Source: Centroberyx gerrardi
Taxonomy: Eukaryota > Chordata > Actinopteri > Beryciformes > Berycidae
Length of the DNA: 64,000 nucleotides
Reading direction: 5' to 3'
Assembly: GCF_048128805.1 (NCBI RefSeq)
Contig: NC_136016.1
Coordinates: 21,003,176-21,067,175 of the forward strand
A program made the position numbers and the translations under genes. Numbering within the stretch: position 1 is the stretch's first letter; every line of letters starts with the position of its first letter. The notes under the pieces were generated by a model that made no database searches, was not told the origin of the DNA, and saw only the letters and a program-made list of their open reading frames with translations. Below, piece by piece: positions 1-64,000 of this stretch.

Positions 1-2443
1 GAAAGCGGGGACTACGGCTTTGGGTTTTTAGAAGTTTTTATTTTTTATTTAAATATTTTTCTGATGTATAAATGAAAAGAACTGAAACTTCCTTCCTATG
101 GGAGATGCAACATAAATCTTAGAAGTCAATAAATGAATAAATTAAAACAATGGTAAGTTATTGCTGTTAATATATATCTATATATTTTTGCCAATTGTGT
201 ACAAAAAGGTGGAAGGGCAGTGTTTCAGGTTGGAGATATTTCTTCCTTAGTCTATGACACAATATTTTTGGGGACTGAGAATTTTGCCTTTTTTATGAAT
301 ATTTTTAAGATTTTAAATGTGGCGAAAAATTAAAGTGAGTTGACACAATGTACCTTTTTATTGTTTTGTTTTCCTCCTCGAATACCCAGTCATGATTGTA
401 TCTGTTTTGCAGAGAAGTGTATTTTATTTCTGAGTTATGTTGTTTTTTTTCTTTCTTTTTCTTCAGATCTTAAAAACAAAACGTCAACATATCTTCCGTT
501 ACAGGAGCTTTCTTCTGGACAGTCTTTTTTCGCAGCAATGTACATTACACGGCGACTGCTTCAACAATTCACATACATAGAATATCTATTTTTGTTAATG
601 ACTGTGTAAAAGCCAAACGAGTCGGGACGGGCCGGGAAGGGATGGGATAGGGGTTTACGAGTTTATCGCAGTTTGATTTTTGACTGGTTTTATAGGTCGG
701 TTAAAGGGTTGGGGGTCTGAGTGAAGCCTAAACAGTGTTTTTTGGGGGGTGGGGGTGGGGGTGGGGGGGGGGGTAAACACACCCGCTGACAGTGGCTCTG
801 GTTGGATTTTTTGGCGGGAAATACAGGAAACAACGACCCAATCCCCGGAGCAGACATATCCTCGAGCGCCTAGAGCCGCCTCTCCACCCGCCTTCCTCTT
901 TTATTCTCCTATGAATGTGCACACCCTCCTTAACCCCACCCACCCACCTACTTATCCCCACCCACCCCAAAAGCGATGGATGGATGACCTGCCGATGCCT
1001 GGCCGGCTGTCTGAGGCGCACCGTGCCTCCGTTTCAAGTCGGCCGATCTGTTTTTTTTTTTGTTTTTTTTTAAAGGTTGTGTGTGTACATATAATATAGC
1101 CTTTGTTCATGAACTGTGATGCATAGAGGAAGAGGAGAGGAGGGGAATAAAGTTGTTTGCTTTTGCCGAATCCTTCCTCCACCCCTCCCCAATCGGCTTC
1201 CCTTTAGTCTCTCAGACAGATTTTAGTCTCTCTTTCCCTTCGTTCCCCCGTTCTCTCAACCGCAAGGTTTAATTTAATGTTATTACTGTACAAAGTAAGA
1301 AAATGGTGGACTTATACTGTTTTTTTTTTTTGTAATGAAAATGAAAATTGTAAAAAAAAAAAAAAAAAAAACCTGTACAGACTTTGAGACCTTATGAGCA
1401 GAGACAGATTCTTCTTCTACTGCTCTTTTCCCCTCCGTTTGATTGGATTTTCCCTGTATCTATAATAACTATGAAAGTACTCCTGAGCTACTGTACAGTA
1501 TTGAGATTTTTCTAAAAAGGTACAGTATGGGGTGTAGTAGGTCATGAGCACCAATGCGCCTTTTTCTGTGTATTTTTGACAAAAGGTTTTAGGGAGGGAA
1601 GGGGTTAACTGCAACAAGTCACACACACACACACACACACACCTGAAAGATCTCAACACTTAAGACATGAAACACATGCACAAGATGGAGCCGAGGCAGA
1701 GGTGTGATCAGCGAGAATCTAAATTTGGTCGTTTAGCTTTTTATGGAGAGGATTGAAGACACAATATTCACATGCTCACTATTTTTCTCAAAAGGTTGGG
1801 CTTGCTGGGTATGGGGAGGGACGCAACAGAACCAGGTGGCAATATATCTTGAGACTTATTTTATAAGAAAAAAACAAGGAAAAAACTCTGTCTTTTATAT
1901 ATAGATATATTATTTAATTTTATTTTTTTGGAAATAAAACTTGAAGCTACAGGAATTATTAGATAAAACATGTTCTTTTGTTTTGTATTGAAGATGTTAT
2001 GGTGATGCAAAATGACACTGCAGACAGTCATTCAGTTTGCCCTGGGGAGGCTGTGGAGTATATCATGCCATTTCTTTTCTTTTCTTTCTTTTTTTTTTTT
2101 TTGAAGAGATGTTTCATGTACATGAATATAGATGTAAACATACTGAATCACTGTACAAACCGATGGCAACTGAACAAATAGTTTTGTTTTTATAATTTCT
2201 TCTCCTAAAAAGAGACTGGAAATAAGACTATTTAAATATTTGTTTAGTATTCAAATGGAATCTTTGACCACTTTTTCGTTCTATTGTTAACAATTTTGGT
2301 GCTTGCTGAGAGAAAGCAAAAATGAAATAACTGTTGCTCCATTTTCATTAGTTTCTTTTTTTAAGTTATTTTGGTGGTCTGATTTTTTTTTGTTTTTTTT
2401 GGCCAATAAATTAATTGTACAATAAAGTATGTTTGTACCATTG
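1..2443 (+). other. Probable 3'UTR of an upstream plus-strand gene
   Basis: The stretch is AT-rich, has no convincing coding exon, and holds many T-runs and TGTA elements. It ends at two AATAAA signals (2405 and 2421) followed by a GT-rich stretch, which is what the end of a long vertebrate 3'UTR looks like. A (CA)n tract lies near 1620 and a C/G-rich segment near 745-975. The gene it belongs to lies before the window and I cannot identify it. It converges on cbx7, whose own poly(A) signal is on the other strand about 450 bases away. Short open frames here are low-complexity or non-conserved. Confidence 0.55.
2405..2426 (+). terminator. Tandem poly(A) signals
   Basis: AATAAA occurs at 2405-2410 and 2421-2426, followed by a GT-rich element at about 2430-2440. 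This is the arrangement expected just before a cleavage site on the plus strand. Confidence 0.6.
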
Positions 2444-2563
2444 GAAAAAATACTCAATTGTTGCACCGTTGCTTTTTTCCACTTGTGTTAAATCAGATGC
2501 ATTGAGCTGATGCTTTGATTGCATAATCATTCAACACATATTTGAGCATTAGTAGATGTAAAT

Positions 2564-2749
2564 CAGAGTGTCTGCAGGTCCTGAAAAAGTCTTAAAATGC
2601 CTTAAATTATATCATCTAAACTCAAGGCCTTAATCAGCTTGAATACACTTAAATATCAGGTTTTAAAGTCTTAGAAAGTCTTAAAAATGTGGTTTCTTGC
2701 TCATCTTTAAAAGTCTTGAACGTAACAGATTAAACTTGCAGACACCCTC
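2564..2749. mobile_element. Short non-autonomous DNA element (hAT-like MITE)
   Basis: Inverted termini are visible: AGAGTGTCTGCAGG at the left and the complementary CTTGCAGACACCCT at the right. The AT-rich body repeats a 'gtcttaaa' motif. The right half of the same family recurs at about 52437-52563, ending in the same GCAGACACCCT. No transposase is present. The superfamily is an inference from general resemblance. Confidence 0.55.
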
Positions 2750-2901
2750 TATATATATATAGCAAATATAGAATAAAAATACCTCCATTTAAACGCCAAA
2801 CTAGATCCATGAGTGGAAACCGGAAACGCTTGGTCGCTGTGACGAAATAACCAAACAAATTAGCAAAAGAAAAAGGGGGGTAATATTAAACATGAGCAAC
2901 A

Positions 2902-2907
2902 TTTATT
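2902..2907 (-). terminator. cbx7 poly(A) signal candidate
   Basis: TTTATT on the plus strand reads AATAAA on the minus strand. It lies downstream of the cbx7 stop codon and before the convergent plus-strand poly(A) site. Confidence 0.45.
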
Positions 2908-3346
2908 TTAGTATTACAGTAGAAATCGTCTATACACACTGACACGTCATAGACTGGAGCAGGTAATATGCAGGTTCACTACATCACGTAAAGTGCAAGG
3001 TTCTTCCCTCGGCGGTGGATGAAAGCAGCACAAAGCGGCCGACGTTAGGCGTCTCTAACCCAGGCGCTCGTTTTCCGATGACGTCGGCTCGGCGGTTATC
3101 ACAAACTGTATAAAAACTATTCGCTTCAGTCGTCTCCGTGACAATACACAGGTTTCTCTTTTTTTTTTTTTTTTTTAAAGAATAAATAGTTTACATTCAG
3201 GTCGATGTAGAAAAATAACGGCTAAAAATACATGTTCTTCTCCCTCCTCCTCCCCTTTAACGTCTCCTCGTACTTCAAGTCTTGATATCGTCAGCGGAGG
3301 ATCGTGCGTTTTGAGATGCAGAAATCAAACAAGCTGGGACAGTAAT

Positions 3347-3382
<36 letters not shown>

Positions 3383-3689
3383 TGGTCAGTATGTGTGTGT
3401 GTGTGTGGGTGAGAAAATGATAGAGAGACAGAGAGAGAGAGAGAGAGAGGGAGAGATTAGCCCTAAAAGCTCCACTGACAAAAAAAAAAAAAAAAAAAAA
3501 AAAATGCAACATCAGGCACTTCCATTCCCTGCAGCTTCATAATCACACAGAGACTGTTTGGGATCACGAGACGCTGACCCATCATCCTCGGTGCGGGGTA
3601 AACAACTTTTCGGACCAATGGGACGCCGCTGTGGGAGATTCCACAGACGTGACACATCAAGTCGGCTCCTGTGTCCACCGGGCCCGGGG

Positions 3690-4660
3690 CCAGCGGGGGT
3701 TAGACTGATAGAGATCGGGCCGATAACTGGGCTTTTATTAAATATCAGATGGCAGCTTTTCAGTGTCGGTTCGCCGCTGATACGATGGAGGTTCCTCTCT
3801 AAACACAGCAGCTACAGAGAAACTATCTGTAAAACCTTCATTTTATCTGTTCATTTAGCTGTTCAATAATGTTTTCTGTTAATTAATTCTACATTTAAAA
3901 GACAGTAGTGTATCCCAGAGTTCCCCTTGCCTTGGGTCACTGCCTCAAAGTGATGTTGAACTTTGGTAGAGCCTAAAAGTGAGAGACTTGTTTTTTTATA
4001 TATTGGCAGAATCTGCTTTGTCAAAGTCCTGTCTCCCACTTTTTTTTTTGCCTATCTACAATTATTGGTAAACGTATTATTTTCTTCGTTACATCGGTTT
4101 TCCGACTGGATTTCGGTGTTCCACTTGTTCAAACTGAAAGGTTTAATAAACATAAAGAGATTCACTTAAGCACAATTCAGCAGAATGACTAGTTTTTTAT
4201 ACATTTCAGAATCTGCTTTGTTGGCGTTCGTTTATGTGTTAGAAGTGTGATTTTCAGACTGTTCCTCCATACAATGGCAGTGAATGGAGAGAGAGGAAAA
4301 AAAAACACAATTCTTCAATCTCCTCTACCAGAGCAACAGATGACAGAATCACTGATTTTGGGGGTTTATTATGGAGGGAGATACACAACCCACCAATGTT
4401 CAACATCACTTTAAAGAGCTGGGTGTCAGTGGAGAGTTTTAGTGTCCCATGATGCTCTAAAGGCTTTTCCACCCTGACAAAAAACACAGAATCCTTGTTA
4501 TTTTTGGCATGATAATGGTCAAATTTAAAGATTCTAAATACCAGCACCAAATATTGTCTTATCAGTGACTTATAAACTTAAATATATACTTAAGTATATA
4601 CCCTTAACTTAAATACCAGCATCAGCATCGGCCTTTAAAACCCTGTATCAGTCCAACCCC
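3690..4660. repeat. Dispersed repeat, copy 1 (in cbx7 3'UTR)
   Basis: Segments with 'cttttattaaatatcag', 'gatggaggt', 'gtaaaacc', 'gagagttttagtgtccca' and 'ggcttttccac' recur in the same order at 23390-23830 and in part at 33045-33360. The shared order of these blocks marks one interspersed family. It has no obvious coding capacity. Confidence 0.6.
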
Positions 4661-6243
4661 GCAGGAGAGGCTCCTGATGGACACGCATCCCACATGATGT
4701 AAATACAGTGCAATTCCATAGTTCATTCATTTCTCAAGTCTCAAATCTACTTTTCTGTTTTTTTTTTTTTTGGTACAAGATTCAGATTTCGCTCGCATGG
4801 TTCCACACCACGTTTTCCTGTTGGAGGGCAAAACCTAGATATCGATATACTGGAGGAGAAAGGCATGCAGGCGGATCAAGTCTTCTCCCGGAGGATTCTG
4901 AAACGCGTACAAGACTAAGCCACGTGTCGTACAGTAGTAACAGTCTATGTGTTTTACGGGTTACGGGTATCGGCACTGCATGTTAGTATTAGGACTGGCA
5001 GCTACGCCCACCGCACTGTAGTTTATGTAGAGTATGTACAACACACTTGAGTCCAGTATTGAACGGTAAGCTTTAGTGTGGAAGAGAGACGGGAGCCGGC
5101 GGCGGCGCTCACCTGCACAGAGAGACCAGACAAGAGACCGGTGGGTCGTGTAAACGAGTGTAAACGTCACGACTCGGTTTGGAAGAAACTGGTTAAGCTC
5201 AGAGTCTGATTATGAGAAATCTGGTTAAAACGCCTGGTTTACTCCCATATTAAACTGGGTACTGTGGCGTGGAAACATCTTACACCGCTCACTTTTGGTT
5301 TTCTGCAAAACTGTGTCTGCACAAACTCAGACAGGATTACAGGCATAATTTGATGTCAACAGAAAACATGGCGGCGCACGATCAATACTGTTACTATTAC
5401 TATTAGGATCGTCATGTCTTTCACCTGTATTAGATTATCTGTGGATGTGACAGCCACAGGTGGACAGGAATATTCTGTCAACTGGTTTAAGGTGCAAAAA
5501 GTATGATTTTTCCTGTCCCTTGGCACAAAATGACAACAATATATCAACACAGGGTTGATAAAGTTGTTGATCAATACCAGTTACTCAACGATTAATGGTA
5601 ATGACTTTCCTGGCTTTCACATCTTTCTGGCCTGTAGTCCGTTTTGGATTTAAAACTCCAAATCCACTGGAGTTTCAAGTCACCTCTACTCGCATTTTCA
5701 ACTGTTCAGCGCTGGAAGACGAGCGACCCGCTTCGCAACACATTTTGGTTTAAAAAAAAAAAGTCAAAAAAGCAAATGATACATCTGCATTATTATTCCA
5801 GTATTCAGCATGGTGATATATTTCCTCTTCACTAGACGTTTCGTTCTCGTCTCATCTCTGCTCTAATTACCTAGCTCCTCTCTACTGTGAAAATGCGATT
5901 TGTGTCAATTACAGGCTACAGTAAATTGTTTTGGCAATTCCTCGGTCACAGATAGAGGCCAATAAAAGATCACTTAACGCAGCTCAGTCGCAGGGCATTA
6001 AAGGTGCGTGTGTACATCTTGACCCGAGTGAAACGTTACCCAGGTTCCTCTGTGCATGTGAGCGGTGCCGCCGACCGCGCTGGAAGTGTCCGGTACAGAG
6101 AGGAGAGGAGACACAGAGGGAACGAAAACATCGACACCGCTGGCCCGCGACGGACGCTCACGCGCTCACGCCTCCGACCCCTTCTCACGCCAACGCCCCC
6201 CTCCACTACCCTCCCTCCTCCCTCCACCCTGCTTCACGGTGTC

Positions 6244-9200
6244 TCAGACCTCCAGGCCCCAGTCTCTGAAGAAGCCTTTGGCCACCAGCGCCTCCCGGAA
6301 AGTCACTGTGAGGGAGTTGATGGTGACGTCAGTGACCGTCACCTCGCCCGGAGCGATGACGGGCCTCCAGGCGTCCGGCCGCTCCGACGCAGCGACCTCG
6401 TCCGGTCCGACGGCGGAGCTCCAGTCGTCTGCCCTCTTCTGTCCTATAGGAGGAAAGAGAGAGAGAGAGAGAGAGAGAGGGAGGGAGAGATATTTAGAGA
6501 AAGACAGAGGGAGACAGAGGTAGAGTTGCAGTGATTGCATCAAGCCCGTCACGTGTTTGTTGTTATTGAGTTAACCTCCCTGGACTGACCTGGATAGTTT
6601 ATCTCTGCTCTGTTAGATGTCATAACTGACAAAGGCAGATATGATGCATTTGCCCGCAGGACAAAGGGAACTAAGAGTGCTGCTGGGATATCAGGGAGGA
6701 CAGAAATGCCCTACAAGCAGCCCAAAAAATGATTTAGGGAAGACTTGAGGGCGGTGAAATGTCCAAAAACAGATTTCACTGTGAGAATTTTTATAATTTA
6801 AGTACTGTCTTGTAACGGTCAACTTAAAAATAGAAGCTTACAGTCATACTTTTCATTAGTAGAACATTTTCACTTTTTACCATGTATATTTTTAGTTTAA
6901 GTTCATCAGTAGTCAACTACTAATATTGCTAATATTGCTAATATTATCGCCTGCTAGAGGAGCTCAGGCTTTTAAATCCCTTCTAAAAACGTATTTTTAT
7001 AGAAAAGCCTTTTTATAATGGTTCTATTATTAATGCCCTGGTTCTTTACTATGCTATATTTTTGTCTTTGCTTTCTAGGTTTTGGTCTGCTCAGTTTTTA
7101 GCCTGCTTTTACTCTTCTGTAAAGCACTTTGTAATGTTATTTTGATAAGTGCTATATAAATAAAGTGTATTATGATTATGATTATTGGTTGCCCTGGGTA
7201 TCTGAAGTCATTGCCTATCATTTCGTTTGAAAACCTGTCAAATGCTACTTCTGTCTCATATGTAACTACTTCACTCACCAAATGCGGTTTTCTTTAAAAG
7301 TAATAATTCACGTCATTTTCATATAAATAAATGTCTGTTTTGCTGCCTATATCCAGTTGATGAAAGCTTTTCCATTGTCTGTTCTAAAAAAAAAATCCTC
7401 TGCCGCACAGGAAGTGATGCGTTTTACTTTTCCGGTTTGTTTGGAATAAACAGAAGAAGAAGAACTGGGTAGTTAGCGTGAGCAGTGATAGCCACCATGG
7501 CTGAACAGACAAAGAAGAGAGAAACTCAAACTGCATCAACAGAAAAGACTTCACTGTACCGGACACACTGTTTGCCAAAATAAAAAAGGAAGATCTCGCA
7601 GAATACTCCTTTAATGCCTTTAAACAGCAGGTCATATCATTCCTAGCTGAATTGTGTACTTCTAAAATAAAGACTCTGCAGCAATTGTTTCCGTGCACTT
7701 ACATGCAAAAGTGACTACAAGAAATGGTGGGGGGGAAAAGATCAAAAATACAAGTCTTTAATTTGACCTGTGGATGATTTGTGCTTTAATCAGCTCAGGA
7801 TGGGGCGGCTTAGCGTTTTTGGTTGTGCGCCCGGTGAAACAAGCCTATCAGTTCCTGCTGAGAGGTTGACAAACAGAGTCAGGCGTATCCTTGTGGCAAA
7901 CTGGGTCGCGTTGCTGATTAGAGTCTACTGGCTGACCGACTGACACACTTACCATTCAGAATGCCTCCGCTCATCTCTGTCCTCGTCTCCCTCTGGGCCT
8001 CCTCTTTCTCCTCCTCCTCCTCCCTATCTTCTTCATCTTCTTCTTCTTCTTCTTCTTCCCTGTCCTCGTCCTCCTCGTCCTCCTCATCCTCCTCATCATC
8101 CTCCTCCTCCTCCTCCTCTTCCCGGCCTTCCCAGTCCTCTTCTGTAGGAGTAGGAGAGTTGGAGTTGAGGCACCTGAACTGCGGCCCGCTGGGTTTGTTT
8201 TTGTGGTGTGCCAGTCGGGGAGGGGCGGTGCGTCTGCAGGCGTCGTACATGCGATCGTCGGCCTCGGGGTCCAGCGAGCGGGACAGGGAGAGACGCAGGC
8301 GGGGCTTCTCTGGAGCCTTGTGGGCGCTGCGCAGGTCCATGGTGTAGATGGTATCCTGCATCCGGAGCCAAGAGAGAGAGACAAAGATGCATGTCAGAAT
8401 CATTTGAATAATTCCTCACATAAACCAGGTGCCAGTGGCATAAAGACAGACCTAGACTTAGACTTAAATCTGACTTGAAGTTGGGCGTCCTGGTGGCTCA
8501 GCTGGCCAAGATGCCTACCATGAAACTGCAGCATCTTGGGTTGCTGCATGTCATCCCTCTCTCCCTCAATCTCTCAATCGCTCTCTTCTTAAAGCTCTTT
8601 CCAAAAACCAAAGATTCGCCATCTCGTATGAAATAGCTACAGTATTTAAACTTCCCACTCGGACAGTTAGGCCGACTCATTGCCATAGAAACAAAGTTCT
8701 TACGTTTTCAAATTACTTCTTCTACTAATGTGAGAGAAACTAGGGATCTTTCTCAACATGCATTCTTGTGTGTCCTTGTATCTTCCATGACATATTTGAC
8801 GTAATATCTAACGCCCAAAGTGTAATTCCAAAGCAAAAGAACGGCGAAGACGAAAGACGGATAAAGATCCCGGAAGTTTACCTGCCAGCCAAGGATGCAA
8901 TCGATGGTGACTTGGCCAATGAGAATGAACGGGAAGCCCCGAGATTCACTGCGAGAGCGACGCATTATGTCCAAACAGAGCTTTATAGTACAGAACCGGA
9001 TGGGAAAATGAAAACCAGTGTGTCTTAATCTCAAACTTCCAGTCTCAAACTGTAAAGACGCCTTTCTGTTCTTGCGTTCTTGAGAATTTCGTTCTCTCCA
9101 AGACAACTTGGGAAGAACGGTCTCCACAAGGACACAAGTTATCGGCTTGGCGTATCTTGGATTTGATACTCACCTTAGGTTCAGTTTTACAGAAAGAAAC

Positions 9201-12200
9201 ATGCGAGCCAATCAGCAAAGTGAAACTGGGGCAGCAGGAGCAGCAGCCTAGAGCCTCGCCTGTCTATTGCTGTCAGGAAGGAAATGAAGACAAATTCACT
9301 AGCTTGTGATTCTCATATTCAGGATTGGACCGGGAAAAGAGTTTGATGGAATTTGCTTGTGCGACATGTTTGGGTTTGACGTAGTGGAGTGAAGTCAGCC
9401 CTCGGATGTGGTTTTAGGTTGTGGTTGTGTGTGTTTAGGAGATGTGGGAGAAGAGTGGGAAGGTGGTGGGATGCCAAAGGCGAGGTGGAGAGGTGAGAAC
9501 TTGGTGATATACCCAAACAGCAAGCACAATGATTGGATGATTAGATGACTGGATATGACCAACATGGAAAAAGTGTAGTGAAGTAGAGAATATGAGAATC
9601 TCCTCCCCAACTTTCACCATTAAATCCAAACTTTACCTGCAGCAGGAGTCTTTTGGCTTTGGGTCCTCTCTTCCTGTGTCCCACAACTCTCTCTCTCTGC
9701 TCTCTATAAAAGCCAAGGAGACCGTTAACGACAAGGCTGACAAGAACAAATGTCTTGTGTATTCATCAAGCATGTCTGAGTGCTGATGTCAGGCCCTGTT
9801 TGTGTCTAGATGATTCAGGCCAATATTACACGTTGGTTTTGGGTCTTACTCACTTCTCTTCATAGGCCTGCACCAAGCGCTGGTCCAGAATGTGTTCCTC
9901 AGGTTCCCATGTGCTGTATCTGCAAGAGGAGAAATAATAAAGAGTAATAAAGGTCTCTCTTCCTCTTTCATTCTTCTATTCATTCATTCAACCTTTCATT
10001 CATTCATTCATTTGTTGGATCGATTATTAATCAAATCAATCTGTCCATTAATACAGGGTTCTTGCACATTTTACATTTTTAAATTCCAGACTTTTCCAAA
10101 CCTAATTTTCCACACTTTGCAAGGAATGTTCCCATCTATGAATATGGCAAGTATGTCTTTTTTTGTATATTGAAGGTCAGAAGTATTTAATAAGCAAAGG
10201 TTTTCCCATACTTTTAATCATAATTATGAAAATCATTCTCCATACTTTCCAGACTTGTGCAAGAACCCTGTTAATAAATTAATCTGTTTAACCAATTTAA
10301 TCAATTTAACATATTCCAATGGCACATTCTGCACATATGCTATCGTTATCTATAAGCTGAATAAGTTTGATAAGTGTATAGTTTTGTTTTGGCCTCCTGC
10401 AGACACGTGAATACAAACACAATGCACATTTGCACATTATGTATACTGCTGTAAATTTACATATCTGCTCCTCAGTTTCACACAATGTTATATTTATTTA
10501 TATTTATATAATGGTTTTCACTATTTCATACCATGTACATATTGATATTTCTACATTTCATAACACTTTTATAATGCTGTTTATACATATGTAACAAATG
10601 TGTTTCTACATACTTATATCAATACATGTATAGCAAATAAGTTTATGTTTCATATTTAGCAATCAATATTTAAGTAAGCAATTGAGACTTAGTAACAACT
10701 GTAAGTAAATACATAAATGTTAATATTCCATTTCTTTCCCATACTTCCTGCTGTTACAGTCCACTTAACATGCAAAGTTGTCGCCAGAATATGCTTACAT
10801 AACCCCATAATTGTTTGTATTCTACTTTACTGCTTTCATTGTTTTTTTCTACTATTTTTGTTGCTTATTTTAATATCTGATTTGTGTGCTTACATTCAGT
10901 TTTCTTTTTCCCTGCTGAATCCTATTACTTTTGCAGCTGCAATGACCAAATTTCCCCACAGTGATCAACAAAGTTTCATCTTATCTTATCTTATCCTATC
11001 TTATCTTATCCATCCATCCCTCTAGTCAAGTACATACTATATGTATACTACACATCTATATCTATACTATACATCTATATCTAGGCCTAAATCTATACAT
11101 ACTCACTTTGGAGGCCATCCTTTCCACTTCAGTAGATACTCCACATTCCCCTGTAAAAACACAAAGTTTTAAGAGCGGCATGAATGTAAAAAACACAAAA
11201 ATGTAAATATGTAGAGTGATCTATGCAGTCTGCTGTGTATTTCATGTCTCATAGTGTCTCCTCTGATTGTAGCTGTCGTCCTGTTGTCTCTGTACTGTGA
11301 CAGGAAACAAACGATGACATGAAACTTAATCATCCCCAGGGGGAAACTGGGCAGTGTGAGCAGTATGGATCATGTCACTGCATGTGCTGCTGATGCCACC
11401 AAGACCGATTCCTGTGCAGTTACTGCCCTTGGAAGATAAAGTCAGACTTCGTAGGAAAATACAGTCAGACTTTGTGGGAAAGTAAAGTCAGACTTTGTAA
11501 GAAAATAAAGTCAGACTTCGTAGGAAAATAAATCAGAGGAAAATGTCAGAGGGGATGAGACACAGTTTACATATTTTACCTGCAGTGTTTGACATCACAT
11601 GATATATTCATGTTTTAATGCATTTTACTGGCAAGTCTGCCCACACATACATTCTTGAATGCAGTTTTTCTCATACTTAATACTTGCATGCTCTACCTAT
11701 CATTGTCGCCAAATTGCACTGACTGGCCTGATGGGGGGGGGGGGGGGGGGGGGGGCGCTATAATTAAGAGTCAAAATTTAAAACTTTGAAAGGCCATAAC
11801 TGCCACACCACTGGTCAAACCACTGATTTTTATGAAACTGGTAGGGATGAAGCATCTTGTTTCTGATTGGCCGTTTACTTGTTTCTTATTTGCCCCTAAC
11901 TGCACACAGACCAGGGAAGGAGCTTAAAGGTTTCCGTAAAGCTTTCACCTATGGTTTTCAGCTGAGAGCAGGGATGTAGTGGAGGGTAAAACCATCCAAA
12001 CTCAGTTTACTTAGGCTGATATGAACCTTTATGACATAAATTCATGGTATATATCATGGGAAGTAGTATCAAACTCATCTAAGTTATGTGAGGATCGGGT
12101 GTTTCAGGGAATAAAAAGCAGAAATTAATGCTTTTCTGAATATATAACTGTATATCTCTGTGTATACTGGTGGCTGCTTGCCTTATCATGATCATCATAT

Positions 12201-13677
12201 TGTACCGCCACCTTTTTATTTACCACCACATCTCTGACTGAGCGGACATCTCAACATGTGAGCATGCTACTTTAAGGATATTCTTGGAGTTGAAGTGAGT
12301 TCATGTGTAGGAGGATGTTGCTATGCCATCAGGCAATATCTAAAATTAACAGAATAATGTAAACTGTATGCCTTCCATATACCAGCCAAGCCACCAAGAG
12401 TTAGTCATCCCGGGTGACATCATCCACTACCAAGCTTTGATAGTATTCCTGATGAGTGAGATCACCGCTTTTCCCGACTTTGCTTCACTCACCCTCCATC
12501 CCAGCCCCATATAACCCACAGGAATTTTATAATGTCTTTCATTTTATAAAGCTCTAGGAGTATTAAAAAGGTATAAATGTGTATTGGGTGGGATTTAGGG
12601 AATCTGATATTGAACCTTAACAGCAGCGTGCATGTTTGCTCTCTCAAGGGACTAGGCATCCATACCTCACATCATTTCCATAGTACAAACCTTAATCTGT
12701 TTTACCCATAACACCTAAATATTATGCACTCAGTATAGATGCCACTGTGTGCTCTGGTAACCCACAAACCTCCATCTGTTTTGGGGTGCCATAGTAGCGG
12801 GGGAATAGGGGTGCTGATTACCCAGGGTCCCAATCTGAGGGAGGGACCCTAAAATATCTGGACTGAAACGCCTATTTATTAATATTTGATACAGCTTCAC
12901 ACTGCTCTAGTTTTGAAACAGAGTTTGGTTGAAATCTACAAATCTGCAAACAAATAAAACTTTCTCAAAAATATAAATTGTCCTAATTAAGCACTCATTC
13001 ATTCCAATTAGGGATGTGTCAGACAATCAATCAGTAAATGAACATGAGCAGGTGTGTTTGAGTTGTGAATGGGCAGACACAGTTGTTTGTCACAGATGAA
13101 ATAATGGTGATGGGGTGGGGGGAGAGAGGAGAGAGGAGGAGAGGAGAGTAGAGGGGGGGGCCCGGGGTCCCCTCGTGCACACTGGACCCATAATTCCTAG
13201 CTACGCACCTCCATCTGTCAACACCTCATCACAACCTCAAACCTGACCTAATTAGCTAATGAATAGATCTAAAGGTTGGTAACGTCACTCTGTGTTCTCC
13301 CCCTGTCTGTTTGGCCCGACACCTGGCATGCTAGGCTGTAATGCAATGGCAACACACTCCACGTTATATTAAAGGGCCATCCTCCGGTAACCCGCCCCCT
13401 TTTAGGATAGCCTGCAATTAGATAACCAGATTAGTCGCGCAATTCTGTCCGCTTAATCTCACAGGCTTTCATTAGCATCCAAAGTAGCACCCGCTCCCCC
13501 CCCTCCCCCCCCCAAAAAAACAACAAAATTGCCGAACTGTCAGTCAGATGTTGGCAGCGTCCCACAGCCGAACAGCCTGGAAAATATCCACCAAATCCTT
13601 CACGTTACCTTTCTAACTCTTTTCTTCACGATTGATTCCACCGCGAACACTTGCTCTCCAATCGCTGACAGCTCCAT
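6244..13677 (-). CDS. cbx7: Chromobox protein 7 (Polycomb PRC1 reader)
   Basis: Coding exons (minus strand): 13609-13677, 11107-11150, 9854-9919, 9637-9703, 7953-8355, 6244-6443. They join in frame to 282 aa, against about 251 in human. The start MELSAIGEQVF is the CBX7 N-terminus. The chromodomain (about residues 8-62) keeps the aromatic cage F11, W32 and W35, which binds methylated H3K27. An AT-hook-like KRGPKAKR follows, then the CBX7-typical IYTMDLRS block, then a C-terminal Pc box (EVTVTDVTINSLTVTFREA) that contacts RING1. Known family role: chromatin targeting of PRC1 in the nucleus. The odd part is a roughly 50-residue Glu/Asp run in exon 5. CBX7 rather than CBX6 or CBX8 is supported by the N-terminus, the MDLRS block and 22q13-type neighbours. 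Confidence 0.95.
7344..7640 (+). repeat. Dispersed repeat B, copy 1 (cbx7 intron)
   Basis: This shares 'atatccagttgatgaaagcttttcc', 'ggaataaacagaagaag' and 'gccaccatggctgaacagac' with copies at 18505-18765 (opposite strand) and 19831-20175. The Kozak-like ATG in it does not open a conserved protein, because the copies diverge or stop early. Confidence 0.65.
8482..8575 (+). mobile_element. tRNA-derived SINE fragment
   Basis: The text runs 'cgtcctggtggctcagctgg', then 'catgtcatccctctctc'. This is the head and tail pattern of a common fish tRNA-related SINE. It is short and truncated, and lies in a cbx7 intron. Confidence 0.5.
10054..10270. mobile_element. Small inverted-terminal-repeat element
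   Basis: The left end CAGGGTTCTTGCAC and right end GTGCAAGAACCCTG are perfect inverted complements. Both sides are flanked by TTAATA, a possible target duplication. The AT-rich body has no open frame. A related but broken version may sit near 36765-37110. Confidence 0.65.
11438..11534. repeat. Minisatellite, about four units of 29-30 bases
   Basis: The unit is built on 'aagtcagacttcgtaggaa' and is repeated four times with small differences (tagg, tggg, taag). It lies in cbx7 intron 1. Confidence 0.75.
11733..11755. repeat. Poly-G run of 23
   Basis: This is an uninterrupted G tract in cbx7 intron 1. It is a likely site of length polymorphism and sequencing uncertainty. Confidence 0.9.
12850..13215. 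repeat. Dispersed repeat C, intact copy
   Basis: This shares 'gtttggttgaaatctacaaa', 'caattagggatgtgtc', 'gtgtttgagttgtg' and 'gacccataattcctagct' with a second copy that starts near 26930 and is split by later insertions up to 28335. Confidence 0.7.
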
Positions 13678-14010
13678 CTCCGTGCCGCCGTCCGTTTTAA
13701 CTGTCAAAGTGGCGTCTTCTCCGTTACAAACTAAGCTAACTGTTTGTGACAGCGGTCCCGGTCTGTCCTCTCCTGCCTGTCTGTCTCTCTCTCTCAGCCG
13801 CCTTGTTTTCCTGACAGTTTGAGGCCCATTTATCCAGATCTACTTCCTCGTACTGGATCTTTCCGTCCGTCCAGTGACTTTACAAATCTGCGACACATCT
13901 GCACACTGCTTCGCGCGCCCCCGTTCCGAAGGCACGCTCCCCCCGTGTTCGGCAAGCGCAGCGCTCGTGTGCTGGGCCTAGGGTCCGCGCACGCGCACGA
14001 CTGTGTCATC
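13678..14010 (-). promoter_or_regulatory. cbx7 promoter and 5'UTR, CpG-rich
   Basis: The bases upstream of the cbx7 ATG are much richer in CG than the surroundings, especially 13850-14000 with cgcgcgcccc, cgcgcacgcgcacg and several CCGT blocks. This is typical of a vertebrate CpG-island promoter. No TATA box was chosen, so the start site is unknown. The candidate josd1 poly(A) signal lies only about 160 bases further upstream. Confidence 0.55.
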
Positions 14011-14159
14011 ATCATCAGGCAGTATCTGGATATCAAAAACATCCCCAACATCCAGGATAAAGAGAGGTACTTTCTGGTTCATCCAAAGCAGATAATACAG
14101 CAATAATCCTTTCATAGCAACGAATGACTCACACAGCAGCTTGTACATAAAGTGCCATT

Positions 14160-16828
14160 ATAAGCATTTTTATTTCTATGCAAAAAAAAAACAAAACAGA
14201 AAATACAGTGACATTTAATCAGGACTCTTTGATTGGGAAGGGATGAATGGGTGGGATTGTCATGGCAAAAAAAGCAAAACCCACTACGAGGTTGAACGAC
14301 AGTAGTGAGAGTTTGTAGTCATGTAGTCACCAGATCGACCTGTGGATGTTTCAACGCAGCTTCACTTGGATATAATGACATTAAAGGTCTAGAGACTGAG
14401 CTGGAATTGCAGAGTTTCATTCCAAAAATCAGACATGCACCATTTGAAAAAAAAAAAAACATCTGACGCCTACTCTTTATAAAATTATACTTTTTAAAAG
14501 GATTGTAGGCAACATAAGTCCTTGGCTGACAAAATGATAACACCTTTAGAGACTACATCCTCTATATTTTAGATATTAAATGATAAACTTCAGCTTTTTT
14601 CCCCATCCTCTCTCTGAACGTAAATCGGTGCTTTGGAATAAAACTCCTCAAATACACTCAAAACTACACCGCCCCTCTTCATCTTCAACGGCAAATGCAT
14701 GTTATTTTTCTATGTAAACAAGTTAAGGCCAATATTGTCATGAACAGACAATACATGTATAGAATAAACAGTTTCTCTTAAGCTGATAAGATCTATAAGC
14801 TACAACCGTCATCAATATAAATCTCTCATAAGGCTCACTTCTCAGTCATCCATCAACACATGTCTGGCTGGACATGTGCCTGCAAACTTTCACTTTTCTT
14901 TCTCCAAACACGTTTTCTTTTTCTAGATTATTCTCTACCCAGGCTCCATCTCCCCTCCCTCCACTGTCTTTCGCAAACTGACAACTTCCCTTCTCAAGAC
15001 CAGCAAACACTCAGACTGAAACCTAGCTGGCACACATCTGTGACTGCTGTAACCGTAAAACTTTCTGCAACTATCTCTCCTGTCCTCTCTCGACTGTATT
15101 TGGCAGGTTTGATGATATAGTCGTTTCAGCGGAGGAGGAGGAGGAGGAGGAGGAGGAGGAGGAAGAAGAGTCCTGCATCAGCTGGGCTCCTGTGCTACAG
15201 AGGGATGCTGCTGTGACCCTTTGGACCGCTGCTGTGACAAAATTTGGCTCCCCTAAAAAACAAATGCGTCTCCCCTGGTGGTGTGTCCTCGTTTTGTCAT
15301 CGGTGTGTGTGTGTTGTTTTGACACTGCATGAGGAAATTATCATTGGGGATAAATGCGCTTAATAGATGACAAGCAGGGCTGGGCAATACAGACAAAACT
15401 AATATCACGATAATCATAAGAAATCATTTTATCATCAATATGTAATGGTAAGAAATCATTTTGATATTGATATATAATTCAAATCATTTCTAATTTCAAA
15501 TAAGTTTCCCTAATTTGTTTCAGATCTCATTTTGGTAGAGATTTGAATTAGAATTTGCTTATCGTTATCATCAGAAGTGACTCTCACTATATTATTTCAT
15601 CACGATATGATTCTACTGGAAGATGATAACCAATATTAAAGTATTGCCCAGCCCTAATGACAAATAGACTAATTTAGAGCACGACAACTTCCTTAGAATC
15701 AACGAACACTTGTGGTTTCAGATAAAGATAGATTGCAAAACGAGCCTCATTTCTGCTCATTACCAGGCAGGAAGCAGCTAGTTAGGCTACTTTCATTCTC
15801 TGTAATCCCATGAAATGTTTTTAAAACATTGTTTTTCCTTTTTTTAGGTCAGTGACAGGAGAACAATCCACAAAAAAAGTAAATTATGTTATTTCTTTCC
15901 TGGAGTGAAATCAAGGCCAAACACATTTTTTTAAACGGGAAACAAACTTTGGCACAACACCGGGCTCTGGAAAAAATATTACAGCACGAATATGGACAAA
16001 CATCCAGTAGAGGGAGTGCTTGGCCTGGGTGTTGCATTGCTTTGTTGCCATATAAAACTCTTGTGTCCGTACAGACTTGTATAGGTTACAGGTTCAGTCT
16101 GTGCCAGCAGTGTTTGGAGGGGAGCGGGGTGAAATACAAAGTTGGCAATGTGATAAATCACCGATTTTGACCTGTGATATCAAAAAGAGACAGAGAGGAG
16201 TGAGATGGAGATACAGTCACACTGAGGTGAGGAAGGACACACTTTGGTGAAAGGGAAGGAGGGAGGGAAGAGAGAGAGAGAGAGATTCACAACGGGGAGG
16301 GAGAGAGAAACACAAAGACACGTCAGTGAAGGTGAACGGACTGAAGCAGGTGGGATCACTGAAGGAGACGAGGCAGATGAACAGCATTTTACACACAGCC
16401 TCAACTCCCATGACTTTGGAAACAGTAAAATGTAAAAAAAAAAAAAAATCAAAAAAAAAAATCAAAACTGACATTGAAAAATAGTTAATATATATAAAAA
16501 CACATAAGAATACCAGAAACGGAAATAATAGCATTTTCATAAATCTGAACTGTGTTGTAAGTATTGTGATTCTTTGTGATCTCCCTGTATATGTAAGTGT
16601 TTGCTTCCTTCATCGCTTTGCGTCTCGTCGCATAAGAGAGTCCAGCAATGGTCGTGTAAACAAAACCCAAAAAAGTCGGGAAAAACAAAAACAAAACAAA
16701 ACCAAAAAAAAAAGTCTGCAAGTTTGCACCCATGTGATTGGCTGTGCACGACTCTACTTCCTCTCCCTTTTATTCCGTGATTGGCCCGGGCCGCCTGTGC
16801 TGGGGGATGTGATTGGCTAGTTCGTCCC
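14160..16828 (-). other. josd1: josd1 3'UTR (approximate)
   Basis: This is downstream of the josd1 stop. A minus-strand AATAAA lies at 14169-14174, just before the cbx7 CpG-rich promoter. A nearer AATAAA at about 16769-16774 could give a very short alternative 3'UTR. A (GGA)n run is at 15134-15165, and 15375-15656 is an inserted repeat. No coding exon is seen. Confidence 0.45.
15375..15656. mobile_element. Inverted-repeat element ('gggctgggcaata' family)
   Basis: The termini AGGGCTGGGCAATAC and GTATTGCCCAGCCCT are inverted complements. The body contains 'atcacgataat' and 'tatcatcaatatg' motifs. Divergent relatives lie near 17830-17935, 25285-25440, 26270-26630 and 37370-37680 (ending 'attgctcagccctaa'). 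Confidence 0.65.
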
Positions 16829-19800
16829 CTAGCAACCGTCAGACCGCCACGTTTGGTGCGCCTCCACTTCCTCGGAGACGACCAATAGGAGTTCACAGTT
16901 CTTCCCTCGCAGCTGGTGACGCAGGAACTTCCTGTGATGTCGTAAAAAAACGGACAGTGAAAAGGACAGTCGCAGCCAAGAGAGTGAAAAGTGAGATGAG
17001 TTACTCTTTAAGAAGACTTTGAATCCAAAAAGGCAGACGGTCACCGGTTTTAAATAAACAGACCTGCTGAACACTACAAATCTTTACAGGAATACACCGA
17101 GGTTTTGGTTGGTCAACTTTAAGTGATGAGAACATAAACACTAAAATCATCCATGTGTCCCCAGTAGATCATTGGCTCTGCTGCTCCATGCTAACACTTT
17201 AGCATACACCATGTTGAGTGATAGTAGGCGACTAGCATCATGTCAGAAGTGAGGAAATGAGAACTTGTAGCAGCTCTAAAGCTAAAAGGTAAGTAATCTT
17301 AAATGATATGCAGCCAAGTTTTGTTGGTTTGTTGTGTTCTGTGTAGGAGATTGGTAAAATTGACATTAAGTATGATACAAAAATAACAGTTTTGAACTAA
17401 CAGGGACTACTTTCACTAAGCAGTGAAGGTGGTGGCTGATGGGAGACTGTACAGCTAAAAATCACTACACAGTGGATGAATATCTCACCTAAAATAGTTC
17501 CAACAATAAACTTGGCTACATCAGCTATATTGAGCTAATGATAGTTCATTTTTATAATGTATGAATCACCAGGCCATATAATAAAAACCACTGACAACTT
17601 TTTATCACTAAAAGGACACATGAATGATTTTGGTGTCTATGTTCTCATCACTTGACGGGTAATATCAATATCGCTCACGTACGCCAAATCACGTTAAACA
17701 ATCAAATTAATGTTCATCCCATTGAACCAAATGGCAATGTTAGGTGTGATGTTAAACAAAAAGTTAAAATGAGGTATGGTAGGAATGTTATTTGAGATAT
17801 TCCTACCATACCTCATTTTGTCAGAGTTTTTAAATAAAATTTGCTTGTTATCACCAAAATCACCATATCATCACCATATGATTCCACTGAACGACGATAA
17901 ACGATAATATTGAATTATCACCCATCCCTACCTTTAACACACCTTCTATATGTAATGGATATATAAGACACACAAACACACACACACACCACGGCTCTTA
18001 CCTGAGCTCGTCCGGGTCGCCGATGGGGTGCGGGTTGCGCAGTTTGGAGTCCAGGTTGTAGTAGACTCCTCCCACCTCTCTGACGCCGATCCAGTGCTGG
18101 CGTTTGAGCGGCAGCCGCAGAGGCCCCCAGCGCAGGTTGGACGGCACGTTCAGGATGAAGCCTGTCACGTTGGACAGCTGGATGCTGCCCACATCCCTGG
18201 AGGAACACAAACAAACACATGATTCACTTTTTATGGGTTTCCCTTCTGCCAGTGGCCTGCAGGAGGAGGGAGAGCGAGGATCAGCTGCGGTTTGGAGCAG
18301 ACAGAAAACTTTATGGGGAAGCGGGCAACACAATAACTGTAGCATATCGTCTTCTATCATGTTGTAAAGGTTATCAGTACATAACGTGATGCGTTTTAAA
18401 ATAGTGCAGCCCATAAGAGTTATAGCCTCCATGATAAAACCTTTCCTCCTTGCAACCTCAGAGGAAAATATGAGAATACAGGATATGCAAATAAGTGTCA
18501 ATCGCCTGCTGTGGTGTTTCTGAGCTGCACTTCCCACAGATCACCTGTCAATCAAACTGTGTGGGCGGAGCTTGATTTTCTGTTGATGCAGTTTGAGTTT
18601 ATCTTTTCTTTGTCTGTTCAGTCATGGTGGCTACCGCTGCTCATGCTAACTACCCAGTTCTTCTTCTTCTGTTTATTCCAAACTGCTGCTGCTGGAAACG
18701 CATCACTCCCTGTGTGCCAGAGGATTTTTCCCCAGGAAAGAGCTACCAGACCGGGTGTTGAGAGCAGCAAATGTGAAAACTTTGACTCACAAATCACTGC
18801 TGTGTTATTTATGATGTTGGGGATTATTACTAAGATTTTGGCCCTGTTTTGATCTTAACAGAGAGACAGGAATTTGGCTTCTCTGATACTGTTAACATTT
18901 GATAAAAGCAAAGCTTCCTGCTGTATTGTTGTCATCAATCATGTTAGACTGATAACTTTGGTATAGGAGGAAATAAGGATGCAGATAAGACTTGTCTCTT
19001 AGTCTTTATCAACTAATGGGATTCTGCTGACTAATCAAATAGATCATTCAATCAAGCAATATAAAAAACAGTCAGCAAAGACTACTGACTAGTTGGCTTA
19101 GATACAGAGGGGGGAAACATGGAGCCTCTTTACAACATTTACCCTCCATTTACATTCTGGGCATTTAGCTGACGCTCTTACCCAGAGTGCACCAGCAGAA
19201 TAAGCATAAATTCCTACATCACCAACATTAAAACCAACGAATTGTCAAGGAGTGCAAAGGTCAGAGCCAAAAGTGCTCCAACAATAGATGTGACGAAATA
19301 TTCCCGTGACCCTGGTGTAATCATGTAAGATAGGGAAGTGGTGAGAAAATAACCAAGACGAAAGGAGAGGTGGAATTGTTTTTTGTTTTTTTAACTTGGG
19401 CTCAATCTGCCTGACTGTCCTGTTGACTGTTTGGGTAAACAACTAGGATAACATTCTAGTGATAAAATTCTACCAGTAAGCAGCTGATGTGAACAGAGCT
19501 GGATAGAAATGTGCTAAAATCCTTACTTTCCTTATCACATTGTGTTACATTTTCTAGTAAGTTAAGACAATGGAAATGTCTGTTTTCAACCCCAGCCATG
19601 TCTGGCTCTTCATACCTTCTTTTATCCCACCAAACGGCCTCAAACCCCCGGGTCTGCAGAGCCGCCATGATGACGTTCACATCGTAGTTCCCATTTCCCA
19701 GCATGCTCTTCTTGTGAGGTGTCACCAGAGTGCTGGGAGAAAGCCTGAGAAGAGAAGAGATAAAAGTCATAATGCACAATATTTTCTTATAAATAAATAG

Positions 19801-20679
19801 CGGTTTTGTTACTTTAACACCACAGTGATTCAACCTATATCCAGTTCATGAAAGCTTTTCCATTTGCTGTTTTAAACACCCGGTGTCTGGTAGATCTTTC
19901 CTGGGAAAAATCCTCTGCCAGACAGGTTTTTTTTATGTTTCCAGTTTGTTAAGAATAAATAGAAGAAGCAGCCACCATGGCTGAACAGACAAAGAAAAGA
20001 GTGCCACTTACAGAAACTCAAACTTCATCAACAGAAAATCTAAGCTCCACCCACACTGTTTGATTGACAGGTGATCTATGAAAAGTGCAGTGCAGAAACA
20101 CCACACCAATGAGCGCTTAGCACCAAAGATGGAGACAAAATAAAAAATAAAAAAGCACAAATCTCGCAGATTACCACTTTAAGAAAACAGAAAGCAGGAC
20201 AAAGGGTGGGTGAGAGTGTGTGAGAGAGAAAGGGGTAGGTAAAGTAAAAAATAAAGAAGAAAAGTGGGACGGTGAGGCGCACACACACACACACACACAC
20301 ACACAGTCCCCGCTCACCTCTGGTAGATCTCCTGCAGCGTGTCCCTGCTGAAGGCCGTCCCGTCCTGGAAGACGTTATTGAGCGCGTGCAGGGCGCACAG
20401 CTCCCTCCGCTGCTTCTCGTGATAGATGGCCGGAGGAGTCGGACTGGGCTGGGGGGGCGCCGGGGGGGTGAGGGAGGAGGAGGAGGACGAGAGATCCTGC
20501 TGCTGCTGCTGCTGAGAGTCCCTGGGTTCCCTGCACCTCCTCTCTTCCGTTCCCACCACCACCACCTCTCCTCCTCCTCCTTTCTGCTTGCTGACCTTCC
20601 ATGGCATGCAGCCCAGCTCCTGCAGGCCGCCTCGCCCCTTCCCCTTCCACTCGCCGGCTGAATACGGAGCGCTTCCCAT
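16829..20679 (-). CDS. josd1: Josephin domain deubiquitinase
   Basis: Coding exons (minus): 20318-20679, 19616-19744, 18002-18196, 16829-16931. They are in frame, giving 262 aa from the first ATG or 238 aa from an internal ATG at 20605-20607; human JOSD1 is about 202 aa. The Josephin domain starts at [18 protein letters not shown]. It carries the catalytic Cys (ELCALHA), the His in [11 protein letters not shown] and the Asn/Asp in YYNLDSK. The C-terminus (KNCELLLVV, then EVEAHQTWR) matches JOSD1 rather than JOSD2. Known role: a cysteine protease of ubiquitin chains, linked to membranes. The N-terminus is odd, with extra Gly/Arg-rich, Gln (about 6) and Ser runs before the domain. The internal start MPWKVSKQK aligns with the human VPWKGDKAK region. 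The upstream ATG has a good context, so both remain possible. Confidence 0.93.
17100..17665. mobile_element. Foldback MITE, copy 1
   Basis: The left end reads 'gtcaactttaagtgatgagaacataaac'. The right end carries the complement of 'gatgagaacataga'. A near-identical core (for example 'gcatacaccatgttgagtg') recurs at 61253-61990. It lies in the last intron of josd1 and encodes no protein. Confidence 0.75.
18505..18765 (-). repeat. Dispersed repeat B, copy 2
   Basis: This is the reverse-complement match to the copies at 7344-7640 and 19831-20175, sharing for example the complements of 'agccaccatg' and 'ggaataaacagaagaag'. It lies in a josd1 intron. Confidence 0.65.
19140..19440. repeat. Dispersed repeat D, copy 1
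   Basis: This shares 'catcaccaacatta', 'agatgtgacgaaatattcc' and 'aaaggaga' in order with 37770-37990, where 'agatgtaacaaaatatccc' is seen. No open frame. Confidence 0.55.
19831..20175 (+). repeat. Dispersed repeat B, copy 3
   Basis: Same family as 7344-7640 and 18505-18765. It lies in josd1 intron 2, only about 90 bases from exon 3. Its tail 'atctcgcagattaccac' resembles 'atctcgcagaatactcc' in copy 1. Confidence 0.65.
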
Positions 20680-21784
20680 CCCTGGACGTTCACCACCACC
20701 ACCACCACCACCTCTACCACCACCACCACCACCGCTACCTTCGCAACGCTACATCGGCATCATGACGACCGTCGCCATGGCAACCTCTCAGCCGCTTGGA
20801 AGAGAGGAGCTCTTGGGTGAGGAGGAAGGGGTGGGGGAGAAGAGTGGCGGTTACAAGGTAAATGAGACCTCTGCCTGTTTAACGCAGCAACACCTGCTCT
20901 TTCAAAAGGGGACGAGAGTGGTGAGAAAAGGTCAAGGGGCGGCGAAAAACGTGGGGACAAAAACTGGGACTCAAGGAGGGGGATGAACAGCACACAAAGA
21001 TACTCCAGGTGCGGCCAGATAAAAGACAACCGCTACAGCAGCATGATCAACAAGACCACCCCCCCCAAAAAAAAACTAGAGGACAAGACGACTGTGGCTC
21101 TCTATGTTTTCCACTTCCTCCATCCTCTCTCTGTGCGTGTGAGTGTGTGTGTGTTGACGACTCTTTCCATCCAGTCAACCCAGCCTATAGCTTTGCAGTT
21201 CTTTCCATTGCTAGGCCGCCGACCATGAAGCGTTACTTCCACTGGAACAGATGCAATGGGGATTTGATGCTGAGTGGACAGGGACGCCTGGAAAACAGCT
21301 GAGAGGAAGAAAGAAAGAAAGAAAGAAAGAGGGAGGAAGAGAGACAGAAACACATTTTAAAGAAATGCTGTTGTTGTTGTTGATGTCAGTGTCTGCAGTG
21401 ATAGCTGTAGGTAAGATAAGACTGTGCTGCTACAATCTCTTCTTGGTCAGCAGGCACTGAAGTGAAAAAGGTAAACATTTCCAGCAGCTTGGACTGGCTA
21501 GAGAGGAAGCAGGCTGTTTGGTAGCTAGGAAAACAGACAACAACCCGGACAAAACACACAATTCCGCCTTACGTTTACACTCCATTGAGGATACCCACTC
21601 TTATATACTCTTAAGCCATACCTGTATCGAGGCAATTTACACGATAGTAACCGAAATCAGCCGTTAAGTCTTGCTCGCTGCCCTACGTGACTCCCGTCTG
21701 ATAACACACACACACACACACATACACACAGACACAACGGCTCCTTACGCCGTTTAACTTCATTTTCCGTCACCGTACACTTAC

Positions 21785-22015
21785 CTGAACGCGTCCTGCC
21801 GTTGGTTTTACTGTTGTGGAGTTGTCACAACCCGTTTCAAAACATAATCTGGTCTCTCCTGTTTTCCTGGGGCTCTTCAGTCCTTTGTCTTTGCCACTTT
21901 TTTCCTGGTAGCTCTCTCTCTCTCTCGCTCTCTCTCTCGCTCTCTCGCTCTTTCTCTCTCCTGGCTGCCTCGCTCTGTGTGGACGCGGGCATGCGCAGTA
22001 GCGTCTCACTGGCTC
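21785..22015 (-). promoter_or_regulatory. josd1 non-coding first exon and promoter region
   Basis: A strong donor (exon ...GTTCAG followed by GTAAGTG) has its last exon base at 21785 on the minus strand. It lies upstream of the coding exon in a segment with a long CT/AG tract (21909-21960) and CG-containing sequence to about 22040. The coding exon needs an upstream leader, so this is the best candidate. The start site is not determined. Confidence 0.5.
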
Positions 22016-22310
22016 CATGTTGCTGTCACCGCCTGCGTCAGAGCGGAGCAGTCCCTCCCCTGAGACTGCGAAACCCTACATTTCCACTTTATTTTCATCT
22101 CCAAGGAGGCGGGATCAAAAATAAATAAAAATAAACCACAATATTGCTTTTTTTGGGGGGGGAAGGATAACATCCTCTCTGTGTGTTTACGGTTTACAGC
22201 AGTGATGTAATGGTAAAGAAAAAGGTTTTTGAAACTATGACATCCAGGTGGGGATCATCATGAGCCAAACATCCATCAAAATAAAAAATCAAATTATAGT
22301 AACGTGATAC

Positions 22311-22421
22311 TTAAAGGAATAGTTCCCCCAAAGTGAAAATTCAGTCATGTCTACTCACCCCCTGTCAGTCGAAACTCTATTGAAGTTTGTAGGACCACCA
22401 ATCACTTTCCACTTCCTCCAT

Positions 22422-22467
<46 letters not shown>

Positions 22468-22894
22468 GACAACTTAATTGAAGCTCCACTGAAGTTGGTA
22501 CAACCACCAAACACAGCGAGTTAGCCCCTGTAATTCCATCTCAGCCTTCTAATAAACTATTGAAGTTAAAGGAGCCATCTATTTACAACTCCAAAATGTC
22601 TATCAAATTTCTTAACAGCTCATCCAGCAAAATCCAAGAGTTTTGTTCCCAAACGATTGCAATGTGGGTCCAAAAGTCCAATATTTACCTCATTATCTCA
22701 TGCCCTGCAGAAAATATAGAAGATAACGAGGTAAATATTGGACTTTTGGACCCAGAGTGCAATTATTTGGCTACAAAACACTTGGATTTTGCTGCATGAG
22801 CTGTTTGAAGAAATCTGATTGACATTTTATGCTTTTTTTGGAGCTATAGTAAAAAGATGGTTCTGTTAACTTCAAGAGTTTGTAGGAGGAGATG

Positions 22895-22931
<37 letters not shown>

Positions 22932-23046
22932 ATGGAGGGGGTGGAAAAGTGTTTGGTGGTCTAACGAACGTCAGTGGGGTTTCGACTGACACTGCAGTGA
23001 GTAAATCCCAAATTCCCTTGAATTTTGGAGGGGACGATTCCTTTAA
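22311..23046. mobile_element. Large foldback (palindromic) element
   Basis: The two arms are inverted copies. The left begins TTAAAGGAATAGTTCCCCC and the right ends in the near-complement GGGGACGATTCCTTTAA. Near the centre, 'ccaatatttacctc' (about 22680) is mirrored by 'gaggtaaatattgg' (about 22728). The (GT)n array at about 22424-22466 and the (AC)n array at about 22892-22930 are mirror images within the arms. A relative with the same left end ('ttaaaggaatagttcaccc') starts at about 41657. Confidence 0.75.
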
Positions 23047-24265
23047 TTCTCTTTTCGTCAGAGGTCAGAGGTCAGCTCTCCTGCAGTGTTGCTCAAAGAC
23101 ACTTCAGCAGAGCGGCTGATCCCCAACACAGGGTTTGAACCTGGGTCCTCCAGTTGAAAAATGGCCTCTCTAACCACTAGGCCACCCTGCCTCTCTAATA
23201 CATTTTCAGAAAAGCATAAATTAACATTAGATGGATGCTATTTAGCGTGATGTATCGTATACATTTATGTCATTAAGGTTTATGTCTGTCTAAAAATGTG
23301 TGTAACCTCTGTCCTGCAAATAAAAAGCTTAGTAAATTGAGTTTAGGACTCGTATTTGCGAAAATGGGTCGATTTTAAAGGAACCCAATTACAGTTTGAC
23401 AGATATATCAGTTTGTCGAAATTGGCCTTTTATTAAATATCAGATATCAGCCAGTCAATGTCGTCCGCCTCCGATATGATGGAGGTTTTTCCCCGATCAC
23501 AGCTACAGAAAACAGTCTGTAAAACCGCAATCAAATTTGATCTGGTTCATTTATGTTATTTTATTGTTTAGTTATATTTTCTTTTGAATTAATTCTTCAT
23601 TTAAAGGCCCAATATATCCCAGAGTTTCTCTACCACTGAATAGGCGCCGTCGGTCTCCCTATCTTAAAGAGGTGCTACCACTAGAAGAATTTCATCAGTC
23701 TGGGTTTCAGTGGAGAGTTTTAGTGTCCCACGATGGTCTAAATGCTGTTTCAGAGGCTTTTCCACACTGAAGAACATTCTGGGGAAAAAACACTGAATAC
23801 ATTGCTGAACCCGATCGGTTGAACTCTAGTCCCAATATGACTTCAGTTTATTTTCACGGATAATCTTTAAAATTTGATACCTCTTATAAATTATGAAAGA
23901 TGGAAGAGGGCCAGGCGCTGGAGCAGAGCGAGAAACCCGGATGAAAAACATGATGAAAAGAGAAATGTCGAGGTATTAAAAACATGTCAAAATAGGAAAA
24001 CAAACTGTAAGTGACCAAGATAGCAAACCAAAAGCATCTCCGGCATGTTGGGACCAGATTGCAGGCAGCGATAGTAAATTCATGTGGACAGTGGCAAACC
24101 CACAGAGTGACAAAAATACCTCAGGCAAAGAATCACCCTTGCACTTGCACTCAAAATTGCATGTTTAACACTTGAATGAATCCCGCCTCTTTCTCTCTCC
24201 ACGGCCCCTGCATCTCTTCCACACACACACACACACACACACACACTGTCACCCTCCTCGTCCAT
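23047..24265. repeat. Repeat-rich spacer downstream of the GIMAP-like gene
   Basis: A reversed tRNA-like SINE piece sits near 23075-23195: the complement of 'gggtggcctagtggttagag' together with a 'ggttcaaaccctg' B-box-like motif. Copy 2 of the dispersed repeat seen at 3690-4660 occupies 23390-23830. A (CA)n run is at 24220-24247. The rest shows no gene. It probably includes the 3'UTR of the GTPase gene, with minus-strand AATAAA candidates near 23426 and 23566, but the end is unresolved. Confidence 0.5.
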
Positions 24266-25633
24266 TTACATGTGTCCCAGTTTTCTAGCCAGAGCAGAGG
24301 CCATGTCATCCAGCAGCTCCTCCTCCCTCCTCTGCAGCTCGTGGACGAACTGCCCCCTCAGCGCCCTCAGCTCCGCCACCCGCCCCACCAGCCGCCTGCG
24401 CGTCGCCCTCCGCGCCTCCGGGGGGCAGCGCGGGCCGGTGTCCACCAGCTCCGCCCTCTGGCCGCACAGAGACAGAGCCGCTTTGAGACCGCCGGCGTCC
24501 GCGTCCAGCAGCTGCTCCAGAGTTCGCCTCGGACCCAGGCGGTCTGCGTGGGTGAGCACCGGGATGACGTGCCCCGTGACTTCGCCCCCAAACAGCTCCA
24601 TGGCGGTTCGCATCGCCTGAGCGACATCCTGGTCCATACCCGTGCTGGAGCCCGGCGCCCGGAGCACCAGCAGGAAGGCGTGGGGTCCGGGGCTGGCGAG
24701 CTGGAGGCTCCTCAGCGCCTCCCGGGCTCTCTGACTGTCTCCGAGCGACGAGCCCAGCAGGTCCGGGGTGTCGACCACCGTCACCTCTCGACCGTCCACC
24801 GCCGCCGTCCGCCGCCTGCTGCGCTCCATCAGGGGACCTGTGGGTGCCCCGGTCAAAGTATCCGCCAGGGAGGTCCGTCCCCCTCCAGCAGGTCCCAGGA
24901 GGATCAACCTCAGGTCTGGTTCCCTGAGACCGCTGAGGCCGGAGAGGTCGGGGGTCAGGGTCAGGGTGCTGCTGCTGGTCCGATCCGTCTCCGTCTCCAG
25001 TTGTCTGTCTCCGGACGGTCCTGCAGAGGTGACACACAGGTTCTGAGTAGATAAATAATAAACTACTTTGCAGGGCTGCAGTCAAGACCGCATAAGTCAA
25101 GTCTGAGTGAAGACCAGGTCTAGTCAAATTCGATTGAAGACCGAGACCGGAGCAAATCAAGTCCTATTCCAGACCAAGACCAAGCAAGTCAACATGTCCT
25201 CCCCTGTGGATGATGCAGGAACCAATCAGGAACAAGATGCATCATCCCTTCAAGTTTCATCAAAGTCTGACTGCTACAGCAGAACTAGTAGGGACGGGAC
25301 GATATATCAAAATTCAATATATCGCAATACAAAAATGTGACAATACATATCGTGGGGCCGAAAAATCGTGATATTAGCAACATTTTATTCTGCTGTAGTA
25401 ATCACAAATGAGACAGCTTGACCATCACAATATTGTAATGACATTTTTAAATTGTTGTTTAAGACAACGCCATCGCTAGAAAGATTTGTGGCTCAGAAAT
25501 AAACAGAATTCTTTACAGTCAGACTTGTATTGGATCGTGAACCCCTTATCGGGTATCAAATTCAGACTCACTTCTGCCGTGTGTGAAGACGGACTCCAGG
25601 CGTCGTTTGGCTCGACTGGGGAATCCTGACAGG

Positions 25634-25693
<60 letters not shown>

Positions 25694-28600
25694 GTTCGGG
25701 TTAAAGCTGGACATAAAGCCAAGAAACAGCAGAAAAAGCAGAAAATGTAGGAGAGGGCAAATTAAGGCAAAACGTACCTACGATGTTTTTGATGACAACA
25801 AGCAGCCAGCTGAACTTGGAGAATAATGCTGATGGAGGAACAGAGTGGAAATCAGTTGGTTTAAAGCCCCTGGAAAGACGATTCTGTGATTGCCTTGTAA
25901 ATATGCAATTTGTGGTCTTGTGTGCATATATAATGTGTTTAAAAAATATGAAAATTCAATTAGATTCCAATCTTTAAATAAATCAATAAAGCTGTTTAGC
26001 TCTTTTCCTGACTTGCTCACCGACGATAAACCGCCAAACTCGAGACAGCCATTTAAACAAGCTCTGTATTCCTGAAACACAAGAAACCAGCATCAGTCTT
26101 TTACTTATTATACAATATACAACACATTTTTGTTTAATTGTTCTGGTTTTATGTTGTACCGCGCAGAGTTCCCACCAGGCGGCTCACCCAGCTCCACAGA
26201 GCCGACAGACCTGAGGCACAAACAACAGAGACAAAATGTTAAAATAACATCCAGCTGACTTTAGTTCGAAAAAATAAATATCACGATAACTAGTTGGAAT
26301 TTTTTCGATATCGATAAATATCTGCTTGTTTAGGTATGGAGAAATCACATGCTAAATAATCCAGTTGATGTTCATCATATCGACTTGTATGGTAATTGAA
26401 AGTATTATACAGTATTAAACTGAAACTGCAATTTTCATGACATACTCAGTGTTTTTTAGAAACGATTTTGAGAAATTTGGCCTGATGTTTGCTTTATATC
26501 TTTCATTTAAACAAAACTGTACGTCACAATTCACGATATCAGTTAAAGTTCACGGTACGATTACATGAAAAAACAGTAAATGAAAATAATAAACTTGATT
26601 TAATATCAATATATTGTCCAAGCCTAATTTTAGTTTACATCATATCCAAAGATGACAGTCAGTGGTGCGAGGTTTACAATATTATTCTTATATTTCCATC
26701 TATCTTGCTGATGGCAATGATTTGTAGTTTTGTGTTCTGTCAGGTCAAACCACTTCTAAAGCTGAGTGACACCGAGTGACCTCTGACCTCTGACCCTGAC
26801 TGAACCCACCAGTTAGAGAGCAGAAGAGCCGAATCGGCCATCGGATCAGAGCGGGGAGCGCTGCAGGGGAACAAGACTCAGTGTCAGCATCAGATTCACT
26901 GTGATGAAGATAAAACCACCCAGAAAGTGTCTGGACTAAAATGCCTTTCGTGATCCCAAAGTGTACGTTTATAAATATTTGAATCTTTTATTTCACACTG
27001 CTCTGGTTTTGAGACAGGGTTTGGTTGAAATCTACAAAACTGCAAATAAACAGATCTCTCTCAAAAATATGATGCAGCAGCTGCTGTGTGTTATCTGAGA
27101 CAAACCGGAAGAAGCAGGAATACAATTTGGTGAGTTTTTCCTGTGCAGACAGAAACAAATTCTTTCCTCCCTAGACAGATTTTGAACAGAGGAATACTGG
27201 TGAAAGTTCAGATATAACAGCTGATTATCACAATCATTTCAATTAGGGATGTGTCTGATAATTGATCAGTGAATGAATGTGTGGAGGTGTGTTTGAGTTG
27301 TGGACGGGCAGACACACACTACCAGTCAAAAGTTTGGACACACCACATTTTTCTTTATTTCTACTATTTTTCGCATTTTAGAATAATAGTAAAGACTATG
27401 AAACTGTGAAATAACACAAATGGAATTATGCAGTGACCAAAAAAGTGTTAAACAAATCAAAACTATCTTATATTTTAGATTCTTTAAAGTAGCCGCCCTT
27501 TGCCTTGATGGAAAGGCAAAAGGCTTTGGAAAGAAATTCATACACAGGATCAACTTCACTATTTATATTTGTCTAAGAAACTAATTTCAAGCATTTAAGC
27601 AGAAGCCTTTAGATCAAAATGGCTTTAAGAGAATGAAAAACACAGAACATTCAATCAGGTGGGTCCAAACTTTTGACTGGTAGTGTGTTTACAGAATGTT
27701 TGTCATGACTGGAATAATCTTGTGTAGTCAGACCTGTGTGTAAAACAAACGGAGGCGTGGAGAAACTCAAGCAGCAATAGTTGGTTAGAAAAGGCGGAGC
27801 GTCTGTGGGCTGTCGTCATGTTTCAAACCCCTTAGAACCAATAAAAAAAAAAGCCTGGCACTGCTGCTCACCTGTGTGTTGTCCTACTTTTACCGTAGTC
27901 TGTTGGTAAACACGCCATTACATCCCTGTTTTGGAGCCAAGAAGCTGTAAAGACTTCATCGACTCAATTTGATGTTGAGAGCAAACTTCTGACAAAACAG
28001 AAGTCTTAAGTCGAAGTTTCCATCCATTTTTACTAAAAAAGGAAAACATTTTCTACCCAGACGGAAAAACAAACCAGAGGTGCCGTTTCGGGGGGCGTGT
28101 CGTGTGTTTTCAAACTCAGAGCCAATCAAATGTCTGCCTCCGGCTCCGCAAGGTCTCATTATCTAACATTTTCTGATGAGAAGTTCTCCAGACCTCTGTG
28201 AGTTTGAGACGGAGGTCTAGCTAGGCAAGATTATAGCTGGAATAATGGTGATGTGGGGAGGAGAAAAAAGTGGAGGGGGACCCAGAGTCACCCTTCTGTG
28301 TAGGACCCATAATTCCTAGCTGCACCCCTGGTAATGCCATCCAAACTTAGCTATGTGTCTGATTCAAGTTAATTTACCCTGTTCTACAGTTTCTCTACTG
28401 TTTCTTTTCTCAGGCCCATCAGTCAGAGAAACAATATGGCTGATATGTAAGTGGATTTTTCTGTAGCATTTTTACTAATCAAAGTGAAGTTGTGTGTCGT
28501 TGGATGACTGACTGACTCTGTGAGAATCTGTAGAGAAGATACCCCGCCACAGTGAAAGCTCCCATCTGGACGCTGCTGCTGTTCAGCCACAAGTCTGAGC

Positions 28601-29477
28601 ACAGAGGGGAGGGAGGGAGGGAAGCATGACATTAATCAGTATAGCAATGTTGTTTACAGCCTATCATGGGATTTACCTTTCACCCAAATGTGAACTATGG
28701 GAATAAATACTCCAAATCCCAGGAAGTATCCCTATGTGTGTCGACTGTTCAGACTGGGCATATCCAGGAATGTATTCAAAGTTAAAGCTGCATTTTTTTA
28801 ACCTTTATGGAAGTAAACCTGGATGTTACAATCTCAACCCAGTAGCAGTTAGAGCAGTTGTCCTGAGTAAGGTAATGGGCTTTTTGTGTTCATAGTGGGA
28901 GATTTTACACATCTTAAAAAATGACAGTTTGCAGTAGCTGCTATCAGTGAAAACAGTCAGAAAATAGTTTAAAAAGTCAGAAAATAGAAAAAAAAAACAG
29001 CTTGAAAACATGTTGTTTACAATTTTTTGTAATTGTATTTATTTATGAGCTAAATTTAACACAACTTCCTAAATTAGTCAGCTTTGAAACACATCAAGTA
29101 CTTGTTTAACATAGCTTTTATTTTGAAATAGCCAGACCGGAAGTTAAGAAGATTCGTCTGCTACCTTTACTGTAACTAACCGTAAACGAAAGCAACAAGT
29201 GTGGCAAAGAACTACTACAGCACAGGTATAATAGATTTTAGGAAGATACTATACGAATATCACAGCAAAACTGAATATTACAGGAACTATAGTGATACCA
29301 TAGGAGATTAAAAAAGACCGTAACGGTTTATAAGTCAATATAAACTCACTGACAATTTATAAGTCCCTTAAGTAATATTACAGTTATTGATTTGGTGATT
29401 TTTGGGTTCGTCTCACCTGTAACAGCATCGTCCATCGAGGCTCCACAGTCTCTCTCCGGTTTGCAGTTACACTCCAT
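24266..29477 (-). CDS. GIMAP/AIG1-like GTPase with repeated mini-exon N-terminus
   Basis: Coding exons (minus): 29417-29477, 26810-26860, 26160-26210, 26021-26071, 25778-25828, 25572-25625, 24266-25020. All joins are in the same phase and give 357 aa. Residues 1-20 are a Cys-containing leader (MECNCKPERDC). Residues about 21-106 are five modules of 17-18 residues, one per exon, rich in Trp/Phe/Leu with Arg/Lys, such as LSALWSWVSRLVGTLR. Residues about 145-357 are a GIMAP-like G domain: P-loop GPAGGGRTS (149-157), VVDTPDLLG (DTP at 190-192), the FLLVLRAPG and VIPVLTHAD blocks, and a C-terminal Arg/Glu-rich helix. GIMAP proteins are membrane-associated GTPases of immune cells. Here the P-loop Lys is Arg, so nucleotide binding is uncertain. 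No ATG precedes the G domain within its own exon, which supports the upstream exons. Family call is fairly sure; orthology is unknown. Confidence 0.72.
25572..26860 (-). other. Array of five phase-matched mini-exons (51, 51, 51, 51, 54 nt)
   Basis: Exons 26810-26860, 26160-26210, 26021-26071, 25778-25828 and 25572-25625 each begin with two bases and end with one base of a split codon. Any of them can therefore be skipped without a frameshift. Their peptides (LPALIRWPIRLFCSLT, LSALWSWVSRLVGTLR, IQSLFKWLSRVWRFIV, LFSKFSWLLVVIKNIV, FPSRAKRRLESVFTHGR) share spacing of hydrophobic and basic residues and a Gly/Ala/Arg at the junctions. Each has a pyrimidine-AG acceptor and a GT donor. Confidence 0.7.
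25637..25691. repeat. (AG)n microsatellite beside a mini-exon
   Basis: A run of about 27 AG dinucleotides lies 11 bases upstream (minus-strand sense) of the 25572-25625 exon. On the minus strand it is CT-rich and acts as an extended pyrimidine tract for the acceptor. Confidence 0.9.
27316..27688. mobile_element. Tc1/mariner-like remnant without transposase
   Basis: Inverted termini CACTACCAGTCAAAAGTTTG and the complement of TCCAAACTTTTGACTGGTAG bound about 370 bases. The interior includes 'tagccgccctttgccttgatg', a stretch common in internally deleted fish Tc1-type elements. No open reading frame survives. Confidence 0.75.
27715..28245. mobile_element. Inserted element with short inverted ends
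   Basis: The left end reads 'ataatcttgtgtagtcagacc'; the right end is its imperfect complement 'ggtctagctaggcaagattat'. The direct repeat 'ctggaataat' occurs on both sides, suggesting a target duplication. No coding capacity. The class is not certain. Confidence 0.45.
28543..28594 (-). pseudogene. 52-nt exon-like copy that breaks the frame
   Basis: An excellent acceptor (a long CCCTCC tract then CAG) precedes 52 bases that, read after exon 1, encode LWLNSSSVQMGAFTVA. The only fitting donor (GTATCT) leaves it one base too long to join the next mini-exon. Joining exon 1 directly to 26810-26860 keeps the frame. This is either a decayed module of the mini-exon array, a poison exon or a sequencing error. 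Confidence 0.4.
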
Positions 29478-29600
29478 GTTACCTCTGCACGTACATTACA
29501 GTGCAGTCGTGTTAGTGTTAGTGTCAAAACAGTGTCAAGCTAGCCGGAATAGAACACTATCACTTCCGCTCTTGTCTTTCAAAATAAAAGGTGACGAACG
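29478..29600 (-). promoter_or_regulatory. 5' leader and promoter region of the GIMAP-like gene
   Basis: The ATG at 29475-29477 is preceded (minus sense) by GCAGAGGTAAC. The region upstream is unremarkable: no CpG island, no clear TATA. The start site cannot be placed. Confidence 0.3.
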
Positions 29601-30369
29601 GGTTCCAACATTGTTCAGACTTTTAGAACGTGGCAAAGTGAAAATAAAGAATATATTTATGGAGGAATCTGTTGAGAATTAAAACACATCTTGTTTCCCA
29701 AGACGTCCTTTTCACAACATATGTCCAGTAAATCTAGGCCTATGCAAAGATCCATTTTTGTACAGGACTGCCAAAAAAAGCATGTAACAACACATATACC
29801 CCACAACTACCTTGAAAAAGTCAATTTTAAGATAAAATGGACAGTCAAGTCAGCCAGAATAAGTCACTGTAGAAAAACCCTGTGTTTTCTATATAGACTT
29901 TCAAACAAAACCTATACCAGACAACTTAACAGGAAATCAACTACCTTTAAAAAGTCTTTTCTAACCCATAGCAGTGGCACAACTGTTCCTAAAGCTGCAT
30001 TACCTGGTGTGTAGTCAGCCAGAAAAAGCTCCCACTGAAATGCCATACACTGTAGACTAGACTGTCAAAACCTGACGCAGCTGAACACGTGGTGCGGCTG
30101 CAGGCGTCACCTCCCTCCCTCCAGTCATGTAGAACAGCACTTACCTGCACAGGCCTGCCCTCCACATGCACACAGCTCTTATTTTATTGTGCTGCATGGG
30201 GATACAATGCAGTGGAAGGCCCAGGTATGCTCACAATGCTATGGTTTTACTTTGGGGGGGAGACGCCCTTTTTTCTTAATCGGACAGGAAGAACTGGAAA
30301 CGCTGCATGAGACGCACACCGACTGACGCACAGGCATCGACAAATAATACAAGATAGAAGCAGTTAGAG

Positions 30370-31027
30370 TTAAAAAAATCTTTCTTTTTTTATTACAAAG
30401 GCAAGATTTGAGGGGGGAAGGCAAAAAAATCAACAAGTGTCATTCTCGGTTACAGCATTATTCTGAACATGTGCATATATTCTCATCTATTCCAGTACAT
30501 TAAGACTTTTTATAATCTTGTCACCCACATTAACCAGTTTGAGAGCTTGTTTTAGACAGACTGATACCTCCTCACTGACACCGAAAGCATTTACAAAAAA
30601 ACCCCAACTTATTTACATTCATTTATTATTGATAGAACTGGTTACCATGGCACCCTAACTGCTAAACCATGCTTAGGGTGTATGGTTCAGGGCCGAATGC
30701 ATCAAGCAGAGCAGGAAACTTTTTTTTTTTGTGGCTGGTACATCCCAAATTTCATCGGCCATGTTGACCATTTCACCAGCCAGCTAAGGAAGGAATATTG
30801 ATATTTAAAAGACAAACAAGACCTCCAAATGATGGTTAGTTACCTGCCACAGTAGCTGGTAAACATACATCAACTATATCCAAAATTTACCAGCACCTGG
30901 CTAGTGGAAGGTGTCTGCAGGTAATTTCCAAACCTGAATCAAGTCTTAGGATAAACAGTGCGGATCTGAAACCAGTTTGCCCGTTGAACAAGTCAAAGCG
31001 AGGCTCGTATCTCCTCTCCTCCTCTCC
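30370..31027 (-). other. xrcc6: xrcc6 3'UTR
   Basis: From the TGA at 31028-31030 down to a minus-strand AATAAA at 30389-30394. No repeats of note and no coding exon. The stretch 29600-30370 beyond it shows no gene. Confidence 0.6.
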
Positions 31028-34000
31028 TCACTTGGCCAGCTGGGCGATCAGAGCGTCTATCAGTTCCTGTTTCTTGGTCCCGGTGGTCCGAACCCCAAAC
31101 TGCTTACAGGCCTCCTTCAGCACCGGCACCGTCAGCTTTCCCAGGGTGCCGTTCTGCACGTGGGCCCTCAGCTCGTCTTCTTGCAGCTCCACTTTGGGTT
31201 TCTTCTCGGCTCCGCCTCCGGCATCGGCTGAAAGTTCATTAGGTGGAGAAAAACGCAGTCAAAATAGGATTCTAAGTTGAAAACCCACTTTTGGGCTGGA
31301 AAGTGAGTTTTGAACACCAGAAATCTCAGTACCTGTCCAAGTAAACGCTGAGTCATTAGTATTGATTAACAATCTTATCAACCTCACAGATATACTATGT
31401 CATTTTGTGCTATGAGGCAGGAAAAATCGGACTTATTGCACCTTAGATAAAAACAAAAACGACTGCGGTCAATTGAAAAAAGTGACTTTGCTCCCGGCTC
31501 TGACCTGTTTTGCGTTTGGCGGCTGGTTTGGCCTCTGGGTTGTAGCCGGCGGGGTAGACCAGGTCTTTAAACTCCTGGACCAGCGGACCCAGACGCTGGT
31601 CCATCTGATGAACCTTCGGCACTGAGACAGAGGAAGAAGAGGGAGAGGACAGAGACCGTGAGAGAGAGAGAAACAGGCAGCTGTGTACCAGCCACAGGTG
31701 AAACTCCAAGTCTTTTGAATGTGTGTTTGTTTGCTTCTTACTAATTAAGTCCTCGATGGACTCTGGAGCCATCATGTCCAGAGCCAAGGCCTCCAGGTTC
31801 CTGTAGTGCTGCTGGATGACTGGGTTCTCGAAAGCATCACTCCTGCAACCACACACACATAAAGGCTCCGTTCACACTGCAGTTCATATCTCAGTTTTGT
31901 TTTTGGATGACTGTTCATATCTATTCTAGGATGCAACTCATCTCCGATACCAATATGAACTGACAGCCATGCTGAAAAGACACATAAGCAGAGTAACAAT
32001 AACAAAAGTGAAAAATGTTTTTCCTCCTTAACGCTTGTTTTCAACTACGGCCACAACTAACAATTACTGTTATTAGCGATTATCAATATATTTTTTCAAC
32101 GAATCGATTAATCATTCATAAAATGTCAAAAATAATGACAAATGCCCATCACAAGTTACCAGAGCCTTATTTAGTCTGACCAGCAGCCAAAAAAACCCAA
32201 GTATTAATTTTATGATATGAAATGGAGAAAAGCAGCAAATGTTTGGTATTTTTACTTGATAAATGACTAAAACGATTTAGCGTCTATAAAAAAAGGCTAT
32301 CAAACAGCTTTCCTTCTACGAATATACTGCAGCCTCTTGCATTTTAGAAATTCCAATAGTTGATATTGTGATTTTGATATTTTATTGATTACCTGTATTT
32401 GAAGCGCAGCTTGGAGACGATCTCCTTCATCTTGTCCACCTGCATGTCGGAGGCTGTGGGACACTGGGGGACGTCCAGCCTCCGGATGTCGTCGGCGAAC
32501 GGCAGGAAGATCACATTGAAACCTGGTGCAGGAAAGTGTTCAGAAGTCAACAGGGAAAGAGTGATACACACATCCAATTCTGTCACTGGTACTGGACAAT
32601 AATTAAGATAAATCCATATAGAAATAGGTCCACATATTCAAACATGCGTGCAGTAAAAAGATGGACTTCTACAATGTCTTCCCATCCCAGTGTTGTACCT
32701 GGTGGTGTGACCTGGTTTTGCCCCTGGTCCGCCTCCTCCCTCTGGGGCACCAGGGCTACGAATCGAGGCGGGTAGTTTCGGCGAGGGACGTAGCGACACA
32801 CGGCGAAAACGTTCTTCTCACTGCACTTCCTCAACAGGGCGGTGAACACACACGCACTGCCTGGGGCGGGGGGAGGGGGGGGGACACAGGATATAAAGCT
32901 CAGTGGGTAGAGCATGGCGCTAACACAGCCAGGGTTAAGGGTTCAATTCCTTGTGTTGCTCAATAGGTAGAGCAAGGCACTAATCCTGCCAGGATTAAGG
33001 GTTCAATTCCCACTGGGACAACCCATGCTAAAAATGTACAAGAATACAAGAAAAATAGCCTGTAAAACCTGCAATGAAATTTGAGGTTGTTTTTTTTTTT
33101 TTATATTCAGGTGATTGTTTTGTATTGTTGAGTTTCCCTGCCACTGAATAGGTGTGCTGGAGAGTTTTAGTGTCCCATGACGGTCTAAATGCTGTTTCAG
33201 AGGCTTTTACACCCCGGCAACAATAAAAATCTGGAGGCAAACACTAAACACTTGCCATTTTTGGCATGAAGAAGATCAAATATAAAGACAAAATATTGGC
33301 CATTGGCGACTTTAGTCTTAAGTTTATTGGCCTTCAAAATCCATATCAGTCAAACCAGAGTGGACTCACCACTTTAAAAAACTTTCAAAAAATAATGGTC
33401 ATGTGAGGCGTGATGGGTGGGAAAATGACATGCTGATACTTGCAATTGGCTCAATTATAATGAAATTAAAGATGCAGCTTGATTTATAAATCAGAAGAAT
33501 AACTTTTCAGGAGGCTTAAACACCTTTCCCTCCCTTTTCAACAAGTTCAACCTCTTGCAATTTTGAAATATCAGTAGTCAATACTGTGATTTTATTATTT
33601 TTTAAACTGCTTGTGCAGCTTTAAATCACACACGCTCCTACCTGTCACCTGGTCTTCCTCAGGATAGACGAAGACGGAGGGACGGATGTGATGATGCAGT
33701 TTGAGTTTCTCCATCGGTTTGAATCCAATCAGAAAGATTCCAGGATCCTCAAACTTCTTGATGGCATCCACCTCGTCCCTCTCCATCACTATCTGTCTCT
33801 TACCATAAACCTACAGCAAACAGGCACAGGGTGCAGAAAGCATTGCGTTGTAATGGTGACAGAGTACCAGCAATATGAATATCACTAATGAGCCTCTATG
33901 CTATATACTGTATATCGAAGTGGGAAATTAACACCAACCACCAAATGCTGGTGCAATTTTTGCTGTGGCTACATTTGTCTACCAAACAAGTCATTCTGGT

Positions 34001-37000
34001 TGGTGACTAACATCATTAGAGGACCTGTTTTATTATAATAAATAAATATGGTTTGTAAAATAGTGAAGGTTGTGGCTGTAGACAAGTTGGCTTCCTTCTC
34101 TTGAGCCAGTTTGTTTTAACTAATACATTTTTGTTCTCAGTACTGCAAGTGTTGCTGGAATTTACTTTTTTCCAATGTTAACCTGCCCATGCCATCCATC
34201 TTGCTAGTGGGTCAAGTGCTTTTTCATCTTGTGCCATAGACACAAATGAAACATGACTAAAGGAGTATATTTATAAATTTGGCACTTAGCGGGTGGTAAT
34301 TTCTAGGGCAGGCCCCAACTATTTGTTAAGCTGACATTCAAACCAAAATTTAGGATTTGAATATTTCACCAAGGAGGATGTATGGGAATTCTTTGTAAGC
34401 TCCAATATCTCCTACTTGGTGTCATGAATGGCATGATGGCAGCAAATTGAAGCAAATCCACCAATGTTGGCAGTCCGAGGTAATTGAAATAAAAATAATT
34501 ACTTATTTACAGACTGATAGAAAATGACGTGAAAGCAGCTACAGTAGCTAGTCCTTAGGGAAGCAAAGTCTTCAAGGCTTTTTCTACAAAGCAGAATAGT
34601 GCGAGTATCCTTACCTGGGCTTTCTTGATCTCGCTGGGCAGCAGCAGGCTGCCGGTCTGAGTGTGGAAGGTGCGAGTCTTGCTGCGGACCGGCTCGTTGG
34701 TTTCCCTGTACAGCCGGACGGCAGATGGTTTCCGGGCCGTCACCGCGTTCCCATAAATTCCCACCGCCACTTTCATCCCCTCGCCCAGACACAGAGACAC
34801 CCTGGGAGGAGGGGAGAGGGGGAAGGATGGTTGGAAGGAAGGGGAAAGGAGAGGAGGAGGGGTCAAGTGAATGGAAAGAAGGTAAAGAGAAAGGAAGGGA
34901 GCTGACTGAACATCTACCACAGTGTGAACTCTGGAATCCTTGAAAAGCACAAGAAACCAAAATAACTTTTCTGTGTCTGAAGAATGAAATGTGTGACTCT
35001 CATCTCTACCTAGACATGGCTCTCTTCTTCTGCTCCTTGGCCCTGACCCTCTTCTGGAGGTCCTCCAGTTTCCCACAAGGCTCCAGCTGCAGCCCCAGCT
35101 CCGTCTCGTCCTCCGGTGGACTGACGGCGTCGCAGAAGAAGAGCGAGACGTCGAAGCCGCCTGGTTTCATCATGTGCATCAAATCGATGACCACGCCTAC
35201 GAGAGAAGGGACTGGTCAAACATTGCTTCAGGCTAAATATTTCATATTATCATTTAAAGCTGCAATAGGTAAAAATTCACCTGTACTGTCAGTCTAAATC
35301 ATAAAGTGGGGCTGCAACAGAGAAAAGCGTCCCATTCCCACTAAATCAGACCTTGTAGATTCGCCCTATTTGCCCAAATTAAATTCTGGAGTTGAGTCCC
35401 GACACTGGAGGGAAATCTTCTCCACCCACAGGAGGTGATGCATTGAAACTTTAGAGCAAAATCCAAACTGTCTCCTAAACAGCAGCAGAGAAAGCTGGAC
35501 TCGCCAACGTTAGATCTTTTCCTCTCTCATCTCCTTGGTTTCCTTTGGTATAAAGCATCACAGACCGGCCGGTTGGTAAATATGAGTGTGCCGTGTGACT
35601 TTCCTGCCATCACTGCACAGGATTTCTGGGTACTGAAGTTACATTTTTCAAAGAGTTACCTCCTGCTGGCATTTGGAGCTGCCAAAACGCAAAGTCGCCT
35701 AGTGAAACCTTAATTCACAATCCTCCTCCTAGACCAAGAAGGGATATTAGAGGCATCATGAGAGCCAAGCTGCCTTCAAACCCACCCGTCTCTTTGAGGT
35801 CTCCGGCCTTGGTGCGCGCCTGCCGGTCCTTTGCGCTGTCGCCCTCGTGTGGCTGGTCCCTGCAGGTGAAGATCATGAGGCGCTTGTGTGACAGGCGTAG
35901 CTTGATGTCGCTGTAGAGGTTGGAGCAGCACCACAGCGCATCGCCCAGCGACGTCTCCCCGCTGCCCATGGTCTCTGCTGCCAGCTGGGCGCCCTTCGTC
36001 CCCCGCAGGGCCTCCACGTCCTGCACCCGCTTTGCACCTGGGGGCAAAGGAGGGGAAAGATGGAGGGATGGAAGAAGGGAGACAAAAAGATGGAAGAGAG
36101 TTATATTAGGTCATAAAAACCTTATTCAGGAGGAAAGAAACAACAAATCATAGTATGATCTAGGGGTTCTCAAACATTTTCATGTCACCAACCCTGAAAT
36201 AGACACACATTAGGCCACGGACCCCCATGTGGTAAGATTTTGTCCCAGTGACCCATATGGGAAGCACTGAATTGTATATCTGTCTACACTGTACATGGAG
36301 AGATAACAGTGGTGAGAGTGAAACTTATCATTAGAATAGTCATTTTCATACAATCTCCAATTGGGATAATTTACAGTGAATTAAATGATAGTGAATTTAG
36401 ACTATTCTGTATTTTGCGGGCCACCTGAAACCCCTTAAGGACCCCTGGAGGTCGTCGGACCCCATTTTGAGAACCTGCAGAGTCGTACCAGGCTCATCGA
36501 GGTCGTGGTAGACGTAGACGTGTTTGAAGGAGTTCCTGGGGTTCTTGCTCTGCTCTGTGCCGTAGAAAACCAGAGCCACCAGATCCCTGTGGCTGCTGAT
36601 GATCTTGCTGGTGTAAACACTGCGTACGCACTGCAAGGAGAGGACAGACAGACATCTACCATCACAAGACTGAATAAATGAAGGACGGTAAATCTGAGTT
36701 TAGTAAAAATGGTGAATTAAATAATCATATGATACTGATATAGCTATGCGTGAGCGATTTTTACTTCAGGGTTCCTACACAGATTAAATTTAAAAACTGC
36801 ATATCTTTTCCTAGACCATAATTCCTTGATTTGGATTGAAGATTTTGGTGTTCAGTTTTACACAGACAGTTGTCTTTTCCCTACTAACTCTGCTGTATCA
36901 CTGTATGAAGATTATTCTTCACAACGTCAAATATCAGAATATGTGAGATAACAGGGGTCTAAAACCACAGAAAATGTGTAGTAGTATGTATATTAGGACA

Positions 37001-38157
37001 GAATAACAATATTTTGTCCATACTTTTCCAATTGTTTTCTGTAATTCCCAAATTTCTTGAGACAAAATTCCTTTTCCATAAATTTCCATTTTCTCCACAC
37101 CTGTACAGGAAGTGGACAGGTACGGAAAACAGAGGACAGGCAGTAAACAACGAAGACAAAGTGAAAGAGAGAACCGGCCATCTTACCTGCATGGTCATGT
37201 CAAAGTTTGAAGGCTCTCCATCTTCTCCTTTGATGAACATTTCCTTGGAAGCGTCAACCAAGAAGACCAAACTATCTCTCCCCGTCACCTTGTATTCTCC
37301 TGACGAAGAAACAAAGGACAAGAATGAAAACATAATTTGGCGTGCTGTATCACTAAGTGTAGACAGTATGGGCAAACCTAATCCTATGAAATTATTCTGA
37401 TACCAATATAGAATGATATCTGCTAACATATGCTAAATTGCATGTTAAATAATAATGTGCATCGCATTTAACTGCATGGTAATATATGATAAAACTCTAA
37501 TTTTCAAATAATATTCCCTAATTTGTTTCAGATCTCATTTTGTGAGATTTGAATTAATCTCACATTAATTCATTGATTTAGACAACAGAATTGTGTATCA
37601 CAATAACTCAAAATCATACTTCATCACAATATTATTCTATTGAAAGGCGATAGTATTGAATTATTGCTCAGCCCTAAGTAACACCTATAGAGCATATTTA
37701 CTTCATTAATCTTGATTAGACTACATGCTGCCTGCAATCTGTATAGCAAAGTCTATCACAGTCCAACAATATTTACATTTGGCTGATTAGATGACGTTCT
37801 AGCGACTTACAATGCGTGCAACACTAGAATAAGTTTCAAAAATCCTCCATCACCAACATTATAAGCAACCAACAGTAAGGAGGTACAGCATTAGATGTAA
37901 CAAAATATCCCTGTGAGCCAAGAATGATAAAGTATGACGGTGAAATGCGAGGCATAAAATGAGAGCTAAGGAGAAAAGGTAGAAAGGATTAAATGATCAA
38001 AAGGCAGAGTGATTGTTGATAATTGACAGAATCCTCTCAATAGTAAATGCATTATTGGCACATGATTATGCAGTTTCTTCCCACCTCCTGATTCCTCTCC
38101 TTCCTCATGCTCTTCATCCTCATCCTCATTCTTGTAGAAGGCCCTCCACTCTGCCAT
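31028..38157 (-). CDS. xrcc6: Ku70, DNA end-binding subunit (XRCC6)
   Basis: Twelve coding exons (minus): 38085-38157, 37187-37299, 36489-36630, 35786-36037, 35010-35196, 34615-34801, 33642-33810, 32699-32860, 32393-32522, 31742-31842, 31505-31621, 31028-31227. They join in frame throughout to 610 aa; human has 609. Start [16 protein letters not shown] has the usual acidic N-terminus. The vWA-like domain begins at [12 protein letters not shown]. The Ku core includes [10 protein letters not shown] and [21 protein letters not shown] is followed by FVALVPQ. The C-terminal SAP domain reads [15 protein letters not shown]. Known role: with Ku80 it encircles DNA ends in non-homologous end joining. 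A basic KRK segment precedes SAP, fitting a nuclear signal. The gene looks intact. Confidence 0.97.
32897..33020 (+). mobile_element. tRNA-like SINE head present twice in tandem
   Basis: Two consecutive units about 60 bases apart each carry an A-box-like 'ctcagtgggtagagca' (second: 'ctcaataggtagagca') and a B-box-like 'gggttcaattcc'. This is a dimeric tRNA-derived SINE or a local duplication, in an xrcc6 intron. It is not a functional tRNA gene, because no cloverleaf with paired acceptor ends was recognised. Confidence 0.6.
33045..33360. repeat. Dispersed repeat, copy 3 (xrcc6 intron)
   Basis: Same family as 3690-4660 and 23390-23830: 'cctgtaaaacctgcaat', 'ccactgaataggtg', 'gagagttttagtgtcccatg' and 'tctaaatgctgtttcagagg' occur in order. 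Confidence 0.6.
34300..34485. repeat. Dispersed repeat E, copy 1
   Basis: 'gggaattctttgtaagctcc', 'acttggtgtcatgaat' and 'gcagcaaattgaagcaaatcc' match a second copy at about 54945-55080 with small changes. xrcc6 intron. Confidence 0.5.
35255..35690. repeat. Dispersed repeat F, copy 1
   Basis: 'gcacaggatttctgggtact' and 'aaattaaattctgg' recur in reverse complement at 51000-51255 ('agtacccag'-type complement 'aatacccagaaatcctgtgc'). xrcc6 intron. Confidence 0.55.
37770..37990. repeat. Dispersed repeat D, copy 2
   Basis: Matches 19140-19440 in block order; lies in xrcc6 intron 1 next to an inverted-repeat relative at 37370-37680. Confidence 0.5.
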
Positions 38158-38167
38158 GGTGTTTCCT
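38158..38167 (-). other. xrcc6 leader part of the coding exon
   Basis: An acceptor (ACATCAG, then AGGAAACACC and the ATG) places ten leader bases before the Ku70 start. Confidence 0.5.
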
Positions 38168-38580
38168 CTGATGTCATCGATGAAACGAAAGGATTCAACA
38201 CATTAACAAGGTATAAAATTAGGAAATATAGCTTGCAAACAGTAGAAAAGTAAAACTTTTATTTGAACAGTGTAGTCTAAATTCCCTCGGGGTATCACTC
38301 CGTACGTTTGCTGGGTAACTGCAAAGAACAAGAGCTGTGCAGACGGCAAACACAAATCACAAACATGAACTGAAGGTGCAACTTCAGGCGGGCAAAGTTA
38401 GCTAACTCAGCTAGCTTGTTATTAGCCGCAGTTAGCTTCTGTATTTGGGTTTGCTTTGTTGACAACCGTATCTCTGTCAAGCACGAAATGTATACGGAGT
38501 GAACGCCTGAATAAGGTAAAACAATTAAAAATAATAATAACTGCAGAGATAGTGAGTTATTTTACAGGAGCATAACGTAC

Positions 38581-38665
38581 CGTACTCTGTTGATGTATTA
38601 TCACAAGTCTGGACTAGTTTGGTTTCAATGACTGGCACGCTGAGCAACACAGTGACGCGAACGCG
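38581..38665 (-). promoter_or_regulatory. xrcc6 non-coding first exon and promoter side
   Basis: A donor (CAGAGTACG then GTACGT) ends a leader exon at 38581. The upstream part contains 'gtgacgcgaacgcgcatg' and is the likely start region. Its exact 5' edge is not seen. Confidence 0.45.
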
Positions 38666-39657
38666 CATGATTTCTTCTTCTGTGGTAAAAATGCGGCAGT
38701 TCGAGAGATCCCGTAACAGCGCATGCTGCCATGGCATGCAATGACTCCCTCTAGTAATGGGCTATGTTTTTGTTGTTTTTGTTGCCAAGAACTATGTAAT
38801 AGCCTAACGAATTTAAAAAAAGTAGTTTTGATGAAAGCATGACAATGCAAGTGTTGTCATAAAATGGGATGCTAAACGCTTTGCATTTTAAAAGAAACTC
38901 TTTCAGTGACATTATTACATAATTTATAGCCTAGACATGGGCTATTGTTATGGTATTTGAACGTTATAGCACAATCCCCGTGAAAAGAATTAGAATAGGG
39001 TATATAAACGATTATATATATTATATTATCCTTTTATAAGATTTAGAAGGTATTATATGGCCTTAATATGACAGCAAAACTTTTAACAAATCCTATAACT
39101 ATTATAGGTAAGCAATATACAACAGAAAACACAGTAGTAATACCACAATAGATTAAAAAATAAAAGTAGCCTTCACTATGAACGCACTAATGAGTACACA
39201 CACCATAAGTCGCTATAGAAACACTGTAAGAATATTATAATATTTCTCCATCTGCCTCTGACCCATGCTCGTGCAGCCAGCTGCCTGCTCTCAGCTGATT
39301 GGCTGGTTTCTGAGCTGTGGCGGAATCCGTACAGTCATGTTTGTATTGTTTTCAGTCATAGTGACACAGCAGCAGCTGACAGCCGGCTAGCTTTAGCTGT
39401 CACTACTGGATTTACATTAGCTGCAGCTTCATTCATTGCTTTATTTATATCGTGTTTGTATATTTGTATTTTAACATTATTTGCCTTTTATTTGTTGTTG
39501 ACGTCAAGTATTGTTTGGCTGATATAGCTTAACTTGATACAATTTGGTAGCTAGCTTGTTAGCTAGCCGGCTAACGGTTGGTGGATTACCAAGAGACTTT
39601 GAATTTTGCTGCAGTTGTCATATTAACGCCTCGTTTTGAGGAAAAACCCTCTGAATC
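38666..39657. promoter_or_regulatory. Shared intergenic region between xrcc6 and desi1
   Basis: About 1 kb separates the xrcc6 leader exon (minus) from the desi1 ATG (plus). The desi1 side (39300-39657) has GC-richer text and 'gctagc' palindromes, and probably includes its 5'UTR. In human these two genes are also divergent and very close, so a bidirectional promoter is a reasonable inference. Confidence 0.5.
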
Positions 39658-40328
39658 ATGGATCAAACCAGCCCATCGTACACGGTGAAACTGTACATTT
39701 ACGACTTGTCAAGAGGCATGGCTCGCCAGCTCAGTCCTCTCATGCTAGGTGAGTTACTAACAAGCTAGCTGCTAGCGGTGGTTGGCCTCGGGCAAGCCGC
39801 AGAGAGAGCACCCTGCCCGGGGAGAGGAACCGGGAGAGAGCGGGGATGCTGTTCAGGCTAACAATTGAGCTAATACCTGTCTATTTGCTAACTATATTAA
39901 CTTAATGCATGAAGTAAGATGCATTAGGCCCTACTCTGACTCAACTCTTGCTTTTATCATCACAGGGAAACAGCTTGATGGGATATGGTGAGTACAGCTA
40001 CTTTGTCAGGCCTTTTCTGAACAATCCAACTTATTGTGTTGAACTGTTTTCTTTGGCAATGGTTGTATTGGAAAAGGTGTTTTGGTCTCTTACAGGCACA
40101 CAGCTATTGTGATCCATGGAGAGGAGTTTTTCTATGGAGGAGAGGGCATCGCTAGTTGTCCACCTGTAAGAATCAGCCTCATCCTTTTCTTTAAATGTGG
40201 AGCATGTACAGTATGACAGTATGACACTTTTACTGGCATACAGGAAAATACAAATATCTATAAAGAGATGGCGCAAAAAGTGTTAGTCAAAGACTTGAGA
40301 AAATGCAGGGAAGGAGGTATCCTCTGAG

Positions 40329-40367
<39 letters not shown>

Positions 40368-42367
40368 ATAGGGTGGCACCCAGCTGGGGCAGCCAAACTC
40401 CATAGTGGACCTAGGCAACACTGAGGTGACAGAGGAGATCTTTATGGAGTACCTGTCTTCGCTAGGAGAGTCCACGTACAGGTAAAGGCTAAGTCACACT
40501 AGACTATTTCAGTACAGTTGCTGATAGGTCGGCGCAGGTTATCCTGTAGTGTGAACAGGCTCAACACTGCAGACTCTGAGTCTTTCACCCCACAAGATTT
40601 TTTCCAACATGTTTGATCTAGTTGGTCCAGTCTGGTTGGACTAGTGTGAAGCGGTCAAGGACTTGCCAAGACTGAAATCTGAGAGTTAAGCAGGCAGCAG
40701 CCAATGGGAGTTTAGTTCAAGGAGGAAGAAAAAGAGAATTAACCAGAAGAGACGTCACTTATAATAACAACAGCTCCCACTCACTTACATCAGTAGAGAT
40801 TCCCAACTCCACTCTTGATAAGTTGCTATACAATTTTTAATATGGAGGAATACATCTCATGTAAAATGGCATAAAATGACAAGATGCCTGTGAATGAAGT
40901 TTCACACAAAATTCTTCATCAGTGTTATCTTGTGATGATGTCACTTAAATGCATTTGTAACGTAAATGAAAACTGTAGCTTCTCTCCCATGGAGAAAGAA
41001 ACAATTGAACACCTATTTTGCAATTGCATTTTTACAGTGAATTATTCTGGTAGTGTGTGATCCCTTGTCTTCATGTGTGTGATGCGTGTCTTTGACCCCT
41101 TGCCTTGTTTGAACAGCTTCCCAATCGTTTAGTCTGAACTACCCTTGTTTGAAAAAACAGTCTTGCAGTCTGACAAACGGAGTCATACTTTGTTCCACTT
41201 TATCTCCCTGTCGAAATCTTCTCTGTCACTATCTTGTCTTTTCCTGCTACTCACCCGCCCTTCTCCACCCTGTCTCACTTCTCATATTTTCTCTGAATTT
41301 CTTTATCTTTTACTTTTTCTCCTCCTCTCTCTGTATTTGCTTTATCTCTCTCTCTCTCTCTCTCTCTTGGTACACAGAAACGATAGGTACCACCTGTTTG
41401 AGCACAACTGCAACACCTTCACCAATGAGGTGGCTCAGTTCCTCACAGGCACCAAGATCCCCGCGTACATCACCGACCTTCCGTCTGAAATTCTATCCAC
41501 GTGAGTCAACTCTGTTCAATAAGCATCATGAGGCCGTTCTTACACTGCCGAAGCTCTTGGTCTCTCTGTCTCATTCTGTCTTTGTGTTTCCCTTTGTCTC
41601 TGTCAATACTAGTGTTGCCATGATACCAGAATTGTTACTTCAATACCAATACTAAATTTAAAGGAATAGTTCACCCAAAAATTCAGTCATTATCTACTCA
41701 CCCCCATGCCAGTAGAAAATCGGGTAAAGTTTGTTAGTCCATACAACAGTCCCGGAGATCCCCGGAAGAAGTACATTGCAGCTTTCTCCAAAACAAATGA
41801 AGTTGCTGGAGACCTGTCTTCAGACTTCAAAAAATAACGGAAAATAACCATAAAATGGCTCCATGCAGCTCGTCCAGCATAACCCAAGTCTCCTGAAGCC
41901 AAACGATCCCAAAGTGACTTGAAAAGACATTTACACCATTATTTAGCTGAAATCTACTAGCTACTAATCTATGAGCTACTCTAGCTGTTATTTCAAAATA
42001 CGTCAGGTGTGGCGCACCCCGGCCTCAATAGGTGAGACTAGCTCGAATTACCAGAATCAAGACTTCTGGTTTGGCCGTTTTGCCTTCAAAATAAAAGTGT
42101 GAGATTTGAAAATAGGTAGAAATACTGTTTTAAACCAATTACTTTATATTAAATCATAAAATTCAATAAGTGAGCACCCATATTAATGTTTGATGTCCAC
42201 TTTAGTCTCCGTTCTGTATGTATTCAGCACAGTGTAATACATGCAGCGTTTATACTTAAAAATGACACATTTTATGGCATTTTTCATTATTATTGTGACA
42301 TCAAACAACAGCTGCCAACAGCTGAATTCAATCTTTCGCAATTGTATTGAAGAAGTATTGAAGTTTT

Positions 42368-42464
<97 letters not shown>

Positions 42465-42696
42465 CTCACACATTAAAAGACTCTTCCTCCTCCCATCCTG
42501 CTCGATCTGTTTATATTTTTCCCTCGCCCAGACACACATCATTTGTTCAGATCTATTTTGACACTTTCACATGCAGTATAACTGTACTGTCTGCTGTGTT
42601 TTCCTCCCCAGGCCGTTTGGCCAGGCTCTCCGTCCCATTCTGGACTCCATCACCATATCTCCTCCTGGAGGCAACAACTTCACCGGACAGAGATAG
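39658..42696 (+). CDS. desi1: DeSI-1 PPPDE-family deSUMOylating isopeptidase
   Basis: Exons: 39658-39748, 39966-39987, 40096-40165, 40372-40481, 41378-41500, 42612-42696. They join in frame to 166 aa; human has 168. The protein begins [20 protein letters not shown]. The PPPDE fold carries the catalytic His in GIWHTAIV and the catalytic Cys in LFEHNCNTF. The region [14 protein letters not shown] and the end [18 protein letters not shown] are typical of DESI1. Known role: a cysteine isopeptidase acting on SUMO conjugates; later work also reports S-depalmitoylation. Exon 2 is only 22 nt. The human C-terminus is similar in length. xrcc6 lies head to head upstream. Confidence 0.96.
41657..42090. 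repeat. Dispersed element in desi1 intron 5
   Basis: Starts TTAAAGGAATAGTTCACCC, as does the foldback element at 22311, and continues 'attcagtcattatctactc', a text common in fish interspersed elements. The right edge is uncertain and no mirrored arm was found. Confidence 0.5.
42370..42461. repeat. (CT)n microsatellite, about 45 units
   Basis: Perfect CT run in desi1 intron 5, about 150 bases upstream of the last exon. Confidence 0.95.
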
Positions 42697-44790
42697 ATGG
42701 GACTGCGCGCAATCATATCTTAAAGAAATGCTCTAAGTCTGTTCATTTAAGGGGTGGGATTTGGGGGGTGGGAAATTAACCAGCAGCCACCAGCCAGACC
42801 CTGGTAACATCTGTGCATGTGGCTGATAAGTTTGTCTATCCTACCTGACACTTTTGGACATCCCTTTCTGTTCCACAAATCTGAGGTTTGAGGTGTAGCA
42901 GCCTCGGTTGCTGATGGACTAAAAAAAAATTAAGCTTCCTGCCCTGGGTGGGATATTTCATCTGCAGCTCTGGGTTTGTGTTCACAAAGTGGGAGTACTG
43001 ATATTGGAGCAGCGATAATCATCCCTGTTTGTCCATCAGATTTTTTAGTTTTTGTGATCTGAGAGGAAAAACTGTTAGTTTCCAGTATTGGTACTCAGAG
43101 AAGCTTTGTGAATCCAGGTCCTAATTCCTTCATTATGGCAGTTTGTTAGGGATTTTAGGGTAACCATGAGATGACTTATCCACAAGTGAAGAACAATGGA
43201 TTGACATGTGCAGACTCAGACATGAGAGGATCAAAGTGACAGTGTTGTTTCTTTTTTTAGCTGCTTAAAAAAAACTTTTACACACACAGTAAAAGTTACT
43301 TTATTTAGTAAAAAAAACGCTGGATTCTTTTTGTCTGAGTTGGTACATGCCGATAACTCGTGCTCGACTTCTGCTTCCAAGACGGAGAGCGAACCAAACC
43401 TCTTACCTTACCAGTAATATACCAGCAAAGCCTGACCGATCCTGCGATACCCTGGCCTTAACACAATCTCTTACCGGACCTCAGCCTTGTCTTTCACCCT
43501 TTCTGTTATCAAGCGCGTGACGGGTCAGGGCTCCTTGGGACAGAGAGCGAAGCCTCATACCTCTGAGGACGATGATGAGATGCCGCAGAAGTTTTTCTCC
43601 CCTCATCGCCTGCATCTCCTCATGGTCGTTCACTCAGGCTCGCTCCAGATCCTGATCATGAAATTTCTGGTATACATCATGCACTTTGGGGCTTGTGAGG
43701 TTTGAGCCTCTCTTTCCTATCAGGAATGCTATTTATTATAATTTATCACAGTTTTCCTGCTGTTTGGGCAAAGTTATGCTTGAATCTATATTTTTAACTT
43801 TCCATGTTAATGGATTCTATAATGGACCTCTTGGGTATTAATTTTTCCCTCAGCAAATCGCGTTAGCTCTGTTCCTCTCCCAAGGAGCCGAGGATCATCT
43901 GAATGTAAACTCGGGGTGTTTTTTTTGACCTTCCGTAGTCCTGGAGCCTGGGGCGGGTGTGGTTCCTACTTAATAGCGTTGAATTATTCTGCTTGGTGTT
44001 TTAATCACTCTTTAATCAGTCTTTGTATTGTGTTTTTTTGTGTTCTTTCTCTGTGGTCATTAATACAACTCTGACACTCCAAGGGTAAGGCTAGAGTAGA
44101 TGAAAATGAAAAGGAAGGAAAGGAGAGACTGGAATTTTAACTAGACGACACTCAGTAAAACTGCTTTACTGGCTCTTGTCTTTGTATTTAAGTGTATCGG
44201 GAAAATACAGTTTGACCAAATCCAAGGTGACACTCGTCTCGGTGTACATACACACTCAGGAACACCTGACCACGCAGCACTGGATTGTGCTTTTTAATTA
44301 AAATGGTGCACCGAACAACTGCAGTTTTTGTTGCTTCAGCGACAATGTCTAGGAGAATTTGTTCAGTTTTTAAAGAGCGACTGCTACATATCCAGGAATT
44401 ATGTCTGATAACAGAATATTGTTTGAAGGATTTGTACTGTTTTATAATCATATGGCAAAGCCAGGCATAGTAAATTATATCTATATGAGTTGTTATGCCA
44501 ACTGCCATTCACTTTCCTCACTTTTTAGTTTTGTGGCCATTAATCCCTTCCTAAGGAAAAAGAAAATAATTTTGTTCATGCCATCAATGTTTCTATTCCC
44601 TGTTTATTCTCAGTTTAGGACAAACTTGTTTTTGTGAGTTTACGACTTTAATATTTTTCCTAGGATGTTGTAATTGTGATCATGAATCTAATTTGTATTG
44701 TTATTACAATCGCATAATCAAGCTTACTTATACAGTATATTTAACATGTTATTTCACCAAGCTGTGGTATTAAAACATCCTTCCTTATTC
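42697..44790 (+). other. desi1: Probable desi1 3'UTR
   Basis: Follows the TAG at 42694-42696. It lacks recognisable repeats up to about 44.8 kb, which fits a long 3'UTR. No AATAAA was found before AATAAA at about 45627; ATTAAA variants near 44297 and 44768 are alternatives. The open frame at 43487-43705 is not recognised as a gene. Confidence 0.4.
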
Positions 44791-45159
44791 CTTCAACATT
44801 GTTCTGTACTGAACGCTTACCTGTACGAAAATGAGTTATGACTGTCCCTTACTTTAAAGCCCAGTCCAATTTAAGATATATACAAAAAAAATGCTTCCAT
44901 GTAATACTGACTGTCCAGTTTTCCTCTGTCTCTGTCTTTCCTCTGTCTTTCTGACATCTGTGGGTTTTTTTATTTTAACTCTGGGAGGGAGAGAGTCAGG
45001 ATGGTGTTTATTTGTTGCAGTTGTAGTAAACGAACCAAGATCTCAGAACAGAAGCTACCAATGCTTTGAGTTCACGTAATTACAAGTACATCCACAAGGT
45101 GGAGCTAGAGCTTCACTACAGTGCTGACTGCCAACTTCATGCCATGGAACATCAAACTC

Positions 45160-45345
45160 AGTACATGGGCTGGTGGTTACATGTGACTGAAGGGTCACCG
45201 GTTCAAATCCCAGCTGGGAAAATGTAGCAAATATAACTACCGTCAAAGTGTCCTCGAGCAAGGCAGTTAAACCCCAACTATTCCAGAGGAGCATGAATGT
45301 CTGAATGAAAACACTTCCTGGCTGAAACTGAGAATATGTGCTCAG
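45160..45345 (+). mobile_element. tRNA-derived SINE, family G
   Basis: 'gtcaccggttcaaatccc' (B-box-like) followed by 'cgagcaaggcagttaaacccc' is the tRNA head and body of a family also seen at 57470-57640, 58895-59130 and 61122-62070. Confidence 0.65.
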
Positions 45346-47689
45346 TAAATCACCCATGGATAGATAAAAGTAAAAATAAACTATCAACATAAAGAGTGAA
45401 ATGAATACCAGAGAGTTGTGGTTGTTATTATCAGAGATGCATTTAGTTGAATGGAGATTGATGTGTTGCACAAAAAAAGGCTTATTTGGCTTTGCATCTC
45501 TGTAATAGCTGTTCAGTCTTCTCAGTCTCTTTTTCCACCTTTCAGTTTTCCTCTCATCACTGAAAACAAGACACACTGCTTATTTTTTTTTAAAAGTTTT
45601 TAAGGTTTTGTTACAAGTCATATCAAATAAACTAGATTACATCGCTTTTGCTAATGAAGCCATATTGACTAATTATAATGTTTTGTTGGTGCAAGCAACT
45701 TGATCAAACAAAGGATTGCTGACTGCTGTCAAGTTGGCATTTGGTTTGGTCTGCAGGGAGTTAGTCTATATTCGATTTGTTCAGTAATTAGCCGACCCAA
45801 TTAAGGTGCCTGGCTTTTGGTGGAGCGCTTTGCCCGTCCAACAAACTGTGTTTCCATGTAGAAGGTCCAACACACCCTAGGTTTACAACTCTTTGATACA
45901 GAAACCAGTCAAACCAAAAGCCTCACAGTGGTTTTATCATCTTTAATATTTCATCTTCAAAAGTGGCATCAGTTACTAAACAATCCTCAGTAAAGAACAT
46001 TTCTGGGTATAAATAAATTGCTTAGTTGTAATAAGAAGAACATATTTTTGCTACATATATTACACCAGTATACCCTTGGTTTTACTTGGCTATCGTATTT
46101 GTACTCAGGAATTTATACATTTATGACACTTCTGTACTCTAAATCATATTCTGTTGTTTACATAACTCTGTACAACAGATACTGCAAGATACCACAAGGC
46201 CATATCCTGCAGTGGTTTACAGTACCAAACTTCCCTTCTTTCACTCGGTACAGAGATCCCATTTCTAGTGCAGATAAACAATAACAGTGCAGTATGATTC
46301 CCCAAGCAGCATTGAAATATCACTTTGTGTCTCAAAGGAGAAGTCTGCAGTCTGCACATGGAAGCATTAAATCCAGACTGCAGATCAGGTTTAAACAGAG
46401 TGCAGCACACTTGCAAATTTCTTGCTGCAAATCAAATCTGTACCAGTGTACTGGCCGTTGCACAATGTCCCATAATAACAGTCAGTATTGTGTAATTCTA
46501 GAAACATATCAATGATTTAATTTGACAAATTGGCTTCTTTTCTATGGTCGTTTCAACACATACTAATTAATCTGTGTCACTGTGTTTTGACACGAATGTA
46601 TAAACCCACTGGAAACATCTGACATACAGTACTTCTAACTTCCTCTATTGCACATTAGAAAATTGCACAACTTAAATATAGCTCTCTTTATGCCTCATGT
46701 TTAGTGTTATTAAAACAATCCACATGAAGTCATTTCTTTTTTCAATTTGACATCAACAGCAAATAAATTATAAATACTCTTAAGATGTCTTGACTCGGTT
46801 CATAAAGCCCTTATGCAAACAAAATATATTGGAAATTCCATTAAATAACATATTTACACAAGAATATTAATGAATAAATGTAAACACATGATTTTCAGAT
46901 TCATTTTTCTCTCTATAAAACCTAATTAGCCATCATCTGTAAGCCATGTGTTCAAAAATAACTAATCATAATGTATACAAGATGTCAAACATTTATCTTA
47001 AGTAGAAGAAAAAAACACAGGTGTGTTTCACCCAGGAAGTACAAAGGGACACCGTTGTTTTAGGTGGAAAAAATGCATGATCTCATATCGGGAAAGATAT
47101 CGGAAGCACTTGTTCAGTTTCTCAACACGAAAACAAGTATTCTGAAACAGCAAAGAACTAGACTTCTATTGCTTAAAACTGTTTGTGTCCCTTTAAACCT
47201 TTTCAGCTCACAGCCTCCAACACTAAGAGCAAGCGATGCCTACCCATGATGCCCAGCTGCATGAGTAAACATGGGAAATGCCAAGTTTTACATTATTTCT
47301 TTCCCTTTTCAGGCTGATTTGCTTGATTAATGGAAAACGCCAAGAGGCTACAAATACTGATTATTTCACAAAAAAGCCATTCGTCACCAAGATCATAAAC
47401 ATGACACATTTATATATTGGAAATATATATTTTCAGATACCATCTTGTCACCCCATAAAATTTGGTCGCGACCCTCTGGGGTGCTCCGACCCCCAGGTTG
47501 AGCAGCAAGTTACTCTTGTGTTCTCTGCTCATATCTGGCCTCAGTGTCTGGCCAATATATTGTGTTGAATGTCGTGTGCTTTTGGTTGTTTTGGCTACCT
47601 TTATCATTACTTGTTGAGTCAAGGTCACAGGTCACATCAAGGTCACATCAAGTCACAGGTCTTGGAATTTGTGTTTAACATCTAGGCCG

Positions 47690-48245
47690 CAACATGGCAG
47701 ATCGGAGTTTTAGTTATACAAACATTTCTCAGAGGCAGAGCGGCTCTGGAGGAAGAAAGAATCTGATTGGTTGAGTTAAACCTCAGTGGGCGGAGCCAAA
47801 GAAGCACAGTTTGTCTGGCTAAGTATCATTAGACTGAAGCCCAGTGTAAAAGACAAGAGGTAAGAGAGGAGGAAGCTAATATTATGAAGCCTAGCGCTCC
47901 GATATTAACAGAAAAATGCAATCTAGCCAAACTAAGTTATCTAGGTTAGTTAGCCTAGCTGACCTTCCAAGTTCAAACTAGCTAAACTAGCCTATAGCTA
48001 GCTGCTGACCTTACTACATTGTGAATGCCATGGTCATGAATGAATGAAAAAAATAAGTCATTGCCATTTATATTTCCTATTTATATTTTGACTAGAGTTC
48101 CTTCTTTGCTGTTCAAGTTTGCCAGTTAGCTAAGTTGTGCTAGCTGTGGTTCTTTGGCTCCGCCCATTGCAGTTTAACTAGATGAACTCATTCCTTCCTC
48201 CAGAGCAGTTTGTATCACTAAAACTCCAGTCTGCTACATGACTGA
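47690..48245. mobile_element. Inverted-repeat (foldback) element
   Basis: The left arm has 'gcagatcggagttttagt', 'ggaggaag', 'gggcggagccaaagaa'; the right arm has the complements 'ttctttggctccgccca', 'ttccttcctcc' and 'actaaaactccagtctgc'. The interior has repeated 'ctagct' text. No open frame. Confidence 0.65.
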
Positions 48246-50999
48246 TGCTGCATAGGACAGGTTTCCCTCTAGAGGGAGCAACAGAAGGAAATGTGTGTTC
48301 AGTGGAAGAGAGACGACCAGTTGGTTCCCAGTCTGCTGAGCCGCCACAGTACGCTCTTGTTCACACTGCGTCTACCAGAGCCGGTCACAACACACTGTAT
48401 GTAAGAAGAAGAAAGGGAGACAATGTAGTGTGTATGTTTGTGCTTGTTTGTGTGTGTGTGAGATTAGTGAGAGAGAAGAACACCTGCTGGGGTCTCAGCC
48501 TGCAGCGCGACGCTCATACAATATCAACCATCAGGATCCGGCTGTGAGGAGACATGTGTGGCGTGTGTGGCTCGGGGATCAAGAAGGCAAATACCACTGG
48601 TTGTTTTCAAGTTGCACTCAAGCTAGGAAGCTGGCTGGTGAGCTTATTCTCTGTGGATGGTGTTTGTCTTTGATCCAAACCATAGTGGAAAAGTTAAATT
48701 TGTTGTATTTGGTTTGTTCAAGTTCACACTGCCCAATTACAAGCAACAAGGGCTTGTAAACAAAACTCTCACGGACTCACAAGTAGCTCATTTATTGGAC
48801 AGAGTTTTGGTAGCCTGTCATCCTGCCAGGTCAGAGATTTTGGCAACAGGAGAGTCAAAACAAATCTGATTCCAGTCCCTATAACTTCAGCTAAGCATGA
48901 TGGACTTGTCTGCGCTTTTTTTTTAATCATAATTTACCTTCCCTGGTGTTCAAACCAGTTAAGAACACATGAAGAGACATCTGAATATGAGCATCAATCC
49001 AGACTTCATCTTGTCATGCTAGACCTTCCAAGCATGAATATATAGCTGCTGGCTATTAGATGTCAAAATCTGTCTCCTTATACCCATAAAGCCTTGTGTT
49101 TTGGTGTCATTTCCTGTAGTTGGTTTGGATTACCTTCTCACTTCTAGCAAACAGTTCAAACAGCATTGTTCTCACCTGCCTAAACAAACTAAACTAAAGG
49201 AAAAAAAAACACTCCAGAGTTTGATTAAACTGCTCTAGACATGCTTGGTGTGAACGTGTCCTGGGTGACGCCTTTCGAACAGAACGTGCCATTTGGTGGA
49301 TACTTTTATCCACAGCACCTTACCTACCATGGGTATATATATATTTTTTCAGTATCTGTGGCCCCATTGGGAATTGAACCCCTAACCCTGGCAGTGTTCG
49401 TACCTTTCTCATACTGCATACAGCATGCTGTCAGTTATATTGTCTGGAGACGCAGTAGTGAACAGGACAGGACAGGGCAAAGAGGAGAGAGGGATGAGAC
49501 TAACATCAGAAAAGAAACACTATGAGTATCAGAGACATGAGGAAATGAGAACAGGAAAAAACAGAGAGAGAGAGAGAGAGAGAGAGGATAACGTGAGACT
49601 GGCGGTCAGGGAGAGGATGGAGGTGACTAATGAACAGAAACCAATTATGGACAGAGAGAGTGATTTGGTAGAAATAAATGAAGAAAAGATGGGAGGGAAA
49701 TGGAATTCGAAGGAATTAAAGAGTTAAGAGGAAGGGTGTACTAGTAAAATAGTGTGTGAATTAGTCTACAGCAGTAGCCAGTGTACAAGCCCCTCTTTCA
49801 TGCGTCTATACTGCATTAGCACTGCAGACACTTCATTCTTGAATGTTACACAGTCGAGCCAAATTAGTATATTGTCTCTCAAACAGTCAGTTGGCAGAAC
49901 ATTCCTTGTGACTTCCCCCAGCTGAAAGAAGAGCAAAACTGGATTTATCCAAACAAGTGCAGCAGCAGTTCAGCAAATACGCAGTAAAGAAGTAGGACTT
50001 TTCTAATGTCTGCGTCTGCGTCTGGGTTACAGCCGCGCTCACAGCCTTAATCAAGCTTTACTTCCTAGATGTCGACCACATTATTGGCTGAGGCCCCAAA
50101 TCAAGACGTCGCTCTGACTTAGACGTCTTAACTAGTCTGTTATATAAAAGCCATTATGAAGGCTCTCCAAAAGCCCAGAACAATTGCTATGACTTCTGCA
50201 GAGGACAGTCTGAACTTCATTTAAAATAATATAAGCCTTTATATAAGGCAGACGAACTTGAGGAGACGTCTTGTAATTTGGATGATAAATACCTAAAGAA
50301 GAGCTTGATTGTTGTTTTGAGGATCACAGCTGCTGTCAGATTCCATACTTCATCTATTTTTAATCTGGCAGGATTTGAGGAAGGTTGAGCTTGTCATCAC
50401 TTCTCTGCCCAATCAATAAAGATTTGAACTGTTGTCTTTCAGGACAATAGGACGTTTGGGATCTAGTTTGACATTTGAAATGTCAGACGCATTGATTCCC
50501 TGAATAACTCTCACAGGAGAGCGATTGCACAGGGATTGTTAAGTGTAAGGGGGGCGGCCAGACAAACGTATGAAGTTCGTGTTTGGATCCGTCTCTCTCT
50601 GTTCTTTGATCGATTGGAATGCAAAACGAAGGTGTGGCGTTATTGAAAAAAGAAAAAAAAGCTCAAGCTGCTTGCCATTATCATTCACAGACAAACGAAA
50701 ACATATCTAGGCTGTGGGTGCATATCATCAATTTACTGAGAAAAGCAAGTGTGGAGTTCCACCACTTCATCCAAGAACTGCAGCTGGACAGTAGATGCTT
50801 TTCCATTTTGAAAATCGAGAGAAAAGGCGAGTTCCACCTTCACTGCCTCTGATAGGCTAGTGACCCGTTAACAGATAATTACGTATACTGCGTTTTAAAT
50901 ACGAAAAAATATGGACAACGCCCTATGAATCTGAATCTCTGTCTGGCCGCCCTTTAAGCCAGCACCTTGTGTGTGTGTGTTGCATTGTATTGATTGTGA

Positions 51000-51255
51000 T
51001 GACCCATATATTAAAGCTTCACTAGGCAACTTCGCACCAAGAGGTAATTGAAAAATCTGAACTTCAATACCCAGAAATCCTGTGCCGTGAGGTCAGTGGG
51101 TGGAGAAGTGTCCGTACCTGACACCAGAATTTAATTTGGACAAATAAAGCAAAGCTACAGTGTCTCAATTAGGATTAGGATGGGACGTTCTTCTCTTTGT
51201 ATGCCGGTTAGATGGGTGTACTTTTACATAAAAATCTTGCCTAGTGCAGCTTTAA
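51000..51255. repeat. Dispersed repeat F, copy 2 (inverted)
   Basis: Reverse-complement relative of 35255-35690; shares 'aatacccagaaatcctgtgc' and ends 'gtgcagcttta'. Confidence 0.55.
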
Positions 51256-52436
51256 AGTGAGGGCCGGTGTTTGGCCAGTTCTGATTTAGTAACAGTGTTA
51301 TTTGTTCATTTATTTGTGTTTGACCCACATTGGCTCTTGCTGGTCCTTTTGCTTGACTCTTAATCTAATCGCCACAAAAACACTCTATTCACAGTTTAAC
51401 CCCATCGAAAGTTTTGCATTATAAAATCCCCTTTCTCTCTTTGATCTTCTATCGCAGAACCTTATGGAAGTCTTTATGGACACGGGTGCAATCATCAGTA
51501 GTAGTTCCTAAGGGTCTTGCAGCCGTGAAAAAAAAAACAAAAAAGAAAAAACGTCACCAACAAGTCCGGAGGAACTGTTGCAGTTTGTGTTTCTAGCAGC
51601 CGCTCCGCACCCTGTCCTTCGCTGTCCAGGCATCAGGGAGGCGATGCAGAATGTCTCTAAAGCCCCAGGCCTGGAAATGCCTCGGCGAATTGCCCTACAC
51701 TTGTGCCTGGAGGTTGGAAATTACATACAGGCATCGACTCACATCCACACACACTGAGTCATGACCCAGACGGCCCAGTGGTGAGAGACCCAGATCCACA
51801 CTGACTCCCTCCCTTTCCTTCCCTTCCCCCCCGAGGAAGGAAAACACGCGGCCATGTGCGTTTGTATTTCTATTTTTCTCTTCTCCCTAACCCCCCCCTC
51901 TCCCTCCTCCTTTCTCTCCATCTGTCTCCCCCTCCTCCCCCCCTCTCTTCTCCTCCCTCTTACCCCTCTTTCTCTCCTTTCTAAAGAATCCCTGCCTCTG
52001 GCTCTTACACTCCCTCTCTCCCTCTATCTCTCCTCGCTCCCTCTCTCTGCGTTCGGATGGAGGCTGATGGGAGCTGACGTGATGGTGGCATTGTCCCCGC
52101 CGACGAGTTAATGTGACCCCGGGGATGCCGTCCCTGTATGTTGGCCTGATGGAGGGTGGGAGAGGCCGAGAGGGGAGAGAGAGAGAGGAGAGGAGAGAAA
52201 AGCTGTGGATGGAGGTGGAGAGAGAGAGAGAGAGGGAGAGATGCAGAGCAGGCAGCGGCGCTGAGTCGTTTTTGTAAGAAGGACAAGAGGGAACTTAGTG
52301 AACTGCTGTGTGAGTCAAGGAACAGCAAGCTATGTGACCTGAAAATGTCTTAAATTGTATTACTTTTAGTTTATTATTATATCTAAATGTTATGTATAAA
52401 TGATTTAATGTAGCATCTAGATTATTTATCTAAATT

Positions 52437-52563
52437 GCATCTAAACGTTAAGACCGTGAAATTAAGTTCGAAACAAAAGCCTTAAAATGGGAGAAATCAA
52501 TATAATTTACTTTAGCTGGCATGAATAAGGTCTTATTTTACTTGAAACCTGCAGACACCCTGT
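52437..52563. mobile_element. Half of the hAT-like MITE seen at 2564
   Basis: Ends in 'aaacctgcagacaccctg', matching the right terminus of 2564-2749. The left end is missing. Confidence 0.5.
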
Positions 52564-53652
52564 GCAAATCACCCAAGGAAAAGGACGATTTTGAAGTATG
52601 GTAGTTGCAATCACTCAGTGATTTAAATTTTTCTCAGCACTCTAGGACGTAGTTGTATGTTTTCAATCTGTGCCATAGACTTTTGTAGGAGGAGATAAGT
52701 TATATCAATGCTGTTGTAATTATTAACGGTCGCTGTTCATAGATTACTTGATGTCCCCTTAAATGTGAGAGAAAGGTGTCAATACAACTGGATGGCTTAC
52801 AATGAATGGGTCTTTGGGTTGAGGATGGTATAAAGTATGGCCTCTGGCTTCAATTGTTGTCAGTTGCAGGCTCATTGTGGATGTTTTTCAGCAACAAAAT
52901 ACCTAACGAAGGGTCAAGAATGTGAACAACCATGTGTGTGACAAATACCTATATCTCAACCCTAAACTTAACCTTCATTAGCCAAGTTCCTTGGCTAACT
53001 CAAACTCACTGTTAATTCTTGCCAAACCTAAAATGAAACCAACCCTTACCTTAACCTTAACACTTAACACCTTGTCTAGTTCTCTTGTCCAAAACTAATC
53101 TTTATCCTTTCTCTAACCCTTGGCACAAGAGAGAATATTGTTTTTGCCATGTGCAGGTTATGAACTAGTGATTTCTTTTTGTTCATAATCATGTGCAGTG
53201 ATTGTCGTAAGCCCTGCACGACCGCAACCATGACAACACACTGCAGCGTTAATGCTGTAATACAGGAGATCTGAAGGCCGTGTGGCCCTGAGGAGGCTGA
53301 GAACGGGCTTCAAGCAGCCATGGTAGATTTACTTTCAGGGAGTCTATATATGATCAGTGTAGGAGACTCTTAAAATGCTACTTTGCTGCTTCCAATCGAG
53401 TCCATTATCCGTAAAGTTATATCACCGGGGCCGGAAATAGTGGCGCTGCTACATTGTTTTCCTCCTGAATCTCACAACTTTTTAATAAAACCCCCTTTTC
53501 ATTCAGTGAATCTGCATATTTTAAAGAGATTCCCCCTTTAATATCTCTCACCTCTTGGGCCACCATTCCCACACTCTGGTATTTAGCTAACACCAAGGTT
53601 TTCTGTCCCTATGCTCCACGCTGCAGCAGGCTGCTCTCTGAGGCCCGGAGCC

Positions 53653-56600
53653 TCAGACGGTCACCTCAGTCTTACTGTGGGTGGAGTAGCTCTTATGCCT
53701 GGTGTGGTGGTAGTAGGATGGGTGGGACGGGTGGTGCCCCTGGACGTGCTGCCCCGGCCCCGGCCCCATCCCCCCTCCCGCTCCTCCGTACGCCCCTCCG
53801 TAGGGCTGGTTAAAGAGATCGGTCATGTCCTCTATGCTCTGCTGCCTCCTGGTGGAGTAGCCGTGTCTCCGGCCGGAGCCGTGCATGGCGGCGGACGGGT
53901 GTCCCGGGGCGGAGGTCTGCCTCTGGACGTGGCGGCCGGTCGGCTCCCAGGCTTTGAAGGCCGAGCTGGAGAGCAGCGGGTGCGTGGTGGTCTTGGGGAG
54001 GCGGGCGTGCTCCAGGTGGCTGGCGGGGATGGAGATGGAGAGCGGGGCGTGGAGGTCGTGGTGCGCCGGCAGGGCCTGGTGGAGGTACGACTTCTCTTTG
54101 GGCTGCAGCGCCACGGGTTGGAAGGCAGGAGGCGCCACCGGCTGGTAGTGGGAGAAGTCCATCAGCGGGAAGCTCTTATAGTAGCTACGAGACGCACTGT
54201 CCGCTGGGAAGAGAGAGAGAGAGACATACTGTAGATAGATGTATGTGAAGCATGTGATGTACAAGCAACATAAACAACAAGTACCAATTAGGTCAGTAAT
54301 GCAAATGCATAATGCTATAATTGGCCACTTTCAACTTGTTTGTACTTTTGAGTCATTTTCTATTTGCCACGGTCTGATGCAGTTCTGAGTCACATAGAGA
54401 AGTCGCCTGGAATGAACTGTCAATGTGCAAACACAGTCTGTCATTGTGGGAACACTAACGCCTGAATCACACTTCATCCATGATGCACTGATGTTGCTGC
54501 AAACTATGTGCAGAGTTCATCACAAGGATCCACTGGCACACGAGTTAAAATGAAACTGATTAGGCATGATTATTGATTATAGAACCACGACATACATTTT
54601 CATTGCAACTTTTGTCTTTTGTCTGTCTAAAATACTTTAATCATGAAACATCACAGAAAAAAACGGGTTAGAGCAACATTCGGTTTAGTTTATGCATGCA
54701 TAACTAATGTATGAGTGGAATAAATTCAACGCATGGGCCGCTTGCATTGCAACTAAATGCATCTGCAGCAGAATGATGCAGAAATAAAAGATTCCCTCAT
54801 TTGAAAACCAACTTCCATCTGATATTACTGCATTCAATGCAGTGAATGTGTTCAAGGGGTTACGCCGAGTTCACGTCATATTGGATCTACGTTAAATACG
54901 AGCTGCTGTGAAAAAACATTAATGTCAGCCCCCTAATTAAAAGTAGGACATGTGGGAATATTTTGTAGGCTGCAATGTCTCTGACTTGGTGTTACAAATT
55001 GCTGAAGTGCGTCAACACAGGCGGCGAACATGGCAGCAAATCCATCAATGTCAGCTTCCTTTGCTCCTCGAGGTATTTCAGAAGAAGTTAATATCGGTTG
55101 GTTGTAAAATACTTGATGATAACAAGAAGGAGCGCTACAGCAATTGACCTTACGATCGCCATCTTGGATGTGGGCGCTCCAACGACTCACGTGAACATTT
55201 CCAATTTGTAGCAACAAGATGTCTTCCTGTTCCTCTGCTTCTTCTGATATGATGTGAGTCCGTCAGGGTGAAATCAGCTGAGACTTTAGAGCAGGTGTGA
55301 TAAACCCAACTTCACTATTAAGAGTTTAACTGAACGAAGCAAACCGAGGATCTTTGACCGTGTTTTTAAATGTAGTACAGGCTGCTAAACTTATTAATCA
55401 TCATTAAAACCTAACAAGCATGACAAATCAGTGGCTGTGTAGCCTGTATTGCACTCAATCAAGCAAAAATAATGATTTTTGGATTATGTATTTAACTTTT
55501 TTAACTAAGGAAGAATGATTCCATAAAGAGGGTTTGGGAGCGTGGGGAAGCGAGAGATGAGAAGGTAAAGAGGGACGACATCAACTACAACAAAGTGGAA
55601 AGGGAAGGTGAGGAGGAGAAGGAGGTGAGGAACGATTTGAATTTTGATTTGAAAGAGGACAAGATGGAAAACAGGACGGTGAGGTGGGGAAGGAGGACAA
55701 AAGGAGGACAAAGAAATAAAAGTATGTCTAGTAGTGAGAGGGGTGAGCAGGAATGTGATTAGAAGCACAAAACGCAGTAAAAAAACAGGACTTTTTTTTT
55801 TTTTTTTTGCTTGTCCACAAAACCAGAAACCCAGAAAAAAATTTGGAGGATGAGCGGAGAGATGGAGTCAGACGGAGGTGAAGGAAGGTCAGGATAAGAG
55901 GAAAGCGTTTGAAGAAGATCAAAGGGGAAGGCTGGTGATTTAAGTATTCCCAATAGGTGTCCGCCCTTAAGGAAAATACTACTGGTATTCCTCGCTCGCT
56001 GGGATACGGGAGGGTGGAGAGCGGGGAGGAGGAGGAGGAGGAGGAAGGGGGGAGGGGGGGGTGATGAAGAGGAGGAGGAAGAGGTGGGTGATGGGTGAAA
56101 CATGCAAAGGAGACGATGGAGGTAAAGGTATAGGAAGACATAGGAAGAGAGGTTTATAAATACCCTCGCCTGGAGTCCGGAGTGTGTGTGTGTGTGTGTG
56201 TGTGTGTCGCGGGCCTGCATGCACGTCGTAGAGAATCATCTGTAGCTCTAAATAGTGAGGTCATCGCCGCTAGCTTCCTGGCTACACGGTAACCTTGCCT
56301 GTGTGTGTGTGTGTGTGTGTTTGACTCACTGTGTGCATTGCTGTTAGGTGAACTTCTCTCTAAAAACATGAGGTTCCTCTTCTTGGGTTCTGCTAATTTC
56401 CAAAAGGAGCCAATATGCACGCTGCCATGTTTCACTTGAAGAAATGAAGAATCCCTAAAGGGTTCTAAGTAGGAACACACACCCGTTTATGAAGAGGTTC
56501 TTCAAGAAACTCCCCTGGGGTTCTCCGGTGGTTGCAATCTGACGAACCCTCAAAGCAGTGGTTCTCGGGACCTCCCAGGGGGTCGCAAGATAACTTTGGG

Positions 56601-57863
56601 GGGGTCGTGAGATGATTTATGGGATAGGATAAAAACGTATTTCTACTATACAAATTTATAATCATGTCCATTTCTGATTTTTTTTCTTGTGAAATGCAGA
56701 ATAGTTTTCAGCCCCTATAGGCTTCTTCTGATAATTAATTAGATGAAACTCAGATGAAAATCTTTAGTTGAACTGTTCACCACTCTGCATGCAGCCTGTG
56801 ATGGGGGCTTGCAAATCGGCATGGCTTCATTTTAAGGGGTCACAAGCCGAAAAGGTTGAGAACCACTGCCTCAAAGGTTGCTTGAAGCACTCATACCTTT
56901 TAGAGTGTAGGACTGTAAAATGTCCTTTAGCAGCGGCCAGTTTGTTCCAGTTTGACAGCAGACCTGGTGAACAGGTAAACTGTTTCACTTCTTTCATTTT
57001 CTAAAATCTATATTTATGTCAATCTTCCTTAATGTGATGTATTTCTTGTTGAAACAGGAAATTGGGGCGGGACGTAACCCGGGGAGGGATCATTCAAAAG
57101 TGTAAACCAATGGGAGATCAGTTAAGGAGAGAAAGTCAGTGTTATTTGATGGGAGGGCCGGAGGGGCGGGACTGAAAAATCAGTGATGTGTTATTGGTTA
57201 CATTTTTATGTCGCCTCCTGGTACACGATGAAGTCACCACTAAAGATTTACCAGTTTCCAGGAAGTAAAAGTAATGAGATTTTGATATAAAAATACAAGA
57301 ATATATATATTTTTTGGCATCAATTGTCAAATAGCTGTCCGGTATGATAGTTAGAATGAGCTATAAAGGCAAAAAAAAGTCACGTTTCATTTCAGCGTGA
57401 CTTTAAAAGGTCGGACTCACAGCTGGAGGCTGGACCACCTTGAGCTTTAAAAGTTATCAGTGAAATCTCCTGTCAAGGTGTCCTGCGGCGAGGCAGGTAA
57501 TCCCCAGCTGCCTGCTGGAGCTGCAACAGTAAAACACTGCGGCTGTGCTGAGCAACTCCGGGTTTTAATGTGTGTAACTGTTTGAGAGTGAAGCGTTGCT
57601 GGAAAAGCGCACACATGCTCGGTCAACCGTGCAGGCTCAATATCAAGTTCAGGCAAGGCAATAATAATAATGTCGTCCTCTCTTTCACTTGCCAGTCAAT
57701 ATCTGCCGTTCTCTCTGTGTCTCTTTCACATTCAATTCAAATTCTCAATGCCAATGTCTCTCAGTCAACATCCAATTCAGAGGGAAGGTAGAAAAAATGT
57801 GCAGGCTATTGTTTGTTTGTATCTTGTCCTTTTCTTTGTTTGTATGTACGTGCATGCGTGTGT

Positions 57864-57895
<32 letters not shown>

Positions 57896-60388
57896 CTGGA
57901 CTCTTGTCAGGTTGTATCAATATTTGCTGCCAGGCGATGTATGTGTTATGCCTGACTACTCATTAGGGCCAGATGAAATCTATGAGAGAGAATGAGAGAG
58001 AGAGAGAGAGAGAGAGACTTTGATTGTAACCCTGAATGCGTTTTGGCCTCAAGGAACAAGATCTAGTTTCCATTCTGCTCCCCCGTTCTCCTCTCCTCTG
58101 TTTTTCCACTGACTCATCCCTTCATCCCAGAAAGTAAACTCCAGTGTGACAGAAGTGATCCTGTCCATACTGTTTCCAAAATTTTACGTTTTAAACATGA
58201 GTGCAACAGTAAAATAAGGGATAACACCAGTGTAATTAATTGGTATTAATCGGTATTAATTGCCATGAAAAGTTTAAACCACTGATGTATTTGCCACAGC
58301 CTGAAGCTTCTACTGTCTATTCTACTGCAGGTTTGACCTCCTAGAAAACAACAATAGAAAGATACAAAAAATTCCCTGAAAACAGTTCAGAGACAAACTG
58401 CTGCCTTGACGAATCCATCATGTTGAACAACACATGTATTGCAGTGTCTCCTAACATGACTTAATCATGCAGCTAATTAAAGCATTTAATTGGGACTATT
58501 TTCACTTTTTCCGTTACTACGCACTGTTACGTACTTCTGGTGGCAGTGAAGAGGCAAAACAAAACTTACGGCAGAGTGGGAGGCGAATACAAGCAATGAT
58601 CTCTTCACATTCAATTCTGGCAGAATGGAACGACTTCTGATACAACTGCAGTGATTTTGGAATTATAAAATCATGAGAAAATACATTACACGTGTTGTTT
58701 AAAATGTATTACATTAGTCAAGGCAGCTGTTTTTAACGTATTTTTGAGTTCACTGTCTGTTTGTGCAGTAGAACAGACAGTGGTAACTTCTGACTGTGGC
58801 AAATACATCAGGTTTAGACTTTTCATGGGCATTAATGGCGATAGAAAAAACTAAGATTACCCCGGTGTTATCCTTTAACTTCCTAGATCACAAACCAACG
58901 GCCGTAGCCTAGAGGTCAGAGAAGTTTGCTTGTGAACAGACAGTGTCCTGGTTGGGGAAAGTGGAAGACCAACACTTCCCCCCCTCCACCAGCAACTACC
59001 TCCGGGCTGCCCTTGAGCAAGGCAGCGAACCCCAGGTGTGAATGTACCTGTGTGAGCGTGAAGCAGCGTGTTGCTGGGAAACTGCACTCATGCTCAGTCA
59101 ACCTTCCCTGGATAGTAAAGGTTAAAAAAATCTTCCTTGACAAGGGCTGATTTGCCTTTGCCTGATCGGTAGAGGTTTGTTTTGTTCTAATAGGACGCCT
59201 GGGGTCGGATGTAGTTTTCTACACATACACACTATTCAAGGACATCAACATGTGTGTGTGACCTTTGCCTGTATGTAACAGTCTGCAATAGACTGGTAAA
59301 AAAACCCTCAAGCCTCCTTTCCAGGCTATAGAGATTTTGCAGTTGCGTCACAAATCTCCTAGCAACCGTGTCTGGTGCCATCATGGAGGTCCAGTGGAAA
59401 ACTGGCTGTATGCAAATAATAGCTAAAAATACAACAACTGAGCTAGAAAAAGAGAGATATCTGAAAAAGACAGTTGTGGTGTGGCTGTAGGTCAATTCAG
59501 TAATGTTATAAGTAAAGGTGAATAGTCTGATAAGATAGATTTGTGTCCAAATGTAGGTTACTTGGACACAGTAAACTGTCTTGTCTTTAGCCCTAGTCTC
59601 TACTCCAAAACACTCTGAGTTGTAGCTTGAGAAGAGTCGGCTAACTAGTACTATACTATACGATGCTCATTTAGCAAAGCAACTGATGTTAAATGCGACT
59701 ACTAGCCACTAACACTAGCCTTTACAAGATAAGTTAGCTAGTGTGCTAATCAGATGTGTTCACAACAAGACAGTAACAATTATCTGACCAGATGTTAGCT
59801 AGCTTAAAACAAGCTAAACACAAATCTATCAGATATAAGGGGAAATCAGTTAAAAAAATCAAAAACAGCACAGAAATTAACCGTGTCTATCAAATTCTAT
59901 TGAGACGGCCAAGTTGTATGTTAAAAAACATAATCAGCTGTTGTGTGAGGACCTCCAATATGGCCGCCAGAGAGTGTTATGTCACCTGAAAGAACTGTTG
60001 TAAAGCTGGTTCCTTGGCTATGCCCTTTACTATCTGGTTAAGCTCTACTGAAGTACTGGAATAAACATTTTCCTGTTGCTAAAACAAAGATTTTTAGTAC
60101 TAAAAATGGCTTGAGGATGCCCAGCCCTGTTCAGTTCATTCACTGTCTTTAGGCCATCCAAGAACTTTGGAGTAAGTGCACTGTAAAAGAAACCACATTT
60201 CACATCAATTACTGACTAACGTTTAGAGACAAAGCATTATCTATCACAACATGGTACCAGGCAGGATCAGTGTGTGGGCTCCTCTTTAATATCAAGCCTC
60301 TCTTTGCCAGGAGGGGAGCCTCATCAGATGACAGCTCCGGTACCTTGAACCTACTTTAAAGGTTACTGTGTCAGTTGGAGTCAGCATC

Positions 60389-60429
<41 letters not shown>

Positions 60430-60573
60430 GTGTGTGTGTGTTTGTGCCCGACTTACCCACAGCTTTGAGGGAAGTGTACTTGTTGAGTCCCACTGTGCTG
60501 TGGTTGCTGTGCGGGTGTGGAAGCCCTTGTCCAAACTGACCATAACCTGCATTATTCAGATGGTACTGCTCTG
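53653..60573 (-). CDS. shisa8: Shisa-family protein, C-terminal part (probably Shisa8)
   Basis: Two coding exons (minus): 60457-60573 and 53653-54203, joined in phase (…LKAV then ADSASRSYY). Together about 222 residues; partial, because the signal peptide, Cys-rich and membrane parts are not seen and probably lie beyond 64000. The visible part starts EQYHLNNAGYGQFGQG and includes NKYTSLKAV. It ends TEVTV, a class I PDZ ligand shared by Shisa6/7/8/9 (CKAMP) proteins, which are AMPA-receptor auxiliary subunits at synapses. The tail is rich in His, Pro and Gly with a GGAYGGAGGGMGPGPG stretch. SHISA8 rather than 6, 7 or 9 is inferred from the neighbourhood: human SHISA8 also lies on 22q13.2, not far from DESI1 and XRCC6. 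Confidence 0.75.
57470..57640 (+). mobile_element. tRNA-derived SINE family G, copy 2
   Basis: 'ggcgaggcaggtaatcccc', 'gctggaaaagcgcacacatgc' and 'tcggtcaacc' match 58895-59130 in order. Confidence 0.6.
58895..59130 (+). mobile_element. tRNA-derived SINE family G, copy 3
   Basis: Most complete head: 'ggccgtagcctagaggtcag', then 'ccttgagcaaggcagcgaac', 'gctgggaaactgcactcatg' and 'tcagtcaacc', ending 'ggatagtaaaggttaaa'. Confidence 0.65.
60391..60442. repeat. (GT)n microsatellite beside a shisa8-like exon
   Basis: GT run with one CG interruption, about 15 bases from the splice donor of the 60457-60573 exon. Confidence 0.9.
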
Positions 60574-60592
60574 CTGACAGATACAGTAGATA

Positions 60593-60596
<4 letters not shown>

Positions 60597-60654
<58 letters not shown>
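60597..60654. repeat. (AG)n microsatellite at the acceptor side of the same exon
   Basis: AG run about 24 bases beyond the exon's acceptor. On the minus strand it supplies a CT-rich tract. Confidence 0.9.
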
Positions 60655-60657
<3 letters not shown>

Positions 60658-61121
60658 TAGGCAAGTGTCAGTTACCTTTAGGAGAAAACAATACACGATA
60701 AACCTTGAAAAATGTCACACAACAGTCAATTTACATTACAAAACACAGAAACATTTCATTTTGCAGGTGGTTTCTTCCAGTAAATACTCTCTAATACTCT
60801 GTTAGCGCTTAATGAAAATCTGTTGTTGCAATCCTGTAAGCAGATTAAGTATTGGGAGGTTTTCATGAAGTGCTAACACAGTATTATTCCGTTAAAATAC
60901 TTTCCCATAGGTCAATACGCAGGTTAATACACTGGAATAACGCCATTGTAAACTAGAGTGCCGCCCGGAAACATATTTCCGAATAGTCACATTTCTCACA
61001 TCCTGTCCTTCTCTCTCTCGTTTCTCCAGTTATTATTCGATGTTTACCAAGTCTCACAGGTCCACCAACTGCTGCTGCTATTTTAATTACATTTTACAGA
61101 GGAGAGTCCACACAAAAGCAG

Positions 61122-62070
61122 CGGGTACCTGGAGGTTAGAGAAGCAGGCTTGTGACCGCTTCGAATCCCCAAATGAGAGGAGAGAAAATGTGGGCAGGGA
61201 AAGTCAATAAGAAACACTTTCTGCTCCCTCAACAGCTACCGTTGAGTTGCCCTTAAAGGAACACACCAAGTTTTTAGGAGATTGTCCTGTAACAACTTAT
61301 CCCGTTGAGTGATGAGAACATAAACACCAAAATCATACATGTGTCCCCGGTAGATCGTTCGCTCTGTTGCGCTATGCTAACACTTTAGCATACACCATGT
61401 TGAGTGATAGTAAGCGACTAGCATTATCTTAAAAGTGAGGAAATGAGAACTTGTAGCAGCTCTAAAGCTAAATGGTAAGTAATCTTAAATGATATGCGGC
61501 TAAGTTGGCAGTTTTGTGTAGGAAATTGGTAAAATTTACACAAAATATGCTATAAAAATAACATACTGTTTTGAACTAGCGGGGACTACTTTCCCTGTTT
61601 ACATGGGAAGTGAAGGTGGTGAGTGATAGCAGACTGTGTACAACTAAAAATCACTCCGCAGTGGATGAATACATGGTTTCTCACCTGAAATAGTTCCAAA
61701 AATAAACCTGGCTGTATTTAGTTAATAATAATTTTTAAAATGTATAAATCCTAGATGCTGTATAATAAAAACCTTTAAAACAACTTTTGATTACTAAAAG
61801 ATTAGTCTTATTACTTTTACGATAATGCTAGTCGCCTACTATCACTCAACATAGTGTATGCTAAATTGTTAGCATGGAGCACCAGAGCCATTGATCTACC
61901 GGGGACACATGGATGACTTTATGCTCTCATCACTAAACGGATAAGTTGACCAACGGGCCAAACTCCCCCAAAAAAGTGTACTTCTTTAACCCCCAAGTGG
62001 AAATCTGCTTTGTGGAAAAAATCACACAAATTCTCAGGCAGCCTTTCCTGGATAGACGGGAGTTAAAAAG
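61122..62070 (+). mobile_element. SINE family G copy split by a foldback MITE
   Basis: The head 'tacctggaggttagagaagc' to 'gagttgcccttaaag' lies at 61122-61255; the tail 'caggcagcctttcctggata' resumes near 62035. Between them sits the MITE at 61253-61990. The SINE tail matches 'ccttccctggatagtaaagg' at 59103. Confidence 0.65.
61253..61990. mobile_element. Foldback MITE, copy 2
   Basis: Near-identical core to 17100-17665 ('ggtaagtaatcttaaatgat', 'gcatacaccatgttgagtg'). The left and right ends are inverted copies: 'gtgtccccggtagatc' at about 61340 against 'gatctaccggggacac' at about 61892. No open frame. Confidence 0.8.
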
Positions 62071-62280
62071 CGTTTCCCTTTCCCCTGGCGGCGGTGACGT
62101 TGGGTGACAGAGGGTAAGAGAGCGGCCCAGCCGGGACGGCCAGCCAGTCTCATGTTAAATGAACTGAGGTTAATGAACAATGGAACAAACTAGATGAGAG
62201 AGTGAAGCACTGGCTATTAGCATTAATGAAGTCCACTGATGCAGCCAGCACACTGGATGTCAGCCCCGGGGATGGACCGA

Positions 62281-62300
62281 CACACATGCACACACACACG

Positions 62301-62355
<55 letters not shown>

Positions 62356-62362
62356 ACACACA
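62281..62362. repeat. (CA)n microsatellite
   Basis: Long CA array with a few G and T interruptions at the ends. Confidence 0.9.
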
Positions 62363-62651
62363 ACATGCTTTTTGAGGTCATTTAGGAGAGAGCAACAAAG
62401 ACAGCGGTGTTGTGCGCTATTGTTTTGGCTGCGCTCTTATAACCTCTTCATAATATTGAGTGGAAGAATTGATCATGTGACTGAATGAAAATCAAGAGCG
62501 TATCGAGTGTGTGTGCGTGTGTGTGTGTGTGCAGGTTGGAGTAGTGCCACACTGGGAGAAGCAAAGCATCAAACAGGGAGGGTTTCATCACATCTGTGAC
62601 TGTCAGTGCTAAGAAAGAGGTATACACGGCACAACCACTGAATACTAATCA

Positions 62652-62692
<41 letters not shown>

Positions 62693-62911
62693 ACAGGCAC
62701 ACATAGAAGAAAGAGAGGGAGAGAGAGAGATGCATGATTTAGATGGAGAAGAGAGAGAGAGAGACAGAAGTATGGAGGAGAGATGGCAGGATGTGTCGGT
62801 GGAATAAATTTGAAAATTATGCTGAAGCACGAGGGGAGGAGAAATGTCAAGAGTTAGTTTTTACATTAACACACTTACACTTACAACTCTGAGCCTCTAC
62901 CTTAATCACTG

Positions 62912-62956
<45 letters not shown>

Positions 62957-64000
62957 CATCATCCGTGTGCTGCACGCTGCAGTTTAAGCTGATTAGCCAG
63001 TGAGATGTTTCACATGTTGTAAAATCATCCAGTGTAATCCAATGGCGCTGACCCCTCAGCATGTGCCAGATTAGAGGATTATGAGAAAAAGTCCCTTTTG
63101 TACTGTCATCGTCATCATCCTCCTCCTCTTCTTCCTCACCATCATCTTCATCATCATCTTCATCGTCGTCTATTGTTGCTTATGAAGTTTTTTGAGCAAC
63201 AGAAAAATACAGACAGAGATGAAGACAGACTCGCTGGGTAGACTTGGAGAGTCATGAGCGGCTCAGAGGTCTCAGAAGTCTCAAAGGTTGAGTGTGTGTG
63301 TGTGTGTGTGTGTGTGCACGCGTATGAACATGTGCATTCATGCCTTCCAGTGTGAGTGTGTGTGTGTGTGTGTGTGCAGAAGCAGCTATTGGTACTCAGA
63401 TTCAGTGGCACCAGTGCTATCTATGATGCTCTTCACATTTAATAAGCTGCTGCGCTCTGCTTAACTGCTCTGATCGCTGGGGGGAAAATAACTGGCTGTT
63501 ATTTTTATTTTTATATGTTTTATACCATTTTCTGTTCCAGCTTTCCCTTTTCATCTCTCTCTCAACCGCTTACCTGCCTGTCTGCTGTCTCTGTCTCCAC
63601 CCTTCCACTTTCCACCACAGTGTTTTCAATGTCAGACTACTACCTGTTTCTAGTTGTGCCTTCTTTACGTAATCCTTTTCGTGTACAGATCACGTTATTT
63701 GCATTTTAAGACATTGTGCTAATTTCACAAAATTTCACGAGACCAGGCTGCATTAGAGATGTTTCTGCAGACTGTTTAGATTTAACAGTAGATCCTCCTG
63801 TTTCTAGTTTGTGCTCTTTTGCAGTGGGGGTCCGTATACAAAGCTTTTCACTATAAGGAAATCTTGTCTATTTTACTATATTAGCTGATTACTTATGGAA
63901 GAATCTAACAAGGGAAATGGGGGATTGTGGTTTCCAGAGGTAGGATCCATGAGACAAATAGAGGAATAAGTTTGACTCCTAAAATCTATAATCATCATGA

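Follow-up and report, generated by a model that had tools for sequence, protein, structure and literature searches.

A credible GIMAP-like gene of Centroberyx gerrardi that combines an unusual N-terminal arm with a degenerate G domain

Introduction

How a G domain of the AIG1 type comes to stand behind a row of very small exons, and what the protein arm encoded by these exons would do, is the question raised by the locus described here. To our knowledge, the function of most teleost GIMAPs is little known. Teleost GIMAP genes number up to nearly 190, as stated in excerpts of PMC9245644. An earlier note on this DNA had held that standard GIMAPs carry their membrane part after the G domain, and the C-terminal hydrophobic anchors of GIMAP1, GIMAP3 and GIMAP5 described in the extracts of PMC8201404 bear this out. 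Additions on the other side are found outside the vertebrates: in the available sections of PMC7053062, N-terminal death, kinase or ARM-type domains occur in snail AIG1 proteins, and 12 snail AIG1 genes encode one to three predicted membrane spans, located on either side of the AIG1 domain, while an N-terminal CARD is possible in lancelet AIG1 proteins (PMC12373286, in part).

Results

Gene model and exon layout

The window that we analysed, a stretch of 64,000 nucleotides of Centroberyx gerrardi DNA (contig NC_136016.1, positions 21,003,176 to 21,067,175), contains on the minus strand, at 24266-29477, a joined frame of 1074 nt, i.e. 357 codons and a stop codon. It consists of exon 1, four 51-nt exons (modules A-D), one 54-nt exon (exon E) and a 755-nt exon, in this order:

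29417-29477, minus strand: coding part of exon 1, 61 nt, residues 1-20 and one base
26810-26860, minus strand: module A exon, 51 nt, phase 1-1, residues 21-37
26160-26210, minus strand: module B exon, 51 nt, phase 1-1, residues 38-54
26021-26071, minus strand: module C exon, 51 nt, phase 1-1, residues 55-71
25778-25828, minus strand: module D exon, 51 nt, phase 1-1, residues 72-88
25572-25625, minus strand: exon E, 54 nt, phase 1-1, residues 89-106
24266-25020, minus strand: large last coding exon, AIG1/GIMAP-type G domain and C-terminal helix, through the stop codon

The predicted exons have AG and GT at every internal border and phase 1 at every junction. When scored with approximate vertebrate splice matrices, the donor of module B was the weakest among the exons (-2.3 bits). 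An AATAAA signal lies at 23852, about 0.4 kb beyond the stop codon.

The Met codon of exon 1 stands in a good start context, position -3 being A and position +4 being G, and is preceded by an in-frame stop seven codons upstream. Residues 1-20 are polar with several charges, and three Cys residues fall within the first 11. Exon 1 was the only upstream exon found with a Met. Translation starting inside the large exon was considered and ruled out for a complete G domain: the first Met of this exon falls 3' of the P-loop and the open frame immediately upstream of the exon contains none, so that a whole G domain needs an upstream coding exon. An upstream frame of five codons (29479-29496) stops one base short of the start codon, and an interferon-type promoter element, GAAANNGAAA, was absent from both strands at 29000-30500.

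Several further features were noticed in and near the introns. A perfect (AG)27 at 25637-25690 provides, on the minus strand, a long CT tract immediately 5' of the exon E acceptor; its length could differ among individuals and could affect exon E splicing. In the first intron, a 52-nt open segment bounded by AG and GT (28543-28594) has a good acceptor; it was rejected as a sixth mini-exon because its length would break the frame and its donor scored -0.8 bits. The long intron also carries, at 27312-27690, inverted ends (ctaccagtcaaaagtttggac and its complement) around approximately 0.3 kb, read by eye, and this element is like a non-autonomous DNA transposon. At 22660-22765 we noticed, again by eye, an inverted repeat with arms around aggtaaatattggacttttggaccc.

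The neighbours recognised in the window were as follows:

31040-31222, minus strand: SAP exon of XRCC6/Ku70 (Pfam E 3.7e-10), a gene that adjoins the GIMAP-like gene on the same strand
34555-35166 and 36959-37432, minus strand: Ku and Ku_N exon pieces of XRCC6/Ku70, below Pfam cut-offs
41133-41504, plus strand: piece of a DESI-type (PPPDE) peptidase
20314-20748, minus strand: Josephin piece, slightly under the Pfam cut-off

Two other open frames of the window that were tested gave no Pfam family. An open frame at 53653-54330, with no Pfam match at E 0.01, ends in EVTV, which we take to resemble the C-terminus of the Shisa family with its PDZ ligand.

The mini-exon run compared with chance

The number of mini-exons was compared with chance in two ways, both based on the approximate splice matrices. 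In the first test, the splice thresholds were derived from the five exons. The 4.4-kb intron span then held 5 candidates of 51 or 54 nt, as compared with 300 Markov shuffles that averaged 0.07 and never exceeded 1; the remainder of the window contained four more candidates, two per strand. Since these thresholds were post hoc, a second test was carried out with preset thresholds, in which phase was left free, as was length over 30-120 nt, with candidates grouped when they differed by no more than 3 nt. Here, five like-length, same-phase candidates were observed in the 5.2-kb gene span, as compared with 500 shuffles that averaged 1.30 and gave at most 3. Elsewhere, the highest count outside the gene was 3 per strand with the preset thresholds and 4, on the minus strand, with a laxer acceptor cut-off. 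An unrestricted scan of the minus strand reached 6 in a 5.2-kb span that starts from module B (26210) and extends past the gene, the six being B-E and two candidates downstream of the gene. The run of like-length exons of the same phase is thus beyond chance. The earlier note had proposed these five exons, their shared phase and their in-frame joining with the large exon into a 357-residue product, and all of this was recovered here.

Whichever of the five small exons are retained, the frame is kept in all 32 combinations, hence skipping, should it occur, could alter the length of the arm without a frameshift, as had been suggested.

Modules A-D form a repeat from which exon E stands apart

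The four 51-nt modules share a pattern at the protein level. Trp occupies position 8 in all of them, Gly or Ala position 1, Leu or Ile positions 2 and 16, and Arg is found at position 11 in three of the four. Their in-register BLOSUM62 sum was 118, in comparison to -83 +/- 23 for within-module shuffles, none of which reached it in 100,000 trials; out of 4,913 circular registers only one, the true register, attained this value. When each module in turn was left out and searched for with a profile of the other three over 127,880 positions, A ranked 19, B and C both ranked 4 and D ranked 7, ranks which count the three training modules among them. With the profile of A-D, no further AG/GT-bounded 51-nt phase-1 unit scored positive on either strand of the window. 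Viral contigs searched for relatives yielded 18 pattern matches, none of them confirmed.

Exon E, which had been counted earlier as a fifth module, behaved differently. Its in-register BLOSUM62 scores versus A, B, C and D were -5, -8, -13 and -11, respectively, and judging by these values it is better called a basic linker than a repeat module. Of the five modules put forward in the earlier note, four hence stood as repeats and the last did not.

At the DNA level, the exons of A-D are identical at 19-26 of 51 positions (uncorrected shuffle p <= 0.015 in all six pairs). The A-E pair, at 20/51 (p 0.025), is no lower than some pairs within A-D, and the other pairs with E are unremarkable. Over the six A-D pairs, matches were counted at 38/102 first, 54/102 second and 39/102 third codon positions. 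As the identity is low and third positions are no better matched than first positions, duplication, if it was the real origin, would be old. With such low identity among A-D and 20/51 between A and E, the DNA gives no proof of duplication, and convergence on an amphipathic sequence is possible. The protein pattern makes it likely that modules A-D originated as repeats; the proposal of exon duplication is supported to this extent, and does not extend to exon E.

The G domain and the C-terminal helix

The AIG1-type G domain that had been read in the large exon was found again by Pfam AIG1 (PF04548), which matched residues 144-331 with 77.9 bits against a curated cut-off of 27 (E 9e-22). Eight distinct PDB sequences, all named GIMAPs, matched at E <= 1.1e-9, among them the GIMAP4 structure 3lxx (E 8.7e-15). 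The motifs of a complete AIG1 domain (G1-G4, CB and G5/IAN) were taken from the list in an excerpt of PMC7053062, and the following sites were located:

24872-24895, minus strand: G1 P-loop, GPAGGGRT, residues 149-156, with Arg in place of Lys, departing from GxxxxGK[ST]
24665-24700, minus strand: conserved-box core, LASPGPHAFLLV, residues 214-225, matching the motif
24542-24553, minus strand: G4 site, THAD, residues 263-266, with Thr and Asp kept and Lys lost
24275-24421, minus strand: C-terminal helix spanning approximately residues 307-355, as predicted by single-sequence modelling of the large exon by itself

The change from Lys to Arg in the P-loop was judged against three printed chains that represent two proteins, GIMAP4 and GIMAP2. 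The DxPG form of G3 is absent; DTPD is present at residues 190-193, as in the alignment of GIMAP2. Likewise, there is no NKxD or TKxD, and THAD aligns with TRKD of GIMAP4 and THKE of GIMAP2. The conserved-box tail [FY]TxE[DE] had no match, nor did the IAN motif RxxxFNN[KR]A, even with F or L allowed, and NN occurs nowhere in the whole protein. The model of the large exon had a mean pLDDT of 52.2, with values of 86-95 over the last three blocks of ten, confident modelling being restricted to roughly the last 30 residues of the protein.

The AIG1 domain, the conserved-box core and, as modelled, a C-terminal helix are common to this protein and vertebrate GIMAPs (GIMAP2, GIMAP4, GIMAP5), whereas the P-loop Lys and the IAN motif of the latter are missing here. 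Judged by its motifs, the G domain is of AIG1/GIMAP type but degenerate, a point that the earlier note had not mentioned. From what is generally known of P-loops, nucleotide binding by this domain is probably weakened. A GIMAP-like gene that joins an unusual N-terminal arm to this degenerate G domain is credible.

Physical character of the N-terminal arm

The arm is strongly cationic: residues 21-106 carry a net charge of +13, and residues 21-88 lack Asp and Glu. The mean hydrophobic moment of modules A-D was 0.52, in comparison to 0.24 in shuffles, and the hydrophobic faces of all four modules fell within 59-112 degrees when taken in the module register. Individually, the moment was significant for B (p 0.006) and for C (p 0.002), which had the highest value, modest for A (p 0.02) and not significant for D (p 0.10). 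Module A, which contains two Pro residues, scored best at 180 degrees and not at 100. Over the whole array, the periodicity was strongest at 105 degrees per residue and weak at 100. The hydrophobic residues of an uninterrupted ideal alpha helix would not stay on one side, and we therefore assumed hinges between the modules, at their Gly or Ala starts.

Cationic N-terminal helices of this kind may anchor the protein to membranes, in line with the membrane-binding arm proposed in the earlier note. The Pfam Melittin family (PF01372) matched 12 residues at 16.8 bits, under its cut-off of 20.6, and a GGDEF_2 match was also under the cut-off; both were set aside.

Discussion

What would such an arm do on a degenerate GIMAP? 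The explanation that we regard as the best as a whole, and to which we give about an even chance of being right, is that of an old, duplication-built amphipathic membrane arm on a weakened GIMAP scaffold. The gene would be a real and expressed protein-coding gene of the AIG1/GIMAP kind, the N-terminal arm of which would have arisen when a single 51-nt phase-1 exon was duplicated in tandem long ago. The copies A-D would each form a 17-residue, cationic, Trp-containing amphipathic helix that starts with Gly or Ala, and the four helices would be bound in-plane to a negatively charged membrane and hold the protein there, with the basic exon E connecting them to the G domain. The G domain, with its key nucleotide-binding residues lost, would then chiefly be a scaffold that dimerises, or a weak switch.

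Alternatively, the modules may pair into two membrane-crossing segments, one at the A/B junction (residues 28-46) and the other at the C/D junction (residues 66-84), which together would make an N-terminal hairpin anchor. Octanol-scale sums of -9.35 and -11.11 for these two segments agree with this, as does the best Kyte-Doolittle 19-residue mean, 1.87 at residues 66-84, and by these two scales a crossing helix would be allowed at residues 66-84. However, both segments contain Lys or Arg, the register repeats by single 17-residue units and not by pairs, and on the biological scale (position-independent sums) the best windows of 17, 19, 21 and 23 residues within residues 1-124 all gave at least +2.6, which counts against a plain transmembrane helix. 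We consider the hairpin anchor unlikely. Since the biological-scale sums were positive in every best window, in-plane helices are tentatively preferred over crossing ones.

It is also conceivable, if rather improbable, that the modules serve protein-protein assembly as a helical bundle or coiled coil, with no direct role at the membrane. The period of 105 degrees is closer to that of a heptad coiled coil (103) than to that of a free helix (100), and among PDB entries the array matches antiparallel coiled coils of designed proteins (9r1o, E 9.6e-06), where no stretch passes alone. The PDB matches of the array, however, were two designed coiled coils and an antibody, and we treated them as compositional. 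In addition, the lack of any acidic residue in residues 21-88 leaves no salt-bridge pairing inside the array, and the Trp and cationic residues suit a membrane interface.

A bolder reading, which we find very doubtful, would have a pseudo-GTPase of the GIMAP kind bearing an exon-encoded array of antimicrobial-peptide-like helices, the number of which would be tuned by in-frame skipping to vary the strength of the protein's action or its target membrane, be it that of the cell's own organelles or of a microbe.

Finally, a decaying GIMAP pseudogene, or a gene with its true 5' exons elsewhere and the mini-exons as chance open segments, would fit the degenerate P-loop, G4 and IAN motifs, the weak donor of module B and the low DNA identity among modules, but is highly improbable given a frame fully open through seven exons, a like-length same-phase run not attained in any of 500 shuffles and the in-register similarity of the modules.

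Within the preferred explanation, that of the in-plane amphipathic arm, the protein can be set beside known systems. The anchor of GIMAP1, GIMAP3 and GIMAP5 is C-terminal (PMC8201404, in extract), whereas here the membrane-type part is N-terminal and comes from 51-nt repeat exons. Most snail AIG1 genes have the G domain in one exon, as here, according to sections of PMC7053062. In the excerpts of PMC7053062 and PMC12373286, snail and lancelet AIG1 proteins have additions N-terminal of the AIG1 domain, as in our protein, and coiled coils on either side of it, but a short repeat-exon array is not described in them. The nearest parallel that we found are the micro-exon genes of schistosomes, in which short symmetric exons are proposed to vary the protein by alternative splicing, and one of which, MEG-26, combines amphipathic helices with an internal duplication; unlike the present gene, they encode secreted proteins with signal peptides, have exons of 6-36 bp and lack a GTPase domain (PMC5825161, as excerpted). 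Septins have a related G domain, GIMAPs being named among paraseptins, and some of them have a membrane-binding amphipathic helix; they differ in being another family with no exon-encoded helix array, as far as the extracts of PMC11238149 go. In the open-licence literature, as represented by excerpts and among the matches listed, an N-terminal mini-exon array on a GIMAP was not described.

If true, a repetitive N-terminal membrane part assembled from successive exons in a GIMAP would offer a natural test of how GIMAPs choose their membranes, and also of whether splice choice can set their membrane affinity. The degenerate nucleotide site, in turn, would suggest that some GIMAPs act as scaffolds and not as switches.
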